Below, piece after piece: positions 1 to 64,000 of a DNA stretch of 64,000 nucleotides; within the stretch, counting starts at the first letter, position 1, and each line of letters starts with the position of its first letter. This DNA is from an uncultured Elusimicrobia bacterium (GTDB lineage Bacteria > Elusimicrobiota > Elusimicrobia > Elusimicrobiales > UBA9959): NCBI GenBank assembly GCA_903879915.1, contig CAIRNJ010000092.1, positions 1 through 64,000 of the forward strand, read 5' to 3'. The translations under genes and the position numbers were made by a program. The notes below the pieces were generated by a model. That model did not search any database. It was not told the origin of the DNA and saw only the letters and a program-made list of their open reading frames with translations.

Positions 1-182
1 GGCCTACATTTTCGATCCCAGGACTGGCGCCGAAGCGGTACTTATAAAGTTACCTCGGGATGTTGCGCAAAGTAGTCTCGAACGATGTCTAAATGACGGC
101 GCCAAAATTGCATTAAGAAAACCCGCAAGGGTTTTTTTAGTTTACGGCGGCGCCCCCCCGGGCAAAAGCAAGGCTTCAACTT
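1..182. other. Left edge of window, no gene assigned
   Basis: Forward frame 1 stops at 73-75 and frame 3 at 45-47, so an upstream gene could end in either. Frame 2 stays open from base 2 into the next gene, but its third codon positions are AT-rich compared with neighbouring genes and it runs through a clear terminator. I therefore do not call it coding. Confidence 0.4.
118..138 (+). terminator. Rho-independent terminator
   Basis: Stem AAAACCC (118-124) pairs with GGGTTTT (129-135) around a GCAA loop, and the T run continues to 138. It would end a forward transcript entering from left of the window and separates it from the gene starting at 183. Confidence 0.75.
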
Positions 183-524
183 ATGGCAGACACGAACGAG
201 CTCCACCCGAGACTGAACATCCTCGACCTCTGCGGGCCGAACTACCTGAGCATCGCCGACGGGAAGAAGGTCCACAAGCTCATCCTGAACCAGTGGGGTA
301 TGTCGGCCTCAGTAGAAGTGAACCTCACCGGCGCCGCCGTCTCCCGCGCTTTCCTCTACGAAGCCGTCGGGCAGCTCGTCATGCAGTTCGAGAAAGCGGA
401 CATCGCGGCAAAATTGAAAGTGACCGGGCTGTCCCCGCAGGATAAACTGGTCCTGAACAGCGTGGTAGTCAGCCGTTATCACGCCCGCGGCAAAGCACGC
501 CGGGACCTGAAACGCCCTGGTTAA
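183..524 (+). CDS. STAS-like DUF4325 protein
   Basis: A 113-residue cytoplasmic protein. The middle (residues ~38-95) follows the DUF4325 pattern: a hydrophobic strand (VEVNLTG), the S-R-A-F-L-Y-E-A helix start followed by G-Q-L-V, then a second strand (LKVTGLSP) and helix. DUF4325 is a STAS-like fold often found near signalling ATPases, but its biochemical role is unknown. An AAGG lies 9 nt before the ATG. No ATPase partner is visible, because the upstream region is cut by the window edge. The assignment rests on pattern resemblance; role not assignable. Confidence 0.65.
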   Translation: MADTNELHPRLNILDLCGPNYLSIADGKKVHKLILNQWGMSASVEVNLTGAAVSRAFLYEAVGQLVMQFEKADIAAKLKVTGLSPQDKLVLNSVVVSRYHARGKARRDLKRPG

Positions 525-601
525 AGCGCCTTGCCGGCAGCCGCTGGAGCGAATATTCGCACCCCTTTTTCATGCCACCGGCGCTCTCCGCTTTAAACGG
601 G

Positions 602-1405
602 TCAGAAAGAAAGGCGGCAAACAAGCAGAGGCGTTCTGCCGGCGGTTTCAAGGCTCATCGCTGACCCGCCGAGGAAGGCTTCGTCAATAAAAACGCTCAG
701 GAACGACGCCAGGCCCATGGCGGCCAGCGTGTCCGACGGGTAATGAGCTTTCGCCTCTACCCGTGCCCAGGCCATGGCGACAGGGATGGAGTCAAGCGCG
801 CCCCTCGCGAGCGCGCCCCCGGCCGGGCCCGGCTCCAAGCTCAGGAAATTCTCGTAAGCGGACATGGTCTGCGAAGCTGCGTAGGCGGTGTGCAGCGACG
901 GGAAACTGTTTTTCCCGCCTCCGTTGGGACGCTCTCTTTTCGTGATCTTCTGAAGCGTAAGAGTAAGTTGGAAAGCCGCGGTGTTGGCGGCGATGCCGGC
1001 CGCGGCCGTTTTTGCTTTCGCACAAGCCCACTCGTTTACCCGGTCTCCTCCCGGCGCTGCCAGGACGCTGCCCCAGTAAACTGCGTTAGAAACCGTTATC
1101 AGAGTGTTGCTGGCTTTGGAAGCCCGCGACCGCGAGCCATAAACCGGGGTCCTGCGCGAGGCCCAGGACGATATTTTTTTATCCGCGCCGCCCACCCGCA
1201 AGGCCAGCGCCCCCGCGGCGGGCACCCACACCTCGGGCATAGATACCGCGCGTGTTACGGCCCGTCCCACGCGCGCCCAGCCAGGAGAGAGCGTGGCGCC
1301 GTCGCCCCGGCGCCGGCCGCCGGGCATAGTACCGCAGCCGGCGAAAAAAAGGCCCAGCGTTAAACAAGCTGTCGACTTAATTATAGTTCGTCCGGAGAAG
1401 GGCAT
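602..1405 (-). CDS. PAP2-superfamily phosphatase, lipoprotein
   Basis: A 267-residue protein with an N-terminal lipoprotein signal; the lipobox ends at Cys24 (FFAGC). The three PAP2 (type 2 phosphatidic acid phosphatase) motifs are present: KITKRERP (153-160), PSLH (169-172) and an arginine-to-HYPSD block (R215, H221, D225). The family dephosphorylates lipid phosphates such as undecaprenyl diphosphate or phosphatidate. There are few strong membrane spans, so it is more likely a lipid-anchored periplasmic enzyme than an integral one. It starts 17 nt after the RND gene stop and is probably the last gene of that operon. Substrate unknown. Confidence 0.85.
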   Translation of the reverse strand: MPFSGRTIIKSTACLTLGLFFAGCGTMPGGRRRGDGATLSPGWARVGRAVTRAVSMPEVWVPAAGALALRVGGADKKISSWASRRTPVYGSRSRASKASNTLITVSNAVYWGSVLAAPGGDRVNEWACAKAKTAAAGIAANTAAFQLTLTLQKITKRERPNGGGKNSFPSLHTAYAASQTMSAYENFLSLEPGPAGGALARGALDSIPVAMAWARVEAKAHYPSDTLAAMGLASFLSVFIDEAFLGGSAMSLETAGRTPLLVCRLSF

Positions 1406-1422
1406 GAGCTTCCCGTCAATAT

Positions 1423-4400
1423 CTAGGTTTTTTTACGGGCATGCAGGGAAAGATAGAACACCGGTATGGCCACCAGAGAGAAGAACATGGCGCCCACCAG
1501 GCCGCTGATCATGGCCACGGAGAAAGGCCGCAACACCTCGCCGCCCTTGCCGATGTTCAGCGCCATGGGCAGGAAGCCGGCTATCGCCGCCAGGTTGGTT
1601 ATCAGCACCGGCCTGAAACGCAGCGTGCAGGCCTCCATTACCGCGTCCAGGGGCGCCAGGCCGGCCTTGGCGGCCCTTTCAGCGAAGGCTATGACCAGAA
1701 TGCCGTTGTTCACCACTATGCCCATCACGGTTATCATCCCGGTGAAAGAGGAAACGTCGAACTCGATGCCGGCCAGCTTCAGGCCGAAGACTACGAAGGT
1801 AGTTGAAGCGAGCGTCCCGACGAAGACCGCCAGCGAGGTGAGGTAGGACTCGAAAATAAAAAGCAGGAACAGCAGGATCAGCAGCACCGAGAACAGCAGC
1901 ACGAGCAGCAGTTCCCGGAAAGAGTTCTGCTGCTCTTTGTAGTTCCCCTCCAGCTCGACGCTGCAGTCCCCGGCGGGGATGCCGTCCAACGCGGTCTTGA
2001 TGTCGGTGATCACTTCTCCGAGGGACCTGTCGCCGATTTCGGCGTTCACGCTGACCACGATGGAGCCGTTCTTGTGATGGACCTCGGGGACCTGGTCCGC
2101 GGAACTGAACGCCATCAGTTTGTCCAGAGGCAATACCCCGCCGTTGGGAGTATAGACGGGGATGCGCCCGATGGCTGAAGCGTCGGAGCGGAAAGAACCG
2201 GCGTACATGGCGCGCACCGGCACCAGCTGCACGCCGCGCGCCACCGAGGTCATGGTCTCGCCGTAAAGGGCCAGCCCGGAATAACGGAAAGCGTCGGCGC
2301 TGCTCAGGCCCAGCAGGGAAAGGTGTTTCTGGTCGGGCACCACGCGTATCTCTTTCTGGGCCGCCGGCAGGTTCACCAGCACGCCGTTAAGCCCGTCTAT
2401 CTTCTCCAGCTTTTCTTTTACCTGCCGCGCTACCGCCCACGCGCGGTCCAGGTCGTTGCCGACCACGCTTACCACGATCGGCTTCGCGCTGCCGGTCAGG
2501 TCGCCCAGGCGGTCCGGCAGTATCTGGTGAAAATCCGTGTCCAGGTCAGGGAACTCTTTCTCCACCTTGCCGCGCAGGTCGTCCATTATCTCGAAGGTGG
2601 AACGCTGGCGGTCCGCCTTCAGCAGTATGACTATCTCGCCCACGGTGGGCGGGGCGAACGGGGTCCCCAGGTGCGTGCCGGTCTTGCGGATAAAAAGCTT
2701 AAGCTCGGGCACTTTGGCTACTATCGCCTCCACTTTGGCCATTACCCCGTCCACGGCCTCCAGAGACATCCCGGACCCGGCCTGATAGTCGAAGACTATG
2801 TCCCCCTCGTCCCACTCGGGCAGAAAGCCGGTGGGCAGCTTCAGGAACACCAGGACTCCAGCTAACAGCAGCGCGGCGATAACGGCGGCCACCGTCTTGC
2901 GGCGTACCAAAGCCAGGGCGATGAACCTGAGGTATCCGCTCTTCAGCACGCTGAAAAGGCGGCGTTCTTTTTCCTCCGCGGCCGCGCCGCCGTGCATTTC
3001 TATGAAGTAATAGATCAGCACCGGCAAAAGGCAGAGCGCCATCACCAGCGAAATTATTATGGTGCTCGCCAGCGTCATGGCCAGCGGCTTGAAGAACAGC
3101 CCCGGCACGCCGCTGAGCAGCGTAAGCGGCACGAAAACAACGATACTGACCAGCGTGGCCCAGATAGTGATAGGCGCGATGTAGCGCATGGAAGCGGCCA
3201 GTGGGTCCGGCTTCCCCTCCGCCCTGAACCGGACATAGCTCTCGGTGATGACTATGGCGTTGTCCGCTATTATGCCGATGGCCGCCGCCAGCCCGCCGAG
3301 GGTCATGATGTTCACCGTCAGCCCCATGGCTTTCAGCGCCAGGAATTCCACCACCAGCACGACGGGCACTATCAGCATTATCGGCAGGGAATACCGGAAG
3401 CGGACCATGACATAATAGACGATGGCCAGTATTATAAGGACGCCCAGGATTATGTCTATCAAGATGCCCTGTATGGAGCCACGCACGAAATCGGAAAGGT
3501 CCCATTTCGTAAAATGCAGCTTGCCGCCGTATTCCTTTTCCAGCCCCGCGAACTTGGCGTCCAGGGCGCTGCCCAGGCTCAGGCCGTCGGCTTCCCCCTG
3601 CTTGAGCACGTCGATGAACAGGCCCTTGTGGCCGTTTATGCTTACCAGCCTGCGCACCTCTGCGCGGCCCTCCGTGATCTCGGCCACATCGCTGAGATGC
3701 ACGGGCTTGCCCATGCGGCTGGCTATCACCACGCCGCCGATATCGGCCGCGCTGGCCAGGCGGCTGCCGCCCACCGCGAACATGGTCTTGCCGGCGCCGT
3801 TCACGGTGCCTATGAAGGAGAGGTTGTTGATATCCGCCGCCGCCGCGGCTATCTCCTGATAATCCAGGTTATAGCCCGCCAGCTTTTCAGGGCTGAGCTT
3901 AACCCAGAGCTCCGGCTCCTCGGCTCCCACCACGTCGAGCCTGGCCACGCCGTCCACGCCTATCAGCCGGGGGATGGCGGAATAGCGCACGGTGGTGTAC
4001 AGTTCCTTCAGCGTCAGCGTATCGGACCAGACGCCGTATTCGGACATCGGGTAGGCGCTGGTGGTCATCTTGGTGGTCTGCAGGGCGGCCCCGGCCGGCA
4101 TCAGGGCCCTGGCCTGGTCTATCCGCGCCTGTATGAACTGCAACGCCTGGTTCAGGTCGGTGCCCCATTTCAGGTAGATGTCTATCGTCGAGGTTCCGCG
4201 CTCGGTGACGGAGCGGACTTCCATTACGCCCGGAACTGTCTGCAGCGCTTCTTCGAGCGGCCGCGTGACGTTCAGCTCAGTGGTTTCCAGCGAGGCGAAG
4301 CCTATATCCGCCACAACCTGAAAGCGCGGGAACTCGCTGTTCGGGAAAACATCCTTGGGCAGCAGCAGGTACATATAGACGCCGGCCGCGCACAGCAGCG

Positions 4401-4458
4401 CCGCCGCGAACACTATCGCCACGCGGTTGGAATCCAGCCAGTCCACGAATTTCTTCAT
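1423..4458 (-). CDS. RND-family efflux permease
   Basis: A 1011-residue inner-membrane proton-driven transporter of the AcrB/CzcA type. It has TM1 (~12-32), a large periplasmic loop, a TM2-6 block (~330-480), a second loop and a C-terminal TM block (~840-1000), which is the internal duplication typical of RND proteins. In TM4 the motif reads AIGIIADNAIV, so there is one acidic residue (D-N) where AcrB has two adjacent Asp; this is closer to other RND subfamilies. Its start overlaps the TolC stop by 4 nt (ATGA). No membrane-fusion adaptor is encoded next to it. Substrate not predictable. Confidence 0.92.
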   Translation of the reverse strand: MKKFVDWLDSNRVAIVFAAALLCAAGVYMYLLLPKDVFPNSEFPRFQVVADIGFASLETTELNVTRPLEEALQTVPGVMEVRSVTERGTSTIDIYLKWGTDLNQALQFIQARIDQARALMPAGAALQTTKMTTSAYPMSEYGVWSDTLTLKELYTTVRYSAIPRLIGVDGVARLDVVGAEEPELWVKLSPEKLAGYNLDYQEIAAAAADINNLSFIGTVNGAGKTMFAVGGSRLASAADIGGVVIASRMGKPVHLSDVAEITEGRAEVRRLVSINGHKGLFIDVLKQGEADGLSLGSALDAKFAGLEKEYGGKLHFTKWDLSDFVRGSIQGILIDIILGVLIILAIVYYVMVRFRYSLPIMLIVPVVLVVEFLALKAMGLTVNIMTLGGLAAAIGIIADNAIVITESYVRFRAEGKPDPLAASMRYIAPITIWATLVSIVVFVPLTLLSGVPGLFFKPLAMTLASTIIISLVMALCLLPVLIYYFIEMHGGAAAEEKERRLFSVLKSGYLRFIALALVRRKTVAAVIAALLLAGVLVFLKLPTGFLPEWDEGDIVFDYQAGSGMSLEAVDGVMAKVEAIVAKVPELKLFIRKTGTHLGTPFAPPTVGEIVILLKADRQRSTFEIMDDLRGKVEKEFPDLDTDFHQILPDRLGDLTGSAKPIVVSVVGNDLDRAWAVARQVKEKLEKIDGLNGVLVNLPAAQKEIRVVPDQKHLSLLGLSSADAFRYSGLALYGETMTSVARGVQLVPVRAMYAGSFRSDASAIGRIPVYTPNGGVLPLDKLMAFSSADQVPEVHHKNGSIVVSVNAEIGDRSLGEVITDIKTALDGIPAGDCSVELEGNYKEQQNSFRELLLVLLFSVLLILLFLLFIFESYLTSLAVFVGTLASTTFVVFGLKLAGIEFDVSSFTGMITVMGIVVNNGILVIAFAERAAKAGLAPLDAVMEACTLRFRPVLITNLAAIAGFLPMALNIGKGGEVLRPFSVAMISGLVGAMFFSLVAIPVFYLSLHARKKT

Positions 4459-5717
4459 TTTTCCGTCCCGGCCCGAAGATACGTCAGCTCGGCTTTTTTG
4501 TCAAAGTACCGGCCGAGGGCGTCTCTGGACTGCTGCTTGGCGTCCAGGTATTCCGCGAAAATGCTGAGCAGGTCGGTTTCCTTTATTTTTCCCTTGGTGT
4601 AATAGAGTTTGGCCGTTTCCAGGTTCCCGGCCGCCGCCTCACAGTTCTTCTTCAGCCCGGCGTAGGAGGCGGCGGCGCCGCCTATCTCCGCCGCCAGATT
4701 ATCCAGCGAAAGCCGCAGCTGCTTCTGGTTCTCCAGTCCGGTCTCTTTGCGGGCCTCGTATTCGTGCAGGAAGGACCTTCTTTCCTCCGCGCGGGCGCCG
4801 AAATCGAAAACGTCCAGGCTTACCGCCGCGTATGTTCGATAACGCTCGGTGGCCGGGTCTATGATGTTCAGATTGCGAGTTAATCCCAGTTGCAGGGTGG
4901 GGGCGTAGTAGAACTTGCTCTGCTCGTAGGCCTGATACGCCGAATCAGTTTCCAGCCGGTCGAGCCTGGCCGAGAACGCCCCGGCGCCGTCCGCGCAACA
5001 GGTGGACACGGCCGTTATGCCGGCTTCGCCCGGCAGACGGCCGGGCGCCCCGGGGCCGCCTTCGAAAACGATATCTTCCGCGCGCAACTCCGCGCCGGCG
5101 GCGGACGACAGCGACTTCAGCGCGCCGGAGATGTCCGTCTCCAACTCCCGCGCCGTCAGCGCCAGGGACTTAAGCTGTATCTCCGCCCTTACCCGGTCAA
5201 GCTTAAGGTCCAGCCCGGCGGCCTCCAGCTTCTCGATATCTTCGATATGGGAGGAAAAATATTCCCGGGCCTCGGCATAATCGGCCCGCTTACCGAGTAG
5301 TATGTAGAGCCTGTAATAATCCTGCGTTACGCGCCTGACAATATCCTTTTCGGCCAGGTCCCGCTGCAGGCGGCTTTTTTCCAGCTCGAGGCGGCTGAGT
5401 TCCGGATAGTTGGAAAGATTTTTTTTAAGGTCCAGCGAGAACTGCGCCCCCACCAGGCCGGTCAGCCCGTCGCGCAGGCCCGAGCCCGCCTGGTAGCGGT
5501 TATAACCGTCCTCGCCGGTAACGGAAAGAACTGGCAGCAGCGCCTTTCTGTCCCGGGCGTAGCCGCTCGCTGAGGAATTTATCCTGAGCTCGGCCGACTT
5601 AAGGGCGTGGCTGTTCGCCAATGCCGCTTTCACGCAACCGTCCAAGTCCAGCGCGAAAAGCCGGGCCGGGAGAGAAAGGATCAACGCGGCAAATATAAAC
5701 TTCTTCTCAAGTTTCAT
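4455..5717 (-). CDS. TolC-family outer-membrane efflux protein
   Basis: A 420-residue exported protein with a signal peptide (residues 1-22, ending near LFA). It carries the two long helical repeats typical of outer-membrane efflux proteins, rich in Leu/Ala/Glu heptads around residues 120-220 and 310-410. It should form the trimeric outer-membrane channel for the RND permease whose gene overlaps its stop codon. This is the first gene of the operon. The region before it (5718-5870) is AT-rich and carries a direct repeat CTTTACG x2 at 5793-5806, a possible operator; no confident promoter could be picked. Confidence 0.88.
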   Translation of the reverse strand: MKLEKKFIFAALILSLPARLFALDLDGCVKAALANSHALKSAELRINSSASGYARDRKALLPVLSVTGEDGYNRYQAGSGLRDGLTGLVGAQFSLDLKKNLSNYPELSRLELEKSRLQRDLAEKDIVRRVTQDYYRLYILLGKRADYAEAREYFSSHIEDIEKLEAAGLDLKLDRVRAEIQLKSLALTARELETDISGALKSLSSAAGAELRAEDIVFEGGPGAPGRLPGEAGITAVSTCCADGAGAFSARLDRLETDSAYQAYEQSKFYYAPTLQLGLTRNLNIIDPATERYRTYAAVSLDVFDFGARAEERRSFLHEYEARKETGLENQKQLRLSLDNLAAEIGGAAASYAGLKKNCEAAAGNLETAKLYYTKGKIKETDLLSIFAEYLDAKQQSRDALGRYFDKKAELTYLRAGTEK

Positions 5718-5871
5718 AGTATCCGTTCCCGCTTTGTTCTCTCGCGCTGATCTTTTGGAGATATCTGCGTATATCGTAATATATTTGGAGCCCTTTACGC
5801 TTTACGCCGCGCCAGAATATTTTTCGGTTATTTCAGAAAACTCCGGCACAAAACCTGGGAGTTCAGAGAAT

Positions 5872-5903
5872 AAAAAAAGGCCCTTCTTGACGAAGGGCCT
5901 TTT
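5872..5903. terminator. Bidirectional intrinsic terminator
   Basis: GGCCCTTC (5879-5886) and GAAGGGCC (5892-5899) form a perfect 8-bp stem with a 5-nt loop. A runs on the left (5872-5878) and T runs on the right extend it. Read on the reverse strand it ends the C11 protease transcript 33 nt past its stop and gives a seven-U tail. Confidence 0.88.
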
Positions 5904-5935
5904 CACAGATTAAACTCTCGGTTAAGGTCTGAGGC

Positions 5936-7351
5936 TCACTTGGCGTTCAGCCACTGGGCGAACTCGTCCCACTTGCCGTCCTTGGACCAGGCGAGGTTGC
6001 CGTAGGCGGCCTCGTAGCCATAGGTGGGAAGGTATATCCCTATGCCGTAGGCTTTAGCGAACCTGTCGCCGGTGGCGCCGTTGTCTATCAGCACGTGGTC
6101 ATAGATGTAGTTCATGGCGTTCACGGTCTTGGCCTTGAGCTCGCCGGAGGATGTTTTCGCGTAGACCAGTTCCATGAAATGTATCAGGTCGCGGGAGTCC
6201 GCGCCGCTGAAGCTGGTGGCGGCGGTGAGCGCCCCCTTGATCATGGTCTTATCCTCTTTCATGGCCAGCGCGGCCCACTGGTCCATCATGGTCATGAAGC
6301 CGTTCATGCCCGAAGTTCTCAGCGCCGACTGCGTGGCGTTGGTCTTTTTCTCGCCGTAGAAGGCCTTGTAGCCCTGCACGGCCGCGGCGGCCATCACGTC
6401 GGGCGTAAGGTTGGTCTTGTTGGAGTGCACGCGGGCCAGGAAATAATCGTAGGCCCAGCCGTCGCCCGGCTCGGTCTCTTCCGAGCCCACGGTGATCCTG
6501 GCCGCGTCCTTCAGCTCGTAGGCCACTTCGGCCATCTGCATCAGGCAGGCGTCGGAGGCGTAGATGTCCACGCCGCCCATCTCGCGCACGGCCTGGCCCA
6601 GCTCTACGGTGGTGATGCCGTTGCCGGTCTCGTCGTCGTAGGAGATGCCCTTGAGCACGGTATCGCCGCGCAGGTCCTTGGTTTTCCAGCCGTCCCCGTG
6701 GTTCCACACTATCAGCATGTACTTTTTGGCGGGATAGTTCTGTTTGGCCCATTTGCCGAACTCGACGAGCTGCTTATAGTCGCCCATGTCCACGGTGCCC
6801 ATATCGGAAAGCATCGTGGAGCTCAGCGCGGCGTTGTCGCCGTCGGCCGTGATCAGGTAGCGGCGCACGCCCACCCAGTCGGCGGAGGCGTCGCGGGTGA
6901 CGGCAGGGGAGGCATCCCGCATCATCATCGGGGGCATCGAAGGCCAGCCCGGATTGGGCCAGCCGGGATGCGGCACTACGGGGCCGCCGCCCCAGGGGTA
7001 ATCGTCGTAACCGCCGCCGCCCGGGGGATAGTAGGGATCGGCTTCTTTCATGCGGGCCGACTGCGTAACGATATTGATGTTCTCGGTGGGCCCGTACTTT
7101 TCCATCTCGTTCATGTCCTTGGGGACATATTCGGAAAGGCTGTTCTTCCCGTTCATGAACACCATTATGGTCCAATCTTTCATGGCCCGGACGTCCTGCG
7201 GCAGCGCGGGCAGCGGCGCCGGAACTTCGGCGGCGGCGGCCTGGCTGACTATTTCCTTGACGGAAGGCAGGCTGTCGAAATCCTGCGCGGCGGCGGGCGC
7301 GGCCAGGAAGGCCGAGGCCAGCAGCAGCTTGTTCAGTTCCAGTTTTTTCAT
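5936..7351 (-). CDS. Exported clostripain-like cysteine protease (C11)
   Basis: A 471-residue protein with a clear signal peptide (residues 1-~23, ending AAAQ). The C11 catalytic dyad is visible: His218 in WNHGDGW and Cys269 in SDACLMQM. C11 peptidases cleave after Arg or Lys. A Gly/Pro/Tyr-rich insert of low complexity interrupts the domain at about residues 103-140. AAGGAG lies 9 nt before the ATG at 7351; a TTG directly upstream is a less likely start. The gene is monocistronic, with the terminator at 5872-5903. It probably acts in the periplasm or outside the cell; substrate unknown. Confidence 0.88.
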   Translation of the reverse strand: MKKLELNKLLLASAFLAAPAAAQDFDSLPSVKEIVSQAAAAEVPAPLPALPQDVRAMKDWTIMVFMNGKNSLSEYVPKDMNEMEKYGPTENINIVTQSARMKEADPYYPPGGGGYDDYPWGGGPVVPHPGWPNPGWPSMPPMMMRDASPAVTRDASADWVGVRRYLITADGDNAALSSTMLSDMGTVDMGDYKQLVEFGKWAKQNYPAKKYMLIVWNHGDGWKTKDLRGDTVLKGISYDDETGNGITTVELGQAVREMGGVDIYASDACLMQMAEVAYELKDAARITVGSEETEPGDGWAYDYFLARVHSNKTNLTPDVMAAAAVQGYKAFYGEKKTNATQSALRTSGMNGFMTMMDQWAALAMKEDKTMIKGALTAATSFSGADSRDLIHFMELVYAKTSSGELKAKTVNAMNYIYDHVLIDNGATGDRFAKAYGIGIYLPTYGYEAAYGNLAWSKDGKWDEFAQWLNAK

Positions 7352-7422
7352 CAATAACGCTCCTTGAATATGCGGCGGTACGGCAACGCTAAATAATATT
7401 CAATATCGGAGCCGCCTGTTAT

Positions 7423-7492
7423 GGGCTATTCGGCCCGTAATTTTCTGGGTATTCGGCCCAGGCGCGGGGGGTCTTTCGTCCTACGACGAAAG
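7423..7492. other. Cluster of three small hairpins
   Basis: Two near-identical hairpins, GGGCTATTCGGCCC (7423-7436) and CTGGGTATTCGGCCCAG (7445-7461), share the loop TATTCG. A perfect 8-bp hairpin CTTTCGTC/GAAAG-type lies at 7473-7492 with loop CTAC. They lie between the ABC exporter stop (7536) and the C11 gene start (7351), both on the reverse strand. They could be 3'-end structures of the exporter mRNA or leader elements of the protease. There is no U tract, so they are not classic terminators. Confidence 0.4.
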
Positions 7493-7535
7493 TCAATACG
7501 CGGCGCGCGGCCCGGCGGAGCGCCGGATGCGCGGG

Positions 7536-9485
7536 TTACTCCTCCGGCAGGTCTTCGTCTTCGCCTTCATCCGTCCCTTCCGCCGGGCTTGCGGAGGCCG
7601 CGCACTCTTCGTTATCCGCCGCGGCCGCGAACGACGAAAACCAGCCGCCCCTCGAGAGCAGCTCTTCAGGCGAGCCCTGCTCCAGCACTTCACCGGCCGA
7701 AAGCACTATCGCATGGTCCGCGTCGCGCACCATGGAGTAGCGGTGTGCTATGACGATAACGGTGTTTTTTTTACGGATCTCGTTCACGGTCTTTTTTATC
7801 TCGGCTTCCGTGGCATAGTCCAGGTTCGCCGTAGCCTCGTCCAATACCAGGATGCGCGGCTGCGAAACCAGGATGCGGGCTATCTGTATGCGCTGTCTTT
7901 CGCCTACGGAAAGCCCTATGCCGCCTTCCCCTACCACGGTCTTTAAACCGTCCGGCAGGCGCAGCAGCGTGTTCTCCATCCCCGCGGCTGCCGCAGCCTT
8001 AAGAACCTCGTCGTCCGTAGCGGACGGACGTTTATACCGTATATTGTCCGCCAGCGTTCCGCGGAACACGGTGCCGTCGGCGGTGACCATCCCGATCTGG
8101 CTGCGCACGGAGGCGGCGTCCCGCTCCGACAGGTCCTGCCCGTCGATAAGTATCCCCCCGCCGCCGGGCTCGTACAATTTCAGCAGCAGGTCCACGACGG
8201 TGGTTTTCCCCGCGCCCGACGGGCCCACTATAGCCGTCAGCCTGCCCGGCTCTATCCTAAACGAGATCCCTTTCAGCACTTCCCGGCCGGCCACGTAGCT
8301 GAAGCGCACATCTTTGAACTCCACTTTCCCCTTTTCTATCTTCAGCCCGGCGCCCGCGCTTTCCTCCATGCCGCCCTCCAGCAATCTGAACGCCCGCGCT
8401 ACGGAAGCCGCGTTCTGCTGAAGGTTCACCCACAGGCTCGCCAGCGAATCTATGGGCGAGTAAAGCCGGTCGAGATAGGAAACGAACATCACGACGTCGC
8501 CGGGGGTTAGCTTGTGCTGCAGTGTTAAATAACCGCCATACCCCAGCACCAGTGCCGAAGAGACCTGGGTAAGCGTGTTCTGCCAGAACACGTACTTATT
8601 GCTCAGCTTCGCGCGGCCGATGTAATCCTCGTAAGCGGCCCCGGCGGCTTTTCTGAGGTTACCGGCCTCCCGGTCCTCCGCGCCTGAAAGCTTTACGGTC
8701 TTGATGCCTCCGATCGCGTCCTGCATCCGGGAAGAGACGTCCTCCCAGCGCTCGTAATAGGACGCCAGGCTCGCCTCGAGTTTATTGGCCGACCGCCAGG
8801 CGATCCACAGGTAGACGGGGATCACAGCCACGGCCATCAGGGTAAGCGTGACGTTCTGCCAGAACATTATTATCAGGATGCCGGCCAGGCTGATAACTTC
8901 AGGGAGGATCTGCTGGGAAAAGCCGCTCACGATGCCGGACACTTCGTCCGCCTGGTTTATCTGCTTCGAGATAGCCGCGCTGGAGCGTTTGCTGAAAAAG
9001 CCCAGCGGGAGCTTCAGCACATGGGTGAACGTTCCCTGGATGAACCGCTGCTCGATAAGACAGGACAGGCGGACGTTCAGGTTCTCGCCGACGAGGGTAA
9101 GAATATAGCCGGCCAGGTTGACAAGGAAGATAAGCCCTACCGCCCAGAGCAGCGTCTCCAGCGCCTGCACAGGGGAACGCTCGGCCACGTGCCCTTTGCT
9201 GTGGGGTTCCTTGATCTTTTTTGCGGAAGGCTGTGCCTTCCGGACGGCCGCCGCCGGCGGGGCCTCGGCCGCGTCCGCTAGTTCCGCCGCTGCGCCCCTG
9301 CCCTGCCCGACGAACAGGCCCGCGACGTCGTTGATCGCCTCGCGGTAGATGAGCGGTTCGACAAGATTAGCGCCGGTACCCAGCAGGCCGATAATTACCA
9401 CGCCGATGAACCGCTTTTTATGCGGTACTATCAGTTGAAAGATACGGCTCCACACTGTTTTCTTAAAGTCGCTCTTTGTGGTCAT
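7536..9485 (-). CDS. ABC exporter, fused permease and ATPase
   Basis: A 649-residue half-transporter: a six-TM exporter domain (~15-370) followed by a nucleotide-binding domain. Walker A is GPSGAGKTT, the signature is LSVGERQ (Val in place of the second Ser of LSGGQ-type), Walker B is ILVLDEAT, and the H-loop is IAHR. Between TM1 and TM2 lies an Ala/Lys-rich insert of about 50 residues, longer than in typical MsbA-like exporters. The C-terminus is an acidic tail (GEDEDLPEE). It would work as a homodimer, or pair with a half-transporter outside the window. It lies 51 nt after the EIIA-like gene and may be co-transcribed. Substrate unknown. Confidence 0.9.
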   Translation of the reverse strand: MTTKSDFKKTVWSRIFQLIVPHKKRFIGVVIIGLLGTGANLVEPLIYREAINDVAGLFVGQGRGAAAELADAAEAPPAAAVRKAQPSAKKIKEPHSKGHVAERSPVQALETLLWAVGLIFLVNLAGYILTLVGENLNVRLSCLIEQRFIQGTFTHVLKLPLGFFSKRSSAAISKQINQADEVSGIVSGFSQQILPEVISLAGILIIMFWQNVTLTLMAVAVIPVYLWIAWRSANKLEASLASYYERWEDVSSRMQDAIGGIKTVKLSGAEDREAGNLRKAAGAAYEDYIGRAKLSNKYVFWQNTLTQVSSALVLGYGGYLTLQHKLTPGDVVMFVSYLDRLYSPIDSLASLWVNLQQNAASVARAFRLLEGGMEESAGAGLKIEKGKVEFKDVRFSYVAGREVLKGISFRIEPGRLTAIVGPSGAGKTTVVDLLLKLYEPGGGGILIDGQDLSERDAASVRSQIGMVTADGTVFRGTLADNIRYKRPSATDDEVLKAAAAAGMENTLLRLPDGLKTVVGEGGIGLSVGERQRIQIARILVSQPRILVLDEATANLDYATEAEIKKTVNEIRKKNTVIVIAHRYSMVRDADHAIVLSAGEVLEQGSPEELLSRGGWFSSFAAAADNEECAASASPAEGTDEGEDEDLPEE

Positions 9486-9536
9486 TTTATTCCCGGCAAA
9501 GGCCGGCCGTGCAGGAAAGGCTGGGGCTTGCCGCCG

Positions 9537-10313
9537 CTAGCGCTTTACCGCTATGCAGTCGTACATCGCCCGGTCCGGCTTATACAGCGTGCGGGACCGC
9601 ACGAAGATCTTATAGTTCCCCGCCTCGAGGTCCTGTTTCTCGGCCAGCTGGCCCAGGTCGGCTGCCTCCACGGCGCGCACCAGGTCCGCGTCCTGCGCCA
9701 GCGCGAAGCTCCTGGCGCCGCCGCCGGTTATCACGTACAAAGGCACAAGCCGCTCCAGTCCCTGCGCGGTGAAGCAAACGGCTTCCGCGGCCTGGGCATG
9801 CTTGGCCTCCAGCTTTATCATGCGGGCCTTGGCCTGCGGCACGGTATTGTCGATGGAGGCCGAAACCCAGTTGAGCAGTTCGTTGCGCACGTCGTTGAGC
9901 GACGCCGCTTTCTCGATATTCTCTATGCCCTGCCCTTTCTGTATGGCCTTGGCCAGGCCGGAAAGCTCCTTCAGGTAGACCATGCGCTGGTTGCCGGGGA
10001 TGTAATACATCACCAGCAGCCGCACTTTTTCCTTGTCCGGCGCGCCGTAGTCTATGCCGGCCGGGCTCCAGCCGATCACGGAAAAAAGTTCCCCGTCGCC
10101 GTCCACGCGTATGTGCGGGCAGGCCCAGCCCTTGCCTATGCCGGTGTTGGCCGTGCGCTCGCGCTCTAGCACGCCCTCGGCGATGTCCACGTTCGAGCTT
10201 ACCTCCGGGATGGCCTCCAGGATGCTGGCCATGTAGCGCAGCGCCTTGTCCTTGTCGGTCTCCGGCAGCTCTATAAGTCTTCCGTCCTGCAGCGCGGTTA
10301 AAATGCTTTTCAT
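9537..10313 (-). CDS. PTS EIIA-like protein with unknown C-terminal domain
   Basis: A 258-residue soluble protein. Residues 1-~150 match the mannitol/fructose/PtsN-type EIIA domain, with His67 in GWACPHIRV at the position of the phosphoryl-accepting histidine. Residues ~165-258 form a second segment I do not recognise. I start it at the ATG at 10313 because the EIIA fold begins there and it follows the mgtA stop by 11 nt; an open frame reaching to 10409 overlaps mgtA and adds only Arg/Pro-rich sequence. No PTS sugar permease is nearby, so a regulatory role on the adjacent Mg2+ ATPase, as PtsN has on K+ transport, is an inference. Confidence 0.75.
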   Translation of the reverse strand: MKSILTALQDGRLIELPETDKDKALRYMASILEAIPEVSSNVDIAEGVLERERTANTGIGKGWACPHIRVDGDGELFSVIGWSPAGIDYGAPDKEKVRLLVMYYIPGNQRMVYLKELSGLAKAIQKGQGIENIEKAASLNDVRNELLNWVSASIDNTVPQAKARMIKLEAKHAQAAEAVCFTAQGLERLVPLYVITGGGARSFALAQDADLVRAVEAADLGQLAEKQDLEAGNYKIFVRSRTLYKPDRAMYDCIAVKR

Positions 10314-10324
10314 CGGTAGCCTCG

Positions 10325-12985
10325 TTAGTCGTCGCCGAATTTGCGGTAGAACCAGACCTTCACGTTGTGGGTGAGCACCGCGTAAAGCAGCAGGAAGCCC
10401 GTCAGCCACAGCCAGTAGACGCCGGGCAGCGGCACGAAGCCCAGCTTGTCGGCGAAATGGGTGTGCGGCAGGAACACGCCCACGGTTATCGTCATCACCG
10501 TGGCGAACACCAGCGGCAGGCTGGGCACGCTCTGCAGGAAGGGGATCTTCTTCGTGCGGATTATATGCACTATCAGCGTCTGCGTCAGCAGCGATTCTAC
10601 GAACCAGCCGGTATGGAACAGCTTCTCCAGGTGCATTTTATCCGCCAGCGGCGTCAGCGGGTCCGAGAAAGCTATACAGCCGAAGAAATACAGCATCAGG
10701 AAATATGTGGCGTAGTCGAAGATCGAGCTGATGGGCCCGATAAAAAGCATGAATTTCTTTATATTGCCTATATTCCACTTCTTCGGTTTGCGCAGGTACT
10801 CCTCGTCCACGTTGTCGGTGGGGATGCCCGTCTGCGAGATGTCGTAGAGCAGGTTGTTCATCAGTATCTGTATCGGGGTCATCGGCAGGAAAGGCAGGAA
10901 GTAGCTGCCCCCCACCACGCTGAACATGTTGCCGAAGTTGGAACTGGCGCCCATCTTGATGTACTTGGTGATATTGCCGAAAACCCTGCGCCCTTCTATT
11001 ATCCCCTCTTCCAGGACCATCAGGTTCTTTTCCAGCAGGATGATGTCGGCCGACTCCTTGGCCACGTCCACCGCCGTATCCACGGAAATGCCCACGTCCG
11101 CCAGGTTCAGCGCCGGCGCGTCGTTTATGCCGTCGCCCATGTAACCCACCACGTGCCCCGCCTTCTGCAGGGCGGCTATGATCTGCTCTTTCTGCGACGG
11201 GGAAAGCCTGGCGAACACCGTGTTCTTCCCTGCCGCCTCCGCCACGCCCGCCTCGTCCAGCTCCGCCAGCCGGGCGCCGGTTATCACGTTATCGGAGTTC
11301 AGCCCGACGTCGCCGCAGATCTTGCGCGTCACCAGCTCGTTGTCGCCGGTGAGGATCTTTATGGCCACACCCATGCGCTCCAGGCCCGCCAGCGCCTTGG
11401 CCGCGGAATCCTTGGGCGGGTCGAAGAACGCGAGGTAGCCGAGCAGCACCAGGTCCCCCTCGTCCTGCACGCCAAAAACGGTCTTGTCTTTCGGGAATTC
11501 CTTGTAAGCCACCGCCAGCACCCGGTAGCCTTCCTTCGAAAGGCGCTCGTACTCCTCCATCAGGTCGCGCTTCATCACGTCTATCAGCGGCAGCACCTCG
11601 TCGTCCAGCTGGCACGAGCCGCAGGCGCTGTAGACGTCCTCCACCGAACCTTTCGTTATCATCACGTGCGAGTCTTCGTACTCGATGATGACCGACATGC
11701 GCTTGCGCTGGAAGTCGAACGGGATCTCGTCCACTTTCCTGCAGGTCTTCTCCACGTCCAGTTCCGTGTGCGAAAGAATGGAGCGGTCCAGCAGGTTCCT
11801 GAGCCCCGTCTGGTAATAGCTGTTCATGTAGGCGTAGCGCAGCACGTCCTCGCTGGGCTGGTTGGCCACGTCCACGAACTTCTCCAGCACTATCCGGTCC
11901 TGCGTTATCGTGCCGGTCTTGTCGGTGCAGAGAATATCTATCGCGCCGAAATTCTGTATGGAGTTCAGGCGCTTTACTATCACCTTCTTCTTCGACATCA
12001 CCAGCGCGCCCTTGGAAAGGTTCACGGTAAGTATCATCGGCAGCATTTCCGGAGTAAGGCCGACGGCCACCGACATGGCGAACAGCAGCGCGCTCAGCCA
12101 GTCGCCTTTCGTGAAGCCGACTATCAGGAACACGCAGCTTACCATCACCACCATGAAGCGTATCATCAGCCAGGTGAAGTCCTGTATGCCCCGGTCGAAG
12201 CTGGTCTGGGCCTTCTCTCCGGCCAGCTTGGCTGAAATGGAGCCCAGGTAGGTGTTCTCCCCCGTGTTCACCACCAGGCCGCGCGCGCTTCCGCTTACCA
12301 CGTAGCTGCCCTGGAAGCAGGCGTTGGGCAGCTCGATGATGTTGCGCGGCGCCGGGCCGGGCAGCTCCGCGGCCTTTTCTATCGGCATGGATTCGCCGGT
12401 CAGCGCCGACTGGCTGAGGAAGAAGTCCTTGGCCGAGACCAGGCGCAGGTCGGCCGGGATGATGGCCCCGGCGTGCAGCACCACGATGTCGCCCGGGACC
12501 AGCTCCACCGTAGGGATCTCCAGCTCCTTTCCCCCGCGGATCACCAGCGTGTTGGCCTGCACCATTTTCTGCAGCTGTTCCACGGCTTTGCCGGAGCGGG
12601 TTTCCTGCACGTAGGAAAGTATCACGCTCAGGAAAACCATCGCGCCTACCACTACGGCGGAGCGGACGTCCCCCATCCACAGCGAGATGCCGCCGATTAT
12701 CAGCAGCTGTACCGCCAGCGGGTTCTTGAACCGCTCCAGGATCTCGAAAACGAAGAATTTCTTTTCTTTGCGGGAAAGGGCGTTAAAGCCGTGGCGCTCC
12801 CTGGCGGGTTCCACATCGGCTTCGCTCAGGCCGTCCCTTGAGGTTTCCAGTCCCGCCAGGGCCTTCTCCGGGGAAAGCGCGCAGATATCCAGCAGGCGCC
12901 GGTCGCTGGCCGACAGCATGGCCGCCTGGGACCTTACCCCCTGTCTGACCAGGGACGGGAGCAGTTTCGCGAAAGGGAATCTCAT
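10325..12985 (-). CDS. mgtA: Mg2+-importing P-type ATPase
   Basis: An 886-residue P3B-type ATPase. It has an actuator motif SALTGES, the phosphorylated Asp355 in DKTGTIT, the hinge GDGINDAP and ten predicted TM segments. The TM5 region (GASSNFGNMFS) and TM6 region (NNLLYDISQ) are characteristic of MgtA/MgtB Mg2+ ATPases. It should import Mg2+ across the inner membrane at the cost of ATP. The next gene, 11 nt downstream, is an EIIA-like protein. A TATAAT hexamer ends exactly 6 nt before the ATG, so the mRNA may be leaderless; the only SD-like AAGGA is 13 nt away. No Mg2+ riboswitch leader is seen. Confidence 0.94.
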   Translation of the reverse strand: MRFPFAKLLPSLVRQGVRSQAAMLSASDRRLLDICALSPEKALAGLETSRDGLSEADVEPARERHGFNALSRKEKKFFVFEILERFKNPLAVQLLIIGGISLWMGDVRSAVVVGAMVFLSVILSYVQETRSGKAVEQLQKMVQANTLVIRGGKELEIPTVELVPGDIVVLHAGAIIPADLRLVSAKDFFLSQSALTGESMPIEKAAELPGPAPRNIIELPNACFQGSYVVSGSARGLVVNTGENTYLGSISAKLAGEKAQTSFDRGIQDFTWLMIRFMVVMVSCVFLIVGFTKGDWLSALLFAMSVAVGLTPEMLPMILTVNLSKGALVMSKKKVIVKRLNSIQNFGAIDILCTDKTGTITQDRIVLEKFVDVANQPSEDVLRYAYMNSYYQTGLRNLLDRSILSHTELDVEKTCRKVDEIPFDFQRKRMSVIIEYEDSHVMITKGSVEDVYSACGSCQLDDEVLPLIDVMKRDLMEEYERLSKEGYRVLAVAYKEFPKDKTVFGVQDEGDLVLLGYLAFFDPPKDSAAKALAGLERMGVAIKILTGDNELVTRKICGDVGLNSDNVITGARLAELDEAGVAEAAGKNTVFARLSPSQKEQIIAALQKAGHVVGYMGDGINDAPALNLADVGISVDTAVDVAKESADIILLEKNLMVLEEGIIEGRRVFGNITKYIKMGASSNFGNMFSVVGGSYFLPFLPMTPIQILMNNLLYDISQTGIPTDNVDEEYLRKPKKWNIGNIKKFMLFIGPISSIFDYATYFLMLYFFGCIAFSDPLTPLADKMHLEKLFHTGWFVESLLTQTLIVHIIRTKKIPFLQSVPSLPLVFATVMTITVGVFLPHTHFADKLGFVPLPGVYWLWLTGFLLLYAVLTHNVKVWFYRKFGDD

Positions 12986-12991
12986 CGGTTA

Positions 12992-12997
12992 ATTATA
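12992..12997 (-). promoter_or_regulatory. Putative -10 element of mgtA
   Basis: Perfect TATAAT on the reverse strand, followed by TAACCG and then the mgtA ATG. The predicted start of transcription falls on the A of the start codon. No convincing -35 was found. Confidence 0.5.
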
Positions 12998-13087
12998 GTC
13001 CTTAAGAACCGCGGGATACGCGCGGCGCGGTACAGCGAAAAAACAGTTTAAAGGGCGGCCTGGAAGCGCACCCTCCTTTTTCCGGAC

Positions 13088-14170
13088 TTAACGCTGAACA
13101 GGAAGGCTGAAACCGATCCTGGTGCCTGCCCCTTCTTTGCTTTCTATCTTCAGCGAACTGCCGTGCGCCTGTATTATCTCCCTGCACAGGTTAAGCCCTA
13201 TCCCGAAGCCTTTGGCTTTTTTTTTGCCGGCTTCGGTGCGGTAGTACGGGGTCTGTATCTGCTTCAGTTCCTCTTCGTTCATCCCTATGCCGGTATCCTC
13301 CACTTCGAACAGCGCCTCCGCCGGGCCGGGGACGAAACGCAAGGAAATGCTGCCGTTCTTAGGGGTATATTTAACGGCGTTGCCCACCAGGTTCGTTATC
13401 ACCAGGAGCAGCGCGTCCGGATCGGCCAGCACGAATACCGGGGTATCCGGCCCGGTTACGGCCAGGCGCAGCTGTTTTTCCGCAACCAGAGGGCGCATCA
13501 GTTCGGCGGTATCGGATATTATTTTCCGGGGATCGGTCGTCCTTTTCTCCATAACGAGCCGCCCCTCCTGCATGCGGGCCTGGTTCAGGAAGTTCAGGGA
13601 CGTCTGCCTTATAACGGAATAGACGCTGGCAAGTATCTCGTACAGCTCTTTTCTCCGCTCCGGGGAGGACGCCCGGTTCTCCTCCTGAAGCAGCGCCAGC
13701 GCGATGTTCATGCTTGCCAGGGAATTATTGATCTCGTGGCTTACGAAGGAGATCATCCTGGTCTTCAGCTCCGACACCGCTTTCTCCCTTTTCAGGGTTT
13801 TATTGAGCTTCCAGACCAGGACTGAGACCGTCACGAAAAAAACGCAGCCGACCAGCGAGTTCCAATAGGAGACCTGCGAATACCCGTATTTCTGGTGGTC
13901 TATAAGGAAATCTATCCCCACCCAGACCGCGGCGTTCGCGAGCGAGACCGCGACGCCGGTCTTCAGGCCCATGCTCCAGGCGGCGAAAGAAATAGGCAGC
14001 AGATAAAAGATAGAAAAATCGTATTCCTCACCGGTCACATAATCCATGAATCCCACGCAGAACATGGCGGCGAACACGAAAACCATGGCTCTGCGGCGGT
14101 CTTCTTCCAGAAAAGCATAGAATTTCTTCAAAGCGCGGATAGTCTTAACAGCGGGGGTTTCTTGCTCCAT
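13088..14170 (-). CDS. Orphan membrane sensor histidine kinase
   Basis: A 360-residue kinase. Residues ~28-125 form four or five membrane spans with almost no extracellular loop, so the signal is probably sensed in or at the membrane. The H-box is FVSHEINN with His145. The catalytic domain has NLVGNAVKYTP (N-box), DTGIGM (G1) and GFGIGL (G2). No response regulator is adjacent; the nearest in the window is the receiver-only protein at 33907-34290, and pairing with it is speculation. No clear SD precedes the ATG at 14170. Confidence 0.88.
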   Translation of the reverse strand: MEQETPAVKTIRALKKFYAFLEEDRRRAMVFVFAAMFCVGFMDYVTGEEYDFSIFYLLPISFAAWSMGLKTGVAVSLANAAVWVGIDFLIDHQKYGYSQVSYWNSLVGCVFFVTVSVLVWKLNKTLKREKAVSELKTRMISFVSHEINNSLASMNIALALLQEENRASSPERRKELYEILASVYSVIRQTSLNFLNQARMQEGRLVMEKRTTDPRKIISDTAELMRPLVAEKQLRLAVTGPDTPVFVLADPDALLLVITNLVGNAVKYTPKNGSISLRFVPGPAEALFEVEDTGIGMNEEELKQIQTPYYRTEAGKKKAKGFGIGLNLCREIIQAHGSSLKIESKEGAGTRIGFSLPVQR

Positions 14171-14294
14171 AAAAATAGTTTTTAAACCGCATGCCCAGGG
14201 AACAGCCTACCGGGTAATTGAAACATATTTTACGGCGCGGAAGCTAAAAAAGACCGCGGGCGGCCGTTCTGAACGGTTCCATCGCGCCGTTTGA

Positions 14295-14300
14295 TATAAT
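14295..14300 (+). promoter_or_regulatory. Extended -10 promoter, leaderless
   Basis: TGA-TATAAT fits the extended -10 pattern TGnTATAAT. Six bases (ACGGCT) separate it from the ATG at 14307, so the predicted transcript starts at the start codon. There is no SD sequence. Confidence 0.6.
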
Positions 14301-14306
14301 ACGGCT

Positions 14307-15431
14307 ATGAAAACCACATACTGGGCCGCTTACCGCGCGCTGTTCCCCGCTCTTAAAAAATATACTTTTCTCAACGCCTCCGGCGGCGCCCCGCTGGCGC
14401 GGCCGGTAGCCGCCGCCGGGGCGCGCTATTACAGCGAAGCGCTGGAACACGGGGACGCGTACTGGGACCGCTGGCTTATACGCCTGGAGGAGACCCGCTC
14501 GCGCCTTGCGGCCTTCATAAACGCCGCCCCCGCGGAAGTGGCCTTTACGCTGAACACTTCCCACGGTATGAGCCTGGTGGCCGGCGCGCTCAAAGGCCGC
14601 GGCGCGGTGCTTACCATGGAGGACGAATTCCCCTCCTCGACGCTGCCCTGGCTGAATGCGGGCTTCAAGGTGAAATTCGTAAAACCTGAGAACAATATTT
14701 ACACCATCGGGAATATAGAGCGTTGCCTGACCAAAGACGTAAAGGTGCTGGTGAGCAGCTATGTACAATACCGCACCGGCTTCAGGCAGGACCTGGAGGC
14801 CGTAGGCCGGCTGTGCCGCAGGCGCGGGGTGCTCTTCGTGGTCAACGCCACGCAGGCGCTGGGCGCCATGCCCGTGGACGTAAAAAAGGCCGGCATAGAT
14901 TTCATGGTCTTCTCCTGCTTCAAATGGACCATGGCCGGCTACGGCGCGGCCGGGCTTTACGCGGCGCAGCGGCGGCTGGCGGCCATAACCTTCCCGGAAG
15001 CCGGCTGGCGGAGCGTGGCCGCCCCCGAACGGATGGACAACAAAGCGCGCGTGATGAAAAGAGCGGCCTCCGCCGTCGAGGCCGGCTGCCTGCACTTTCC
15101 CTCCATCTTCGCGCTGGGCGCCGCGCTGGAGCTGCTGGGCGGCATCGGCGTAAAGAACATACAGCGCCGCATCTTCGAACTTAACGACTACCTGGTAGAA
15201 AAGCTGAAAGCCGCCGGGGCGCAGATCGCTACCCCGCTGGACCCGCGCTGGCGCTCGGGCATAACCGTGATCAAAGCCGGGAAGCCCGCCGAAGCGGTAG
15301 AGAAGCTGGCCGCCATGAAGATCCTGACCGCGGCCCGCGGCGCCGGGATAAGGGTATCCCTGCATCTGTACAACGACCGCCGGGATATCGACCGGCTGCT
15401 GGCGGGCCTGAAAAAGCTGGGAGCGTATTAA
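14307..15431 (+). CDS. Class V aminotransferase-fold PLP protein
   Basis: A 374-residue protein of the cysteine desulfurase/kynureninase fold. The PLP-binding lysine is in SCFKWTMAGYG, with the usual Gly-rich follow-up. The block that normally reads D-A-x-Q, whose Asp contacts the PLP ring nitrogen, reads VVNATQALG here, so Asp is replaced by Asn. The residue before the Lys, commonly His, is Phe. There is no catalytic Cys loop as in desulfurases. It overlaps nothing, and the exonuclease gene follows immediately after its stop. Whether it is an aminotransferase, lyase or epimerase cannot be told. Confidence 0.82.
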   Translation: MKTTYWAAYRALFPALKKYTFLNASGGAPLARPVAAAGARYYSEALEHGDAYWDRWLIRLEETRSRLAAFINAAPAEVAFTLNTSHGMSLVAGALKGRGAVLTMEDEFPSSTLPWLNAGFKVKFVKPENNIYTIGNIERCLTKDVKVLVSSYVQYRTGFRQDLEAVGRLCRRRGVLFVVNATQALGAMPVDVKKAGIDFMVFSCFKWTMAGYGAAGLYAAQRRLAAITFPEAGWRSVAAPERMDNKARVMKRAASAVEAGCLHFPSIFALGAALELLGGIGVKNIQRRIFELNDYLVEKLKAAGAQIATPLDPRWRSGITVIKAGKPAEAVEKLAAMKILTAARGAGIRVSLHLYNDRRDIDRLLAGLKKLGAY

Positions 15432-15944
15432 ATGTCAAGATTCACGGCCATAGATTTCGAGACCGCGGATTACGGGCGCGATTCCGCCTGCGCGGTGGGG
15501 CTGGCGCGCGTCGAGGACGGCCGCGTAACGGCCACCGCCTACCGCCTTATAAAACCGCCGCGCCCGTGCGTGCTGTTCACGGACATTCACGGCATAACCT
15601 GGGAGGACGTGGAGAACGAATCCCCGTTCGGGGAAGTCTGGCCGGCGCTGGCCGGTTTTTTCGAAGGGATAGAATTCATTACCGCGCACAACGCGCCGTT
15701 CGACCGCAGCGTGCTCAACGCCTGCTGCGCCGCCGCAGGGCTGGCGGTACCGCCGCATCCGTTCGTCTGCACGGTGAAGCTTTCAAAGGCGGAACTGGGA
15801 CTGAAACCCGCCACGCTTTCGCATGTCTGCCACCATCTCAGCATACCGCTGAAGCACCACAACGCCCTGTCGGACGCCGAGGCCTGCGCGAAGATAATGA
15901 TAACCGTGGAACAGGTAAGGGCGGAAAAGAACGCGCGGCGGTAA
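15432..15944 (+). CDS. DnaQ-like 3'-5' exonuclease (DEDDh)
   Basis: A 170-residue single-domain protein. Exo I is AIDFE (Asp8, Glu10), Exo II is AHNAPFD and Exo III is HHNALSDAE, giving the DEDDh set. It is closest to stand-alone proofreading-type exonucleases related to the DNA polymerase III epsilon subunit. The ATG directly follows the stop codon of the upstream gene, and GGGAG in that gene's end serves as SD, so the two are co-transcribed. Likely substrate is single-stranded DNA or RNA 3' ends. Confidence 0.88.
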   Translation: MSRFTAIDFETADYGRDSACAVGLARVEDGRVTATAYRLIKPPRPCVLFTDIHGITWEDVENESPFGEVWPALAGFFEGIEFITAHNAPFDRSVLNACCAAAGLAVPPHPFVCTVKLSKAELGLKPATLSHVCHHLSIPLKHHNALSDAEACAKIMITVEQVRAEKNARR

Positions 15945-15950
15945 TAGCTC

Positions 15951-16385
15951 TCAGGAACTCTTCACCGCAGGCTCCCAGTTGGCGAAATCTTTTATGACCG
16001 CTTCCGGAATGCGCGCGGGGCGGCCGGTCTTATAGTTTATCCACACCCAGACGGTGCGGCCGCTGCTCACCATTTTCCCGTCGGAAGCCCGGAACAGCTC
16101 ATACTGCCGTTCGGACGAGGCCCGCTCGGCTGTCTCCACCCAGGTGCGCATGGTGGCCGTCTCGCCCGGCTTGAGCGGCATTAGGTAATCTATCTCGTGG
16201 CGGCGCACCACCCAGCCTTCGCCCAGGGCTATCATGCGCCCTATATCCCAGCCGGCGGCCGCGGAATGCCTGGTGGCCGCGTCCATGAACCAGTCCAGGT
16301 AAACCTGGTTATTGACGTGCCCCAGCCCGTCTATCTCGTCGGGGCTGACCGCCCGCGTATATTCGAATATTTTGGAAACGGCCAT
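15951..16385 (-). CDS. Acyl-CoA thioesterase, 4HBT hotdog fold
   Basis: A 144-residue hotdog-fold protein. The segment DGLGHVNNQVYLDWF matches the 4HBT active-site region, with an acidic residue near the start and G-H-V-N-N before the central helix. The family hydrolyses acyl-CoA or acyl-ACP thioesters. AGGAG lies 9 nt before the ATG, directly after the palindrome at 16402-16450. It converges on the exonuclease gene, leaving a 6-nt gap, and lies downstream of dinB on the same strand. Chain-length specificity cannot be read from the sequence. Confidence 0.85.
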   Translation of the reverse strand: MAVSKIFEYTRAVSPDEIDGLGHVNNQVYLDWFMDAATRHSAAAGWDIGRMIALGEGWVVRRHEIDYLMPLKPGETATMRTWVETAERASSERQYELFRASDGKMVSSGRTVWVWINYKTGRPARIPEAVIKDFANWEPAVKSS

Positions 16386-16401
16386 AGTCGTAAGCTCCTA
16401 T

Positions 16402-16450
16402 TAAGGTGACACAGAACTTAATTCTGCGAATTAAGTTCTGTGTCACCTTA
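16402..16450. repeat. Perfect 23-bp palindrome, REP/MITE-like
   Basis: The arms at 16402-16424 and 16428-16450 are perfect reverse complements, separated by TGC. The right arm includes TTAAGTTCTGTGTCACCTTA. From memory, sequences like this flank IS200-like (Y1, RAYT) transposase genes in other genomes; this is recall, not a search. The palindrome sits between dinB and the thioesterase gene and could also act as a transcript-end structure. Confidence 0.75.
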
Positions 16451-16454
16451 TTTA

Positions 16455-17627
16455 TTATATTTCTTTTTTGCCGCCGGCGCGGTAGATGGAGGCCTGGCCG
16501 AATTTTTCGCGGATGGCGTCTATGGCCTGGTGCGCTTTCTCGCGGCGGGCGTCGCCTTCGTCCTCGAACAGGCTTTCTTTCTCCCCCGCCGGCATCAGCC
16601 CGGACACTCTCACGCCCAGAAGCCTTACCCTTTTGCCGCCTTTCTGGAAATCGGCGTACAGCGCCAGTATTTCGCGCCCTATCACGTCGGCGTAATTGGT
16701 GGAAACGGTCAGCGTTCTGGCCCGGGTATAGGTTTCGAACCCTTGCAGCCTTATCTTCAGCGTTACGGTGCGGCCTTTCAGGCCGTCCTCCCGCAGGCGC
16801 GAAGACACTTTGTCGGCCAGCGCAAGCAGGGACGCCTTTATTTCCCCGGCATCGGCGGTGTCGGTTTCGAAAGTTATTTCGTTGGAGACCGATTTCACCC
16901 CGGCCTCTTCTGCCACGGCACGGTCATCCACGCCTGTGGCGAGCAGTTTAAGGTAGGCGGCGTTCTGGCCAAGGAAGGCCAGCCGGACTATATCGCAGGC
17001 AGCCAGCTCGCCGATGGTATTTATTCCCTTCTCGCGCAGTACAGCGGCGGTCTTGGGGCCCAGGCCGCCTATCCGGGATATATCCAACGGGGCGAGGAAC
17101 GCCACCAGCTGTTCAGGTTCCACCACTACCAGCCCGTCGGGCTTTTTAAGGTCCGAGGCTATTTTTGCCGCCAGCTTGGTAGGGGCAAGGCCCAGCGAAC
17201 AAGTAAGGCGCGTAAGCTCTTTCACGCGGGCTTTTATCCTGCGGCAGGTTTCCAGCGGCCCGCCGAACAGGTGGGCGCTGCGGGTGATGTCGAGGTAGGC
17301 TTCGTCTATGCTCACCTGTTCGATGTCCGGCGTGAACTCGTAGAAGGCCGCCCGGATGGCCTTCGAAGCGGCGTCGTAGCGCTCGAAATCCGGCGGCAGG
17401 TAGACGCCCTGCGGGCAGCGCCGCCAGGCCTCGGAGATGGGCATAGCCGAGCGCACGCCGAACCGGCGCGCCTCGTAGGAGCAGGTGGACACCACCCCCC
17501 GCCCGCGCCCCCCCTTGGGGTCGGCGCCCACTATTACCGGGCGGCCCCTCAGCGCGGGGTTGTCCCGCTGCTCTATGGCCGCGAAGAACGCGTCCATGTC
17601 CACGTGCACTATCCGCCTGTCTGCCAT
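16455..17627 (-). CDS. dinB: DNA polymerase IV
   Basis: A 390-residue Y-family polymerase. The catalytic motifs are present: VDMDAFFAA (metal-binding Asp), STCSYEARRFGV (finger region) and VSIDEAYLD (catalytic Asp-Glu). A helix-hairpin-helix region (~180-200) and the little-finger domain (~230-345) follow. It performs error-prone translesion synthesis. The C-terminus (ALFEDEGDARREK onward) lacks a clear beta-clamp motif. It starts 8 nt after the stop of the macroglobulin gene, an unusual operon partner; no SOS box was seen at the start of that operon. Confidence 0.94.
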   Translation of the reverse strand: MADRRIVHVDMDAFFAAIEQRDNPALRGRPVIVGADPKGGRGRGVVSTCSYEARRFGVRSAMPISEAWRRCPQGVYLPPDFERYDAASKAIRAAFYEFTPDIEQVSIDEAYLDITRSAHLFGGPLETCRRIKARVKELTRLTCSLGLAPTKLAAKIASDLKKPDGLVVVEPEQLVAFLAPLDISRIGGLGPKTAAVLREKGINTIGELAACDIVRLAFLGQNAAYLKLLATGVDDRAVAEEAGVKSVSNEITFETDTADAGEIKASLLALADKVSSRLREDGLKGRTVTLKIRLQGFETYTRARTLTVSTNYADVIGREILALYADFQKGGKRVRLLGVRVSGLMPAGEKESLFEDEGDARREKAHQAIDAIREKFGQASIYRAGGKKEI

Positions 17628-17635
17628 ACCGGCCT

Positions 17636-20600
17636 TTATTTAACGTTCAGCTCCATGCCGGCCGAATGCGCGGCGAACTCGGGCGCGTACATGGACTGCA
17701 GTACGGCCGAGCCGATGCGGTAAGTGCCGGGCGTGGTAGGCCGCACCCGGTACTTCAGCGCGTACTCGCCGTGGGGCACCCAGTTCATGAAGAAGTTGGT
17801 CAGCGAATCGCGCGGCTCCTCGTAGCGGGACAGCTGGTCCCACTTCCAGCCGCTGGTCAGTTCCTCGCCTTCGAAGCCGGCCCCGCGGGGGTCTTTCAGG
17901 TGCACGTACTCGAACTGGCTGCGGGTCTTCACCGTCAGGTGCACTTCCAGCTGGTCGCCCACCGCCACGGTATCCCCGCTGGCCAGCGGCTTCAGCACGT
18001 AGTCAGAGCCTTCTTTGACCCTATTGAAGTACTGGCGCGAAACGTTCATCATCCCGTCGGGCGATTCCTCCGCCGTCCGGCCGGTGGTGTAGATGCCGGT
18101 CAGCGAAGCGAAGGCTATGCCCGGGCCGTCCTTGGTTATTTTCGCGGTTATGGGGGCTTTTTCCGCGTCGGGCCCGTATTTGGACCAGCGCAGCGGGCTC
18201 GCCACCCAGTCGAAAGGCTTCAGCTCGCGGGAATCCGCAACGTCGCCCCACTTCACGGCGAACGTTTCGTTCTTGTCCAGCGCGCCTTTTTTCTTCATCA
18301 CGTCGAGCAGGGAGTAGATGGCCGCGGCGCTGGCCTTGGTGGATTTCCATTCGCCGGCCTTGCGGCTGAACAGCAGCCATTTCACCATGCCGGGAATGCG
18401 GGCATCGGCGGGCCGCACGGCCAGCAGCGTGCGCAGTATGAAGGCGTGCTTTTCCACCGTGTCGTTGTACCACAGCCAGGAGATCTTCTCCGGCGTCCAG
18501 TAAACGCCGGCTATCTCGTCCTCGCGCGCGCCGTCCATGGCCCTGGCCAGATAGTTCTCAGACAGCTTTTTATCGCCCAGGCGCAGCCACACGTAGGAGG
18601 CGTAGGCCTTGCCGAAGGCCGTCATGGCGTTGGCGTGCTTGTCGGCGTACTCCGCCCATTTCCGGGCGTAGGCCAGCGCGGTCTTATTCTCCGGCCAGTC
18701 GGCCGGGAAAGAGGTAACCACGTAGGCGGCGTACAGCAGGAACGAGGTTTCGCTCTCCTCCGGCTTCATATGCCCGGGGATCTCCGCCAGCGCGTAGCGC
18801 AGGGCTTTCTGCGCCGTCTCGCGCGGGATGTCCACGCCGTAGCGCGCGGCCTCGGCCAGCGAATCCAGCGCGTAGAGCGTCATGTAAAGGTCGCCGCGCC
18901 CGCCGGGGAACCAGGGGAAGGAGCCGTCGGAGTTCTGGTAGGCCGTAAGCTTCTTTACGGCGTCGTCCTTTTCCGCGGCCACCACTTTAGGGTCCAGCAT
19001 GTCCACGGACGGCAGGGACGTGGTTTGTCCTTTGGAAGCTTCCTCCCACGGCGTTTCCATCAGCGTCATCATGCGCACCGGGTTGTCGCGCTCCCAGGCC
19101 GGGGTCAGCGTTTCGCGCCGGGGCAGTTTTTTCACGGCCTCGCGCAGGGCCGGGTATTTCTTATAGAAGCTGTTGGTAACGGCCAGCGGCACATAGCGGT
19201 TGAGCAGCTGCTCGGTGCATTCGTAGGGATAATGCACCAGGAAAGGCAGGCTGTTGAGCACCGTTAGTATCAGCTGCGGCTGTATCTCCAGGTGCAGGGC
19301 CTCCACCACCCGCGTGTCGTCCTTTTTCTCCAGCTCGGCGAGCTTCAGCTCTTTCGACACTTTACCGTCCAGCGCGGTAACCAGCGTGGCTATAAGCCGC
19401 TCTCTCGACGGCAGCACCGGCAGGTCGTTCTCCTGCGCGTCGGAATACGCCCCGGCGCGCGCTATGATGCGCGCCTTGAAAGCGGCCGCGCCGCGCGGCG
19501 CGGTAACAGGCCAGCGCAGCGCCACGGTGCCGCCCGGCTTCAGCGCGAAAGGTTTGGAAAGTTCCGTCAGCGCGAACTTGTCCGCCGCGGGCGCGCCGTC
19601 GAGGGTCACTTCCAGCATGGCGTCGCCGGCCAGGTCGTTATCGGCCTGGCTGCTCAGCACCGCCGTTATCTCGGAGCGGTCCCCTTCGCGGAAGAACCGG
19701 GGGATGTCCAGCCTGGCCATCAGCTCCTTGCGGGTGACGGTCTCGGCCGCGACGGCGCCGGTCCTGACGTCGGGGGTTATCACCGCCGCGTCCACCTTCC
19801 AGGCGGTGAGCCTTTCCGGGATGCGGAACGTGAACGGCCCTTTGCCCTGGCTGACCCTGAGCTGCGGGTTGAAGTAGGCGGTCTCGGAAAAGTCTTTCCT
19901 TACCGCGGGCGCGGCCGCCTGCTGCGGCTCGGCGCTGCCGTCTTGCTTCGAGCTTACCTCCTCCTTCATCGAGATGCCCTTGGCGCGGCCGGGCATGGCG
20001 GAAGGGGCGGCGGCGAGCATCGCTCCGCCGGCAGACTTTTGCATCGAGTCGGACATGGACATTTCATTGCTGGCAAAGCCCAGGCTCTGCGAGAAGCGGC
20101 CGCCGAAGCCGCGGGCATACATCCGGGACGAGTTTATCCGCAGCCCGGGCAGCCTCTCCTCGGCGGCGGCCTTGTTGAACAGCGCGAACATGCGGCTGAT
20201 CAGCCCGGTCTTGATGGGGAATTCCATGAAACTGGCCTCGAACAGCGAGCCTGTACCGCCGGAATGACTGGTCCGCGCCGGGTAAAGCAGCGCCTGCCAG
20301 CCGCCTTCGGCCCTGGCGTAATACTCCAGGGAGCGGTCGAAGATGCGCACGGTGCCTTCGCCCTGCACCGGCCTGCCGGCAGCGTCGGCGGCTTTAAGCG
20401 TCCAGCGCGCCTCCTGCCCGGGCTTGAGGAACTTGTCGTGCGCCAGCGTAACGTCCAGCCTGCGGTCAGCGCGCGGCACCGAGGCCCCGCCCACGGCGGA
20501 ATAAACGCCGAAATCTCCGGCGCCGAACCAGCGCGCGGCGAAGCCGCCGCGGTGGGCGGCCTCCACCTTGAATGAAAGCAGCGAAACGCCGCCTTCCTTG

Positions 20601-23593
20601 AAGGTCTGCTTTGAAAGGATGAAATCCCCAGCCAGTATTTCCACGTATTTGGCTCCGGTCAGGGCCGCGGCGCCGGTCAGCGCCCGGGCGGTCTCGCCGG
20701 GCTGGTAGGAAGCCCGTTCGAACAGCGTAACGGGCGGCAGCTTCAACGCCGACCGTTTGGCGGCGGGGTCCACGGACACTATTATGATGGCTGACTCCGA
20801 TTCGCCGCCCCAGGGCTCGCGCGCTTTAAGGCGCAGCCGGTACACGCCCTCCGGCAGGGCTTTCAGCTTCACCGCCGAAGGCTTCTCCGCGGTAAAATCT
20901 ATCCCGCCGCGCTGCACAGAAGCGCCGTCGGGGACCGCGCTGAAGACCTGCTCCAGCGAAGGATTCTGCCCGAACTGGCCGCCCCAGGCGGCCGGCCTGG
21001 GGAAGTCCGGGATTTTCTCCAGGCGCAGGACTTCGTACGTGCCGGAGCCGGCCGACTGCACGTCGTTAAGGTTCATCAGCCGCGCCTGGAAGCCGGCTTT
21101 TTTATCCGCCGTAAAGAACCCGGCGTCGGGCGTGATGTCGAAGTTATAGGCCTTCGCGCCGGCGTTATAGGAGCGCGAATCGGTTATGGTGCGGCCGCCG
21201 GCGTCGCGCGCCTCGGCCTCCACATGGAAAGAGGACGGGTACTGGGCGTAAGCGCCTTCCTCGGCGGCGGGCGTAAAGTCCACGGTGAATTTCCCGTCGG
21301 CGCCCGTGCGCGCCGTGCCGGCCGCGAACTCGGAGCTGCCCGAAGGGGCGTAGAACCAGTTCCACCACCAGGCGTACCAGGGCACGTACCGTGACCGCGT
21401 CACGCGGTATTTAACCTCGGCGTCGGGCACGGGCGAGCCGAAATAATATTTTACCGTACCCGTTACGGTCACTTTCTGCCCGTAGCGGAAGGCTTCGGCG
21501 GCTTCGTTGAGCTTCACTTCGAATTCGGGCCGTTTGTATTCCTCCACCTGGAACGCCTGGTCGCCGCCGAAACCGGTGCCGTATTCCTGCAGGCTGCCGT
21601 TGAGCTGGTAGCGGCCCAGCATCCGCCCGGCGGGGATGTCGAAGGAGCCGGCGGCGCTGCCCATCTGGTTGAGCGTCAGTTCCTTGTTGAAGAATTCCTG
21701 CCAGTTGCCGTCGCGCGCCGTCACCTTGAGCTTGCGGGGGCCGGCATAGACCCTGTAGCCGCCGGCCACGCGCGAAAGGACGGTGGCCTTGAAATTCACT
21801 TTCTGGCCGGGCCTGTAGATGGGCCGGTCGGTCTCCAGCCGTATCTCTATAGGCGACGGGGCGCAGAACCCGGCCCCCTGCGGGTAAGCCCACAGCGCAT
21901 AGGCCCCGCCGAAGGAAAGCAGGGGATCGGCCTGGAAATACTGCCCGGAAGTGTACGTTACCTGTACGGTCTCCGCTATCGCGGCCCGGCCTTCGCTGTC
22001 GGCGCGCAGCGCCGCGCGCTCCATCTCGGAGTTATAATTGCGGCCGTGGAAAACGTCCAGGGCGGCGTCGCCCAGCGGCTGGCCGCTGAGAGCGTTCACG
22101 GCGTAGAAATGGAACAGTTCCGGCCGCTCCGAGCGCAGCGGCCCGGCGCCGGGGTCGGAGAAGATGAACGCTTCGGGGTCGCCCTTCAGCCCGCTGGTGC
22201 CCAGCAGGAAAATATCCGTCACGTTCACTACGGCCGCCCGGAGCATGGAGGCGCCCGGCGCGAACTCGGCGTCGCCGCTGGCGGCCAGCACGTAAAGGCC
22301 TTTCTTCAGCGGCGGCGGGGTTATCTCCTGGGTTTTCCCCTGGTACGGCGCGGGGTAATCCATGGCCGTCTTCCAGCTTTCGTCCGGCTTTTTGGCCAGG
22401 AACGTCTGCGCGGCCTCCTGGGACAGCGCGCGCAGGCCGTTGAAGTTCTTATACTCCCTCGGCTGCAGGGCCTGCAGCTCGTCGGGGGTGGTGCGGTAAA
22501 GCCGGAAATACAGCGCGGGCAGGTTGCGGGCGGTAGCGGTCAGCAGCCCTTTGCCAGGGGGCGGCACGGGCTTGGCCTCCACCTGCAGTTCGGGCATTTC
22601 TATCTGGGCTTTGATCTTTTCGCATTCCACGCCGGGGCGCGAACCGGGCGCGAGCTTGACGGCCTCCGAGCACAGCTCCACGGCCTGCTTAAAGGCGGAA
22701 GCCTCGTTGTGAATGGAGGCGGCTTCGTAGGCCGCCTGCGCCCTGGCGAGCTGCGAGGGCAGGGTGCCTGTCCATTTTTTCAGCACCGCCAGCGCGGCCG
22801 CGGTATATTTCCCGTGGCCGTAGCCGGTGAAATTCCCGGAATTGCCCCGCGGCAGCAGCAGCCTTTTTATGCGCCACAGGCCAGCGGCGGTCTCCCTGCC
22901 GGCGGCGGGCATCCGGGCAGCGTCTTCCAGTATCGCGGCGGCTTTGGCGCCCGGGCCCAGGTCGGTTGAATAATCGGCGTTATATTTCTCCGCCGCCAGC
23001 GCCTGCGCGTCCACCGTTTTGCCGGCTTCGGTCACTTCCTCGGAAAGATACGACGCCCAGCGCTCCACGGCGAAGTCCCACAGCGTGGGAGTATAGTCCA
23101 GCACGGCCTTTTTGATATCGATGGCGAACGCTTCATCCCTCAGCGGCCGCTTCAGCAGTTCATGGCGCAGGTCCCACAGCGCGTCGTAATCGGCGGCGAT
23201 GCGCGCGTGCCACTGGGCCGCGGTCAGCTTGGTCAGGTCGGAGGTGCCCTGCTGCACGTCCGTCGGCAGGGAATAGCCGTACTGCCGCAGGTACTCGCGG
23301 CCGGCCTCGGCGCGCAGCAGCAGCAGGCGCGCGCGCCAGAAAGGCTCTCTGGGCAGCTTGAAAGCGTTCAGGCGCTGGGCGGCTTCGGCGTAGCGGAACA
23401 GCAGCGCTTCGCACTCGGCGGCGCGGTAGAGGGCCCGCACCCCTTCTTCTCCGGGCAGTTCGGCGGCCTTGGCGTAGTAGGCCAGCGCCTCCTGGTACTG
23501 GCTTTTTTCGAACATTGCGGAGGCGGCCTTTTCCGTGGCCGGCGCGGCGCACAGCGTACCGGCAAAAGCGAGCAGAATAGCTAGGACTTTCAT
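17636..23593 (-). CDS. Bacterial alpha-2-macroglobulin family protein
   Basis: A very large exported protein (1985 residues) with a signal peptide (1-~18). Residues ~20-330 contain TPR-like helical repeats. MG/bait-type beta domains follow, then a MG10-like segment and the thioester domain with Cys1459 in ECTEQ, the conserved CxEQ thioester. A C-terminal receptor-like domain ends the protein. The family traps proteases covalently in the periplasm. The cleavage region (GTLCAAP) is not a good lipobox, so unlike YfhM-type proteins it may not be lipid-anchored. The usual PBP1C partner is absent; the upstream genes are a dipeptide epimerase and a small membrane protein. SD GGGGG lies 5 nt before the ATG. 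Confidence 0.9.
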   Translation of the reverse strand: MKVLAILLAFAGTLCAAPATEKAASAMFEKSQYQEALAYYAKAAELPGEEGVRALYRAAECEALLFRYAEAAQRLNAFKLPREPFWRARLLLLRAEAGREYLRQYGYSLPTDVQQGTSDLTKLTAAQWHARIAADYDALWDLRHELLKRPLRDEAFAIDIKKAVLDYTPTLWDFAVERWASYLSEEVTEAGKTVDAQALAAEKYNADYSTDLGPGAKAAAILEDAARMPAAGRETAAGLWRIKRLLLPRGNSGNFTGYGHGKYTAAALAVLKKWTGTLPSQLARAQAAYEAASIHNEASAFKQAVELCSEAVKLAPGSRPGVECEKIKAQIEMPELQVEAKPVPPPGKGLLTATARNLPALYFRLYRTTPDELQALQPREYKNFNGLRALSQEAAQTFLAKKPDESWKTAMDYPAPYQGKTQEITPPPLKKGLYVLAASGDAEFAPGASMLRAAVVNVTDIFLLGTSGLKGDPEAFIFSDPGAGPLRSERPELFHFYAVNALSGQPLGDAALDVFHGRNYNSEMERAALRADSEGRAAIAETVQVTYTSGQYFQADPLLSFGGAYALWAYPQGAGFCAPSPIEIRLETDRPIYRPGQKVNFKATVLSRVAGGYRVYAGPRKLKVTARDGNWQEFFNKELTLNQMGSAAGSFDIPAGRMLGRYQLNGSLQEYGTGFGGDQAFQVEEYKRPEFEVKLNEAAEAFRYGQKVTVTGTVKYYFGSPVPDAEVKYRVTRSRYVPWYAWWWNWFYAPSGSSEFAAGTARTGADGKFTVDFTPAAEEGAYAQYPSSFHVEAEARDAGGRTITDSRSYNAGAKAYNFDITPDAGFFTADKKAGFQARLMNLNDVQSAGSGTYEVLRLEKIPDFPRPAAWGGQFGQNPSLEQVFSAVPDGASVQRGGIDFTAEKPSAVKLKALPEGVYRLRLKAREPWGGESESAIIIVSVDPAAKRSALKLPPVTLFERASYQPGETARALTGAAALTGAKYVEILAGDFILSKQTFKEGGVSLLSFKVEAAHRGGFAARWFGAGDFGVYSAVGGASVPRADRRLDVTLAHDKFLKPGQEARWTLKAADAAGRPVQGEGTVRIFDRSLEYYARAEGGWQALLYPARTSHSGGTGSLFEASFMEFPIKTGLISRMFALFNKAAAEERLPGLRINSSRMYARGFGGRFSQSLGFASNEMSMSDSMQKSAGGAMLAAAPSAMPGRAKGISMKEEVSSKQDGSAEPQQAAAPAVRKDFSETAYFNPQLRVSQGKGPFTFRIPERLTAWKVDAAVITPDVRTGAVAAETVTRKELMARLDIPRFFREGDRSEITAVLSSQADNDLAGDAMLEVTLDGAPAADKFALTELSKPFALKPGGTVALRWPVTAPRGAAAFKARIIARAGAYSDAQENDLPVLPSRERLIATLVTALDGKVSKELKLAELEKKDDTRVVEALHLEIQPQLILTVLNSLPFLVHYPYECTEQLLNRYVPLAVTNSFYKKYPALREAVKKLPRRETLTPAWERDNPVRMMTLMETPWEEASKGQTTSLPSVDMLDPKVVAAEKDDAVKKLTAYQNSDGSFPWFPGGRGDLYMTLYALDSLAEAARYGVDIPRETAQKALRYALAEIPGHMKPEESETSFLLYAAYVVTSFPADWPENKTALAYARKWAEYADKHANAMTAFGKAYASYVWLRLGDKKLSENYLARAMDGAREDEIAGVYWTPEKISWLWYNDTVEKHAFILRTLLAVRPADARIPGMVKWLLFSRKAGEWKSTKASAAAIYSLLDVMKKKGALDKNETFAVKWGDVADSRELKPFDWVASPLRWSKYGPDAEKAPITAKITKDGPGIAFASLTGIYTTGRTAEESPDGMMNVSRQYFNRVKEGSDYVLKPLASGDTVAVGDQLEVHLTVKTRSQFEYVHLKDPRGAGFEGEELTSGWKWDQLSRYEEPRDSLTNFFMNWVPHGEYALKYRVRPTTPGTYRIGSAVLQSMYAPEFAAHSAGMELNVK

Positions 23594-23613
23594 TTTTCCC
23601 CCAGACTTGCCTA

Positions 23614-23751
23614 TTATTTTTTGAGCAGGTACAGAACTACGGCGGCCAGAACGAGCAGCAGCGCCGCGGCGGCGCGGGCCAGCGCGGCGAAGCCCCGGTT
23701 TTCCCGGCCGGCCAGTCCGGCAAGCTCTTCTTTGGTGATCCTAAATTTCAA
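23614..23751 (-). CDS. 45-residue single-pass membrane protein
   Basis: A small gene with a TTG start at 23751. GAGG overlaps the stop codon of the epimerase gene and sits 7-8 nt before the TTG. The product begins with a charged segment (KFRITKEELAG), then an Ala/Leu/Val membrane helix (residues ~22-43) and ends LKK. It fills the whole gap between the epimerase gene and the macroglobulin gene, which supports translation. It resembles no family I know. Its position suggests a membrane partner for the macroglobulin, but that is inference. Confidence 0.65.
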   Translation of the reverse strand: MKFRITKEELAGLAGRENRGFAALARAAAALLLVLAAVVLYLLKK

Positions 23752-23760
23752 GACCGCGCC

Positions 23761-24837
23761 TCACTTGGGGGTAATGCCTATGCCGGCTTTTACCCTGTCC
23801 AGCGAATAAACCCCGTCTTTCGAAAGGAAAGAGGCTCCTTTCATGCCGCTGCCTCTTATGAAGAAAGGGATGTCAAGGTCGATGAAATCGAAACCGCCCA
23901 GGCCGCCGGCGAACTGGGCCGCGGCGGCGGAAGCCAGCTCGCTCTCCACCATCTCGCCCATCATCAGCTTCACGCCGCGGGCCCGCGCCAGCGCCCACAC
24001 TTCGCGGGCGCGCAGGAAGCCCAGCTTGGTGAGCTTTATGTTCACGGCCGTCACGGCTTTGCGCCGCAGCAGGCGGAACACGTCGTCCAGTGAATAAGCC
24101 GATTCGTCGGCGCAGACCGGCATGGAAAGCTTTTTTGACAGGTAGGCCATGCCGTCGATATCGTCCTTGGCCACGGGCTGCTCCAGCACCGCCGGCACTA
24201 TGCCCATGCCCGCCAGGTTCTTTATGAACTTTTCCGCCCCTTTGGCGGTGCAGGCGCAGTTGGCGTCCAGGTAGATAGGCGAGCCCGGGGCGGCTTTTTT
24301 AACGGCCTCGAGCCTGCGGTAATCCTCGTCCATGTCCGCGCCGGTCTTCACTTTGAAAATTTTAAAACCCTGGCGCCGCATCTTAAGCGTGAACCCGTAG
24401 GCCGCGTCGGCTTTGCCTATCACCACGGTAACGTCGGTCTTGAGCGCCGGCGTTCTGCCGCCGAAGAATTTCCACAGCGACACGCCCTGCAGCCGGCTGA
24501 CCAGGTCGAGCACGGCCATCTGCGCCGCCGCCAGCGCGGCCCTGTTGCCGTCCAGCTCCCCCTCCAGCACGCAGAGCAGCTTAAGGTAGTTGTCGGCGTC
24601 GGCGCCTTCCAGCAACTTGCCGGCGCGTTCCAGGCTTTTTACGGTCTGCTCGCGCGTTTCGCCGGTGATATGCGTGGCTATGGCCGCCTCGCCGTAGCCG
24701 CGCGTGCCGCCCGCGCACTCCAGCGTGAACAGCGCGTTGGCCAGGCTGCTGTGGCTGCCGCTTGAAATAGTGAACGGGGTAAACAGCTCCGCATCCAGCT
24801 TCTTAACAGAAAATTTAGTTATCACTGTTGTTTTCAT
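23761..24837 (-). CDS. Dipeptide epimerase, enolase superfamily
   Basis: A 358-residue enolase-superfamily enzyme of the L-Ala-D/L-Glu epimerase type. The catalytic lysines are in FKVKTG (KxK) and NIKLTK. The metal ligands are Asp in LDANCACT, Glu in LEQPV and Asp in CADES. The N-terminal capping domain covers ~1-125. The family epimerises dipeptides, often from peptidoglycan turnover. The usual DANQ has become DANC, but the Asp is kept. AAGGA lies before the ATG, with a TATAAT further upstream (24908-24913). It is the first gene of the operon epimerase-small membrane protein-macroglobulin-dinB. Confidence 0.87.
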   Translation of the reverse strand: MKTTVITKFSVKKLDAELFTPFTISSGSHSSLANALFTLECAGGTRGYGEAAIATHITGETREQTVKSLERAGKLLEGADADNYLKLLCVLEGELDGNRAALAAAQMAVLDLVSRLQGVSLWKFFGGRTPALKTDVTVVIGKADAAYGFTLKMRRQGFKIFKVKTGADMDEDYRRLEAVKKAAPGSPIYLDANCACTAKGAEKFIKNLAGMGIVPAVLEQPVAKDDIDGMAYLSKKLSMPVCADESAYSLDDVFRLLRRKAVTAVNIKLTKLGFLRAREVWALARARGVKLMMGEMVESELASAAAAQFAGGLGGFDFIDLDIPFFIRGSGMKGASFLSKDGVYSLDRVKAGIGITPK

Positions 24838-24945
24838 AAGTGTTATCCTTTGGCGGCAGGAAGCAACGGCTTCAATGCCCGGCGCCCGGAAGCATTAAAT
24901 CTATTTAATTATAAATGCGTGGCCCAAAGCAACCGCGCAACTTAC

Positions 24946-24977
24946 GCCTGTGAGATTTCCGCACAGGCTAATTTTTT
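24946..24977 (+). terminator. Terminator-like hairpin without a gene
   Basis: GCCTGTG (24946-24952) pairs with CACAGGC (24962-24968), followed by TAATTTTTT. The T run is on the forward strand, but both flanking genes are on the reverse strand and no forward gene ends here. It may mark a small forward transcript starting near 24920. Confidence 0.45.
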
Positions 24978-25007
24978 CAGCTCGGCATCCTCGCCTGCAC
25001 CAGAGCC

Positions 25008-26183
25008 TCAATATTCCGGCGCCGCGCCGCGGCGCTCGTCATAACGGCGCCAGCAGTCTATGTCCCTTATCAGCTTACGGGCAAGCTGCCTGGAAACAGC
25101 AGGGGCGGTACTGTCGTGACGCAGGGCGTCCAATTGTCCCAGCAGCTCAGAAACCAGCGCCGGGCAGTCTATGCGGGAAACAAGTATCAGGTCAGACGCG
25201 AAGCGGTAGGTCTTATAGCGCACTACCCCGTCAGGGTCCAGCAGCGCGCGCAGTGTAACCCGCAGGCAATCGGCGCGGAATATTTTAGTGATGAGGCTGA
25301 ACCGCAATTCAGGCAGGGCGCACATGGCGGCGCGGCGGCGGAGCGGATCCGGGCTCTGCAGCTCCAGCTTGAAGCAGTGCCAGAATCCGCAAAGCGTGCG
25401 TGAAACCGGAAAACCGTCCACGATCCTGTTGCCGTGTTCCTCTTCCCAGCTTAAGTGCACAATGCGCTTAAGTTCCCCCCTGGCCGCCTTGCGGACCTGC
25501 GCCGAGGGAGAAAGCACACCGTCGAGAAAACGCGCGAAGAGCCTGGCGCCGGCGCTATCTTTTTCAATGCCTGCCGGCAAGCGCTCCCGTTTCAAGGCCC
25601 GGAGCGTAAGCCCGTCGAAACGCGGCAGCGGCGTAGTATACGCGAGGTCCCTTAAAATACCATAGTAGTCGTAGTAATGCGGCGGCCCGGTAAAGACCCC
25701 GCCTTTGGGAAGGGCTATGGTGATAACCGCCCCGGGGTCGTGCGCGCGGCGCAGCAGCCGCTGCAGGAAAACGCGCTCCAGCGGCAGGTCCGCCACGCGG
25801 GCCAGAGCGCTGTCATACTTCTTCCATACTTCGGCGCTTTCCGCGTCCGGCGCAGTAAGCTCGGCTTCGGCGGGGCAGGCGCGCGCCATAGAAAGGCGCA
25901 GATCGTGCACAAGGGCGTCCAGGCGCAAGGCCAGGCGGCCGGCGCGCTTAACGGCCTGCGCTTTTTGCTCCGCTGGCAGGGAGGTCTTCGGCTTGAGCTC
26001 AGCGGCCAGAGCGGACAGTTCAGCCAGACCGGCCCGGTACAGGTCCTCTATTTCGTGCCAGCCGTCGCCGGGTTCGCGGCCAAAACGCCGCACCGCCTCG
26101 CCGAATTCTTCTGCGGTTTTCAGAAATTCAAAAGTGAACTTGCGCAGGCCATGAAAGGAAATGTTAGACGCAACATAAGACAT
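25008..26183 (-). CDS. Unknown protein, possibly helical-repeat
   Basis: A 391-residue soluble protein I do not recognise. It has no signal peptide and no TM segment. Residues ~50-120 look like a long helical pair rich in Ala/Leu/Arg. The C-terminal third (~220-370) shows Leu/Arg/Ala-rich helices of ~35-40 residues that could be degenerate HEAT repeats. ACAGGAG lies 6 nt before the ATG, a strong SD. It sits at the edge of the AT-richer patch but is itself GC-rich, like the core genome. No function assigned. Confidence 0.7.
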   Translation of the reverse strand: MSYVASNISFHGLRKFTFEFLKTAEEFGEAVRRFGREPGDGWHEIEDLYRAGLAELSALAAELKPKTSLPAEQKAQAVKRAGRLALRLDALVHDLRLSMARACPAEAELTAPDAESAEVWKKYDSALARVADLPLERVFLQRLLRRAHDPGAVITIALPKGGVFTGPPHYYDYYGILRDLAYTTPLPRFDGLTLRALKRERLPAGIEKDSAGARLFARFLDGVLSPSAQVRKAARGELKRIVHLSWEEEHGNRIVDGFPVSRTLCGFWHCFKLELQSPDPLRRRAAMCALPELRFSLITKIFRADCLRVTLRALLDPDGVVRYKTYRFASDLILVSRIDCPALVSELLGQLDALRHDSTAPAVSRQLARKLIRDIDCWRRYDERRGAAPEY

Positions 26184-26251
26184 TCTATTCTCCTGTCGCC
26201 GATAATATCATTTCTTATGGATAATGCTATAAAGGTCTTCATGGTATATTT

Positions 26252-26440
26252 TCATATTTTATCTAGCCTGTCCCCTTTTTCCACTATGTCGGGCTGATAA
26301 TAATTCGGCAGGTCTATGTTGTGCCAGATAAGGCAGTCGTCCGGCAGCGCGGTCCTGAGCTTGTTAAGGAGATACTTCTTCCCGGCATTAATGCCGTAAG
26401 CCCTGTCCCCCAATGCCGAATCCGGAATTACGATGGCCAT
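26252..26440 (-). pseudogene. Truncated NERD-like gene remnant
   Basis: An open frame of 62 codons. Its N-terminus (MAIVIPDS) and the segment LPDDCLIWHNIDLP...QPDIV follow the start of NERD (nuclease-related) domains, where a stretch such as PDFVV and then an ExK catalytic motif would follow. Here the match ends at PDIV, and the last codons come from a REP-like sequence (26264-26280) that brings the stop. No SD precedes the ATG, and the rest of the domain is not found nearby. I read it as a broken gene. It could instead be a small intact gene of unknown role. Confidence 0.45.
26264..26280. repeat. REP-like motif at gene truncation point
   Basis: TAGCCTGTCCCCTTTTT lies exactly where similarity to a NERD domain stops. 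From memory, similar CCTGTCCCC sequences flank Y1 (IS200-like) transposases in other genomes. No transposase is present here. The assignment is from recall only. Confidence 0.35.
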
Positions 26441-26479
26441 GGTTTTTCGGTAAATATCACGGCTGGCGTTTTTTACTCC

Positions 26480-27925
26480 TTACTTTTGGAATAAGGCTTT
26501 CCAGTCTTTTTTATATGGAAAGGTGCGAGTGCAGGAACCGCCAATCCCCCCCATGTTCAATTCTACAACGTCTGATTTGGCACAAGGCGCGAATTCAGCT
26601 CTAGAACCTATCGATATCGAAAGTTTTACTACCCCCTGGCTACTATTCATTGGAAGGAAAGCGTACCCGGCATCCCCCTTAAATTCCATACCGCCGACAC
26701 GCAAATCAGAATAAATATTGGTGTCCTTCCGTTTTCCAGGTAAAATAGAGTCAAAAACGTAATTAACGCTGAAAACAAGTTTGTCCTGGGCCTCTTCAAG
26801 GACGGTAAAGTTATAAATCTTATTACCGCCACAAGCCAGTTCTTCATTTTTTCTTACTCGTTCCAACTCTCTTTCCGAGTAAATTTTCAATGCACTCCGT
26901 GCCTCGGGTGTATCAATATACCCCAAGATATTTAAAGCCGCTGCATGATGAGTATCGTCCGCGGAATCGAGTATCTTGATCAGGACCGGCAAGCTGGGTT
27001 TAAAAATTTTAGAAGCCTTAGCCGGGTCCGCATCACACGCAGCGGTATATCTTGCAACCAGCCTCGCAAGAAAATGCCGTTCGCTGCTATAGGGACTTGG
27101 ATTTTTTAGTAAATAGTTTAAAAGCACGGTTATCAAATGCGGCGCATCCGCATTAATCTTATCAGGTTGGTATCGGTCCAGGTTGTCCAAAGCCCCCATA
27201 TTAACGGTATCTAAATCCTCCTTAATTTTAGCATCCGTTTTGTATCCCCACTGAGCCATAATACTTGACGCAGCACTGCTTACATCCGTATTTTCATCTT
27301 TTAGCGCCTCCTGCATGGCTGGAATAGAAGAAGCCGCTAGCGGTTGACCTATATAGCCCAACATATACACGGCATGAAGCCGCTTATTCCAGTTTTTATC
27401 CTTGAGCGCAGCGGCAAGTTTAGTTACATATGTTGCCTGTTCAGTTGCCGGCAATTTTTTCAAATCCCAAAGTGCGTCACCGCCGCTGAGGTCACCAACA
27501 AGAAGCCGCTCCAATAAGGGCTTTTTGGTTGAAAACCCCGCAAAGGCGCACAGAAAAACCAAAGCGCCGAAACCTGCAAATCTTTTCACATAACCACTAC
27601 TATAACCCGCAATTCCGCTTGAGCTTTTGGAGGTTGTATTCCTAAACCCCGCTATCAGCCCCCAGATAGTGAGCACAAGCAACACCGGTGCAATAACAAG
27701 TAGATCTATACGAATCGGACCTACCAGATCCGATATCCACCAGTTCAGGAAAGCATTCAGGAACCAGGCAACAGAGGCTGACATGCACCCCCATTTCAGC
27801 CGCCTCTCAATATCAGGTCCGGAACGAAAGCCGGGCAGCAGGAAAAGTATGAAAAAAAAGAGCGAGACTCCCAGCGACGGCAACGCTAAAACAATCGGCA
27901 AAAACAAATATGAGAATATTTCCAT
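26480..27925 (-). CDS. HEAT-repeat membrane protein
   Basis: A 481-residue protein. There are three N-terminal TM segments (~5-32, ~45-65, ~72-95) and a fourth (~113-130). Residues ~150-345 hold HEAT-like repeats (KRLHAVYMLGYIGQP and HHAAALNILGYIDTP are the clearest), probably outside the cytoplasm. The C-terminal ~110 residues form a beta-rich domain with Cys residues near the end (APCAKS, GGSCTR) that could form a disulfide. Base composition is more AT-rich than its neighbours, which suggests horizontal acquisition. No SD is visible at the ATG. No known family recognised. Confidence 0.75.
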   Translation of the reverse strand: MEIFSYLFLPIVLALPSLGVSLFFFILFLLPGFRSGPDIERRLKWGCMSASVAWFLNAFLNWWISDLVGPIRIDLLVIAPVLLVLTIWGLIAGFRNTTSKSSSGIAGYSSGYVKRFAGFGALVFLCAFAGFSTKKPLLERLLVGDLSGGDALWDLKKLPATEQATYVTKLAAALKDKNWNKRLHAVYMLGYIGQPLAASSIPAMQEALKDENTDVSSAASSIMAQWGYKTDAKIKEDLDTVNMGALDNLDRYQPDKINADAPHLITVLLNYLLKNPSPYSSERHFLARLVARYTAACDADPAKASKIFKPSLPVLIKILDSADDTHHAAALNILGYIDTPEARSALKIYSERELERVRKNEELACGGNKIYNFTVLEEAQDKLVFSVNYVFDSILPGKRKDTNIYSDLRVGGMEFKGDAGYAFLPMNSSQGVVKLSISIGSRAEFAPCAKSDVVELNMGGIGGSCTRTFPYKKDWKALFQK

Positions 27926-28003
27926 AAATTATTGTTGTAACACCCGCGCTAACCCGTTTTGAAATTTTACCTCTTTAGGGCCTTTTCCGCTATAAAAAAG
28001 CCA

Positions 28004-28032
28004 TTGACGGGATATTGGCGCTCTGATATACT
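28004..28032 (+). promoter_or_regulatory. Strong sigma70-type promoter
   Basis: TTGACG (28004-28009) and TATACT (28027-28032) are separated by exactly 17 bases. The predicted transcription start is G28039. No forward-strand protein gene follows; the only forward element downstream is the hairpin RNA described next. Confidence 0.75.
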
Positions 28033-28038
28033 ATTTAT

Positions 28039-28142
28039 GAAGAGCGGTAAGCCCGTTGCAGGTCGTTCCAGGCGTTCCCTTCCATCGTGTGGGCCATAAC
28101 CTGGACATTTTAGCCTGCGCGGCACGCTCTTCTTCCTTTTTT
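28039..28142 (+). ncRNA. Candidate structured small RNA, ~104 nt
   Basis: The predicted transcript begins GAAGAGCG (28039-28046), which is the exact reverse complement of CGCTCTTC at 28125-28132; TTCC and six T follow. Inside are a second helix, 28053-28062 with 28114-28122 (9 bp, one bulge), and a third, TCCAGG 28067-28072 with CCTGGA 28100-28105, closing a rod-like fold. So promoter, folded body and terminator are all present. It lacks the SRP apical motif and is too short for a typical 6S RNA. It converges on the DUF3800 gene, and its T run overlaps that gene's stop codon. Confidence 0.6.
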
Positions 28143-28785
28143 AAGGCAAATACAGACGATCCACCTTCACGTGCGCTTTAAAGACGTCGTACCAAGCGCA
28201 ATCACCGTTCTCGTATTTACGTGAGATTCCCCAGGCGAACATATCCACCGCCTGCAGTCCAGGGCGCTCTTGCGAAAGAGCGTGGTAAATATCCAACGGG
28301 ATAGCCGGATCGATAAAAGCCTTTATTTGGTTGATTATATATTCGTTAAAACCAAGTATTTCACGCCTGGTTTTACTTTTATCCACTGTAATTATCACTC
28401 TTATGGCTGCGTCCCTAAACTCAACGTGCTCAAGCGTTAATCTGGAAATATAGTTATAAATACGCTCTTTATCCCTTGAGAGGGATTCATAAACTTTCCT
28501 TTTGTTCAAAGTGACAGCGTATAGTTTAAAGCCGATCCGGCATATTTTACTGTAAAAGAATTTTTTTATTGCAAGCGTTGTGTCGCTACCTTTAAGTTCG
28601 GCACAGGTTTTCTTGGCTTGCCGCCTGAGTTTTCTGCCAATAACCGCCCGTACGGCATTAGTAAGGGCCCGGTCGTCATCCCGGCCCTTTAACGCCAGTA
28701 CGCATATTGTGAAGAACGCGCTTGGCTTTTTGTTCACGAAATCAAAACCGAGGTCGCCGCTTTCGTCCAGGTATAGATAGAGCAT
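28141..28785 (-). CDS. DUF3800 protein
   Basis: A 214-residue protein beginning with the DUF3800 signature YLYLDESGD. Later acidic and polar positions also fit (IITVDKSKT near the middle, QAVDMFAWGI near the end), consistent with an RNase H-like fold; activity of the family is not established. I use the ATG at 28785 because GGGGGT stands just before it; an upstream ATG at 28803 has no SD. It lies in the AT-richer patch, convergent with the RNA candidate. DUF3800 genes are often found in mobile or accessory regions. Confidence 0.85.
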   Translation of the reverse strand: MLYLYLDESGDLGFDFVNKKPSAFFTICVLALKGRDDDRALTNAVRAVIGRKLRRQAKKTCAELKGSDTTLAIKKFFYSKICRIGFKLYAVTLNKRKVYESLSRDKERIYNYISRLTLEHVEFRDAAIRVIITVDKSKTRREILGFNEYIINQIKAFIDPAIPLDIYHALSQERPGLQAVDMFAWGISRKYENGDCAWYDVFKAHVKVDRLYLP

Positions 28786-28909
28786 ATGCACCCCCTTGCG
28801 CATCTATAGCATAGCAGGCGAACCCGTCATAGGAGTGTCGGGGTAAATTTGGGGCAAATGTCGCGTTCGGAGGGTGATTTCTTTGAGCTAGGGTACGGCG
28901 GTGGATATC

Positions 28910-29962
28910 TTACTGTAGTTTCTTGCGCAGGCTGTCGGCGCGGAAGGCGTCGCGCTCCGCCGGCGCCAGCGCGCGGCCGGCCGCGGCCTGGATGTGCGCG
29001 GGCTGCATCAGCAGCGTAAGCTGGTTGAAGGTGCTCAGGTCCAGCCCCATGTCCCAGCCCATGGCAACGCCCATGCGCGCCAGGGACATGCTCTGCATGA
29101 ATTCGCTGTAGGAAAGGGTGCGGGCGCAGCGCAGCAGCCCCGCCGCCCGGTAAACGGCGTCCTCGGTCTTCAGTTTGGCGGGCCCCTTCAGCAGCAGTTC
29201 GCGGGCGTCTATTTCCTGGCGGATAAGGTTGCGTACCACGGTATCCATGTTCCGGCAGAATTCCTCTTCGGAGCGCCCCAGGCAGGCGGCGTTGGCTATC
29301 TGGTAGAAATCCCCCAGCACGTAGGTGCCCTCGCCGTAGATGCCGCGGGCGATCACCCCCAGGCGGGAAAGGCTTTCCAGCGCGGCCGGCATGCGGCCGA
29401 GCCTTGCCATGGCCGGCAGATGCGCCAGGCACGAGATGCGGATGCCGGTGCCGGCGTTGGTGGGGCAGGCGGTAAGGAACCCGAACTCTTCGCCGAAAGA
29501 GTACGGCAGCTTCGCCCCCAGCGCCTCGTCCAGCTTCAGGGCCGCTTTAAAAGCGTCCTCTATGGCGAAGCCGGCGCTCAGGCACTGCAGGCGCAGGTGG
29601 TCCTCTTCGTTGACCATCACCGACAGGTCCTCGTCGTTGGCCACCACGGCGCCGGCCGGGCAGGCCGTTGCCGCCAGCACCGGCGAGATATGGTGGCGCT
29701 CCGCCAGGAAATTCTTCTCCAGCGCGCCCAGGGCTTCCATCTTCAGATAATGTCCGCGCGGGAACAGCCCGCTTTCTTTGGCGGCGGCGAAAGCAAGGCG
29801 CCGTATCTCGGCGAGCCGGTCGGGGGCGGCCCGGTTGGTGAACGCGAAACCGTCGAGGTTCCGGGCGAAGCGGACCCGGGTGGAAAAGATCATCTCGGGC
29901 CAGGCGCCGCGCGCGTTGGCCCAGGTCACGTAAGGGCGGAACCCTTTGAATATCTCAGCCAC
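28910..29962 (-). CDS. mcsB: Protein arginine kinase
   Basis: A 350-residue member of the ATP:guanido phosphotransferase family. The phosphagen-kinase signature Cys lies in TACPTNAGTG. The nucleotide-contacting STRVRFARN and the VMVNEEDHLR segment are conserved. McsB phosphorylates protein arginines, marking proteins for ClpCP degradation in Firmicutes. GTG start at 29962, overlapping the mcsA stop by 8 nt. Neither ctsR nor clpC is adjacent, and mcsB here ends an operon with lolD/lolE and lysS, unlike the Firmicutes arrangement. A free arginine or creatine kinase activity is less likely given the McsA partner. Confidence 0.92.
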   Translation of the reverse strand: MAEIFKGFRPYVTWANARGAWPEMIFSTRVRFARNLDGFAFTNRAAPDRLAEIRRLAFAAAKESGLFPRGHYLKMEALGALEKNFLAERHHISPVLAATACPAGAVVANDEDLSVMVNEEDHLRLQCLSAGFAIEDAFKAALKLDEALGAKLPYSFGEEFGFLTACPTNAGTGIRISCLAHLPAMARLGRMPAALESLSRLGVIARGIYGEGTYVLGDFYQIANAACLGRSEEEFCRNMDTVVRNLIRQEIDARELLLKGPAKLKTEDAVYRAAGLLRCARTLSYSEFMQSMSLARMGVAMGWDMGLDLSTFNQLTLLMQPAHIQAAAGRALAPAERDAFRADSLRKKLQ

Positions 29963-30473
29963 GGCGGCTCTCCAGCTCGCGCAGCGCGTCGCGCAGGCGC
30001 GCGGCGGCCTCGAAATCCTCTTTCCCCACGGCGGCTTTGATGGCGGCCTTGAGCGTTTCAGCGCGGCGCGCCGCCTCCGCTTTCGACAGCTTGAGCGCGC
30101 CGCAGCCGGTGTAGATCCGGCCGGTGTGCCGCGTGGAACCGTGGATGCGCGCCATCAGCTCGGTAAGCTGCGGCCCGAAACTTTTATAGCAGTCCGGGCA
30201 GCCCAGCCTTCCCGTTTCCTTGAACTGCGAATATTTCAGGCCGCAGGCCGGGCAGGCCAGCATCTTGCGCTCGGGCGGGAGGAAATCGTTGAAATAGCCG
30301 CTGATATTGCCGACTATGTCGGAGATATTGAAGATGCCGGTCTCGGAGGATAAAGCCACGCCCTTTTTCGCGGCGCAGGCCTGGCAGAGGTGCATGCCCG
30401 TAACTTTATTGTTGACCGCCAGCTTAAGGAAAACCACGGCGGGCGCCTTGCGGCAGTCTTCGCAGAGCTTCAC
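29955..30473 (-). CDS. mcsA: McsA, activator of protein arginine kinase
   Basis: A 172-residue protein with four CxxC pairs (CEDC, CQAC, CPAC, CPDC) for two zinc sites and a C-terminal UVR motif (residues ~138-168, KEDFEAAARLRDAL). This is the McsA layout. McsA binds and stimulates McsB. The GTG start overlaps the lolD stop as GTGA, and its own stop overlaps mcsB, so the three are translationally coupled. Confidence 0.93.
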   Translation of the reverse strand: MKLCEDCRKAPAVVFLKLAVNNKVTGMHLCQACAAKKGVALSSETGIFNISDIVGNISGYFNDFLPPERKMLACPACGLKYSQFKETGRLGCPDCYKSFGPQLTELMARIHGSTRHTGRIYTGCGALKLSKAEAARRAETLKAAIKAAVGKEDFEAAARLRDALRELESRRG

Positions 30474-31138
30474 TTTACGGCCTCCAGCCTGCCGCCGGCC
30501 ATGCGCAGCATGCGGTCGGCGCGGCGGGCGGCCTCCTCGTTATGCGTGACCATCAGCACCCCGGCGCCCAGTTCGGCGGCGCGCCGCAGGTCGTCGAGGA
30601 TCACGCCGGAGGTATGCCGGTCGAGGTTCCCGGTGGGCTCGTCGGCAATCAGCAGGGCGGGCCGGTTGCGCAGGGCCCTGAGCATGGCCGCGCGCTGTTT
30701 TTCGCCGCCCGAGATCTCCATCGGGAACTTATGGGCTATGATCTCCAGGTCGAAACGTTTGAGCAGCTCCAGGCCGCGGCCGGGTCCGTCCGAACCCAGC
30801 AGGCGGGCGGGCATCTCGATGTTCTCGAGCACGGTGAATTCCGGCAGCAGCGAATCGAACTGAAAAACGAAGCCTATGTTCTTAAGCCGCAGCACGGCTT
30901 TCTCGTACTCGTCCATGTCCTCCAGCCTGCGGCCGAACAGCTTTATCTCCCCGCTGTAGGTGTCGTCCAGCAGGCCGATGATGTTGAGGAAGGTGGACTT
31001 GCCGGAGCCCGACGGCCCCACGATGGAGACGAACTCGCCCTTCGAGATGGCGAAGGACAGCTCCTCGAGCACGAGGATCTGCTCGTGGCCCTGGGTATAG
31101 GCCTTGCTCAGGCCGGAGATCTCTACGATCTTATCCAT
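30470..31138 (-). CDS. lolD: LolD-type lipoprotein-sorting ABC ATPase
   Basis: A 222-residue ATP-binding subunit. Walker A is GPSGSGKST, the signature is ISGGEKQR and Walker B is LLIADEPTG, all typical of the LolD/MacB/FtsE branch. It pairs with the permease encoded directly upstream, overlapping it by 8 nt. LolCDE extracts lipoproteins from the inner membrane for delivery to the outer membrane. No lolA or lolB is nearby. Confidence 0.88.
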   Translation of the reverse strand: MDKIVEISGLSKAYTQGHEQILVLEELSFAISKGEFVSIVGPSGSGKSTFLNIIGLLDDTYSGEIKLFGRRLEDMDEYEKAVLRLKNIGFVFQFDSLLPEFTVLENIEMPARLLGSDGPGRGLELLKRFDLEIIAHKFPMEISGGEKQRAAMLRALRNRPALLIADEPTGNLDRHTSGVILDDLRRAAELGAGVLMVTHNEEAARRADRMLRMAGGRLEAVK

Positions 31139-32354
31139 AGCGTATCGCGTCCACGGGGCTTACCTTCGAGGCCCGCAGCGCGGGGTACACGGCGCTGAGC
31201 ATGCACAGCGCGTAGCTTACGGCGGCGGTGGCCAGGATGTTCCAGAACTTCAGCTCCACCGGCACCTTAGTGACGTAATAAATATCGGAAGGCAGCTCCA
31301 CCACCGGGTAGACCGAGATGAAGATAGAAATGCCCACGCCCAGCAGCACGCCCAGCGTTATGCCGGTGACGGCTATCAGGTTCCCCTCCCAGAAGAACAC
31401 GCGCCGGATGAAGGCCGGGCCGGCGCCCATCGCGCGCAGGATGCCGATGTCGCGCAGCTTCTCCACGCTCATCATCAGCAGGTTCGAGGCGATGTTGAAA
31501 GTGGCCACCAGGATTATCAGGGCCAGCACCAGAGACATCACGAACTTCTCCAGCTTCAGCGCCGCGAAAAGGGTCTGGTTCATGTCCGCGTAGGTCTTCA
31601 CCGTATAGGCGAACCCCAGGTCACGGCGCAGGGCCGCCGCGGCAGCGGGCGCGTCCGCGATGTCCTTGAGCCGCACCCCCACGCCGTTGGCCCCGCCGCC
31701 CGCGCCGAAGAAATCCCCGGCGGCGTCCAGCGCGCAGTAGGCCATGGTATTGTCGAATTCGTAATAGCCGGTATGCAGCAGGCCGCTGACCCGGTATTTC
31801 CTCATTTTAGGCAGGATGCCCATGCCGGTGGAGGCGCCCTGCGGGGAGACCAGCACGGCTTCGTCGCCCACCCAGAGCCCCAGGTTCTTGGCCAGCTCCT
31901 CGCCCAGCACCAGCTCGGGCATAGCGCCTTTAGCGGGCGTCTCCTTCCACCAGGCCCCGCGCGTGAGCGAGTTCTTAAGATTATTGACGGAGAATTCCGC
32001 GGCGGTGCCGAAGCCCTTCACCACCACGCCGGAGGAGCGGTTGTTGAAAGTAAGGATGGCCTGGCCCAGCACGAAGGGCGACTCCGCGGCCAGGCGCCCG
32101 TCGCGCTCCAGCGCGGCGCGCACCACCTCGAGGTCGCGCGGCTGCATGCGGCCGTAGATGGTCACGTGCGCCTGCGCGTCTATGATCTTTTTTTTGATGT
32201 CGGACTGGAAGCCGTCCATGATGGCCAGCGTCACTATCAGCGCGGCCACGCCCAGCGCCACCCCGGCCACGCCTATGAACGTGGTCACCATGGCGAAGAG
32301 TCCCTTCCTCTTTGCCAGCAGATAACGTCGGGCTATGAAGAACTCTGTGGACAT
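31131..32354 (-). CDS. lolE: LolC/LolE-type ABC permease
   Basis: A 407-residue permease with TM1 (~23-45), a periplasmic MacB-like domain (~50-265) and three TM segments near the C-terminus (~275-300, ~320-345, ~370-395). This is the four-TM LolC/E layout. The N-terminal FFIARRYLLAKRKG matches the start of the family. Only one permease gene is present, so the complex is probably a homodimer with LolD rather than the LolC-LolE heterodimer of enterobacteria. The symbol lolC would serve equally. Confidence 0.87.
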   Translation of the reverse strand: MSTEFFIARRYLLAKRKGLFAMVTTFIGVAGVALGVAALIVTLAIMDGFQSDIKKKIIDAQAHVTIYGRMQPRDLEVVRAALERDGRLAAESPFVLGQAILTFNNRSSGVVVKGFGTAAEFSVNNLKNSLTRGAWWKETPAKGAMPELVLGEELAKNLGLWVGDEAVLVSPQGASTGMGILPKMRKYRVSGLLHTGYYEFDNTMAYCALDAAGDFFGAGGGANGVGVRLKDIADAPAAAAALRRDLGFAYTVKTYADMNQTLFAALKLEKFVMSLVLALIILVATFNIASNLLMMSVEKLRDIGILRAMGAGPAFIRRVFFWEGNLIAVTGITLGVLLGVGISIFISVYPVVELPSDIYYVTKVPVELKFWNILATAAVSYALCMLSAVYPALRASKVSPVDAIRYG

Positions 32355-32407
32355 GTTTAAACTACGGCCCGCGCGGCCACTAACTTCCTGCCCGCCCGGC
32401 GGCGGCG

Positions 32408-33910
32408 CTATTTCGCCGGTTCGCCGTCCGTGGGCCGCAGCAGCGGAAAAAGGACCACTTCCCGGATCGAGGGCTTGCCGGTGATCAGCATGGCCAGGCG
32501 GTCGATGCCGATGCCGATGCCGCCCATCGGGGGCATGCCGTATTCCATGGCTTCAATGAAATCCTTATCGAGGATATCGGCCTCGCCGTTGTTCTCCTCC
32601 TGCTGCTGGCGGAGCTGCTCCACCAGGCGGCTCTTCTGGTCCTCGGGGTCGTTCAGCTCGGAGTAAGCGTTGGCTATCTCCTCGGTGCCCGCGAAGAATT
32701 CGAAGCGCTCCACCAGGCACTCGTCGCCCACCTTGCACTTGGCCAGCGGCGTTATCGCCGTGGGATGGTCGAAAACGAAGGTCGGCTGGTGCAGCGACGC
32801 GAGGATCTTCTCGTCCATGATGCGGTCGAAGATCTTGGCGGAGGTAGTATCCGGACCGTACTCTATGTGCAGTTTAGTGGCCAGCTTCTTAAGGTTCTCC
32901 CGGTTGAAGCCCTTGCCTTTAAGGATCTCGTGGATATCCTCGCCGGTCTTCGCCTTCCACTCGTCGGGCAGGGACAGGCGCTTGAACGGCGGCTTAAGAT
33001 TTATCTTCTCGCCGTTGTATTCGATGGTCTCGGAGCCTATCAGCGTGATGCAGCGCTCGAACACGCGCTCCACAAGCTCGGCCATGCCGTGGTAATCGGA
33101 ATAAGCCTTGTAGGCCTCCAGCATGGTGAATTCGGGGTTATGGCGGGTATCCACGCCCTCGTTGCGGAAAACGCGGCCTATCTCGTAAGCGCCGTCGAAG
33201 CCGCCGATGATGAGCTTTTTGAGCGGCAGCTCCAGGGCGATGCGCATGTACAGCTCGTTCTTGTAGGCGTTGTGGAAAGTTATGAAAGGGCGGGCCGAGG
33301 CGCCGCCGGCCTGCGAGCAGAGCACGGGGGTCTCCACTTCCAGGTACCCGTCGGAGTTCAGGATGTCGCGCAGCGCCGCCACCAGCTGGGCGCGCCGCAC
33401 GAAGATGGCCTTGGAGTCCTCGTTGGAGATAAGGTCCAGGTAGCGCTCGCGGTAGCGGGCCTCGGCGTCGGTCAGGCCGTGGAACTTCTCCGGCAGCGGC
33501 CTCACGGATTTGGACAGCACGGTAAGCTTTTCCGCGTTGACGGTGAGCTCCCCGGTGTGCGTGACGAAAAGTTTCCCTTCCACGCCCAGGAAATCCCCCA
33601 CGTGCATCTGTTTCCTGAAGATCTCGTAGGCTTCCTCGCCTACGATGTCCTTCTTGACGTAGATCTGCAGCTTGCCGGTGCCGTCCTTGAGGTGGGCGAA
33701 GGTGGCCTTGCCCATAACGCGCATCAGCACCATGCGGCCGGCTATGGTCACCGGCGTTTCAGCGGGCAGCGCCGCCGCCTGCGCGATCTTATGGGTAAGT
33801 TTGAAGCGGTGCGGGAAGGGATCTATGCCCTTTTCCCTGATCGCCCTGATCTTGGCGTAATTGTTCGAAACTATCTCGTTGATGCCTGAATTGGGGGTTA
33901 TATTGGTCAT
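32408..33910 (-). CDS. lysS: Lysyl-tRNA synthetase, class II
   Basis: A 500-residue enzyme with an N-terminal OB-fold anticodon-binding domain (~55-150) and a class II catalytic core. Motif 2 is GRVFRNEGVDTRHNPEFT and motif 3 is GIGIGIDRLAML. It charges tRNA-Lys. Its start overlaps the response-regulator stop by 4 nt (ATGA), and 53 nt separate its stop from lolE. Confidence 0.96.
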   Translation of the reverse strand: MTNITPNSGINEIVSNNYAKIRAIREKGIDPFPHRFKLTHKIAQAAALPAETPVTIAGRMVLMRVMGKATFAHLKDGTGKLQIYVKKDIVGEEAYEIFRKQMHVGDFLGVEGKLFVTHTGELTVNAEKLTVLSKSVRPLPEKFHGLTDAEARYRERYLDLISNEDSKAIFVRRAQLVAALRDILNSDGYLEVETPVLCSQAGGASARPFITFHNAYKNELYMRIALELPLKKLIIGGFDGAYEIGRVFRNEGVDTRHNPEFTMLEAYKAYSDYHGMAELVERVFERCITLIGSETIEYNGEKINLKPPFKRLSLPDEWKAKTGEDIHEILKGKGFNRENLKKLATKLHIEYGPDTTSAKIFDRIMDEKILASLHQPTFVFDHPTAITPLAKCKVGDECLVERFEFFAGTEEIANAYSELNDPEDQKSRLVEQLRQQQEENNGEADILDKDFIEAMEYGMPPMGGIGIGIDRLAMLITGKPSIREVVLFPLLRPTDGEPAK

Positions 33911-34290
33911 TTTTTGGAGGCCATCGCTTCTTTGACTATTTTCACCAGGTTCTTGGGCTCGAACGGTTTCTCGACGAAAGCGAAGATGTTGGAGGAGAGC
34001 TCGAAAAGGTCCTTCATCTGGCCCTTCGCGGTAAGGATCACTATCGGGATGTCCTGCAGCACGTCCATTTCCTGCAGCTTGGACTGGAAAGTATAGCCGT
34101 CCATTTCCGGCATCATGATGTCCAGGACGATGGCGTCCGGAAAAACCTTCTTGTCGTCCTTGGCGGTGAGCATGTTGTACGCCTCAAGCCCGTTGAAAGC
34201 CTCTATCACCTCGAACTTTTCGCGCTCCATCAGCACCTTTATCAGGTACACTACGTCTTTTTCGTCGTCAACAACCATTACCTTTGACAT
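33907..34290 (-). CDS. Receiver-only response regulator
   Basis: A 127-residue CheY-like receiver domain with no output domain. The acidic pocket is DDE (8-10), the phospho-acceptor is Asp57 in VLDIMMPEMDG, followed by the T/S position in VILTAKGQ with its conserved Lys. GGGAG lies 4 nt before the ATG. It is the first gene of the lysS-lolE-lolD-mcsA-mcsB operon. It may act by protein contact; its kinase is not in the operon. Confidence 0.9.
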   Translation of the reverse strand: MSKVMVVDDEKDVVYLIKVLMEREKFEVIEAFNGLEAYNMLTAKDDKKVFPDAIVLDIMMPEMDGYTFQSKLQEMDVLQDIPIVILTAKGQMKDLFELSSNIFAFVEKPFEPKNLVKIVKEAMASKK

Positions 34291-34331
34291 AATTCTCCCG
34301 TCCGGTCAGGACTAAAGCCAAGTTCCGCGGC

Positions 34332-34380
34332 AAAAGCCGGCGCCGCTGCGCGAACGGCGCGGCGGTGCAGGCTTTTATTT
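34332..34380 (+). terminator. Long hairpin with forward T tract
   Basis: Nested arms AAAAGCC (34332-34338) with GGCTTTT (34370-34376), GCGCCGC (34340-34346) with GCGGTGC (34362-34368), and GCGC (34348-34351) with GCGC (34357-34360), followed by ATTT. It is terminator-like on the forward strand, yet the genes to its left are reverse-strand. It could be a leader hairpin of the response-regulator operon or end a short forward RNA. Confidence 0.45.
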
Positions 34381-34471
34381 TACAAGAAAGGCCGCGCCTA
34401 TGACAAGGCTAATAATATAACGCCGCGCGTCCGGCGGGCGCGGCCGGCGCCGCCCGGCCGCCGTCGGCTAT

Positions 34472-34497
34472 TTGACCAGCGCAAAAATATGTAGAAT
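34472..34497 (+). promoter_or_regulatory. Possible ndk promoter
   Basis: TAGAAT (34492-34497) is a fair -10 with a predicted start near 34504. TTGACC (34472-34477) is a good -35 but only 14 bases away, so the pairing is doubtful. GGAGG at 34512-34516 is the ndk ribosome-binding site. Confidence 0.35.
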
Positions 34498-34520
34498 GGG
34501 ATATATTCCACGGAGGACAT

Positions 34521-34997
34521 ATGGCCATTGAAAGAACGCTGGTACTTATAAAACCCGACGGCATGCAGCGGCACCTGGCCGGGCTGGCCATAGACCGCCT
34601 GGACAATACCCACCTGGAAATGGTGGCGGCGAAAGTGGTCTCCGTGGACGAGAAGCTCGCCCGCACGCATTACGCGCTGCTCGAAGGGCAGGGCGTCTTC
34701 GCCGACAAGGCCATGTACGACAAGCTTATCAATTTCATCAAGGGCGACTATCACGGCGTCTCGAAGCGCCGCGTTCTCGCGCTGGTCTACCAGGGCGAGA
34801 ACGCCGTGAAAGGCATACGGGCGGCGGTGGGCGCCACCAATCCGGAAGACGCTTCGCCCGACACCATACGCGGCGCTTTCGGCCGCGTCTGCCGCAAGCA
34901 CGGCTACTACGAGAACGTGGTGCACGCCTCGGGCAACGTCGAAGAAGCGGAACGGGAAATAAATATCTGGTTCAAGCCCGAAGAAATAGTGAAGTAA
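34521..34997 (+). CDS. ndk: Nucleoside diphosphate kinase
   Basis: A 158-residue enzyme. It starts with the typical ERTLVLIKPD and carries the catalytic His in NVVHASGN. It is somewhat longer than the ~140-residue bacterial norm because of an insert around residues 40-70 and a C-terminal extension. It transfers gamma phosphate between nucleoside di- and triphosphates through phospho-His. It is the first gene of a forward cluster that continues through murQ and the cytochrome c genes, with 46 nt to the next start. Confidence 0.95.
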   Translation: MAIERTLVLIKPDGMQRHLAGLAIDRLDNTHLEMVAAKVVSVDEKLARTHYALLEGQGVFADKAMYDKLINFIKGDYHGVSKRRVLALVYQGENAVKGIRAAVGATNPEDASPDTIRGAFGRVCRKHGYYENVVHASGNVEEAEREINIWFKPEEIVK

Positions 34998-35043
34998 AGG
35001 CCTGCGACGGCGCGGGCATAACACCCCGGGAGCGGGGCTGCCG

Positions 35044-35910
35044 ATGAAGATCAGAGCTTTTATCCTTTTTTTCTCAGCCGCGCTGTTCGCGTCGGCGGCC
35101 GCGGCCCCCTGCGCCGAGCGGCTGGAGAAGCGCGTAACGCTGACCACCGACGACGGCTGGAACCTCGCCGCCCGCTACTTTGAAGCCGCGGCCGGCGCGC
35201 CCACCGTGGTTTTCATCCACACGCAGAAAAGCGACCTCACGGAATGGGAGAAATGGTTCAAGCCGATGCAGCGCTACGGCTTCGGCTACCTGGCCATGGA
35301 CCTGCGCGGCCACGGCAACAGCTTCGTGACGCCGGACGGCTCCACCACCAGCTGGAAGTCGTTCAGCCTGAGCGGCTCCGACAACGAATACAACAAGATG
35401 CTGCGCGACGTGGAAGCGGCGCTGGCGTATCTTTCCACCAGCTCCGTCACCGGGCAGATAGTGCTGGCGGGCTCCGTGCTGGGCGCGAACCTGGCTATAA
35501 AAGCGGCCGCCATACACCCCGAGGTCGCCATGGTGCTGGCCCTGTCCCCGGTCTTTAACGTCAACGACGTGCTTTCGGTGAACCCGCTGCGCGCCTACGG
35601 CAAAAGGCCTATTCTGCTCGTCGCGGGAGCGGACAGCGCCCGCCAGTACACCGAGTTCCAGATACTCAACGGCACGGCCCAGATAGCCTGCGGCAAGGCG
35701 AACGTCACCGTGATAGTGGAGGCCAAAGGCGTAGGCCCCGCCCTCGTCACGAAATACAACGTCCGCCGGCTGCTGGACTGGATAAAGAACCCCCGCCTGC
35801 CGGAGCTGGTGCAGTTCTCCACCGCCGCGGCGGCGGCGGCAAGCCCGGCCGAGCCGGCCGGGGACGCGCCGCAGGACGAAGCCGGGATGCCGGATTTCCC
35901 GCAGGATTAA
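35044..35910 (+). CDS. Exported alpha/beta-hydrolase-fold protein, likely inactive
   Basis: A 288-residue protein with a signal peptide (1-~22). It has an alpha/beta hydrolase core: strand-turn VVFIHTQKSD, then LAMDLRGHGNS, then the nucleophile-elbow region. That elbow reads AGSVLGANLA, where active relatives read GxSxG, so Val occupies the nucleophile position. The usual catalytic His region reads EAKGVGPALV, with Val again in place of His. Fold clear, catalysis unlikely unless another residue is used. It may be a binding or structural protein. A Pro/Ala-rich tail follows ~residue 262. It lies between ndk and murQ. Confidence 0.75.
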   Translation: MKIRAFILFFSAALFASAAAAPCAERLEKRVTLTTDDGWNLAARYFEAAAGAPTVVFIHTQKSDLTEWEKWFKPMQRYGFGYLAMDLRGHGNSFVTPDGSTTSWKSFSLSGSDNEYNKMLRDVEAALAYLSTSSVTGQIVLAGSVLGANLAIKAAAIHPEVAMVLALSPVFNVNDVLSVNPLRAYGKRPILLVAGADSARQYTEFQILNGTAQIACGKANVTVIVEAKGVGPALVTKYNVRRLLDWIKNPRLPELVQFSTAAAAAASPAEPAGDAPQDEAGMPDFPQD

Positions 35911-35923
35911 AGGGCCGACGCTC

Positions 35924-36829
35924 ATGAAAAAAACCGACACTTTCGCCAGGTATTCCAAACTGCCCACGGAGCAGCTCAATCCCCGCACGCGTGACCTTGA
36001 CCGCGTGCCGCTGCGGCGCGTGCTCGAGCTACTCAACCACGAGGATATGCTCATACCGCTGGCGCTGGCCAAAGCCATACCGCAGATCGAGAAGGCCGCC
36101 CGCGCCGTCTCCCGGACCTACCTGGCCGGGGGCAGGATCTTCTTTATAGGCGCCGGCACCAGCGGCCGGCTGGGCGTACTGGAAGCGGCCGAGATCCCCC
36201 CCACCTACGGCGTGGGCCCGGAAGTTTTCACGGCGCTGATGGCCGGCGGTCCCGGCGCGGTGTTCCATTCCAAGGAAGGCGCGGAAGACGTTTTCGGCGA
36301 CGGAAAAAAAGAGATAGCCAGCCTGGCCCGCCGCGGCGACACCGTTATAGGCATAGCCGCCAGCGGCATAACCCCTTACGTCGGCGGCGGCCTGGCCGCC
36401 GGCCGCGCCAAAGGGGCGGTAACCGTGCTGGTCACCTGCAATCCGCGCGAGAGGGCGAAGGGAGCTTCCATACGGGTGGCGCTCGACGTCGGCCCCGAGC
36501 CGGTCTCCGGCTCCACGCGCATGAAGTCGGGCACCGCCACCAAGCTCGCCCTCAACATGATCTCCACCGCCTCGATGATAATTTCCGGCAAGGTCTACCA
36601 CAACTGGATGGTGGACGTGAAGACCACGTCCAGGAAACTGGAGCTGCGCGCCGAGCGGATAGCCGCCACGGTAGGCGGCGTACCCCGGGAAGAGGCCCGC
36701 CGGCTGCTGGACGTCACCGGCAACGACGTTAAGACCGCCATCGTCATGGCGCGCCTGAAAATAGACAAGGACCAAGCCGCAGCCCGCATAAAGAAAGCCC
36801 GCGGCTTCCTGAAGAACATCCTCGGCTGA
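35924..36829 (+). CDS. murQ: N-acetylmuramic acid 6-phosphate etherase
   Basis: A 301-residue SIS-domain protein with the MurQ signature: GAGTSGRLGVLEAAEIPPT, a GIAASGITPYV block and GPEPVSGSTRMKSGTA. It cleaves the lactyl ether of MurNAc-6-phosphate to give GlcNAc-6-phosphate in peptidoglycan recycling. The stop overlaps the next gene (TGATG). No anmK or PTS MurP gene is nearby, so the source of its substrate is not shown in the window. Confidence 0.95.
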   Translation: MKKTDTFARYSKLPTEQLNPRTRDLDRVPLRRVLELLNHEDMLIPLALAKAIPQIEKAARAVSRTYLAGGRIFFIGAGTSGRLGVLEAAEIPPTYGVGPEVFTALMAGGPGAVFHSKEGAEDVFGDGKKEIASLARRGDTVIGIAASGITPYVGGGLAAGRAKGAVTVLVTCNPRERAKGASIRVALDVGPEPVSGSTRMKSGTATKLALNMISTASMIISGKVYHNWMVDVKTTSRKLELRAERIAATVGGVPREEARRLLDVTGNDVKTAIVMARLKIDKDQAAARIKKARGFLKNILG

Positions 36830-37746
36830 TGCTGAACTTCCTGTCCTCGCTCAAACTGTTCTTCGCGCTGTGCCTGGCGCTGGCCTCCGTTTTCGTCTGG
36901 CAGACGATGGTCAGCCGCGGCCAGCCGCCTTACGGCTCCTGGTGGTTCGCGGCGCTGGGCGCGCTGCTGGCCGCCAACATAACCGCCTGCGCGCTCCGGC
37001 ACCGCACAACGGCGTCCCCCGCTTTCCTGCTGATACATGCCGGCATAGTAATAGTGATCCTCAGCTCCTTCGCCAGCCGCTATCTCCGCTTCGAAGGCAG
37101 CATGCCGCTGCGCACCGGCGCGGAATCGGCTTTCGTCTACTCCGGCGACTCCGTCTACAAGCTGCCTTTCAAAGTGCGCCTGGAGGAGTTCCGCCTTGAA
37201 TACTACCGCGAGCCGCGCGGCAGGCTGACCGTGACGGACAGGGACGGGAGGCGGGAATTCGCCGCCGCCCCCGGCGCGGAAATACAGGCCGGCGGCGCGC
37301 GCATAAAGGTGCTGCGCCTGCTGCGCGATTTCGGGCTTCCCGCGAAGGGCGAGGCCCTGGACAAATCGCCCTACTGGCACAACCCGGCGGCGCAGCTCGA
37401 GATCACCGCCGGGGGAAAGACCAGCCGGCTGTGGTTCTTCGCCAATTTCCCCGGCATGCACAGGAGCGAGCTGCCTTTCAATATTTCCTACGGCCTGGCC
37501 GGCGCGGAGATAAAGAACTTCACCAGCTCGGTGCTGATAACCCCGGACGACGGGCACGGGTATAAGGGCGAGGTCTCCGTCAACCGGCCGCTGCAGGTAA
37601 AAGGCTATACGCTTTACCAGACCAGCTACGACCCCGCCGACGCGGGGTACTCCCTGCTCACGGCGGCCAGGGACCAGGGTTTGTGGGGCGTGTATGTCGG
37701 CTTCGCCGTACTGCTCGCGGGGATACTGCTATGGCTGAGGGAATGA
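36829..37746 (+). CDS. resB: ResB-like cytochrome c biogenesis protein
   Basis: A 305-residue membrane protein with three N-terminal TM segments (~8-25, ~37-55, ~62-80), a large extracytoplasmic beta domain (~95-270) and a final TM (~283-302). This is a short form of the ResB/CcsB family (usual length ~400-550). ResB and CcsA together carry haem to apocytochromes in system II cytochrome c maturation. Its end overlaps the ccsA gene. No multihaem CxxCH protein is encoded in the window. Confidence 0.85.
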   Translation: MLNFLSSLKLFFALCLALASVFVWQTMVSRGQPPYGSWWFAALGALLAANITACALRHRTTASPAFLLIHAGIVIVILSSFASRYLRFEGSMPLRTGAESAFVYSGDSVYKLPFKVRLEEFRLEYYREPRGRLTVTDRDGRREFAAAPGAEIQAGGARIKVLRLLRDFGLPAKGEALDKSPYWHNPAAQLEITAGGKTSRLWFFANFPGMHRSELPFNISYGLAGAEIKNFTSSVLITPDDGHGYKGEVSVNRPLQVKGYTLYQTSYDPADAGYSLLTAARDQGLWGVYVGFAVLLAGILLWLRE

Positions 37747-38498
37747 TCCTTAACGCGGCTTTCTTTTTTTCGCTGGCGGCCGCCGCTGCCGGGGCCGCCG
37801 CCTATGTTTTCAGGCGCCCTCAATTCGCGAAGGCCGCGCCGCCGGCCATGGCGCTGTCGTGGCTGGCCCTGAGCGCCGGGCTGCTGCTGCTCTGGCTGCG
37901 GCTGGGCAGGCCGCCCCTCTCTAACCAGTACGAATCGCTGCTCACCATGCTGTGGCTGCTGTTCCCGCTGGCGTTCTACTTCTACCGCCGGTCCGGAAGG
38001 CCCGAGGCCTTGCCGGCCGCGGCGCTGGCCGCCTGCGTTCTTTTCGGCGCGGCCGCCCTGCTGGACAAGACGGCCAGGCCGCTGATGCCGGCCCTGCGCT
38101 CGGACTGGCTGATACTGCACGTGCTCTCGTCGATGGCCGCCTACGCGGCCTTCGCGCGGGCGGCGGCCGCCGCGGCGCGGGCCCTGCTGAAGAAGCAGGC
38201 CGAGCTGTTCGAGGACCTGCTCGTCCGCCTGGCGAAAGCGGGGTTCGCTTTCCTTACGCTCGGGATCATAACCGGCTCCGTCTGGGCCAACACGGCCTGG
38301 GGCGCCTGGTGGAGCTGGGACCCCAAGGAAACCTGGTCGCTGCTGACCTGGCTGAGCTACGCCGCCGCGCTGCACCTGCGCAGGAAAGGCTGGCGCGGGC
38401 ACCGGTTCGCCCTGCTGCTGCTGGCCTGCTTCGCGCTGGTAGCGTTCACTTACTTCGGAGTTAATTTCCTGCTGCGCGGCATGCACAGTTACGCCTAG
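37731..38498 (+). CDS. ccsA: CcsA-like haem-handling protein
   Basis: A 255-residue protein with about eight TM segments. The tryptophan-rich haem motif WGAWWSWDPKETW is intact (~residues 188-200), and histidines in LILHVLSS and the terminal RGMHSYA fit haem-ligand positions. Start choice: the ATG at 37731 has GGGGA 7 nt upstream; an ATG at 37743 would give an ATGA overlap with resB but a badly spaced SD. It works with ResB in system II cytochrome c maturation. Confidence 0.88.
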   Translation: MAEGMILNAAFFFSLAAAAAGAAAYVFRRPQFAKAAPPAMALSWLALSAGLLLLWLRLGRPPLSNQYESLLTMLWLLFPLAFYFYRRSGRPEALPAAALAACVLFGAAALLDKTARPLMPALRSDWLILHVLSSMAAYAAFARAAAAAARALLKKQAELFEDLLVRLAKAGFAFLTLGIITGSVWANTAWGAWWSWDPKETWSLLTWLSYAAALHLRRKGWRGHRFALLLLACFALVAFTYFGVNFLLRGMHSYA

Positions 38499-38521
38499 CG
38501 GCCCGGCCGGGGCAAGTATGG

Positions 38522-38527
38522 TAGAAT
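38522..38527 (+). promoter_or_regulatory. Extended -10 promoter, leaderless
   Basis: TGG-TAGAAT fits the extended -10 form. Six bases (TGACAT) separate it from the ATG at 38534. No SD sequence is present, so a leaderless mRNA is predicted. Confidence 0.55.
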
Positions 38528-38533
38528 TGACAT

Positions 38534-39769
38534 ATGCGCAACGCTTCCGCCGCCCTGCTCCTGCTGCTCCTCCCCGCGGCGCTTTGCGCGCAGACGGCCG
38601 TTCTTACCTTTGAAGCCGCGGAAAAAGCCATGCTCGCGGCCAACCCCCGGACCGCCGCTGCGGCCCTAGAGCTGGAAACGGCCCGGCTGCGCGCGGCCGC
38701 GGCGCGCGCCGGCTTTTATCCGAGCTTTTCTGCGGACGCCTCCTACGGACGCTCCGGCGGCCAGGGCCGGGCGGACGGAAATTCCTATTCCTACGGCATA
38801 GGCGGCACCCAGCCGCTGTTCGCCCCCTCCGTGCCGGCGGCGGTGCGCGCGGCCGACGCCGCGGTAAAGAGCGGACAGGCCGCGTATAACAGCATAACCT
38901 CCGACCTGCGCTACCAGTTGAAGACCGCCTTCGCCAGTATTTTGAACTCGCGCGAGACCATAAAACTGTCGGAGGAAACGCTGAAGCGCCGCGCGGAGAA
39001 CCTGGAACTGATACGCCTGAAGTACCAGGCCGGCCGCGAGAACAAGGCCGCGCTGCTGGAAACCGAGGCGGCCCTCAAGACCGCTCAATGGCAGCATGAA
39101 AAATACAAGAACGCCCAGCATATGCTGGAACGCGGGCTGAACCGCCTGCTCGGGCGCGCGGCCCAGGCCCCGGCCCCGGAACTGGAACTGCCACTGCCGC
39201 CGGCCCCGCCGGAAGAGTTCTCCGTCTTTTCGCAACGGCTGGAAGCCCACTATTCGCTGATGTCCGCCCGCGCCGCGCTGGCAGCGGCGCAAGCCGCGCT
39301 GAACGGCGCGAAGAACGCTTTACTGCCCAGCGCCTCCGCCTCCGGCGGCTACAGCTGGAGCGGCACCGACTGGCCGGGGACTTCCAACGGCTGGAGGCTG
39401 GGAGCCAGCGTCAGCGTGCCGCTGTTCTCGTCCGGGCGCCTGTCTTCCGACCTGGCCGCCGAAAAAACTTCGTGGCGCGCCGCGGAGTTCGGGCTGAAGA
39501 ACGTTTCCGACGAGGTCTATCTTAACGCCGAGGAAGCTTTCTTCGCCTGGCGCGAGGCCGGCGCCTACATGAACGTGGCGAAAAGTTCATTGGACGCGGC
39601 CGAGGCCCGGGCCTGGCTGGTGCGCAAGCAGTACCTGGCGGGCCAGGCCTCCTATTTTGAGTGGCGCAACGTGGAAGACCAGTTCATAATAGAACAGAAC
39701 CAGTACCTGGCCGCCGGCCGCGGCCTGATACTCAGCCACGCCGCCTTTGCGCGGGCCATCGGAGAATAA
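38534..39769 (+). CDS. tolC: TolC-family outer-membrane efflux protein
   Basis: A 411-residue exported protein with a signal peptide (1-~18, ending LCAQ) and two repeats of the outer-membrane efflux domain (~25-210 and ~220-405), with long Ala/Leu/Arg/Glu helices. It should form the outer-membrane exit duct for the MacA/MacB pair encoded next; only 3 nt separate its stop from macA. It is not closely similar to the TolC-like protein at 4455-5717. Confidence 0.9.
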   Translation: MRNASAALLLLLLPAALCAQTAVLTFEAAEKAMLAANPRTAAAALELETARLRAAAARAGFYPSFSADASYGRSGGQGRADGNSYSYGIGGTQPLFAPSVPAAVRAADAAVKSGQAAYNSITSDLRYQLKTAFASILNSRETIKLSEETLKRRAENLELIRLKYQAGRENKAALLETEAALKTAQWQHEKYKNAQHMLERGLNRLLGRAAQAPAPELELPLPPAPPEEFSVFSQRLEAHYSLMSARAALAAAQAALNGAKNALLPSASASGGYSWSGTDWPGTSNGWRLGASVSVPLFSSGRLSSDLAAEKTSWRAAEFGLKNVSDEVYLNAEEAFFAWREAGAYMNVAKSSLDAAEARAWLVRKQYLAGQASYFEWRNVEDQFIIEQNQYLAAGRGLILSHAAFARAIGE

Positions 39770-39772
39770 CAA

Positions 39773-40738
39773 ATGAAAAGACCTTTTTATAAAATGAAGC
39801 GCTTCATCATCCCCGCGGCGCTGCTGCTCCTCATCGGCGGCGGCACGGTGCTGGCAAAGCGCGCCGGGGCGAAAAAAGAAGCCAAACGCATTGCGGAACT
39901 TTCCCCCGTCAGGCCGCTGCGGGGCGTGCTGGTGACCAAAACGCAGGCCACCGGCAACGTGGAGCCCGAGAACCGCGTGCTGGTAACGCCCTCCGTGAGC
40001 GGCCGCGCCGAGCAGGTGCTGTTCAAGGAAGGCCAGATGGTGGCCAAAGGCCAGGTGCTGGCCTGGGTCAGCTCCAGCGAGCGCACCGCCCTGCTCGATT
40101 CTCTCAAGATGCAGGGCGCATCCACCCCGGCCGAGAAAAAAATGGTGGAGGAGGCCTATAATCTTACGCCCGTGGTGGCCCCGATAGCGGGCATGGTGGT
40201 GAAGCGCGCAGTAGAGCCGGGCCAGTCGGTCAGCCCGGCCAAGGAACTGGCCGTGATCTCCGACCGCCTGATAGTAAAGACCTGCGTGGACGAAACGGAC
40301 ATCGGCGAGGTCAGGGAAGGCCAGCAGGCCGATTTCTACCTGGACGCTTTCCCGAAGGACAAGCACGAGGGCAAAGTGCTGGCCATCTCGCATGAATCCA
40401 CCCTTAAGGACGGGATCATAGTTTACGAGGTAAAGGTGCTGCCCGGCGGGCGTATCCCCGAACTGCGCTCCGGCATGACCGCCGACGTGCTGGTGATAAC
40501 GGGCAGCAAGCCCGGCGTGATGACCATCCCCAGGAAAGCGGTGAAGTACAAGGACGGCGACGCCCTGGTGTCGGTGAAGGCCGCGGCCGGCGGCAAGCTG
40601 ACCGAGAAAAAAATAATCGTCGGCTCCACCAACGAAAGCACCATAGAGGTGGTCTCCGGCCTGGCCGACACCGACACGGTCTATTACTCCACCGGCATCG
40701 CCAAAGAACGCAGCGGCTTTAACGTCTCGTCCGATTAA
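39773..40738 (+). CDS. macA: MacA-type periplasmic adaptor
   Basis: A 321-residue membrane-fusion protein. It has an N-terminal membrane anchor (~10-27), a lipoyl/barrel-sandwich hybrid (~48-160; a split form with LFKEGQMVAKGQVLAW and VVKRAVEPGQSVSP), and beta-barrel and membrane-proximal domains to the end. The hairpin between the lipoyl halves is short (~35 residues). It bridges MacB in the inner membrane with the TolC channel. Confidence 0.9.
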   Translation: MKRPFYKMKRFIIPAALLLLIGGGTVLAKRAGAKKEAKRIAELSPVRPLRGVLVTKTQATGNVEPENRVLVTPSVSGRAEQVLFKEGQMVAKGQVLAWVSSSERTALLDSLKMQGASTPAEKKMVEEAYNLTPVVAPIAGMVVKRAVEPGQSVSPAKELAVISDRLIVKTCVDETDIGEVREGQQADFYLDAFPKDKHEGKVLAISHESTLKDGIIVYEVKVLPGGRIPELRSGMTADVLVITGSKPGVMTIPRKAVKYKDGDALVSVKAAAGGKLTEKKIIVGSTNESTIEVVSGLADTDTVYYSTGIAKERSGFNVSSD

Positions 40739-40739
40739 G

Positions 40740-42695
40740 ATGGCCCCGCTCATAGACATCAGGAACGTCTCCAAGACCTACGTCACCGGCACGTTCCGCG
40801 TGGAGGCGCTCAAAGAGGTCTCCATCCGGATCAACGCCGGGGAACTGGTGGCGCTGGTGGGCCCGTCCGGCTCGGGCAAATCCACGCTGCTGCACATCAT
40901 GGGCTTCCTGGACCGGCCCGACGCCGGGGAATATTTCTTCGCCGGCCACCCCACGGCCAGTCTCGGCGAGGGGCGCCTGGCCGCCATCCGCAGCCGCATG
41001 GTGGGCTTCATCTTCCAGTCGTTCCACCTTTTAAAGCGCACCAGCGCCAAAGACAACGTGATGCTGCCGATGGTCTACACCGGACTGGGCACGAATTCGC
41101 AGAAGGCCCTGGACTGCCTTAAGCTGGTGGGCCTGGCCGACCGCGTGAAGCACAGATCCAACGAACTGTCCGGCGGCCAGTGCCAGCGCGTGGCCATAGC
41201 CCGGGCGCTGGTCAACGACCCCCTGGTGGTGATGGCCGACGAGCCCACCGGCAACCTGGACGCCGTGAGCCGCCAGGAAGTGATGCAGGTGATCCGTGAC
41301 CTGAACGCCCGCGGGCTGACCGTGGTGATAGTCACGCACGACGACGAAATTTCCGCCATGACGCACCGGGTGGTGCGCCTCAAGGACGGCGCCATAGTTT
41401 CCGACGAAACCCGCGTGCCCGAAACCGCCGTAGCGGCGGCGGCGGCGAACCTGCCCCCGGCGCGCATGAGCTTCTCCCCCTCTGAATTCCTGGAGCAGCT
41501 CAAGGTGGCGTTCAAGGCCATCTGGAGCCATAAGATGCGCAGCTGCCTCACGATACTGGGCATCTTCATCGGCGTGGGCGCCATAATCTCTTTGATGACC
41601 ATCAGCGAAGGGTTCATGAAAAGCCTGCTGAGCGGCTCCAGCGAGGACGACGCTAAGAAGGTCTGGGTGACGCCCGCCTGGGAGCACGGCAGGACCCCGC
41701 GCAGGTTCGTGATGGGCGACGTGGAAGCCATAAAGGCCCAGGCGCCGCTGGCCGAGAAAGTAACGCCCATCCTGGCCCGCGACCTCAAGATCTCCGCCGG
41801 CGACAAGCACATCAGCTCGGGCGTGCAGAGCCGCGAGGGCTTCGACCTCGCCGAGCAGAAGCCCCGCGACAAGTTCTTCGAGAACCGCAAAATGACCGGC
41901 CGTTTCTTTACGAAGGAAGAGAACCTGGCCAAGGCCCGCGTGGCGGTGCTGAACCGGACGCTGGCGAAAAAACTTTTCGAGTCCGGCGGCGCGCTCAACG
42001 AGGAGATCAGGATAAACGGGATAAGCTTTACCGTGGTGGGCGTAGCGGAGGACCAGAAGGCGGAACAGATCTTCGGGGGCCGGCCTACCGCCTACATACC
42101 GCTGAACACGGCGGCCAAGCGCGTGTTCGGCGCCAACCGGCTGGATTATATAGAAGTGACCGCCCCGACGCCCGCGGACGCCCCGGAGGCGCGCCGCCAG
42201 ATAATAATGGCCCTGCGCGCGCAGCGCGGTACCAGGGAGGGCGCCGAGGACGACTTCGACGTGAAGACCTTCGAGGCCCAGATAGAGATGTTCAAAAGCA
42301 CGATGGGCAAGCTTTCGCTGGTGGTATACAGCATAGCCGGCATCTCGCTGCTGGTGGGCGGGATAGGCATCATGAACATCATGCTGGTGAGCGTTACAGA
42401 GCGCACGCGCGAGATAGGCCTGCGCAAGGCGCTGGGGGCGCGGAACATGGACATCCTGAGCCAGTTCCTGATCGAGGCCGTGGTGCTGTGCGTTATAGGC
42501 GGGGCGCTGGGCGTGGGGCTGGGCTTCGGCCTGGGCTGGGCGGCCTATTTCTTCATAAAGGTCCCGCCCACGCTGAGCACGGGCACGATCTCTTTCGCTT
42601 TCGGCTTCTCCACCCTGATCGGCGTCGGGTTCGGCTTCTGGCCCGCGCTGCGCGCCGCCATGCTCGACCCCATCGAAGCGTTAAGGTACGAATAA
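40740..42695 (+). CDS. macB: MacB-type ABC transporter, ATPase-permease fusion
   Basis: A 651-residue fusion. The N-terminal ATPase (~1-235) has Walker A GPSGSGKST, signature LSGGQCQR and Walker B VVMADEPTGN. After a linker comes the MacB permease: TM1 (~270-295), a periplasmic domain (~300-520) and three C-terminal TMs. The last exporter gene of the TolC-MacA-MacB operon, starting 1 nt after the macA stop. MacB works mechanically, moving substrates from the periplasm through TolC; substrates include macrolides, peptides and lipopeptides in other species. It faces the GT2 gene tail to tail. Confidence 0.93.
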   Translation: MAPLIDIRNVSKTYVTGTFRVEALKEVSIRINAGELVALVGPSGSGKSTLLHIMGFLDRPDAGEYFFAGHPTASLGEGRLAAIRSRMVGFIFQSFHLLKRTSAKDNVMLPMVYTGLGTNSQKALDCLKLVGLADRVKHRSNELSGGQCQRVAIARALVNDPLVVMADEPTGNLDAVSRQEVMQVIRDLNARGLTVVIVTHDDEISAMTHRVVRLKDGAIVSDETRVPETAVAAAAANLPPARMSFSPSEFLEQLKVAFKAIWSHKMRSCLTILGIFIGVGAIISLMTISEGFMKSLLSGSSEDDAKKVWVTPAWEHGRTPRRFVMGDVEAIKAQAPLAEKVTPILARDLKISAGDKHISSGVQSREGFDLAEQKPRDKFFENRKMTGRFFTKEENLAKARVAVLNRTLAKKLFESGGALNEEIRINGISFTVVGVAEDQKAEQIFGGRPTAYIPLNTAAKRVFGANRLDYIEVTAPTPADAPEARRQIIMALRAQRGTREGAEDDFDVKTFEAQIEMFKSTMGKLSLVVYSIAGISLLVGGIGIMNIMLVSVTERTREIGLRKALGARNMDILSQFLIEAVVLCVIGGALGVGLGFGLGWAAYFFIKVPPTLSTGTISFAFGFSTLIGVGFGFWPALRAAMLDPIEALRYE

Positions 42696-42712
42696 CCGGC
42701 CGCGGTCCCCGT

Positions 42713-43411
42713 TCAGGCCGGGTTCCTGAACAGCAGCTTCAGGCAGCCGGCCGTTTCCCTGGCCACCGACATCTTGGACGCGCCCCCGCGGCGGCCGCGC
42801 ATCGTCACCGGGACCTCGCGCACCTTCCAGCCTTTCTTAAGGAACTTTATCAGCAGTTCGGCGTCCAGCGCGAAGCCCTCCGTCTCGAAACGGAGGGTTT
42901 TAAGCTTGTCGGCGCGGTAGAGCTTGAAGATCTGGGTGTAGGAGGTCAGGCGCGGCCCGAAGCGCAGGCGCAGCAGCGTGTTGGCCGCCGCGGTGAGCAG
43001 GCGGCGGTGCAGCGGCAGGCCCAGGAAGCCGCCGAGGAAAGGCGAGCCGCAGACGCAGTCGGCCCCCGACTTTTTCATCTCGGCCAGCAGCGCGGCGGCG
43101 TCGGCGGGGTCGAACGACAGGTCGGCTTCCATGAAAAGGATATAGGTGCCGCGGGCTTCGGCCACCGCCCTTTCGAGCGAAGCCCGGAAGGTATTGCGGC
43201 CGCCGGCCAGGGCGGTGACGCCCGGGTAGCTGCCCGAGAGCCCCCACAGCAGGTCCAAGGTGCCGTCCGAGCTGCCGCCGTCGGAGAAGATCACTTCGAA
43301 AGAAGGCAGGGCGGCGGAGAGCGGCGCCAGCAGCGTTTCGGCGTAGCCGGCCGCGCAGCGGGCCTCGTCGAGGCAGGGGATTATAACCGACACTTCAGGA
43401 TTGTTTTTCAC
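42713..43411 (-). CDS. Family 2 glycosyltransferase
   Basis: A 232-residue GT-A fold enzyme resembling dolichyl-phosphate mannose synthase. It begins VSVIIPCLDEA, has FSDGGSSDGT and the metal-binding FMEADLSFDP (variant of DxD), and TEGFALDAELL near the C-terminal third. There is no TM anchor. GTG start at 43411; a TACAAT hexamer ends exactly 6 nt before the GTG and there is no SD, so a leaderless mRNA is likely. Donor and acceptor unknown. Confidence 0.87.
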   Translation of the reverse strand: MKNNPEVSVIIPCLDEARCAAGYAETLLAPLSAALPSFEVIFSDGGSSDGTLDLLWGLSGSYPGVTALAGGRNTFRASLERAVAEARGTYILFMEADLSFDPADAAALLAEMKKSGADCVCGSPFLGGFLGLPLHRRLLTAAANTLLRLRFGPRLTSYTQIFKLYRADKLKTLRFETEGFALDAELLIKFLKKGWKVREVPVTMRGRRGGASKMSVARETAGCLKLLFRNPA

Positions 43412-43417
43412 ACCGAT

Positions 43418-43423
43418 ATTGTA
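43418..43423 (-). promoter_or_regulatory. Putative -10 element, leaderless GT2 mRNA
   Basis: TACAAT on the reverse strand, then ATCGGT, then the GTG start codon at 43411. The spacing is the same as at mgtA, the aminotransferase gene and tolC. Confidence 0.45.
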
Positions 43424-43437
43424 GTATATCCCGCGAC

Positions 43438-44877
43438 TTAATAATTATCGGCCAGCTCCATGAGCAGGGCTTCGTGCACCCTGTCCAACTCGGCGGGCTC
43501 CACGGAATAATTGTTGATGATGAAAGTGAAGGCCAGGGTGCGCCCTTTTTTCGTCCTGAGGTAGCCCGTGTAGGACCGCACGCCGGGCAGCGAGCCGGAT
43601 TTTATGCGCAGCCCCTCGGCCAGGTAGGTATCCCTGCCCATGCGCCGCACGTGGCCGCTGGCCTCGGGGTCGGACGGGAAGACCAGCGTGTCCCTGAAGG
43701 CCTCGTAATATTTCTTTTTCGAGACCGCGCAGAGCAGGTCGGTGAAATTCTCGGCCTGGACCATGTCGTTCTTCGAAAGGCCGGCCGCGTCCTCGAGCTT
43801 CATTTCCGCGACGGGCACTCCCAGCGAGACCAGGAATTCCTTCAGGACCTTCAGGCCGTTCTCTTCCGTACCTTTAAGGTCCCGCGCGGCGGCCAGCTGC
43901 CGCAGCAGCAGTTCGGCGTAAAGGTTGAAGCTGCGCTTGTTCGTCACCCGCACGATGTTCTCTAGCGGCGCCCCCTCCATTTCGGCCACCAGCCTGCGCC
44001 CCGAAGGCGCCGCGCCCTTGAACGGCGCTTTGGACGTGCTGACCCCGGCGCTGGCCAGGTAGACGCTGAAGCTCTGCGCCGCGAACAGGGCGGGGTCGGG
44101 CAGGGCGCCTTTTACGGCGAATTCGTCCGGGCCGGCCGGCACGGAGCCGCGCAGCACGGCCGTATTCTGCCCCGGGAAAGCGTAGATATAGCTGTTGTCG
44201 CCGGAATCTTTCGGGCCGGTGACCACGTAATTCTCGAACTTAAGCCCGGGCAGCAACGGCTCGGTGCGCAGCACTTCCGTCGCCCCCCCGGCGGCCGCGG
44301 CCGGCCTGAAGTAAAGCTTGTAAAGGTTGTCGTTGATGGTCAGCGCGGAGGCCGCGGCGGCGTAATAGTTGCCGATGTCCTCCCAGGACCAGGACCCCGG
44401 CTGCGCGGCGTCGAACAGGGTCTCGTCGGCGGCCACCGCCCCTTTTATGGCCTTTATGCCTTTGGCCTTGACCGCTTCGGCCCACAGCCTGAAAGTCTCT
44501 TCCGTGGACCTGGCGTCCTTTACCAGCTGTGACCCCAGCGACGGGTCGCCGCCGCCTACGATATAAAGATTCCCGTTGAGCACGCCGTCGGCGATCCTGC
44601 CGTCGTAGTAGACCCCGGTCTTGACCCTGTAGCCGGGGCCGAGCCGGTCGAAGGCCGCGGCGGTGACGAAGATCTTAAGTATGCTGGCCGGGACCAGGTT
44701 CTTCCCGGGGTTATAAGCCGCCACCTCCGCGCCGGTAGCGGCGTCCTTCACGCTTACGCCCCACTGGGCGCTCTCCAGGCCCGGCCGGGCGGCCATCGTC
44801 CGGATAACGGCGTTGATCTCCGCGCCGGAGCGCCCGGCGCACGAGAAAAGAACGAAAAGAAGAACGGCTGTTCTCAT
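43438..44877 (-). CDS. dacB: D-Ala-D-Ala carboxypeptidase, PBP4 type
   Basis: A 479-residue exported class C penicillin-binding protein. It has a signal peptide (1-~19). The three active-site motifs are SxxK in PASILK, SxN in LSKND and KTG-type KSG in LRIKSGSLPG. The large insert between the first two motifs (~residues 85-300) is the PBP4 hallmark. It trims or cleaves D-Ala cross-links in peptidoglycan. It lies 13 nt downstream of the PorV-like gene and is the third gene of the FN3-PorV-dacB cluster. Confidence 0.92.
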   Translation of the reverse strand: MRTAVLLFVLFSCAGRSGAEINAVIRTMAARPGLESAQWGVSVKDAATGAEVAAYNPGKNLVPASILKIFVTAAAFDRLGPGYRVKTGVYYDGRIADGVLNGNLYIVGGGDPSLGSQLVKDARSTEETFRLWAEAVKAKGIKAIKGAVAADETLFDAAQPGSWSWEDIGNYYAAAASALTINDNLYKLYFRPAAAAGGATEVLRTEPLLPGLKFENYVVTGPKDSGDNSYIYAFPGQNTAVLRGSVPAGPDEFAVKGALPDPALFAAQSFSVYLASAGVSTSKAPFKGAAPSGRRLVAEMEGAPLENIVRVTNKRSFNLYAELLLRQLAAARDLKGTEENGLKVLKEFLVSLGVPVAEMKLEDAAGLSKNDMVQAENFTDLLCAVSKKKYYEAFRDTLVFPSDPEASGHVRRMGRDTYLAEGLRIKSGSLPGVRSYTGYLRTKKGRTLAFTFIINNYSVEPAELDRVHEALLMELADNY

Positions 44878-44890
44878 AGGCGGGGCCGCC

Positions 44891-45829
44891 TCAGGACTCC
44901 GCTCCGAATTTCAGCGTCAGCGACAGCCTGTGCGCCTGGCCCAGCGAGCCCAGCGCCGAGTACGAGTAGTCCAGCAGGTACGCGCCCGAGCCCATGCCCA
45001 GCCCCAGCGAGGCGCCCGACGACTTGTCCCCGGCGTTGGTCCGGTACCCGCCCCTGAAGGAGAAAAGGCTGCCGTCGCGGTAGGCGGACAGGAACTCTAT
45101 GCCGGCGCTGCCCGAGACGCCCGAGTCCTTCAGCTGGTTGACGTCGGCGTAAAAAGAGATCTTTTTCGGCAGGTCCGCTTCCGAGTCTATGCTGAGGACA
45201 TACTCGGCGCCCAGCTTCAGGTTCAGCGGCAGGGAGCTGCTCTCTTCGGAGAATTTCAGCTTCGTCCCCAGGTTCTGCAGCGCGGCCCCCACATTAAGAA
45301 CGCCCCGCACCACGGCGTATTTCAGCCCCGCGTCAAAAGCCATGGCGGAGGCCGTCTTGTCGTCGAGGCTGCTGGAAACGTACCTGGCGTTCAGGCCGCA
45401 GCCCAGCCGCTGCGTCAGCTTCGCGCCGTAGCCGATGCCCGCGGCCATATCCGCCGCCGAGAAGGCGGCGTCGAGCTTGTTGCCCAGCTTGTCGTACTTT
45501 TCAAGCCTGGGCATGGACAGGTAATTCACCGACAGCCCGAAGACCCCGGCGCCGAAACTTTTCGCCGCGGCCAGGTTGGAATAATTCACGTCCATTACCC
45601 ACTTCACCTGCGAAAGGGCCAGCTCGGTCCCCGCCAGGTCGCTGAGACCGGCCGGGTTGTAGAACAGGCTCTGCGCCCCGGAGACCGTCGCGCCGGTATC
45701 GCCCAGGGCGGCTTCCCTGGCCCCCACGCCTATGCGCAGGAACTGGGCGCCCGAGACGCCTTCGGAGCCGGCGGCGCTGCCTGGCGCGGCGGCCGCCAGC
45801 AGCAGCGCGCAAAGAATGAATTTGAACAT
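44891..45829 (-). CDS. PorV/PorQ-family outer-membrane barrel
   Basis: A 312-residue protein with a signal peptide (ending near PGSAAG), then a GAQFLRIGVGAREAALGDTGA start and SLFYNPAGL, the N-terminal hallmark of the PorV/PorQ (UPF0164) family. The rest is amphipathic beta strands, ending with a typical outer-membrane strand. In Bacteroidota, PorV shuttles type IX secretion cargo. I start at the ATG at 45829, which has GGAGG 9 nt upstream, rather than at an ATG at 45868 that overlaps the upstream gene and spoils the signal peptide. The neighbouring gene carries a T9SS-like C-terminal domain. Confidence 0.83.
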   Translation of the reverse strand: MFKFILCALLLAAAAPGSAAGSEGVSGAQFLRIGVGAREAALGDTGATVSGAQSLFYNPAGLSDLAGTELALSQVKWVMDVNYSNLAAAKSFGAGVFGLSVNYLSMPRLEKYDKLGNKLDAAFSAADMAAGIGYGAKLTQRLGCGLNARYVSSSLDDKTASAMAFDAGLKYAVVRGVLNVGAALQNLGTKLKFSEESSSLPLNLKLGAEYVLSIDSEADLPKKISFYADVNQLKDSGVSGSAGIEFLSAYRDGSLFSFRGGYRTNAGDKSSGASLGLGMGSGAYLLDYSYSALGSLGQAHRLSLTLKFGAES

Positions 45830-45864
45830 ACTAAGGTCCCTCCAACGGGCGCGGCGCGCGTTCT

Positions 45865-48800
45865 TCATCTTATGATCGCTACTTTTCCGGTTTTCTTGGC
45901 TGAACTCCCGGAGCCGGTCACGATATACAGATAGACTCCGGAGGCGGCCTTAGCGCCGTCCTGGTTCCTGGTGTTCCACAGGCAGCGCCCGTCGCCGTCA
46001 TCATCGCTGAGCTCGGCCACCTGGGCGCCGGAAAGGCTGTATATCCTTATCTTGGCCCCGGCGGGCAGCGCCTCGAAGACTATCCCGTCCCCGAAAGCGG
46101 ACTGGCCGAATTCCCCGCTGGTGCCCGGCCTGTAGGGATTGGGGTAAGCGAACATCTCCGTTAAAGTCCCCACGGTGGAAGTTATGCTGCCCAGCGCGTA
46201 AAAGGAGAAGTGGAAGATATTGGAAGAGACCGATCTGGCGGTCTTGTCCAGCAGCGAATTCCTGTCCTGGTTCCAGACCAGGCCGGAGGTGTCCAGATTG
46301 AACAGCTTCAGCGTATTCGCGGACATCTGCGGGGTTATGCCGTCCACGATGTCGTCGCCGTTAACGTCCGGGTAAGTGATGGTTATTTTCACCGGCCCGG
46401 AGAAGGCGGAGGTAATGGTGGAGCCGTAGAAATCGAAATAATACAGTTCCACCATCGAGCCGCCCAGAAGCCTGTTGGGAGCAAGCTTCCCCGCGGCAGT
46501 GTTAAGATTGCCCGCGGTCACCCCGACGGGGTTGGTAGCGGCGTCGGTGCTTATGGAAATATAGCCGTCCACCGGAGCCGCTCCGGGCGGGAACTCCAGC
46601 GTTATCCAGCCTACGCCGGGAAGCAGCGCAGTCTTGCTCTGCGTCACGGCGGCGGTGGAGAACACCGGCGTGAACCGGGCCGGGAGGTCCAGCGTCATTC
46701 CCGGCATGGCCAGCGTGGTGGTGCTGGAAAGCGAGACTATCCCGCCATGGTTATACCCGAGGACCGCGTAATAATAGGTAGTGGCGTAATGCAGGCCGGT
46801 GTCCGTGAAGGACGTGGAGACGAAAACATCGCTCCAGTTCTTGACCGCGGCCCAGTTCAACCCGTCGGTGGAGCGGTCTATCCTGTAGGCGGAACTTTCG
46901 TTCTGCGCCCAGCCCAGGGCCAGGTAATGCGCTCCGGCGGCGGAAGTGGACAGCCCCGTCGGGGCGTTAGTCCAGGTGTAGGTGGAAGCCTCGGCCACGT
47001 CCCCCAGCCCGTCGGACGCTATGGAGCGTATCCTCCGGATATAGTTGGCGTTCACTCCGGGCAGGCCCGTCTCGGCCCAGGAGGCGGTCGTGGCGGGGAA
47101 GGTCCGCAGCAGCCCGTCGGTGGAGGTGTAAAGGTTGTAGGACTGCACGCCCGAAACGCCGCCCGTGTCGGACCACGACCAGGTGATGGAGGTGGTGCCT
47201 ACGGGCACACCGGAGAACAGGGGCGCGGTATGCCTGGTGATGGTGCTGCTCACGAAGCTGTAATCCCTGCGCATCCCGCCGGTGTTCTCCGAGAGGCCGA
47301 TGGTCGGCTGGCCCAGCAGATTGATGGCGCCTATCCGGTACGAATAGGTGGTGCTGGGAGTAAGGCCGGCCGGCAAGGTACCGACGTCGTTGTAATGCGA
47401 GCCGGTCACGCTGGAAACGAAGACCCACGGCCCGTCTTCACCGATGTTCGTGGAACGAGCCACGGAGTACCGGGTAGCCGGAACCACGGGCTCTTTCCAC
47501 CACATGCCTACCGCGTGCGCGCCCACCGTGTCGAAAACCACGTCGTTGGGCGGCGTGGCGAAGGTGGCGCCGTCGGTATCCTGCCGGTAGCTTCCCCAGT
47601 TGTTGTAATAATACTCCCGCTCGTTGTGGTCGTAGTGGTAGTTGCCAGCCACCCAGTCGGGGTCCGTCTGCTCCACCCAGATGGAGATGGTATGGGTGCT
47701 GTTCGTCAGCATGTAATCCAGGCTGTATTCGTGGCTGTCGGCGCCGTCGACGGTCTCCCATGGGTCCCAGTACAGCGTATCCACCCCGTCCACCATGCGG
47801 TGATGCAGCTCGCCCACGAAATAGCCGTCTATATAGCCCGGGTTCACGTACGCGGCGGTAGACCAGGTACAGTGCAGCGCGGTATCCGTGAACGCGGCGC
47901 ACGAATAGGCGGAGGGCGGCCGGGGGCTGGTGATAAGCTTGTACGCCTGGCTGTAAGCGAAAGGGTTCAGCCCGTTGGCGGGCGTCTGTTCGTTGTCGCC
48001 GTTGATAGCTCCTATCCTGAAGTCGTACTTGGTGTTTTCGGTCAGCCCGGTTACGGTGTCGGGGTTTCCCGCGGTCAGCTCCGAGCTTACCGCCACAGCG
48101 AACCCGGCGACGGTGGAGTACTCCACCAGGTATTTGCTGGCCTCGGAGACGGCCAGCCGGGGGACCCAGATAAGCTTTACCTGGTCGTCCCAGACATGCG
48201 CCACCCACCAAGGGGCGGGGTCAGGATAGACCACGGTGGTGGTGGCGGGAGCGATGGCATAGGTGTATTTTTGAAAGACAGTTTTTTTCTGGCTTTCAAG
48301 ATAGAGATTCCCGTTGAAAGGATCGTGGATATTGCCGACCGCCTTGATCCAGCGGGTATGCCGGGAGTTCGCGGCTACCGCCGTGGTGCTTCCATCCACA
48401 AAGGTCTCTGTCCAGAAGGTGGTGCCGGGGGCAAGTATCGTCTGCACTATCTCTCCGGCGTAGTCATCCGCCGGAAGCACGTCGTCACTGCTGGTGGTCG
48501 AATGATACAGCCGGTAGCCGGAGATATCGGTGCCGGTGAACGTGCCGGTGGACCATTGCCACTGTATAGTGAAGGAGGAAAGCGCCACGGCGGAGAGCGC
48601 GGGCACCGTGAGCGGCGGCGTGATGGTGGTTTTGATCACGCTGTAAGTGCCCGGGGTCAGCTCGTCGTCGCCGTTCACGGCCCCCATCCTGATGAGGTAG
48701 TTCTTATTGCTCAGCAGCGGTATGGTCTGCCAGGGGACGAAAGCCTCCCGGTTACGCACGTAATCCGCCCCCCCGTTGGTGGAGCATTCGATGGCGTAAG

Positions 48801-49287
48801 CCGTGGCCGAGCTGAAATGCCAGGTGACATAAACGCTCTCTGCGGTTACGGTGCTTAAAGTGATGGTATCGGGCGGCAGGGCGAAAGTGTGTTTTTCGAT
48901 ATGCTGGGAATCGCTGCCCTCGTCGGCCCCCTGGTAAGCCGTTATCCAGCGCGTGTACACTTTGTTCACGCCCAGCCCGGAGTCCACGTAGAAACTCGTG
49001 CCGGCGGTGAGGGACGCCGAGGAGATGAGAACGCCCGGCCGGGTGCTTAAATAAATATGGAACCCGTCTATCCCGGTGAAAGTGCCGGTGGACCAGTTCC
49101 ATTGTATGCTGGTGGTGGACAGCGCGGCCGCCCGGAGGTCGGAGACCACGGCGGTCACGGCGCTGCTCGGGCGTATGATCCTTTTCGAGGTTTTCGAAAC
49201 GGCCGCTTCGGAAACCGGGGTCAGGGCCTGCGCGAACACGCAGGCAAGCAGGAGGACCGCAAAGCTTCTGGATTGTTTTATCGTCAT
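45865..49287 (-). CDS. Large FN3-repeat surface protein, T9SS-like tail
   Basis: An 1140-residue exported protein with a signal peptide (1-~28). About seven to eight fibronectin type III-like modules follow, each with the W-N/W-S-T-G and S-x-Y-x-x-R-I/G-A-x-N pattern. The C-terminal ~85 residues begin with YPNPYRPG and continue through IRIYSLSGAQV and WNTRNQDGAKAASGVYLYIV, the pattern of T9SS type A sorting or FlgD-like Ig domains. Likely a secreted or cell-surface adhesive protein. Followed by the PorV-like gene. No clear SD; weak GGGAA. Confidence 0.82.
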   Translation of the reverse strand: MTIKQSRSFAVLLLACVFAQALTPVSEAAVSKTSKRIIRPSSAVTAVVSDLRAAALSTTSIQWNWSTGTFTGIDGFHIYLSTRPGVLISSASLTAGTSFYVDSGLGVNKVYTRWITAYQGADEGSDSQHIEKHTFALPPDTITLSTVTAESVYVTWHFSSATAYAIECSTNGGADYVRNREAFVPWQTIPLLSNKNYLIRMGAVNGDDELTPGTYSVIKTTITPPLTVPALSAVALSSFTIQWQWSTGTFTGTDISGYRLYHSTTSSDDVLPADDYAGEIVQTILAPGTTFWTETFVDGSTTAVAANSRHTRWIKAVGNIHDPFNGNLYLESQKKTVFQKYTYAIAPATTTVVYPDPAPWWVAHVWDDQVKLIWVPRLAVSEASKYLVEYSTVAGFAVAVSSELTAGNPDTVTGLTENTKYDFRIGAINGDNEQTPANGLNPFAYSQAYKLITSPRPPSAYSCAAFTDTALHCTWSTAAYVNPGYIDGYFVGELHHRMVDGVDTLYWDPWETVDGADSHEYSLDYMLTNSTHTISIWVEQTDPDWVAGNYHYDHNEREYYYNNWGSYRQDTDGATFATPPNDVVFDTVGAHAVGMWWKEPVVPATRYSVARSTNIGEDGPWVFVSSVTGSHYNDVGTLPAGLTPSTTYSYRIGAINLLGQPTIGLSENTGGMRRDYSFVSSTITRHTAPLFSGVPVGTTSITWSWSDTGGVSGVQSYNLYTSTDGLLRTFPATTASWAETGLPGVNANYIRRIRSIASDGLGDVAEASTYTWTNAPTGLSTSAAGAHYLALGWAQNESSAYRIDRSTDGLNWAAVKNWSDVFVSTSFTDTGLHYATTYYYAVLGYNHGGIVSLSSTTTLAMPGMTLDLPARFTPVFSTAAVTQSKTALLPGVGWITLEFPPGAAPVDGYISISTDAATNPVGVTAGNLNTAAGKLAPNRLLGGSMVELYYFDFYGSTITSAFSGPVKITITYPDVNGDDIVDGITPQMSANTLKLFNLDTSGLVWNQDRNSLLDKTARSVSSNIFHFSFYALGSITSTVGTLTEMFAYPNPYRPGTSGEFGQSAFGDGIVFEALPAGAKIRIYSLSGAQVAELSDDDGDGRCLWNTRNQDGAKAASGVYLYIVTGSGSSAKKTGKVAIIR

Positions 49288-49356
49288 TATGTTTTCCCAG
49301 GCACAGGCCGCCCCGCGGCTTTAAAGAACGATTGTACTATTTATAAAACGCGTTTA

Positions 49357-50964
49357 TCACCGGCCCGCCGGCTTCGAACCCGCACGCGGCGCCAGCGCCG
49401 CGCGGCGGCTGGCCTCCGCCTGCGCGAGCCCCGGGGCCAGCGCCAGCGCCCGGTCGTAATCCTTTACGGCCAGGGCCCGGTCCCCCCCCAGCAGATACGC
49501 GTTGCCCCTGTTGAGGAACAGCTGCGCCGAAGAGGGGCTGAGCGCTATGGCCGCGCTGTAATCGGCCAATGCCGGGCCGGGCCGCTTAAGCTCAGCGTAA
49601 ATACGGCCGCGGTTGGACAGCGCTTTCCAGTTGCCGGGGTCTATTTCCAGGCACCGGGTGAAGTCGGCCAGGGCCGCGGCGTAACAGCCGGCCGCCCGGT
49701 AAGCGTTGCCCCTGCCGTAATACGCCATCGGCTCGAGCGCGTTCCGCTCCATTACGCCGGTCCACAGGGTAAGGCTGTCCTTCCACAGCGGGGCCCTGTA
49801 AAAAGAAGCCCCGGCCAGCGCGAAGCAATGCGCGGCGACGAGCAGCGCGAGCGCCGGCGCGAGCAGCCGCGCCCGGCGGGAGGCCAGGCTGAAAAGATGG
49901 ACGACGAGTTCGCCGTAAAGGAAGAAAAGGCCCGCCGCCGGCACGTAGGCGTAGCGGTCGGCCGGGGGCGAGACTATAAGCCCGGGCAGGGCCGTGATAA
50001 AGAAAAAAAGGACCGCGAACGCGGTTTTTTTCCGCCAGCCCGGCCCGGGCGCGCCGGCGCGGCCGGCGGGCCGCAGCAGCAGGCCCAGCGCCGCGCAGCC
50101 CGCGAGGAACAGCAGCAGGTACCAGCCGGCGCCGAACGGCAGCGTCAGCGCCGGGTACAGCGCGGAAAGGGAAACAGGCACGGCCAGCTTTCCCAGGTAA
50201 AAGAGGGCGCTGCGCGCGGCCGAAGCCGCCGCGCCGGCGAAAGAGAAAGCCCCGGCGCCGCCGCCCAGCAGGAAGCCCTCCGGCGAGCCGGACAGCGCCA
50301 GCAGCGGCAGCGCCAGCAGCAGGTACGGCGCTTTTTCGGCCAGCAGCCCGGGGCTGAAACGGCGGCCCCGGTAATAGTCCAGCAGCGGCAGCGCCAGCGG
50401 CAGCACCAGCGCGGCCGGCTTGGCCAGGGCCGCCAGCAGGAAGAAAAAAAGCGACCAGCGCAGGAACCGCCCGCAGCGGCCGTCGAGGAACCTGAGGTAG
50501 CAGGTGAGCGACCAGAACGCGAACAGTCCCCACAGCAGTTCCTTGCGGCCGGAGATCCAGGCCGCCGGCTCGGCGTGCACCGGGTGCACGGCGAACAGCA
50601 GCGCCGCCAGGAAAGCGGACGGCGGCCGGGCGCCCAGCGCGGAGAGGAAGCGATAGACCGCCACGCAGCAGGCGGCGTGCAGCAGCAGGTTGGTGAGATG
50701 GTAAGGCAGCGGCTGCAGGCCGAACAGAGAGAACTCCAGCTTATAGGTGAGCACGGTGAGCGGGTGGTAATAGCCGGGGAAAAAAGTAAGGACGTCCAGC
50801 CAGGAGCCGCGCAGCGCCCGGTTAGAGACCACGTACTGCACGTCGTCCCAGTCCACGAAGCCGTTATTGAGGGCCGGGAAAAGAACGGCCAGGACTATCA
50901 GGACGAGCAGGACAGGGAAGGCGTTCTTTTTTAAAAGGTCCGTTATTTTCTCTGTAAAGGTCAT
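49357..50964 (-). CDS. TMTC-like membrane glycosyltransferase with TPRs
   Basis: A 535-residue protein. The N-terminal ~390 residues hold about ten TM segments. The first loop has FVDWDDVQYV and YYHPLTVLT, and a later HPVHAEPAAWISGR matches the DUF1736/TMTC and GT39-related class (lipid-linked sugar transferases). The C-terminal ~140 residues are TPRs (AMAYYGRGNAYRAAGCY, NWKALSNRGRIYAELK). The WDD acidic pair fits the catalytic site of GT-C enzymes. The second of two such genes, separated by a deacetylase-like gene, in one operon. Probable role: O-glycosylation of exported proteins, by analogy. Confidence 0.75.
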   Translation of the reverse strand: MTFTEKITDLLKKNAFPVLLVLIVLAVLFPALNNGFVDWDDVQYVVSNRALRGSWLDVLTFFPGYYHPLTVLTYKLEFSLFGLQPLPYHLTNLLLHAACCVAVYRFLSALGARPPSAFLAALLFAVHPVHAEPAAWISGRKELLWGLFAFWSLTCYLRFLDGRCGRFLRWSLFFFLLAALAKPAALVLPLALPLLDYYRGRRFSPGLLAEKAPYLLLALPLLALSGSPEGFLLGGGAGAFSFAGAAASAARSALFYLGKLAVPVSLSALYPALTLPFGAGWYLLLFLAGCAALGLLLRPAGRAGAPGPGWRKKTAFAVLFFFITALPGLIVSPPADRYAYVPAAGLFFLYGELVVHLFSLASRRARLLAPALALLVAAHCFALAGASFYRAPLWKDSLTLWTGVMERNALEPMAYYGRGNAYRAAGCYAAALADFTRCLEIDPGNWKALSNRGRIYAELKRPGPALADYSAAIALSPSSAQLFLNRGNAYLLGGDRALAVKDYDRALALAPGLAQAEASRRAALAPRAGSKPAGR

Positions 50965-50982
50965 GTGGTTCCGGTCCGGCCT

Positions 50983-52110
50983 CTATCTGCCGCAGTCGCG
51001 CGCGCAGCTGCCCGGGTGTCTTCTTTCAACCATGTCGCAGATGCCGTCGCCGCAATAGCGGCGCTGCGCGGGGCGCGGCGCCTGGCGCAGCGGGCGGAAC
51101 CGCCCGAAAAAGAGCCGTTCTACGCGGCTGTACGGGCTGTGTACCGGCTTAAGCCGAGGGATCTCCGGGTCTCCCGGTTCGCGGTCAGCTTCGGCCTCGT
51201 CGGCTCCGTCGGCATCCGGGATGTCCGCCGTATCCGCGGCCTCGGGGATGTCCGGGATCACTATGGTCCGCGCGGGGAGTTCCGGCTTTGCCGTTCTTTC
51301 GGCCCTGGCCGCCTTTTCCTCACGGACGACCTTTTCCGCGAGGAGCTTCTCCTCCACCACCGCCGAGACGGTGCGGCTGCGGCCGCCCTGCGGGTCGCGG
51401 CCTTTCAGGAACTGCAGCCAGGCGTAGAAAGCCCCGAATTCGGAAGGCGAGCTTTTGAAAGCGGCGCCGTAAACCCCGCCCTTCATGCCGGAGAACACTT
51501 TTTCAGCCGCCTGTACGCCGGCCCGGCCGGACGGGGACGCGGACGAAAGACGCCGGCGGCCGCCGGAGGAGAAGATCCACCTGTTAGCTCCCTCGGCCGC
51601 GGTCCCTCCGGGGCAGACCTCGTTTTCCGGCGCGGCGGCCAGGAACTCTTTATCCGCCCGGCCGGCCACGCAGCCGGACCTGATTTTCGGGGCAAGCCCG
51701 CCGAGCATGAAAAAATAATCCGCGTGGCCGGGAACCGCCGCCTCCGGCGCCCCGCCCCCCCGCGCGCGGGCCAGGGCCTCGCCCCGCAGATCGGAGAACC
51801 CGTCCCAGTCCCTGGTGTCCGGCCCCTGGTGATAAGCTCCTATCTCGTGCCCGGCATTTTCCCAGCTTTCGAGCTGCGCCGCCCGCGCCGGGTCGGTGGA
51901 AATATACGCCGCGTATTGGGCGCTGAACAGCAGCGTCAGCCGCACATGCTGCGAATCGGCCAGCTGCACCATTTTTTCGAGCGCCTTGTAAGATCCTTCG
52001 TAACCGGACACTGACACGCCGTTGCGTACCGTGACGAAATAATACGGTTCCGCGGCCCGGGCGCCGGCCGCCGCGCACAGCAGCGTTAAAACAAGGAGCG
52101 CGCGCGTCAC
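50983..52110 (-). CDS. Exported polysaccharide-deacetylase-like protein
   Basis: A 375-residue protein with a signal peptide (1-~20, ending ARA). The segment GHEIGAYHQG (His88, His94) matches the metal-binding HxxxxxH strand of NodB-type deacetylases, but the usual N-terminal TFDD is absent. A long Ala/Arg/Glu-rich linker follows. The C-terminus is a small disulfide module, CGDGICD...CARDCG, as in many surface proteins. GTG start at 52110 overlaps the upstream TPR gene stop as GTGA; an in-frame start at 52431 lies inside that gene and is rejected. Enzyme activity uncertain. Confidence 0.68.
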   Translation of the reverse strand: MTRALLVLTLLCAAAGARAAEPYYFVTVRNGVSVSGYEGSYKALEKMVQLADSQHVRLTLLFSAQYAAYISTDPARAAQLESWENAGHEIGAYHQGPDTRDWDGFSDLRGEALARARGGGAPEAAVPGHADYFFMLGGLAPKIRSGCVAGRADKEFLAAAPENEVCPGGTAAEGANRWIFSSGGRRRLSSASPSGRAGVQAAEKVFSGMKGGVYGAAFKSSPSEFGAFYAWLQFLKGRDPQGGRSRTVSAVVEEKLLAEKVVREEKAARAERTAKPELPARTIVIPDIPEAADTADIPDADGADEAEADREPGDPEIPRLKPVHSPYSRVERLFFGRFRPLRQAPRPAQRRYCGDGICDMVERRHPGSCARDCGR

Positions 52111-53930
52111 GGGTATTCCCCCCCGCCGGCCTGGGCCAGGCCCTGGCGGGCCCGCGCGTAGCCGGGGTTTATTTTCAGCGCGGCCCGGAAATGCCCGACG
52201 GCCCCGGCGCGGTCGCCCGTGATCATCAGGGCTACGGCCAGGTTGCTGTGCGCTTCGGCATAGTCCGGCTTCAGCCGCAGCGCCGCCCGGTAATAGCCTA
52301 TGGCCGCGCCGGGCAGGTTTTTGCGTATAAAAGAATTGCCCAGGTTGAAATACGCGTTGGCGTAATCCGGCATCAGTTGCAGCGTCCGCCGGTAATGCTC
52401 TATCGCTTCGTCCAGCCGGCCCTGGAAGCAAAGGGCGTTGCCGTAATTGTAATGACTGAAAGCGTAGTCGGGCCGTATCCGCAAAGCCAGCCGGAAATGC
52501 CCGGCCGCCTCCTCAACTTTCCCCTGCTGGTCCAGCAGTATGGAGCCGAGGTTGCTGTGCGCTATGGTGGAGGAAGGATTGCCCGCCAGCGTATGGCGCC
52601 ACAAAGTTTCCGGGCTGAACCAGACGCCCGTCTGGCGCCTGGTCAGCAGCCCCAGCCCGGCGGCGGCGCACAGGGCCGCGGCCAGCAGTACCTTCGCGCC
52701 GGAGGCGCCGGCCGCGCGCAGGCCGGCGCTCAGCGCCCAGCCGGCGCCCAGCGCCCAGCCCAGGCAGGCGAGGTAGCTGTACCTGTCGGCCACGATGTAC
52801 GGCCCGAACGGCACCACCTGCAGCACCGGCAGCAGCGTGGCTATGTAGCAGACCCACACCGCGAGCAGCGCGGGCAGCCGCCGCCGCAGCAGGAAGAAAA
52901 CTACCGAGGCGGCGGCCACGGCCGCCGCGGTAATTATTATGGGCCAGTAAAGCGCGTCGGAATGATAGGCCCGCTCGTACAGCGGCAGCAGGTTAACGGG
53001 CGCCACGGTCTTCCACACGTAAAAGCCTGCGCCGTAAAGCGCCTGCAGAACACGGACGGGCAGGGAAGGCTGCTCCCCTATGTTCAGGAACAGGGTGGCG
53101 CCGGTGGTGATCTGCGCGGCCAGCCCCACCACGCCGGCGGCCAGGGAAAGGACCGCGAAAGGTATTTTCTCCAGCCAGACAGCCCGGTACTGCGGGGCCG
53201 GCCATTGCCCTGCCCCGGCCGGCAGCCGGCGCAGCGGGTAGACGTCCAGCACTATCAGCACGGCGGGCAGGCTGACGCCGATGCCCTTGGAAAGCAGCGA
53301 CACCAGGAACAGCGCCGCCGCCAGCGCCAGTCTTTTCGGCCTCGCGGCGGCGTCTTCGCCGGGAGAGCAGGCCTTCAGGTAATAGAGCACCGTCAGCAGG
53401 TAAAAAAAGCCGGACAGCACGTCGCGCCGCTCGGTAGCCCAGGCCACCGCTTCCACCCGCAGGGGATGAACGGCGAAGACCAGGGCGGAGAAAACCGCCC
53501 CGCAGAGCAGCAGACCTCTTTTCTCTTCCGGCCGGCCGGGAGCGGCAAGCCCGAGCAGGCGCAGGGAGACGAAATAAAAAACCGCCGCGTTGGCGCAATG
53601 CAGCAGCAGGCTGGTAAGGTGGTAGCCCTTCGGCGCCATGCCCCAGAGCTTATAGTCCAGGCCCAGCGTCAGCCAGCTCAGCGGCTGGTAATGCCCCATG
53701 TGAAAAGTGGTGAACATCCACTTCAGCTGCGCCCAGCCCAGGCCGCGGTAATCGTTATTGAGCAGCAGGTTGAAATCGTCGTCCCAGTTCACGAAGCCGT
53801 TGCGCAGCACGCCGGAGAAGACGGCGAAGGTCACGGCGGCTACGGCCGCCGCCGGCAGCCAGGCGGGCAGGGAGCTGCCGCCGGCCGGCGGCGTGTTTTT
53901 AGCAGAATATGTTCCCGGCGCGCGTCTCAT
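52107..53930 (-). CDS. TMTC-like membrane glycosyltransferase with TPRs
   Basis: A 607-residue protein with about ten TM segments in the first ~420 residues and four to five TPRs after that (FSHYNYGNALCFQGRLDEA, YANAYFNLGNSFIRK and others). The first loop has FVNWDDDFNLL and GHYQPLSWLT, and later HPLRVEAVAWATERRD, as in TMTC/DUF1736 proteins and its neighbour at 49357. First gene of the three-gene operon. A TATAAT on the reverse strand (53941-53946) ends 10 nt before the ATG; no SD is seen. Confidence 0.77.
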   Translation of the reverse strand: MRRAPGTYSAKNTPPAGGSSLPAWLPAAAVAAVTFAVFSGVLRNGFVNWDDDFNLLLNNDYRGLGWAQLKWMFTTFHMGHYQPLSWLTLGLDYKLWGMAPKGYHLTSLLLHCANAAVFYFVSLRLLGLAAPGRPEEKRGLLLCGAVFSALVFAVHPLRVEAVAWATERRDVLSGFFYLLTVLYYLKACSPGEDAAARPKRLALAAALFLVSLLSKGIGVSLPAVLIVLDVYPLRRLPAGAGQWPAPQYRAVWLEKIPFAVLSLAAGVVGLAAQITTGATLFLNIGEQPSLPVRVLQALYGAGFYVWKTVAPVNLLPLYERAYHSDALYWPIIITAAAVAAASVVFFLLRRRLPALLAVWVCYIATLLPVLQVVPFGPYIVADRYSYLACLGWALGAGWALSAGLRAAGASGAKVLLAAALCAAAGLGLLTRRQTGVWFSPETLWRHTLAGNPSSTIAHSNLGSILLDQQGKVEEAAGHFRLALRIRPDYAFSHYNYGNALCFQGRLDEAIEHYRRTLQLMPDYANAYFNLGNSFIRKNLPGAAIGYYRAALRLKPDYAEAHSNLAVALMITGDRAGAVGHFRAALKINPGYARARQGLAQAGGGEYP

Positions 53931-53940
53931 TATTAACCAA

Positions 53941-53978
53941 ATTATATAATAGTCTTAAGTCTTGTTTTACGCTATAAT
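53941..53978. promoter_or_regulatory. Divergent -10 pair
   Basis: TATAAT on the reverse strand (53941-53946) lies 10 nt before the TMTC-like ATG at 53930, and TATAAT on the forward strand (53973-53978) lies 10 nt before the hrpB ATG at 53989. Predicted leaders are only about 3-5 nt and neither gene has an SD. No good -35 on either side. Confidence 0.5.
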
Positions 53979-53988
53979 TCCGTTAGAA

Positions 53989-56496
53989 ATGGACCAACTG
54001 CCCATACTGCAAAGCGCCGGGGAAATATTGCGCGCCGCGGCGCGCGGCCGCCGCCTTATAATCTCCTCCCCCCCCGGCTCGGGCAAATCCACCAAAGTGC
54101 CGCAGCTGCTGCTCGACAGCGGCCTGAAAGGCCGCATAGCTGTGCTGGAGCCGCGCCGCCTGGCGGCCAGGATGCTGGCCGTCCGCGTGGCCGGAGAACG
54201 GGGCGGCCTGCCCGGCGCGGAAGTGGGCTACCGCGTGCGCTTCGAGGACAAGACCGGCCCCAGAACCCGGATCATCTTCGAGACCGAAGGCATACTGCTG
54301 CGCGAGCTGGTGTCTGACCCCCGGCTGAAAAAATATTCGGCTATCATCCTGGACGAATTCCACGAGCGGCATATTTACGGCGACCTTACGCTGGCGGCCT
54401 GCCTGGCGCTGCAGCGGGGGCCGCGCCCGGACCTGCTGGTGGTAGTGATGTCGGCCACGCTCGACGAAAAAGCTTTGGCGGCTTACCTGGCGCCGTGCGA
54501 GACGGTGAAAGCCGAGGGCCGGGCCTGGCCGGTGCGCGTGACCTACTGCGGGCCCGACACGGCCAAGCTCCCGCCCTGGGAAGCCGCGGCACGCACCTGC
54601 GCCGCCCTGCTGCCGGCCGCTGCCGGCGGCGCGCACAGCGGCGCGAACACGGGCCACGCGCTGGTCTTCATGCCCGGCGCCTACGAGATACAGCGCACCT
54701 GCTCGGAGCTGGCGAAGAACCCCGCGTTCTCGGCTTTCGACCTGCGGCCGCTGCACGGCGACCTCCCCCCGCGCGAGCAGGACGCGGCGCTGGCGCCGGC
54801 GGCCCGCAGGAAGATCATAGTCGCCACCAACATAGCCGAGACCTCGCTGACCATAGACGGCGTGACCGCCGTGATAGACAGCGGCCTGGCGCGCATCGCG
54901 CGCTTCGACGGGGCGCGCGGCATCAACACCCTTTTCACCGAGCAGATAGCCCGCCCTTCCGCCGAGCAGCGCGCGGGCCGCGCCGGCCGCACCCTGCCCG
55001 GCGTCTGCGCGCGCCTGTGGACGGAGCGGGAGAACCAGGGGCGCCCGGCGGCGCTGGAGCCCGAGATCCTGCGGCTGGACGTGAGCGAAGCGCTGCTGAC
55101 GCTGAAGGCCTGCGGCTACGCCGGCTTCGGCGCGCTGCGCTGGCTGGACCCGCCGGCCCCTGAAGAGGACGCCCGCGCCGAGAACCTGCTGCGGGAGCTC
55201 GGGGCGACGGACGCCGCCGGGGAACTTACGCCCGAAGGCCGCGCCATGGCGCGCCTGCCGCTGCACCCGCGCTATTCGCGGATGCTGGTGGAAGCCGCCG
55301 GCCTCGATTGCGTTTATGAATGCGCGCTGGCGGCCGCCGCCGCGCAGGGCCGCGGCCTGTGGGACGAAAGCGCCGGCGCCGGGGGGCGCTACGGCGCCGA
55401 CCTGCGCTCGGACCTGGCGGCGGTGGTAAAAGCCCTTGAATTCTGCGCCGCCGACGATTTCAGCCCCGGCGCCTGCGCGCGCGCCGGCGTAAGGCCGGCC
55501 GCCGCCAGGGAAGCCTGGCGCACCGCGCGGCGGCTGGCGGGCTCCGCCGCCCCGGGCGGAGACGGCGCGCTGCGGCGGGCGGCGCGCTGCTTCCTGCGCG
55601 CCTTCCCGGACCGGGTGGCAGCCCTCGTGTCGGCGCAGAGCGGCCGCTACCAGCTGCCGGGCGCGCGGCGGGCCAGGTTGAAAGCCGGCAGCGCCGCCGC
55701 CGGCGCCGCCCTGATCTGCGCCGGCGAGGCGCTGGAAAGCCGCCAGCGCGGCGGAGCGGATATAACCCTTTCTTTCGCCGCCGAGCTCAAAGAGGAATGG
55801 CTGAAAGAATCCTTCCCCGGCGACATTACTACCGTAACCCGGCCCGGGCTCGACAAGGATATGCTGACCCCGGTGACGGAAACGCTGACGCTTTACCGGG
55901 ACGTGGTAATACGCACAGAGACAGCGGCGGCCGCGCGCACTAAAGTTTCCTCCGACCTGATAGCCGAGGAGTTCACCAGCGGCCGGCACAAGCTCCAGCA
56001 CTGGGACGAAGAAGTGGAGGCGTGGCTGGCGCGCGTGGCTTTCCTGGCCGCGGCCTGCCCCGACCTGGGCATTGAGGCCCTGGGCCCCGAAGACCTGAAC
56101 CTGGTGATAGCGGAGATCTGCTCCGGCGCGCGCAGCGTGGCCGAGGCCCGGCAGCGTCCCGTGCTGCCGGCGCTGCAGAACTGGTTCGGCTGGGACAAGA
56201 ACCGCCTGATAGAGCAGTACGCGCCTTCGAAACTGGAAATGCCGGGCGGGCGGCGGGCGAAGATCCGCTACCCGCGCGGCGGCGAGCCCTACCTGGAAGC
56301 CAAGATACAGGACCTGTTCCCGCTGACGGAGACGCCGCGCGTGGCCGCCGGGCGCGTGCCGCTGGTAATACACATACTGGCCCCGTCCATGCGGCCGGTG
56401 CAGGTTACGAAAGACCTTAAAAGTTTCTGGAAAGAAAGCTACCCCAAATTAAAGCCGGCGCTGGCCCGCCGCTACCCGCGGCATAAGTGGCTGTAA
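53989..56496 (+). CDS. hrpB: ATP-dependent helicase HrpB
   Basis: An 835-residue DEAH-box helicase. Motif I is PPGSGKSTKVP, motif II is DEFHER (a Phe variant of DEAH), motif III is SAT, motif V region TNIAETSLTIDG and motif VI QRAGRAGR. An HA2-like and the HrpB C-terminal domain follow (ending near YPRHKW). Length fits the family (~820). The ATG at 53989 matches the family N-terminus; a TTG further upstream is unlikely. Cellular role of HrpB is poorly defined; in some bacteria it processes mRNA. Confidence 0.93.
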   Translation: MDQLPILQSAGEILRAAARGRRLIISSPPGSGKSTKVPQLLLDSGLKGRIAVLEPRRLAARMLAVRVAGERGGLPGAEVGYRVRFEDKTGPRTRIIFETEGILLRELVSDPRLKKYSAIILDEFHERHIYGDLTLAACLALQRGPRPDLLVVVMSATLDEKALAAYLAPCETVKAEGRAWPVRVTYCGPDTAKLPPWEAAARTCAALLPAAAGGAHSGANTGHALVFMPGAYEIQRTCSELAKNPAFSAFDLRPLHGDLPPREQDAALAPAARRKIIVATNIAETSLTIDGVTAVIDSGLARIARFDGARGINTLFTEQIARPSAEQRAGRAGRTLPGVCARLWTERENQGRPAALEPEILRLDVSEALLTLKACGYAGFGALRWLDPPAPEEDARAENLLRELGATDAAGELTPEGRAMARLPLHPRYSRMLVEAAGLDCVYECALAAAAAQGRGLWDESAGAGGRYGADLRSDLAAVVKALEFCAADDFSPGACARAGVRPAAAREAWRTARRLAGSAAPGGDGALRRAARCFLRAFPDRVAALVSAQSGRYQLPGARRARLKAGSAAAGAALICAGEALESRQRGGADITLSFAAELKEEWLKESFPGDITTVTRPGLDKDMLTPVTETLTLYRDVVIRTETAAAARTKVSSDLIAEEFTSGRHKLQHWDEEVEAWLARVAFLAAACPDLGIEALGPEDLNLVIAEICSGARSVAEARQRPVLPALQNWFGWDKNRLIEQYAPSKLEMPGGRRAKIRYPRGGEPYLEAKIQDLFPLTETPRVAAGRVPLVIHILAPSMRPVQVTKDLKSFWKESYPKLKPALARRYPRHKWL

Positions 56497-56508
56497 CGGA
56501 ACGGAAAG

Positions 56509-57036
56509 TCAGCGCAGGATAAGCCGCGCGAACAGGCACAGCTGCGCCAGGCCCGCCAGCACGCAGGCGGCGCCGAACAGGCGGCGCTTGCGCGTTGCCA
56601 CGCGCGCCCCTATAACTATCTGCGCCACTATATCCTCGTAGTACGGCGTGGCCGTCACGCCCCCGCCCAGGTACCGGTCCAGGAAGTTCACCAGCTCCGC
56701 CTGTGAATACCGGGCGATATCGTAGTCGTTGACCAGCGAGCCGCCGGAATACTGCTTGTTCTCGCGCGGCTCGAGCAGCGGGATGCGCCGTAAAGTTTCT
56801 ATGAAAGGCGAGGCGCCCAGCAGGCCCGCCGGCACGGCCGCGCACAGCGCGAGCAGCGCTATATACGTCAGCAGCCCCTCCGGCGCGGTTATCTTGATAA
56901 CGGCCATCTGCCCCGCCGCGAAAAAAGTCGCCGCGCCCAGCTGCCAGTCCAGCCGCCTGAGAGAATTCTGTATGTTCCCGTGTATCAGCCGGAGCCGCCG
57001 CTCGGGATCGGGGGTAAGATGTGAAGATACGCTCAT
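56509..57036 (-). CDS. Membrane protein resembling DUF5706/PycTM
   Basis: A 175-residue protein. An N-terminal helix (LRLIHGNIQNSLRRLDWQLG) leads into two TM segments (~33-50, ~57-75), then a soluble stretch and a last TM (~148-172) preceded by VIGARVATRKRRLFGA. This order matches the DUF5706 domain found in Pycsar TM effectors and related proteins. No cyclase or other defence gene is adjacent, so the likeness is structural only. GGAGG lies 6 nt before the ATG. It follows a lipoprotein gene by 13 nt. Confidence 0.55.
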   Translation of the reverse strand: MSVSSHLTPDPERRLRLIHGNIQNSLRRLDWQLGAATFFAAGQMAVIKITAPEGLLTYIALLALCAAVPAGLLGASPFIETLRRIPLLEPRENKQYSGGSLVNDYDIARYSQAELVNFLDRYLGGGVTATPYYEDIVAQIVIGARVATRKRRLFGAACVLAGLAQLCLFARLILR

Positions 57037-57049
57037 TGCAGCCTCCGGC

Positions 57050-57658
57050 TTATTTCTTACTGCCGCATTCCGCCACTTCCACGGCGTAAAGCAGCCCGCC
57101 TTTTATGTCCTTATAGGTAGTGGAGACATTGGTCCACTTGAACTCTTCGCTGTCCGCCACGGTCATAGTGGCGTGCATGCCCAGAACTTTTGTCTTGTAG
57201 GTCCTGACGCGGCAGAGGCAGCTCCCCCCGCCGACCGGCAGGGCCAGCTTTTCTTCCTTCACCAGGCGCGGCATGTGCTGCGCGATGAGGTAAGTGCCTT
57301 CGTAAAGCCTGAAAAGGTCGAGGTTGTCGCGGTTGGGCAGTTCGGTCTCCCTGCCGTTCTCCAGCAGCACCAGGCGGTCGACGATATTGTTGGCGCGGTT
57401 GTAGGCGGTATCGGTCACGAACTGCTTCCAGACGCGGGCTTCTTTTCCGCTTTGCCATTCCACCAGCAGCTCCAGCTTGTTGCCGCCGGTCTTGGCCAGC
57501 ACGCGCTCGGTAAGCGTTATCGGCACGGGACGGTAGATGCCGTAGTATTTATACACCACGTAGTCGCCGGCTTCATATTTTGAAATTTCAGGCGCGGCTT
57601 TGCAGCCCCACAGCAGCAGCAGGCAGACCGCGGCGAGCCCCGGTTTTTTCATAAGCAT
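57050..57658 (-). CDS. Unknown lipoprotein
   Basis: A 202-residue lipoprotein with lipobox LLWGC (Cys19). The mature part is beta-rich with two Cys (SCLCRV, close together) and a third near the C-terminus (AECGSKK). I recognise no family. The start could also be the second ATG (57652). No SD is seen, but TATAAA lies immediately upstream, consistent with a very short leader. It lies 13 nt upstream of the DUF5706-like gene and is probably co-transcribed. Confidence 0.7.
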   Translation of the reverse strand: MLMKKPGLAAVCLLLLWGCKAAPEISKYEAGDYVVYKYYGIYRPVPITLTERVLAKTGGNKLELLVEWQSGKEARVWKQFVTDTAYNRANNIVDRLVLLENGRETELPNRDNLDLFRLYEGTYLIAQHMPRLVKEEKLALPVGGGSCLCRVRTYKTKVLGMHATMTVADSEEFKWTNVSTTYKDIKGGLLYAVEVAECGSKK

Positions 57659-57694
57659 TATTTTATAATTTTAGCGCCGGCAAGGGAGCCGGCG

Positions 57695-58369
57695 TTACTT
57701 GCGGTAACCGGGCAAACCCGCCGCCGCGGAAGAATGCGCTATTTTCACGGCCTTTTTAACGCAGCCGCCGAAATCGCTTTCAAGTATCTTGCGGGTGAAC
57801 TTATCCCGGAAAAAATCCGCCCATTTAAATTCGGCGAAAGGCTTATCCGTCTTGGCATAGCCGCCGGCCTTGCGCACGGCGCCCGCCAGACTCCGGTACG
57901 GGTCGTCCTTCAGGGCGCCCACCGAGGCCGGGAGCTCGGAATACGGCAGGGGGCCGAGGCCGTTCTCGTCATAGGTGTAAACCCATTTGTTGTCTTCCAT
58001 CTTAACCCAGAAATCCGCAGCCTCCAGGCCGGAATAATCAGCGGCTTCCGTACAGTAGGTCATTGCTGCGCCTGCCGTCAGCAGCGCCAGGGCCAGGTGG
58101 TGATGGTCGATGATATAAAGCGTTCCACCGGGTCCTTTAACTGTCGGCTCCGGATTCTTTTTTTCATACTTCTCAAGCTCTTTGCCGGTCAGTTTCCGCA
58201 GCTCTTCCGTTTTTTTCCGGACCTCATCCATCCCCACCGCCAGCTGGGTGGGATGAAGCCCGGCTGGCGAGCATTTGAAGATCTGGTCCTGGCCGCCCGC
58301 GGCAGGGGAGCAGAACAGGACCGGAAAAACAAGGATGAGGGAATAGCCGCCGAATTTAACTTTTGGCAT
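57695..58369 (-). CDS. Exported ParB-like (PF08857-type) protein
   Basis: A 224-residue protein with a signal peptide (1-~26). HPTQLAVGMDEV and LYIIDHHHLALAL match the putative ParB-like nuclease family PF08857, where the P-T-Q and D-H-H-H motifs are conserved. A chromosome-partition role is unlikely for an exported protein, so the name reflects fold likeness only. GGAGG lies before the ATG. Cys residues at ~34, ~107 and near the C-terminus may form disulfides. Function unknown. Confidence 0.7.
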   Translation of the reverse strand: MPKVKFGGYSLILVFPVLFCSPAAGGQDQIFKCSPAGLHPTQLAVGMDEVRKKTEELRKLTGKELEKYEKKNPEPTVKGPGGTLYIIDHHHLALALLTAGAAMTYCTEAADYSGLEAADFWVKMEDNKWVYTYDENGLGPLPYSELPASVGALKDDPYRSLAGAVRKAGGYAKTDKPFAEFKWADFFRDKFTRKILESDFGGCVKKAVKIAHSSAAAGLPGYRK

Positions 58370-58481
58370 TATTGACCTCCGCGAAAATGGCGCTTATCTA
58401 TCTCAGCGCCAATATTCTCCCATATTCAAAGGCCGGAAGTCCTGGTGCGCCGCGGTATTGGCGGCTGCAAAGGCAACTATC

Positions 58482-59570
58482 TCAGTATTTCAGCGCCAGG
58501 CCCAGCAGCCAGCCTGTGCGGCTGTTCCTGACCTTCTCCAGCTTTATGCCGGACTGCGTGCCGTCGGAGAAGAAAGTGCGGTCGACGCCGTCGTTGGCGG
58601 CATAGAACGTACCCCTGTACCCGGCGTTAAGCAGCAGGGAGGCCGTCAGTTTCCATTCCAGGGAAGCTGAAAATTCCATGATCGTGCCTTTCGCCGTATG
58701 GCGGAAGCTCGGGTTGAAAAATTCGGAACGCAGGTTCCAGTAGCCCTCTCCGATATATTCCATGTTCGGGCTGTAGGCGAGCTTACCTTCCATGGTCAGC
58801 GCGTCGGTGAACTTCGTCTGTTCGCGGAAGCCGAAACGCACCCCCTGCCAATGCAGCTTATAAGTGGAATGCAGGCCCGAAAACGGGCCCAGCGGCTGCG
58901 TGCCGCCGCCGAAGACATCCACCGACTGGAGCTGGTTGCCTTCCGAGATCCTGATACTGTCCCCGTACCAGCTGTAGCCCGCGTAAAGATCTATGTTGTG
59001 CTCGTAGTCAGAATCCCGCATGAACCGCTGGCGGCTGCTGTTGTAGACGCGCAGATAGGCGTTGAAGGAATAAAGCTCGGTGCTGCCGGCCAGCCTGGAA
59101 CGCGACAGGGAAAAATCCCTGTGAATAGGATCGACCCAGACCGGCCCGGTGTAGAAATAGAGGATATGCCAGGGCGCGTGCAGCCAGTCATGGTCATAGG
59201 CGGTCCCCCCGGAGAAACTGCTGCTGCCGTATTCGGCCTCTACGGAGAAGCCCCTGAACAGCCGCGCTTCCGCCGAAAGCACCTCGATGGCGCTGTCCAG
59301 TCCCTGGAAATCCAGCGTAGACCCCGCCTGCACATCGGGGTCGGGCGGAACCCACGATTCGGGCGGCAGATAAAAGGAGGTCCGGAAATAATCGGAGCCG
59401 GTGGTCTGCCAGTGCGTTACCTTGAACTTAAAGATGCTGAAAGGCTGCGGCAGCGGCGGCGGCTCGTAATAATACGCCCGGGCGGGCGCGCACAAGGCCG
59501 CGCACAGCGCCGCGCACGCCGCGAGACGCGGCAATAAAGCGGCAAAATATCTTCCCGGCGGAAAGCTCAT
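58482..59570 (-). CDS. Outer-membrane beta-barrel, omptin-like
   Basis: A 362-residue protein with a signal peptide (ending near PARA) and alternating strands through to a final Tyr, as in outer-membrane barrels. DHDW (residues ~126-129) resembles the DQDW that carries the catalytic Asp pair of OmpT-type proteases. The later strands (DLYAGYSWYGDS, YKLHWQGVRFGF) also resemble the omptin barrel. The Asp-His pair of omptins is not evident at the matching place. So an omptin relative, perhaps not a protease. I prefer the ATG at 59570 over a TTG at 59579. Confidence 0.5.
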   Translation of the reverse strand: MSFPPGRYFAALLPRLAACAALCAALCAPARAYYYEPPPLPQPFSIFKFKVTHWQTTGSDYFRTSFYLPPESWVPPDPDVQAGSTLDFQGLDSAIEVLSAEARLFRGFSVEAEYGSSSFSGGTAYDHDWLHAPWHILYFYTGPVWVDPIHRDFSLSRSRLAGSTELYSFNAYLRVYNSSRQRFMRDSDYEHNIDLYAGYSWYGDSIRISEGNQLQSVDVFGGGTQPLGPFSGLHSTYKLHWQGVRFGFREQTKFTDALTMEGKLAYSPNMEYIGEGYWNLRSEFFNPSFRHTAKGTIMEFSASLEWKLTASLLLNAGYRGTFYAANDGVDRTFFSDGTQSGIKLEKVRNSRTGWLLGLALKY

Positions 59571-59706
59571 AGCGTTCAAGCCCGCGGACCGCGGCCCGGC
59601 CTCGCCCGGGACCTATGAGATTGTATGTTTTTTTAAGTGACAAAAAGATGTCGTACTTATGCCGGCCGCGCCGGCGGCGGCCGGGCCGCTTAATTAAGGC
59701 GGGCGG

Positions 59707-60060
59707 TCATTTAACGCCCAGCACGTCAGCCACGGCCTTTTCCAGGACGTCGGCGGGCAGGGCGCCGCGCACTACCTGCGGCTGGCCCGCCGCCGGGATC
59801 AGAAGCAGCGTGGGAATGCTCTGGATGCCGAACATGGCGGCCAGCTGCTGCTCCGCTTCGGTGTCCACCTTGTACACGTCCAGCCGCCCGGCGTATTTCT
59901 CCGACAGCCCTGCCAGCACGGGCGCCAGCATCTTGCACGGCCCGCACCAGTCGGCGTAAAAATCCACTATGCAGGGCTTCGTCCCGGCGAACTTCCAGTC
60001 CTTGCCGGCCTCGAAATCGAAGACCTTGGTTTTAAAGGACTCCAGTGTAAGATTTTCCAT
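59707..60060 (-). CDS. trxA: Thioredoxin
   Basis: A 117-residue thioredoxin with the redox site WCGPCK (Cys39, Cys42) and the cis-Pro region IQSIPTLLL. There is no signal peptide, so it acts in the cytoplasm. AAGGAGA lies 5-6 nt before the ATG. Gene stands alone and is divergent from the P-type ATPase gene. Confidence 0.95.
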   Translation of the reverse strand: MENLTLESFKTKVFDFEAGKDWKFAGTKPCIVDFYADWCGPCKMLAPVLAGLSEKYAGRLDVYKVDTEAEQQLAAMFGIQSIPTLLLIPAAGQPQVVRGALPADVLEKAVADVLGVK

Positions 60061-60173
60061 GACGTCTCCTTGTCTTATCCCGTGCGGCGCGGCCGCCCGC
60101 TCATCCGCCTTTGATATTTAGATGCGGCAGCGGCCAAAAGGATTCATCTTATCCGGCGCCGCCCGGCATGCTA

Positions 60174-60202
60174 TTGACACTTCCGGTGATTTTTGGAAAG
60201 AT
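60174..60202 (+). promoter_or_regulatory. Promoter of P-type ATPase leader
   Basis: A perfect TTGACA (60174-60179), then 17 bases, then AAAGAT (60197-60202), a weak -10 that keeps the second A and the last T. Predicted start of transcription near 60209, giving a leader of about 119 nt. Confidence 0.5.
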
Positions 60203-60221
60203 ATCCGCACTAGATCAGGCG

Positions 60222-60302
60222 GTCCCCCGCACGGGGGACGCGGCCGGGCCCAGCGCAGCGGTTCTCAGACCGCGGGACTATATTCTCCCGCGGTTTTTAT
60301 TT
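60222..60302 (+). promoter_or_regulatory. Attenuator-like leader of P-type ATPase
   Basis: Hairpin 1 is GTCCCCC/GGGGGAC (60222-60239). Hairpin 2 is GCGGT (60258-60262) with ACCGC (60269-60273). The terminator hairpin is CCGCGGGA (60270-60277) with TCCCGCGG (60286-60293), followed by TTTTTATTT. Hairpin 2 and the terminator share bases 60270-60273, so they exclude each other. The ATPase ATG is 26 nt past the T run. This is the layout of a transcription attenuator or riboswitch, perhaps sensing an ion. I do not recognise a known class. Confidence 0.6.
60270..60302 (+). terminator. Intrinsic terminator in ATPase leader
   Basis: An 8-bp perfect stem with an 8-nt loop and a TTTTTATTT tail. No gene ends upstream on this strand (thioredoxin is on the other), so the terminator acts on the ATPase leader itself. 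Confidence 0.75.
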
Positions 60303-60327
60303 GGGAACGAGAATAAGGAAACTATCG

Positions 60328-62871
60328 ATGCCCGACCTTAACGATCTGCTCGCCACTGTCCAGGGCCTTTCCGGCCAGGAAGCCGCCGCGCGCCTTCAGG
60401 CCGAAGGCTACAACGAACTCCCCTCCCAGAAAAAGCAGACCATCCTGGACATCGCCCTCGCCGTGCTCAAGGAGCCGATGCTCCTGCTGCTGCTCGCCTG
60501 CGGCACCATCTACCTGGTGCTGGGCGACGTGAAGGACGCGCTGATGCTCATGAGCTTCGTGGTGGTGGTCATCGGCATAACTTTTTACCAGGAGCGGAAG
60601 ACCGAGAACGCGCTGGCCGCGCTGCGGACGCTGGCCAGCCCCAGGGCGCTGGTGATACGCGGCGGCAGGCAGGTAAGGATCCCCGGCCGGGAAGTGGCGC
60701 GGGAGGACGTTATCTGCCTGCAGGAAGGCGACCGCGTTCCCGCCGACGGCGTGGTGCTGGCCTGCGTGAATTTCTCCGCGGACGAATCCCTGCTGACCGG
60801 CGAGTCCTTGGCTGTGCGCAAAGCGGCCTGGGACGGCCGCACTGAAACTGCCCGCCCCGGCGGCGACGACCTGCCCTTCGTCTATTCCGGCACGCTGGTG
60901 GTGCAGGGCCGGGCGCTGGTCAGGGCCACGGCCACCGGCCTGCGCTCGGAGATGGGCAGGATAGGCAAGGCCCTGGAGGCCATAACGCAGGAAGAAACGC
61001 CGCTCAACAAGGAAACCGGCCGGATAGTGAAATATTTCGCCCTGACCGGCGCCGTTATGTGCGTGGTAGTGGTCGTGATGTTCGGCCTCACGCGCGGCAG
61101 CTGGCTGGGCGGCTTCCTGGCGGGCCTGACGCTGAGCATGGCCATGCTGCCCGAGGAATTCCCGGTGGTGCTGATAATATTCCTCACCATTGGCGCCTGG
61201 CGCATCTCCAGAAAGAACGTGCTCACCCGCAAGATGCAGGCCATAGAGACCATGGGCTCCACCACCGTGCTCTGCACCGACAAGACGGGCACGCTGACGC
61301 TCAACACCATGCGCCTGTGCGAGCTCTGGGCCGGCGGCCGGTTCCACAAGCTTGCGGAGAAGGAAACGGCCATACCCGAGGAATTCCACGACCTGACCGA
61401 GTACGCCGTTCTGGCCAGCCAGAAGAACCCCTTCGACCCGATCGAAAAGGAGCTTAAGCGCGTGGCCACCGGCTGCCTGGCCGGCACGGAACACCTGCAC
61501 GGCAGCTGGAAGGTGGTGCGGGAGTACCCGCTGTCGAAGGAACTGCTCTCCCTTTCGCACGTCTGGGCCTCGCCGGACCGCCTGCGCTACACTATAGCGG
61601 CCAAGGGCGCGCCGGAGGCCGTCATAGACCTCTGCCACCTCGCCCCGGACAAAGCCGGGGAAGTTATGAAGGCCGTGCTCGAGCTTTCCGACCGCGGCCT
61701 GCGCGTGCTGGGCGTGGCCAGGGCCGTTTTCGGAGAGGACGCCCTGCCGGAGAAACAGCACGATTTCAAGTTCGAGTTCGCCGGGCTGACGGGCTTCATG
61801 GACCCCGTCAGGCCGCAGGTGCCGGATTCGGTGCGCGAGGCGCACAACGCCGGCATACGGGTGGTGATGATAACCGGGGATTATCCCGGCACGGCTTCCT
61901 TTATCGCCCGGCAGATAGGGCTGCGCAACCCGGACAGGCCCGTTACCGGCCCTGAGCTGGCCGCGATGACGCCGGAAGCGCTGCGCGCGTGCATGAAGGA
62001 CACCTGCGTTTTCGCGCGCGTGGTGCCGGAGCAGAAGCTGGCCATCGTGAACGCCCTCAAGGCCAACGGCGAGATAGTGGCCATGACCGGCGACGGCGTG
62101 AACGACGCGCCGGCGCTGAAGGCGGCGCATATCGGCATAGCCATGGGCGAGCGGGGCACCGACGTGGCGCGCGAGGCCTCGGCCATAGTGCTGATGAACG
62201 ACGATTTCTCCAGCATCGTGCAGGCCATCCGCCAGGGGCGCCGGATCTTCGACAACCTGAAAAAAGCCATCGCCTATATCCTTTCGGTGCACGTGCCCAT
62301 AGCCGGCATGTCGCTGCTGCCGGTGCTGTTCGGCCTGCCGCTAGTGCTGATGCCGGCGCATATCGCCTTCCTGGAGCTTATCATAGACCCCGCCTGCTCG
62401 GTGGTGTTCGAGGCCGACCGCGAGGATAAGGATATAATGGACCGCCCGCCGCGCCGCATGGGCGAGCCGCTGTTCTCCGCCAGGATGGCCGCTCTGAGCC
62501 TGCTGCAGGGGGCCAGCGTGCTGGCGGTGGTGTTCGGGATCTTCCTGTTCGCGCTGTATCTCGGCAAGGGCGAGGCCGAGGCGCGGGCGCTTTCTTTCGT
62601 CACGCTGGTATTCGCCAACGTCCTGCTGATACTCACGAACCTTTCATGGAAGGATAACTTCGTAAGGATAATGCGGGAGGCGCACCGGACCTTCTGGTGG
62701 GTGGGCGCCGGCGCGCTGGCGGTGATGGCGCTGACGCTTTACGTCCCTTTCTTCAGGGAAGTCTTCCACTTCGGGGTCCTGCACCTCAAGGACCTCGTCT
62801 TCAGCTTCGCGGCCGGTGCCATAAGCCTGGCCTGGTTCGAAGTGCTTAAGTTCACCCGCAGGGCCCGCTGA
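60328..62871 (+). CDS. P-type cation-transporting ATPase
   Basis: An 847-residue P2-like ATPase. Actuator motif LLTGES, TM4 motif PEEFP (where Ca2+ pumps have PEGLP), phosphorylated Asp318 in CTDKTGTLT, hinge TGDGVNDAP. About ten TM segments. PEEFP-type bacterial ATPases are uncharacterised or assigned to Ca2+/Mn2+; the ion cannot be fixed here. The ATG at 60328 has AAGGAA 7 nt upstream; an in-frame start at 60301 lies inside the terminator tail. Preceded by the attenuator-like leader. Confidence 0.92.
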   Translation: MPDLNDLLATVQGLSGQEAAARLQAEGYNELPSQKKQTILDIALAVLKEPMLLLLLACGTIYLVLGDVKDALMLMSFVVVVIGITFYQERKTENALAALRTLASPRALVIRGGRQVRIPGREVAREDVICLQEGDRVPADGVVLACVNFSADESLLTGESLAVRKAAWDGRTETARPGGDDLPFVYSGTLVVQGRALVRATATGLRSEMGRIGKALEAITQEETPLNKETGRIVKYFALTGAVMCVVVVVMFGLTRGSWLGGFLAGLTLSMAMLPEEFPVVLIIFLTIGAWRISRKNVLTRKMQAIETMGSTTVLCTDKTGTLTLNTMRLCELWAGGRFHKLAEKETAIPEEFHDLTEYAVLASQKNPFDPIEKELKRVATGCLAGTEHLHGSWKVVREYPLSKELLSLSHVWASPDRLRYTIAAKGAPEAVIDLCHLAPDKAGEVMKAVLELSDRGLRVLGVARAVFGEDALPEKQHDFKFEFAGLTGFMDPVRPQVPDSVREAHNAGIRVVMITGDYPGTASFIARQIGLRNPDRPVTGPELAAMTPEALRACMKDTCVFARVVPEQKLAIVNALKANGEIVAMTGDGVNDAPALKAAHIGIAMGERGTDVAREASAIVLMNDDFSSIVQAIRQGRRIFDNLKKAIAYILSVHVPIAGMSLLPVLFGLPLVLMPAHIAFLELIIDPACSVVFEADREDKDIMDRPPRRMGEPLFSARMAALSLLQGASVLAVVFGIFLFALYLGKGEAEARALSFVTLVFANVLLILTNLSWKDNFVRIMREAHRTFWWVGAGALAVMALTLYVPFFREVFHFGVLHLKDLVFSFAAGAISLAWFEVLKFTRRAR

Positions 62872-62924
62872 TGACTTTATGATTATTTATCAACACGCAG
62901 TAGGAGTTTGTTAATAATAAGTCA
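62872..62924. terminator. Imperfect inverted repeat between convergent genes
   Basis: TGACTT (62872-62877) and AAGTCA (62919-62924) bound an AT-rich imperfect inverted repeat between the convergent ATPase and phosphatase genes. It may end both transcripts, but it has no strong GC stem. Confidence 0.35.
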
Positions 62925-62932
62925 TTTCGTCA

Positions 62933-63700
62933 TCAGCGTCCCCGATAGGTATAGGTACTTTTAAGCACCGCCGCGGCGCCGAACCGGCTTTTCAGGAACT
63001 CCTCGTGCCAGGAGGACTTCCCCCCGTTGGAGGAATAGCGCGGCCAGTTGTGGCCTAGGTCGCGCATTTCGGCTATGGCCCGTTCCACCGGCCATTTGCT
63101 TATTGTGATCCGCAGATAGGCCGCCACCAGCCCCGTGCGGTCGTGCCCGGCCGCGCAATGGAACAGCACGCCGCCTTTTTTAACGGAAGCGTTTATGTCT
63201 TTTTCCACGCCCTTCAGCCAGGCCAGGATGGCTTCGGGGGACATATCCCTGAAGTCCGCATTGTTCATCGGGTGGGACAGCAGAGTTATCCCCGCCGGGC
63301 GCGCGGCGGCCTTTTCCAGCGCGAAGGAGAACGACTTCTTGCCGTTCTTCTCGGTATCCGCCGGGTCTTCCAGCGAAATTATCGTATTGATGCCCAGCGC
63401 CTTAACATGAGCCATTATCTGCCCGGCAGCTTCCATTATTTGGGGATCTTCCAGCGGGGCGGCGGAGCTTTTAGCCAGCTCCCGCACCGGAGAGGCGCCG
63501 CGGAAAAGCTTCCCGCCGTAAAGGCCGATGCCGACCTGATGGAAATTCTTAAGCGTGCTGTCTTCGGATGGTATCTTTTCCCCCGGCTTTTCCCCGGCCT
63601 GCGCGGCCGGCGCCGAGGCCGCCGCCCCCGGGAGTTCCCCGGCGAAAAGCGGCGGCGCGCAAAGCAGGAACACGACGAGCGGGAACAATGCTTTTTTCAT
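62933..63700 (-). CDS. Exported dual-specificity/tyrosine phosphatase
   Basis: A 255-residue protein with a signal peptide (1-~20, ending LFAG), then an Ala/Pro/Glu-rich spacer and a phosphatase domain. The P-loop is HCAAGHDRTG, matching HCxxGxxR(S/T). The upstream general-acid region contains ISLEDPADTEKNG. Such exported enzymes act on phosphotyrosine or inositol/lipid phosphates. I start at the ATG at 63700, which has AAAGGAACGGA upstream and begins the signal peptide; a start at 63769 has neither. Confidence 0.87.
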   Translation of the reverse strand: MKKALFPLVVFLLCAPPLFAGELPGAAASAPAAQAGEKPGEKIPSEDSTLKNFHQVGIGLYGGKLFRGASPVRELAKSSAAPLEDPQIMEAAGQIMAHVKALGINTIISLEDPADTEKNGKKSFSFALEKAAARPAGITLLSHPMNNADFRDMSPEAILAWLKGVEKDINASVKKGGVLFHCAAGHDRTGLVAAYLRITISKWPVERAIAEMRDLGHNWPRYSSNGGKSSWHEEFLKSRFGAAAVLKSTYTYRGR

Positions 63701-63946
63701 TTCCGTTCCTTTGGCCGGCTGGCCGGGCAGCGGCGGTGAAGCGCTGAATGCCGCAAAAGAATAATACAAAATAGGCGCGCGTTAGCGCTTCCTGCGCGGC
63801 CCCGCAATAGTTCCCGGTACCCATTCTGGCAGCTTAGGCCCACCCCGGGTATAGGTCTTTGTACCCATGACACAAGGCTCTATTAAGGTAACAATATATC
63901 TGATATCGAGCGCGGTAATTTTTATTACAGGCATAAGGAAAAAATA

Positions 63947-64000
63947 ATGCATCAAACAACTCGAAAAGCCAAATCAGCGCTGTTCCTGGCCGCCGCCTTC
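63947..64000 (+). CDS. Start of an exported protein, cut by window end
   Basis: The first 18 codons of a gene: a charged start (HQTTRKAK) followed by a hydrophobic stretch (SALFLAAAF), as in a signal peptide. AAGGA lies 9-10 nt before the ATG. Upstream, GTAAT-TTTT-ATTAC (63915-63928) is a small inverted repeat that could be an operator. Nothing can be said about function. Confidence 0.6.
   Translation, partial: MHQTTRKAKSALFLAAAF

Follow-up and report, generated by a model that had tools for sequence, protein, structure and literature searches.

A DUF3800-V RNA and a convergent gene for a predicted RNase-HII-like nuclease in Elusimicrobiota: a candidate RNA-controlled effector pair

The locus and its structured RNA

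The unit described here lies in the window (by which we mean the whole stretch of 64,000 nucleotides analysed) and consists of a small RNA and a gene of the DUF3800 family, which converge tail to tail, as the initial annotation had seen, and overlap by 2 bases, the T tract that ends the RNA (28137-28142) reaching into the TTA of the stop codon (28141-28143). The accessory slot that houses it, located between mcsB and the gene at 23761-24837, spans 24858-28882 and is 4.0 kb long here; in a relative, the same slot beside mcsB holds 0.9 kb of different sequence between flanks that are 95-96% identical. Relatives carrying the unit in other surroundings share with the window positions 28000-28842 (L035), 28002-28840 (L039) and 27933-28843 (L032). 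The neighbouring genes in the window encode a HEAT-repeat protein, a guanido phosphotransferase-like protein and a protein without family. The genome has one copy each of the DUF3800 gene and of the RNA, whose features are collected in Table 1.

Table 1. Features of the RNA-DUF3800 unit, in window positions.
Feature	Position	Strand	Basis
Complete unit: the RNA and the gene, each with its promoter	28000..28842	both	conserved in differing surroundings
Sigma-70-type promoter of the RNA: TTGACG 28004-28009, 17-base spacer, TATACT 28027-28032	28004..28032	+	sequence, conservation
DUF3800-V RNA, from predicted start G28039 to end of T tract	28039..28142	+	Rfam, covariation, shuffles
Closing helix, 5' arm (partner 28125-28132)	28039..28046	+	sequence, alignment
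Closing helix, 3' arm (partner 28039-28046)	28125..28132	+	sequence, alignment
Inner stem-loop	28058..28118	+	alignment columns converted to window positions
Helices of the inner stem-loop, with asymmetric loop between them	28058-28063/28113-28118 and 28067-28073/28099-28105	+	
Apical hairpin within the inner stem-loop	28078-28083/28088-28093	+	
DUF3800 gene, 214 aa, predicted RNase-HII-like nuclease	28141..28785	-	PF12686 51.3 bits, family start, model
Promoter element of the DUF3800 gene: imperfect palindrome CGACA-N6-TGACG, then extended -10 TGCTATGCT	28806..28842	-	

The initial annotation had proposed a possible new structured RNA of about 104 nt with its own promoter and terminator, to be checked against the covariance models of Rfam. 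That search assigns 28037-28134 (+) to RF02964, the DUF3800-V RNA, with 56.1 bits (gathering score 37.4) and over the full length of the model (positions 1-96 of 96), so that the observation was right and the word "new" was wrong. Score, compensatory changes and the neighbouring DUF3800 gene all agree with membership, and the fold and extent are those of the family, with no essential difference. No other Rfam family matches at this place even at E values up to 5, which leaves the loose likeness to 6S RNA that had been suggested without support; 6S and SRP RNA were both discarded as identities, having no Rfam match. The search of the whole window returned RF02964 and, as its only other match, a NiCo riboswitch (RF02683) at 60201-60282 (+), which scores 39.9 bits (gathering score 37).

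The RNA folds with -37.7 kcal/mol (z -3.18; 2 of 200 shuffled sequences fold equally well). In an alignment of 69 RNAs, which includes some near-duplicate sequences of common contig origin and counts identical ones once, 25 pairs in five helices have 94.1% of their helix cells paired, and pairing falls to 21-45% when the partners are slid as a control. Two-sided changes occur in 22 of the 25 pairs and amount to 252 cells against 76.5 in shuffles; in the closing helix, 98.2% paired, they affect all five counted pairs. The compensatory base changes that were to decide the matter are thus present in homologues and strongly support a structured RNA, and the alignment confirms the end helix, the two inner helices and the asymmetric internal loop proposed from the single sequence, adding a 2-bp helix and the apical hairpin. 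The G at 28039, the 8-bp end helix and the T tract could all be read where they had been placed. The same holds for the promoter with its 17-base spacing, which recurs at the right distance with at most 3 mismatches of 12 in 62 of the 69 copies, against 7 of 204 displaced control windows; within the genus, TTGAC is invariant and the -10 hexamer conserved in all 19 copies. Covariation and the conserved promoter rule out that the sequence is part of a protein gene, and this is, on comparative sequence grounds, a true structured RNA of a known family. Judging from the sequence, the closing helix with the T tract can serve as a terminator; some copies of the Patescibacteria type have a separate terminator-like hairpin after the closing helix. 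No free variable stretch was seen in the 69 aligned RNAs, both ends being locked in the conserved helix.

The DUF3800 protein and the promoter of its gene

Judged by the family alignment, the start of the DUF3800 gene is more likely at 28785 than at 28803, an earlier ATG to which the open frame extends. Among 45 aligned proteins, D7, E8, E63, D135 and H168 are invariant and D181 is kept in more than 90%, while the block DLGFDFVNKKPS that follows the DESG motif is nearly invariant. D7, E8, D135 and D181 are candidate counterparts of the catalytic DEDD residues of RNase HII. The AlphaFold2 model (pLDDT 89.5) finds its best Foldseek match in RNase HII (1eke, E 1.6e-6), which is also the best match in VIA-align (Z 13.7, rmsd 2.9 over 164 residues), followed in the top rows by RNase H2 and H3 structures; a PDB search with the sequence returned matches at chance level only, so the relation is visible by fold alone. 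The protein is therefore modelled as an RNase-HII-like nuclease, a prediction with which its consecutive D-E (residues 7-8) agrees, in a DE(S/A)G motif as in RNase HII. It differs from RNase HII in being 8-14% identical in the listed alignments, in the invariant loop after the motif, in its link to an RNA and in its accessory, patchy occurrence. The model is among its least confident in that loop (residues 11-20, pLDDT 61), as would suit a surface that becomes ordered upon RNA binding; lying next to the predicted active site, the near-invariant N-terminal loop (residues 11-22) is likely an RNA-binding surface. NCBIfam has no family for the protein. An RNase H fold of DUF3800 has already been reported (PMC10910872, PMC12669027), and the resemblance to RNase HII, as it appears in the model, is a more specific result.

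The promoter element of the gene belongs to a box with the palindrome CCCGACA-N6-TGTCGGG followed by the extended -10 TGCTATGCT. The DNA upstream of the gene, used as a query, gave many matches in the genus, and the box has 24 sites in the genome of the window against 0 for a reversed control pattern. In this genome and its relatives it directly precedes, among others, ssb, dinB, radC and DUF1016 nuclease genes, and recA of the same genome has the same box as the DUF3800 gene. It is present at the intact DUF3800 copies examined in the genus, except the first gene of one array (G016), which sits behind a DUF1016 gene bearing its own copy; at the RNA promoter it is absent. A LexA-controlled SOS regulon would share with these genes a box common to recA and repair functions, but neither LexA (PF01726, PF00717) nor an S24 repressor was found in this genome, which is 99% complete, and the box therefore looks like that of a damage-type regulon without a recognisable LexA or S24 repressor. 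From the sequence we infer that the DUF3800 gene is induced by damage.

Distribution and pairing of the RNA and the gene

In the genus, 19 RNAs are found in 12 of 32 genomes, and matches occur in 22 of the 341 genomes of the phylum. When 84,980 species, each represented by one genome, were scanned for the partner protein, 58 loci emerged, with titles that name Elusimicrobia, Omnitrophota, Nitrospinota, Nitrospira, Planctomycetes, Patescibacteria, Deltaproteobacteria and others. The RNA is present at 52 of them; the remaining six are truncated at a contig end or retain just a broken or partial gene. Intact pairs are convergent over many phyla, the 3' end of the RNA usually lying a few bases from the DUF3800 stop codon. 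On the protein tree, Elusimicrobiota, Omnitrophota and Myxococcota require more than a single change, which would fit horizontal spread, without proving it.

Two genomes of the genus carry arrays of the unit. G016 (L029 7731-11873) has four RNAs at intervals of about 1 kb, of which three accompany intact genes and the fourth a gene remnant; G028 (L030 5259-6877) has two RNAs. The order of the members differs between the arrays, and matching members resemble each other more than they do their array neighbours in both RNA and protein, which indicates that RNA and gene travel as a pair. RNA and protein distances are also correlated (Mantel r 0.54; 0 of 5000 permutations), which does not separate coevolution from joint inheritance. 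The spacing in G016 had suggested integron cassettes, an idea that was dropped when the repeats found turned out to be the units themselves. Both arrays lie near exopolysaccharide export and polymerase genes and DUF1016 nuclease genes.

The pairing is asymmetric. About 16 RNAs stand beside an absent or broken gene, ten of them in Elusimicrobiota (G012, G014, G150, two in G151, G153, G156, G006:C123, the fourth of G016 and G162) and about six in other phyla, and several of the Elusimicrobiota genomes concerned are more than 90% complete and lack any intact V-type gene. No intact gene was found without an RNA except at contig ends (G016:C23 and others), and the V-type gene remnants that lack an RNA are all broken (G003, G020, L127, L135). 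Conserved positions are kept in 95-98% of cases in solitary RNAs and 95% in paired ones. RNAs that outlive their genes are what an antitoxin would leave behind, judging from these sequences, some of whose breaks may be assembly errors; since the gene is about six times as long as the RNA, it is also expected to break more often by chance. L195 and L196 have solitary DUF3800-V RNAs without a gene, and the RNA of L196 adjoins AbiEi/AbiEii toxin-antitoxin genes. At L135 (4001-4330) some 25 residues of a DUF3800-V protein remain, and directly after them comes a small gene in the opposite orientation, RelE-like by eye.

In other phyla, seven of ten tested genes abutting the DUF3800 gene upstream belong, as a raw count, to restriction-modification systems: HsdM (L085, L095, L117), HsdS (L113, L114) and type IIG-like proteins (L107, L111). 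One of the ten encodes a RadC N-terminal domain. At L117 the unit is located between hsdM and hsdS. A complete unit (R1, 93 bits) is also flanked by the terminase and portal genes of a Mu-like phage, on a viral contig of IMG/VR (L288); tblastn against GenBank phage records gave no match. The terminase gene of this contig also matches a Hint (intein-type) domain.

More distant DUF3800 proteins (L153-L157 and L209; L160, L161, L163, L165 and L212) have a convergent, conserved, hairpin-rich stretch at their stop codon, preceded in most cases by promoter-like hexamers. At nine loci with distant DUF3800 proteins no Rfam DUF3800 family matches at E values up to 1; three of the group L153-L157 and L209 match the V-type model weakly (24-30 bits), and L208 and L213 carry DUF3800-IX. 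A convergent RNA partner may thus be general for DUF3800 proteins, with some types unlisted in Rfam, as these few loci suggest. One locus (L162), unlike the convergent layout, shows a possible RNA 3' of a DUF3800-like gene on the same strand, with TTGACA/TATAAT, hairpins and a T run.

Possible roles and comparison with known systems

In our assessment the balance stands about even for a model in which a constitutive RNA inhibits a damage-inducible nuclease effector; its toxicity, its binding to the RNA and its induction are what we infer. The RNA would be made constantly from its own ordinary promoter and would bind and silence the little nuclease that healthy cells produce, much as the RNA antitoxins of type III toxin-antitoxin and AbiF systems do. 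Upon DNA damage or phage infection nuclease output would rise, or RNA output fall, and the free nuclease would attack nucleic acid and stop growth. The RF02964 match, covariation and promoter, the convergent position of the RNA at the stop codon over many phyla, the Mantel correlation, the RNase HII fold, the solitary RNAs, the box on the gene only, the restriction-modification neighbours and the unit in a Mu-like phage all speak for such an inhibitor, whereas the lack of repeats and of co-transcription, which sets it apart from classical type III systems, and the failure to find LexA or S24 speak against it.

Obligatory pairing of RNA and gene would be expected if the RNA were a working part of an RNA-protein enzyme, that is, a cofactor, guide or substrate that the DUF3800 protein needs, on the model of IscB/TnpB with omegaRNA or of retrons. 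The RNase H fold is common to RNA-guided nucleases, DUF3800 proteins accompany some CRISPR systems (PMC10910872, PMC12669027), and there is a weak match to PADLOC DUF3800_VII. We nevertheless find this reading rather doubtful: solitary RNAs would be useless to it and yet have kept their conserved positions and promoters, no reverse transcriptase was identified among the neighbouring genes scanned, and a guide function is disfavoured because the RNA, with its ends locked in the conserved helix, has no free variable stretch. The solitary RNAs, which persist without a target in cis, likewise weigh against an improbable type I-like mechanism in which the convergent DUF3800 mRNA, read through into its 3' part, is paired there by the RNA and blocked in its expression, in the way that TxpA/RatA involves antisense pairing with the 3' part of a convergent mRNA. 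The layout with adjoining ends is what it would require, no U-rich terminator follows the helix on the strand of the gene, and an mRNA that continued beyond the stop codon could pair with the RNA over its entire length; pairing, though, needs no conserved fold, and here fold and motifs are conserved across phyla. As for the unit being a small selfish or homing element, whose nuclease aids spread and whose RNA serves it, its sharp borders in differing surroundings, the shuffled order of array members, the insertion between phage terminase and portal genes and the broad, patchy distribution are all suggestive. We regard this explanation as very unlikely, given that the arrays show neither terminal repeats nor a common target site and can also arise by unequal recombination, that no recombinase was seen beside the units examined and that in the Elusimicrobiota genus the gene carries the box of a damage regulon.

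Extending inhibition by the RNA beyond this family is more tentative, and we lean slightly away from it: DUF3800 proteins with convergent RNAs, including RNA types outside Rfam, could make up a single large class of RNase-HII-like nuclease effectors silenced by RNA, a toxin-antitoxin or abortive-infection module that would differ from types I and III, spread across phyla, lying in restriction-modification operons in some and belonging to a damage-type regulon without LexA in Elusimicrobiota. If true, this would add an RNase-HII-like kind to the few known RNA-controlled toxins, and the class may be wider than recorded, as DUF3800 proteins outside the Rfam families may have convergent RNAs of their own. 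Newly noted here are the box on the gene in the genus, the restriction-modification neighbours, the RNAs that outlive their genes and the RNA-like elements absent from Rfam. The accessible literature assigns no function to DUF3800 RNAs, and the comparison with known systems supplies a hypothesis that can be tested cheaply.

Among these systems, retron type VII is related through the protein: PADLOC DUF3800_VII, the type VII effector, matches weakly (24.6 bits), belongs to the same broad family and works with a non-coding RNA, but no reverse transcriptase is seen among the neighbouring genes in the window and the similarity of the proteins is weak. Type I systems have antisense overlap and a small, usually membrane-active toxin; here the overlap comprises 2 bases of coding sequence, with read-through 3' overlap possible, and the protein has 214 aa and an RNase-HII-like model. 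Type III and AbiF systems share the combination of a structured RNA with an accessory protein gene, and AbiF is neutralised by direct binding of the abiF-motif RNA RCd22 (PMC12373285); the abiF RNA motif stems from the same 2017 survey to which that article refers. The RNAs of these systems are repeated, precede the gene and lie on the same strand, those of type III being co-transcribed as tandem repeats, whereas DUF3800-V is a single RNA on the opposite strand, 3' of the gene and with its own promoter, and its partner has an RNase-HII-like fold. SymE/SymR combines a damage-induced toxin gene with a cis-encoded small RNA, and its relatives occur near restriction-modification genes (PMC1891008); SymR acts as an antisense RNA and SymE has an AbrB fold, while the DUF3800-V RNA, encoded at the 3' end of its gene, keeps a conserved fold, in a genome in which no LexA was found. 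Taken as analogies, the AbiF and SymE/SymR precedents would both fit a constitutive RNA that restrains a damage-inducible nuclease.
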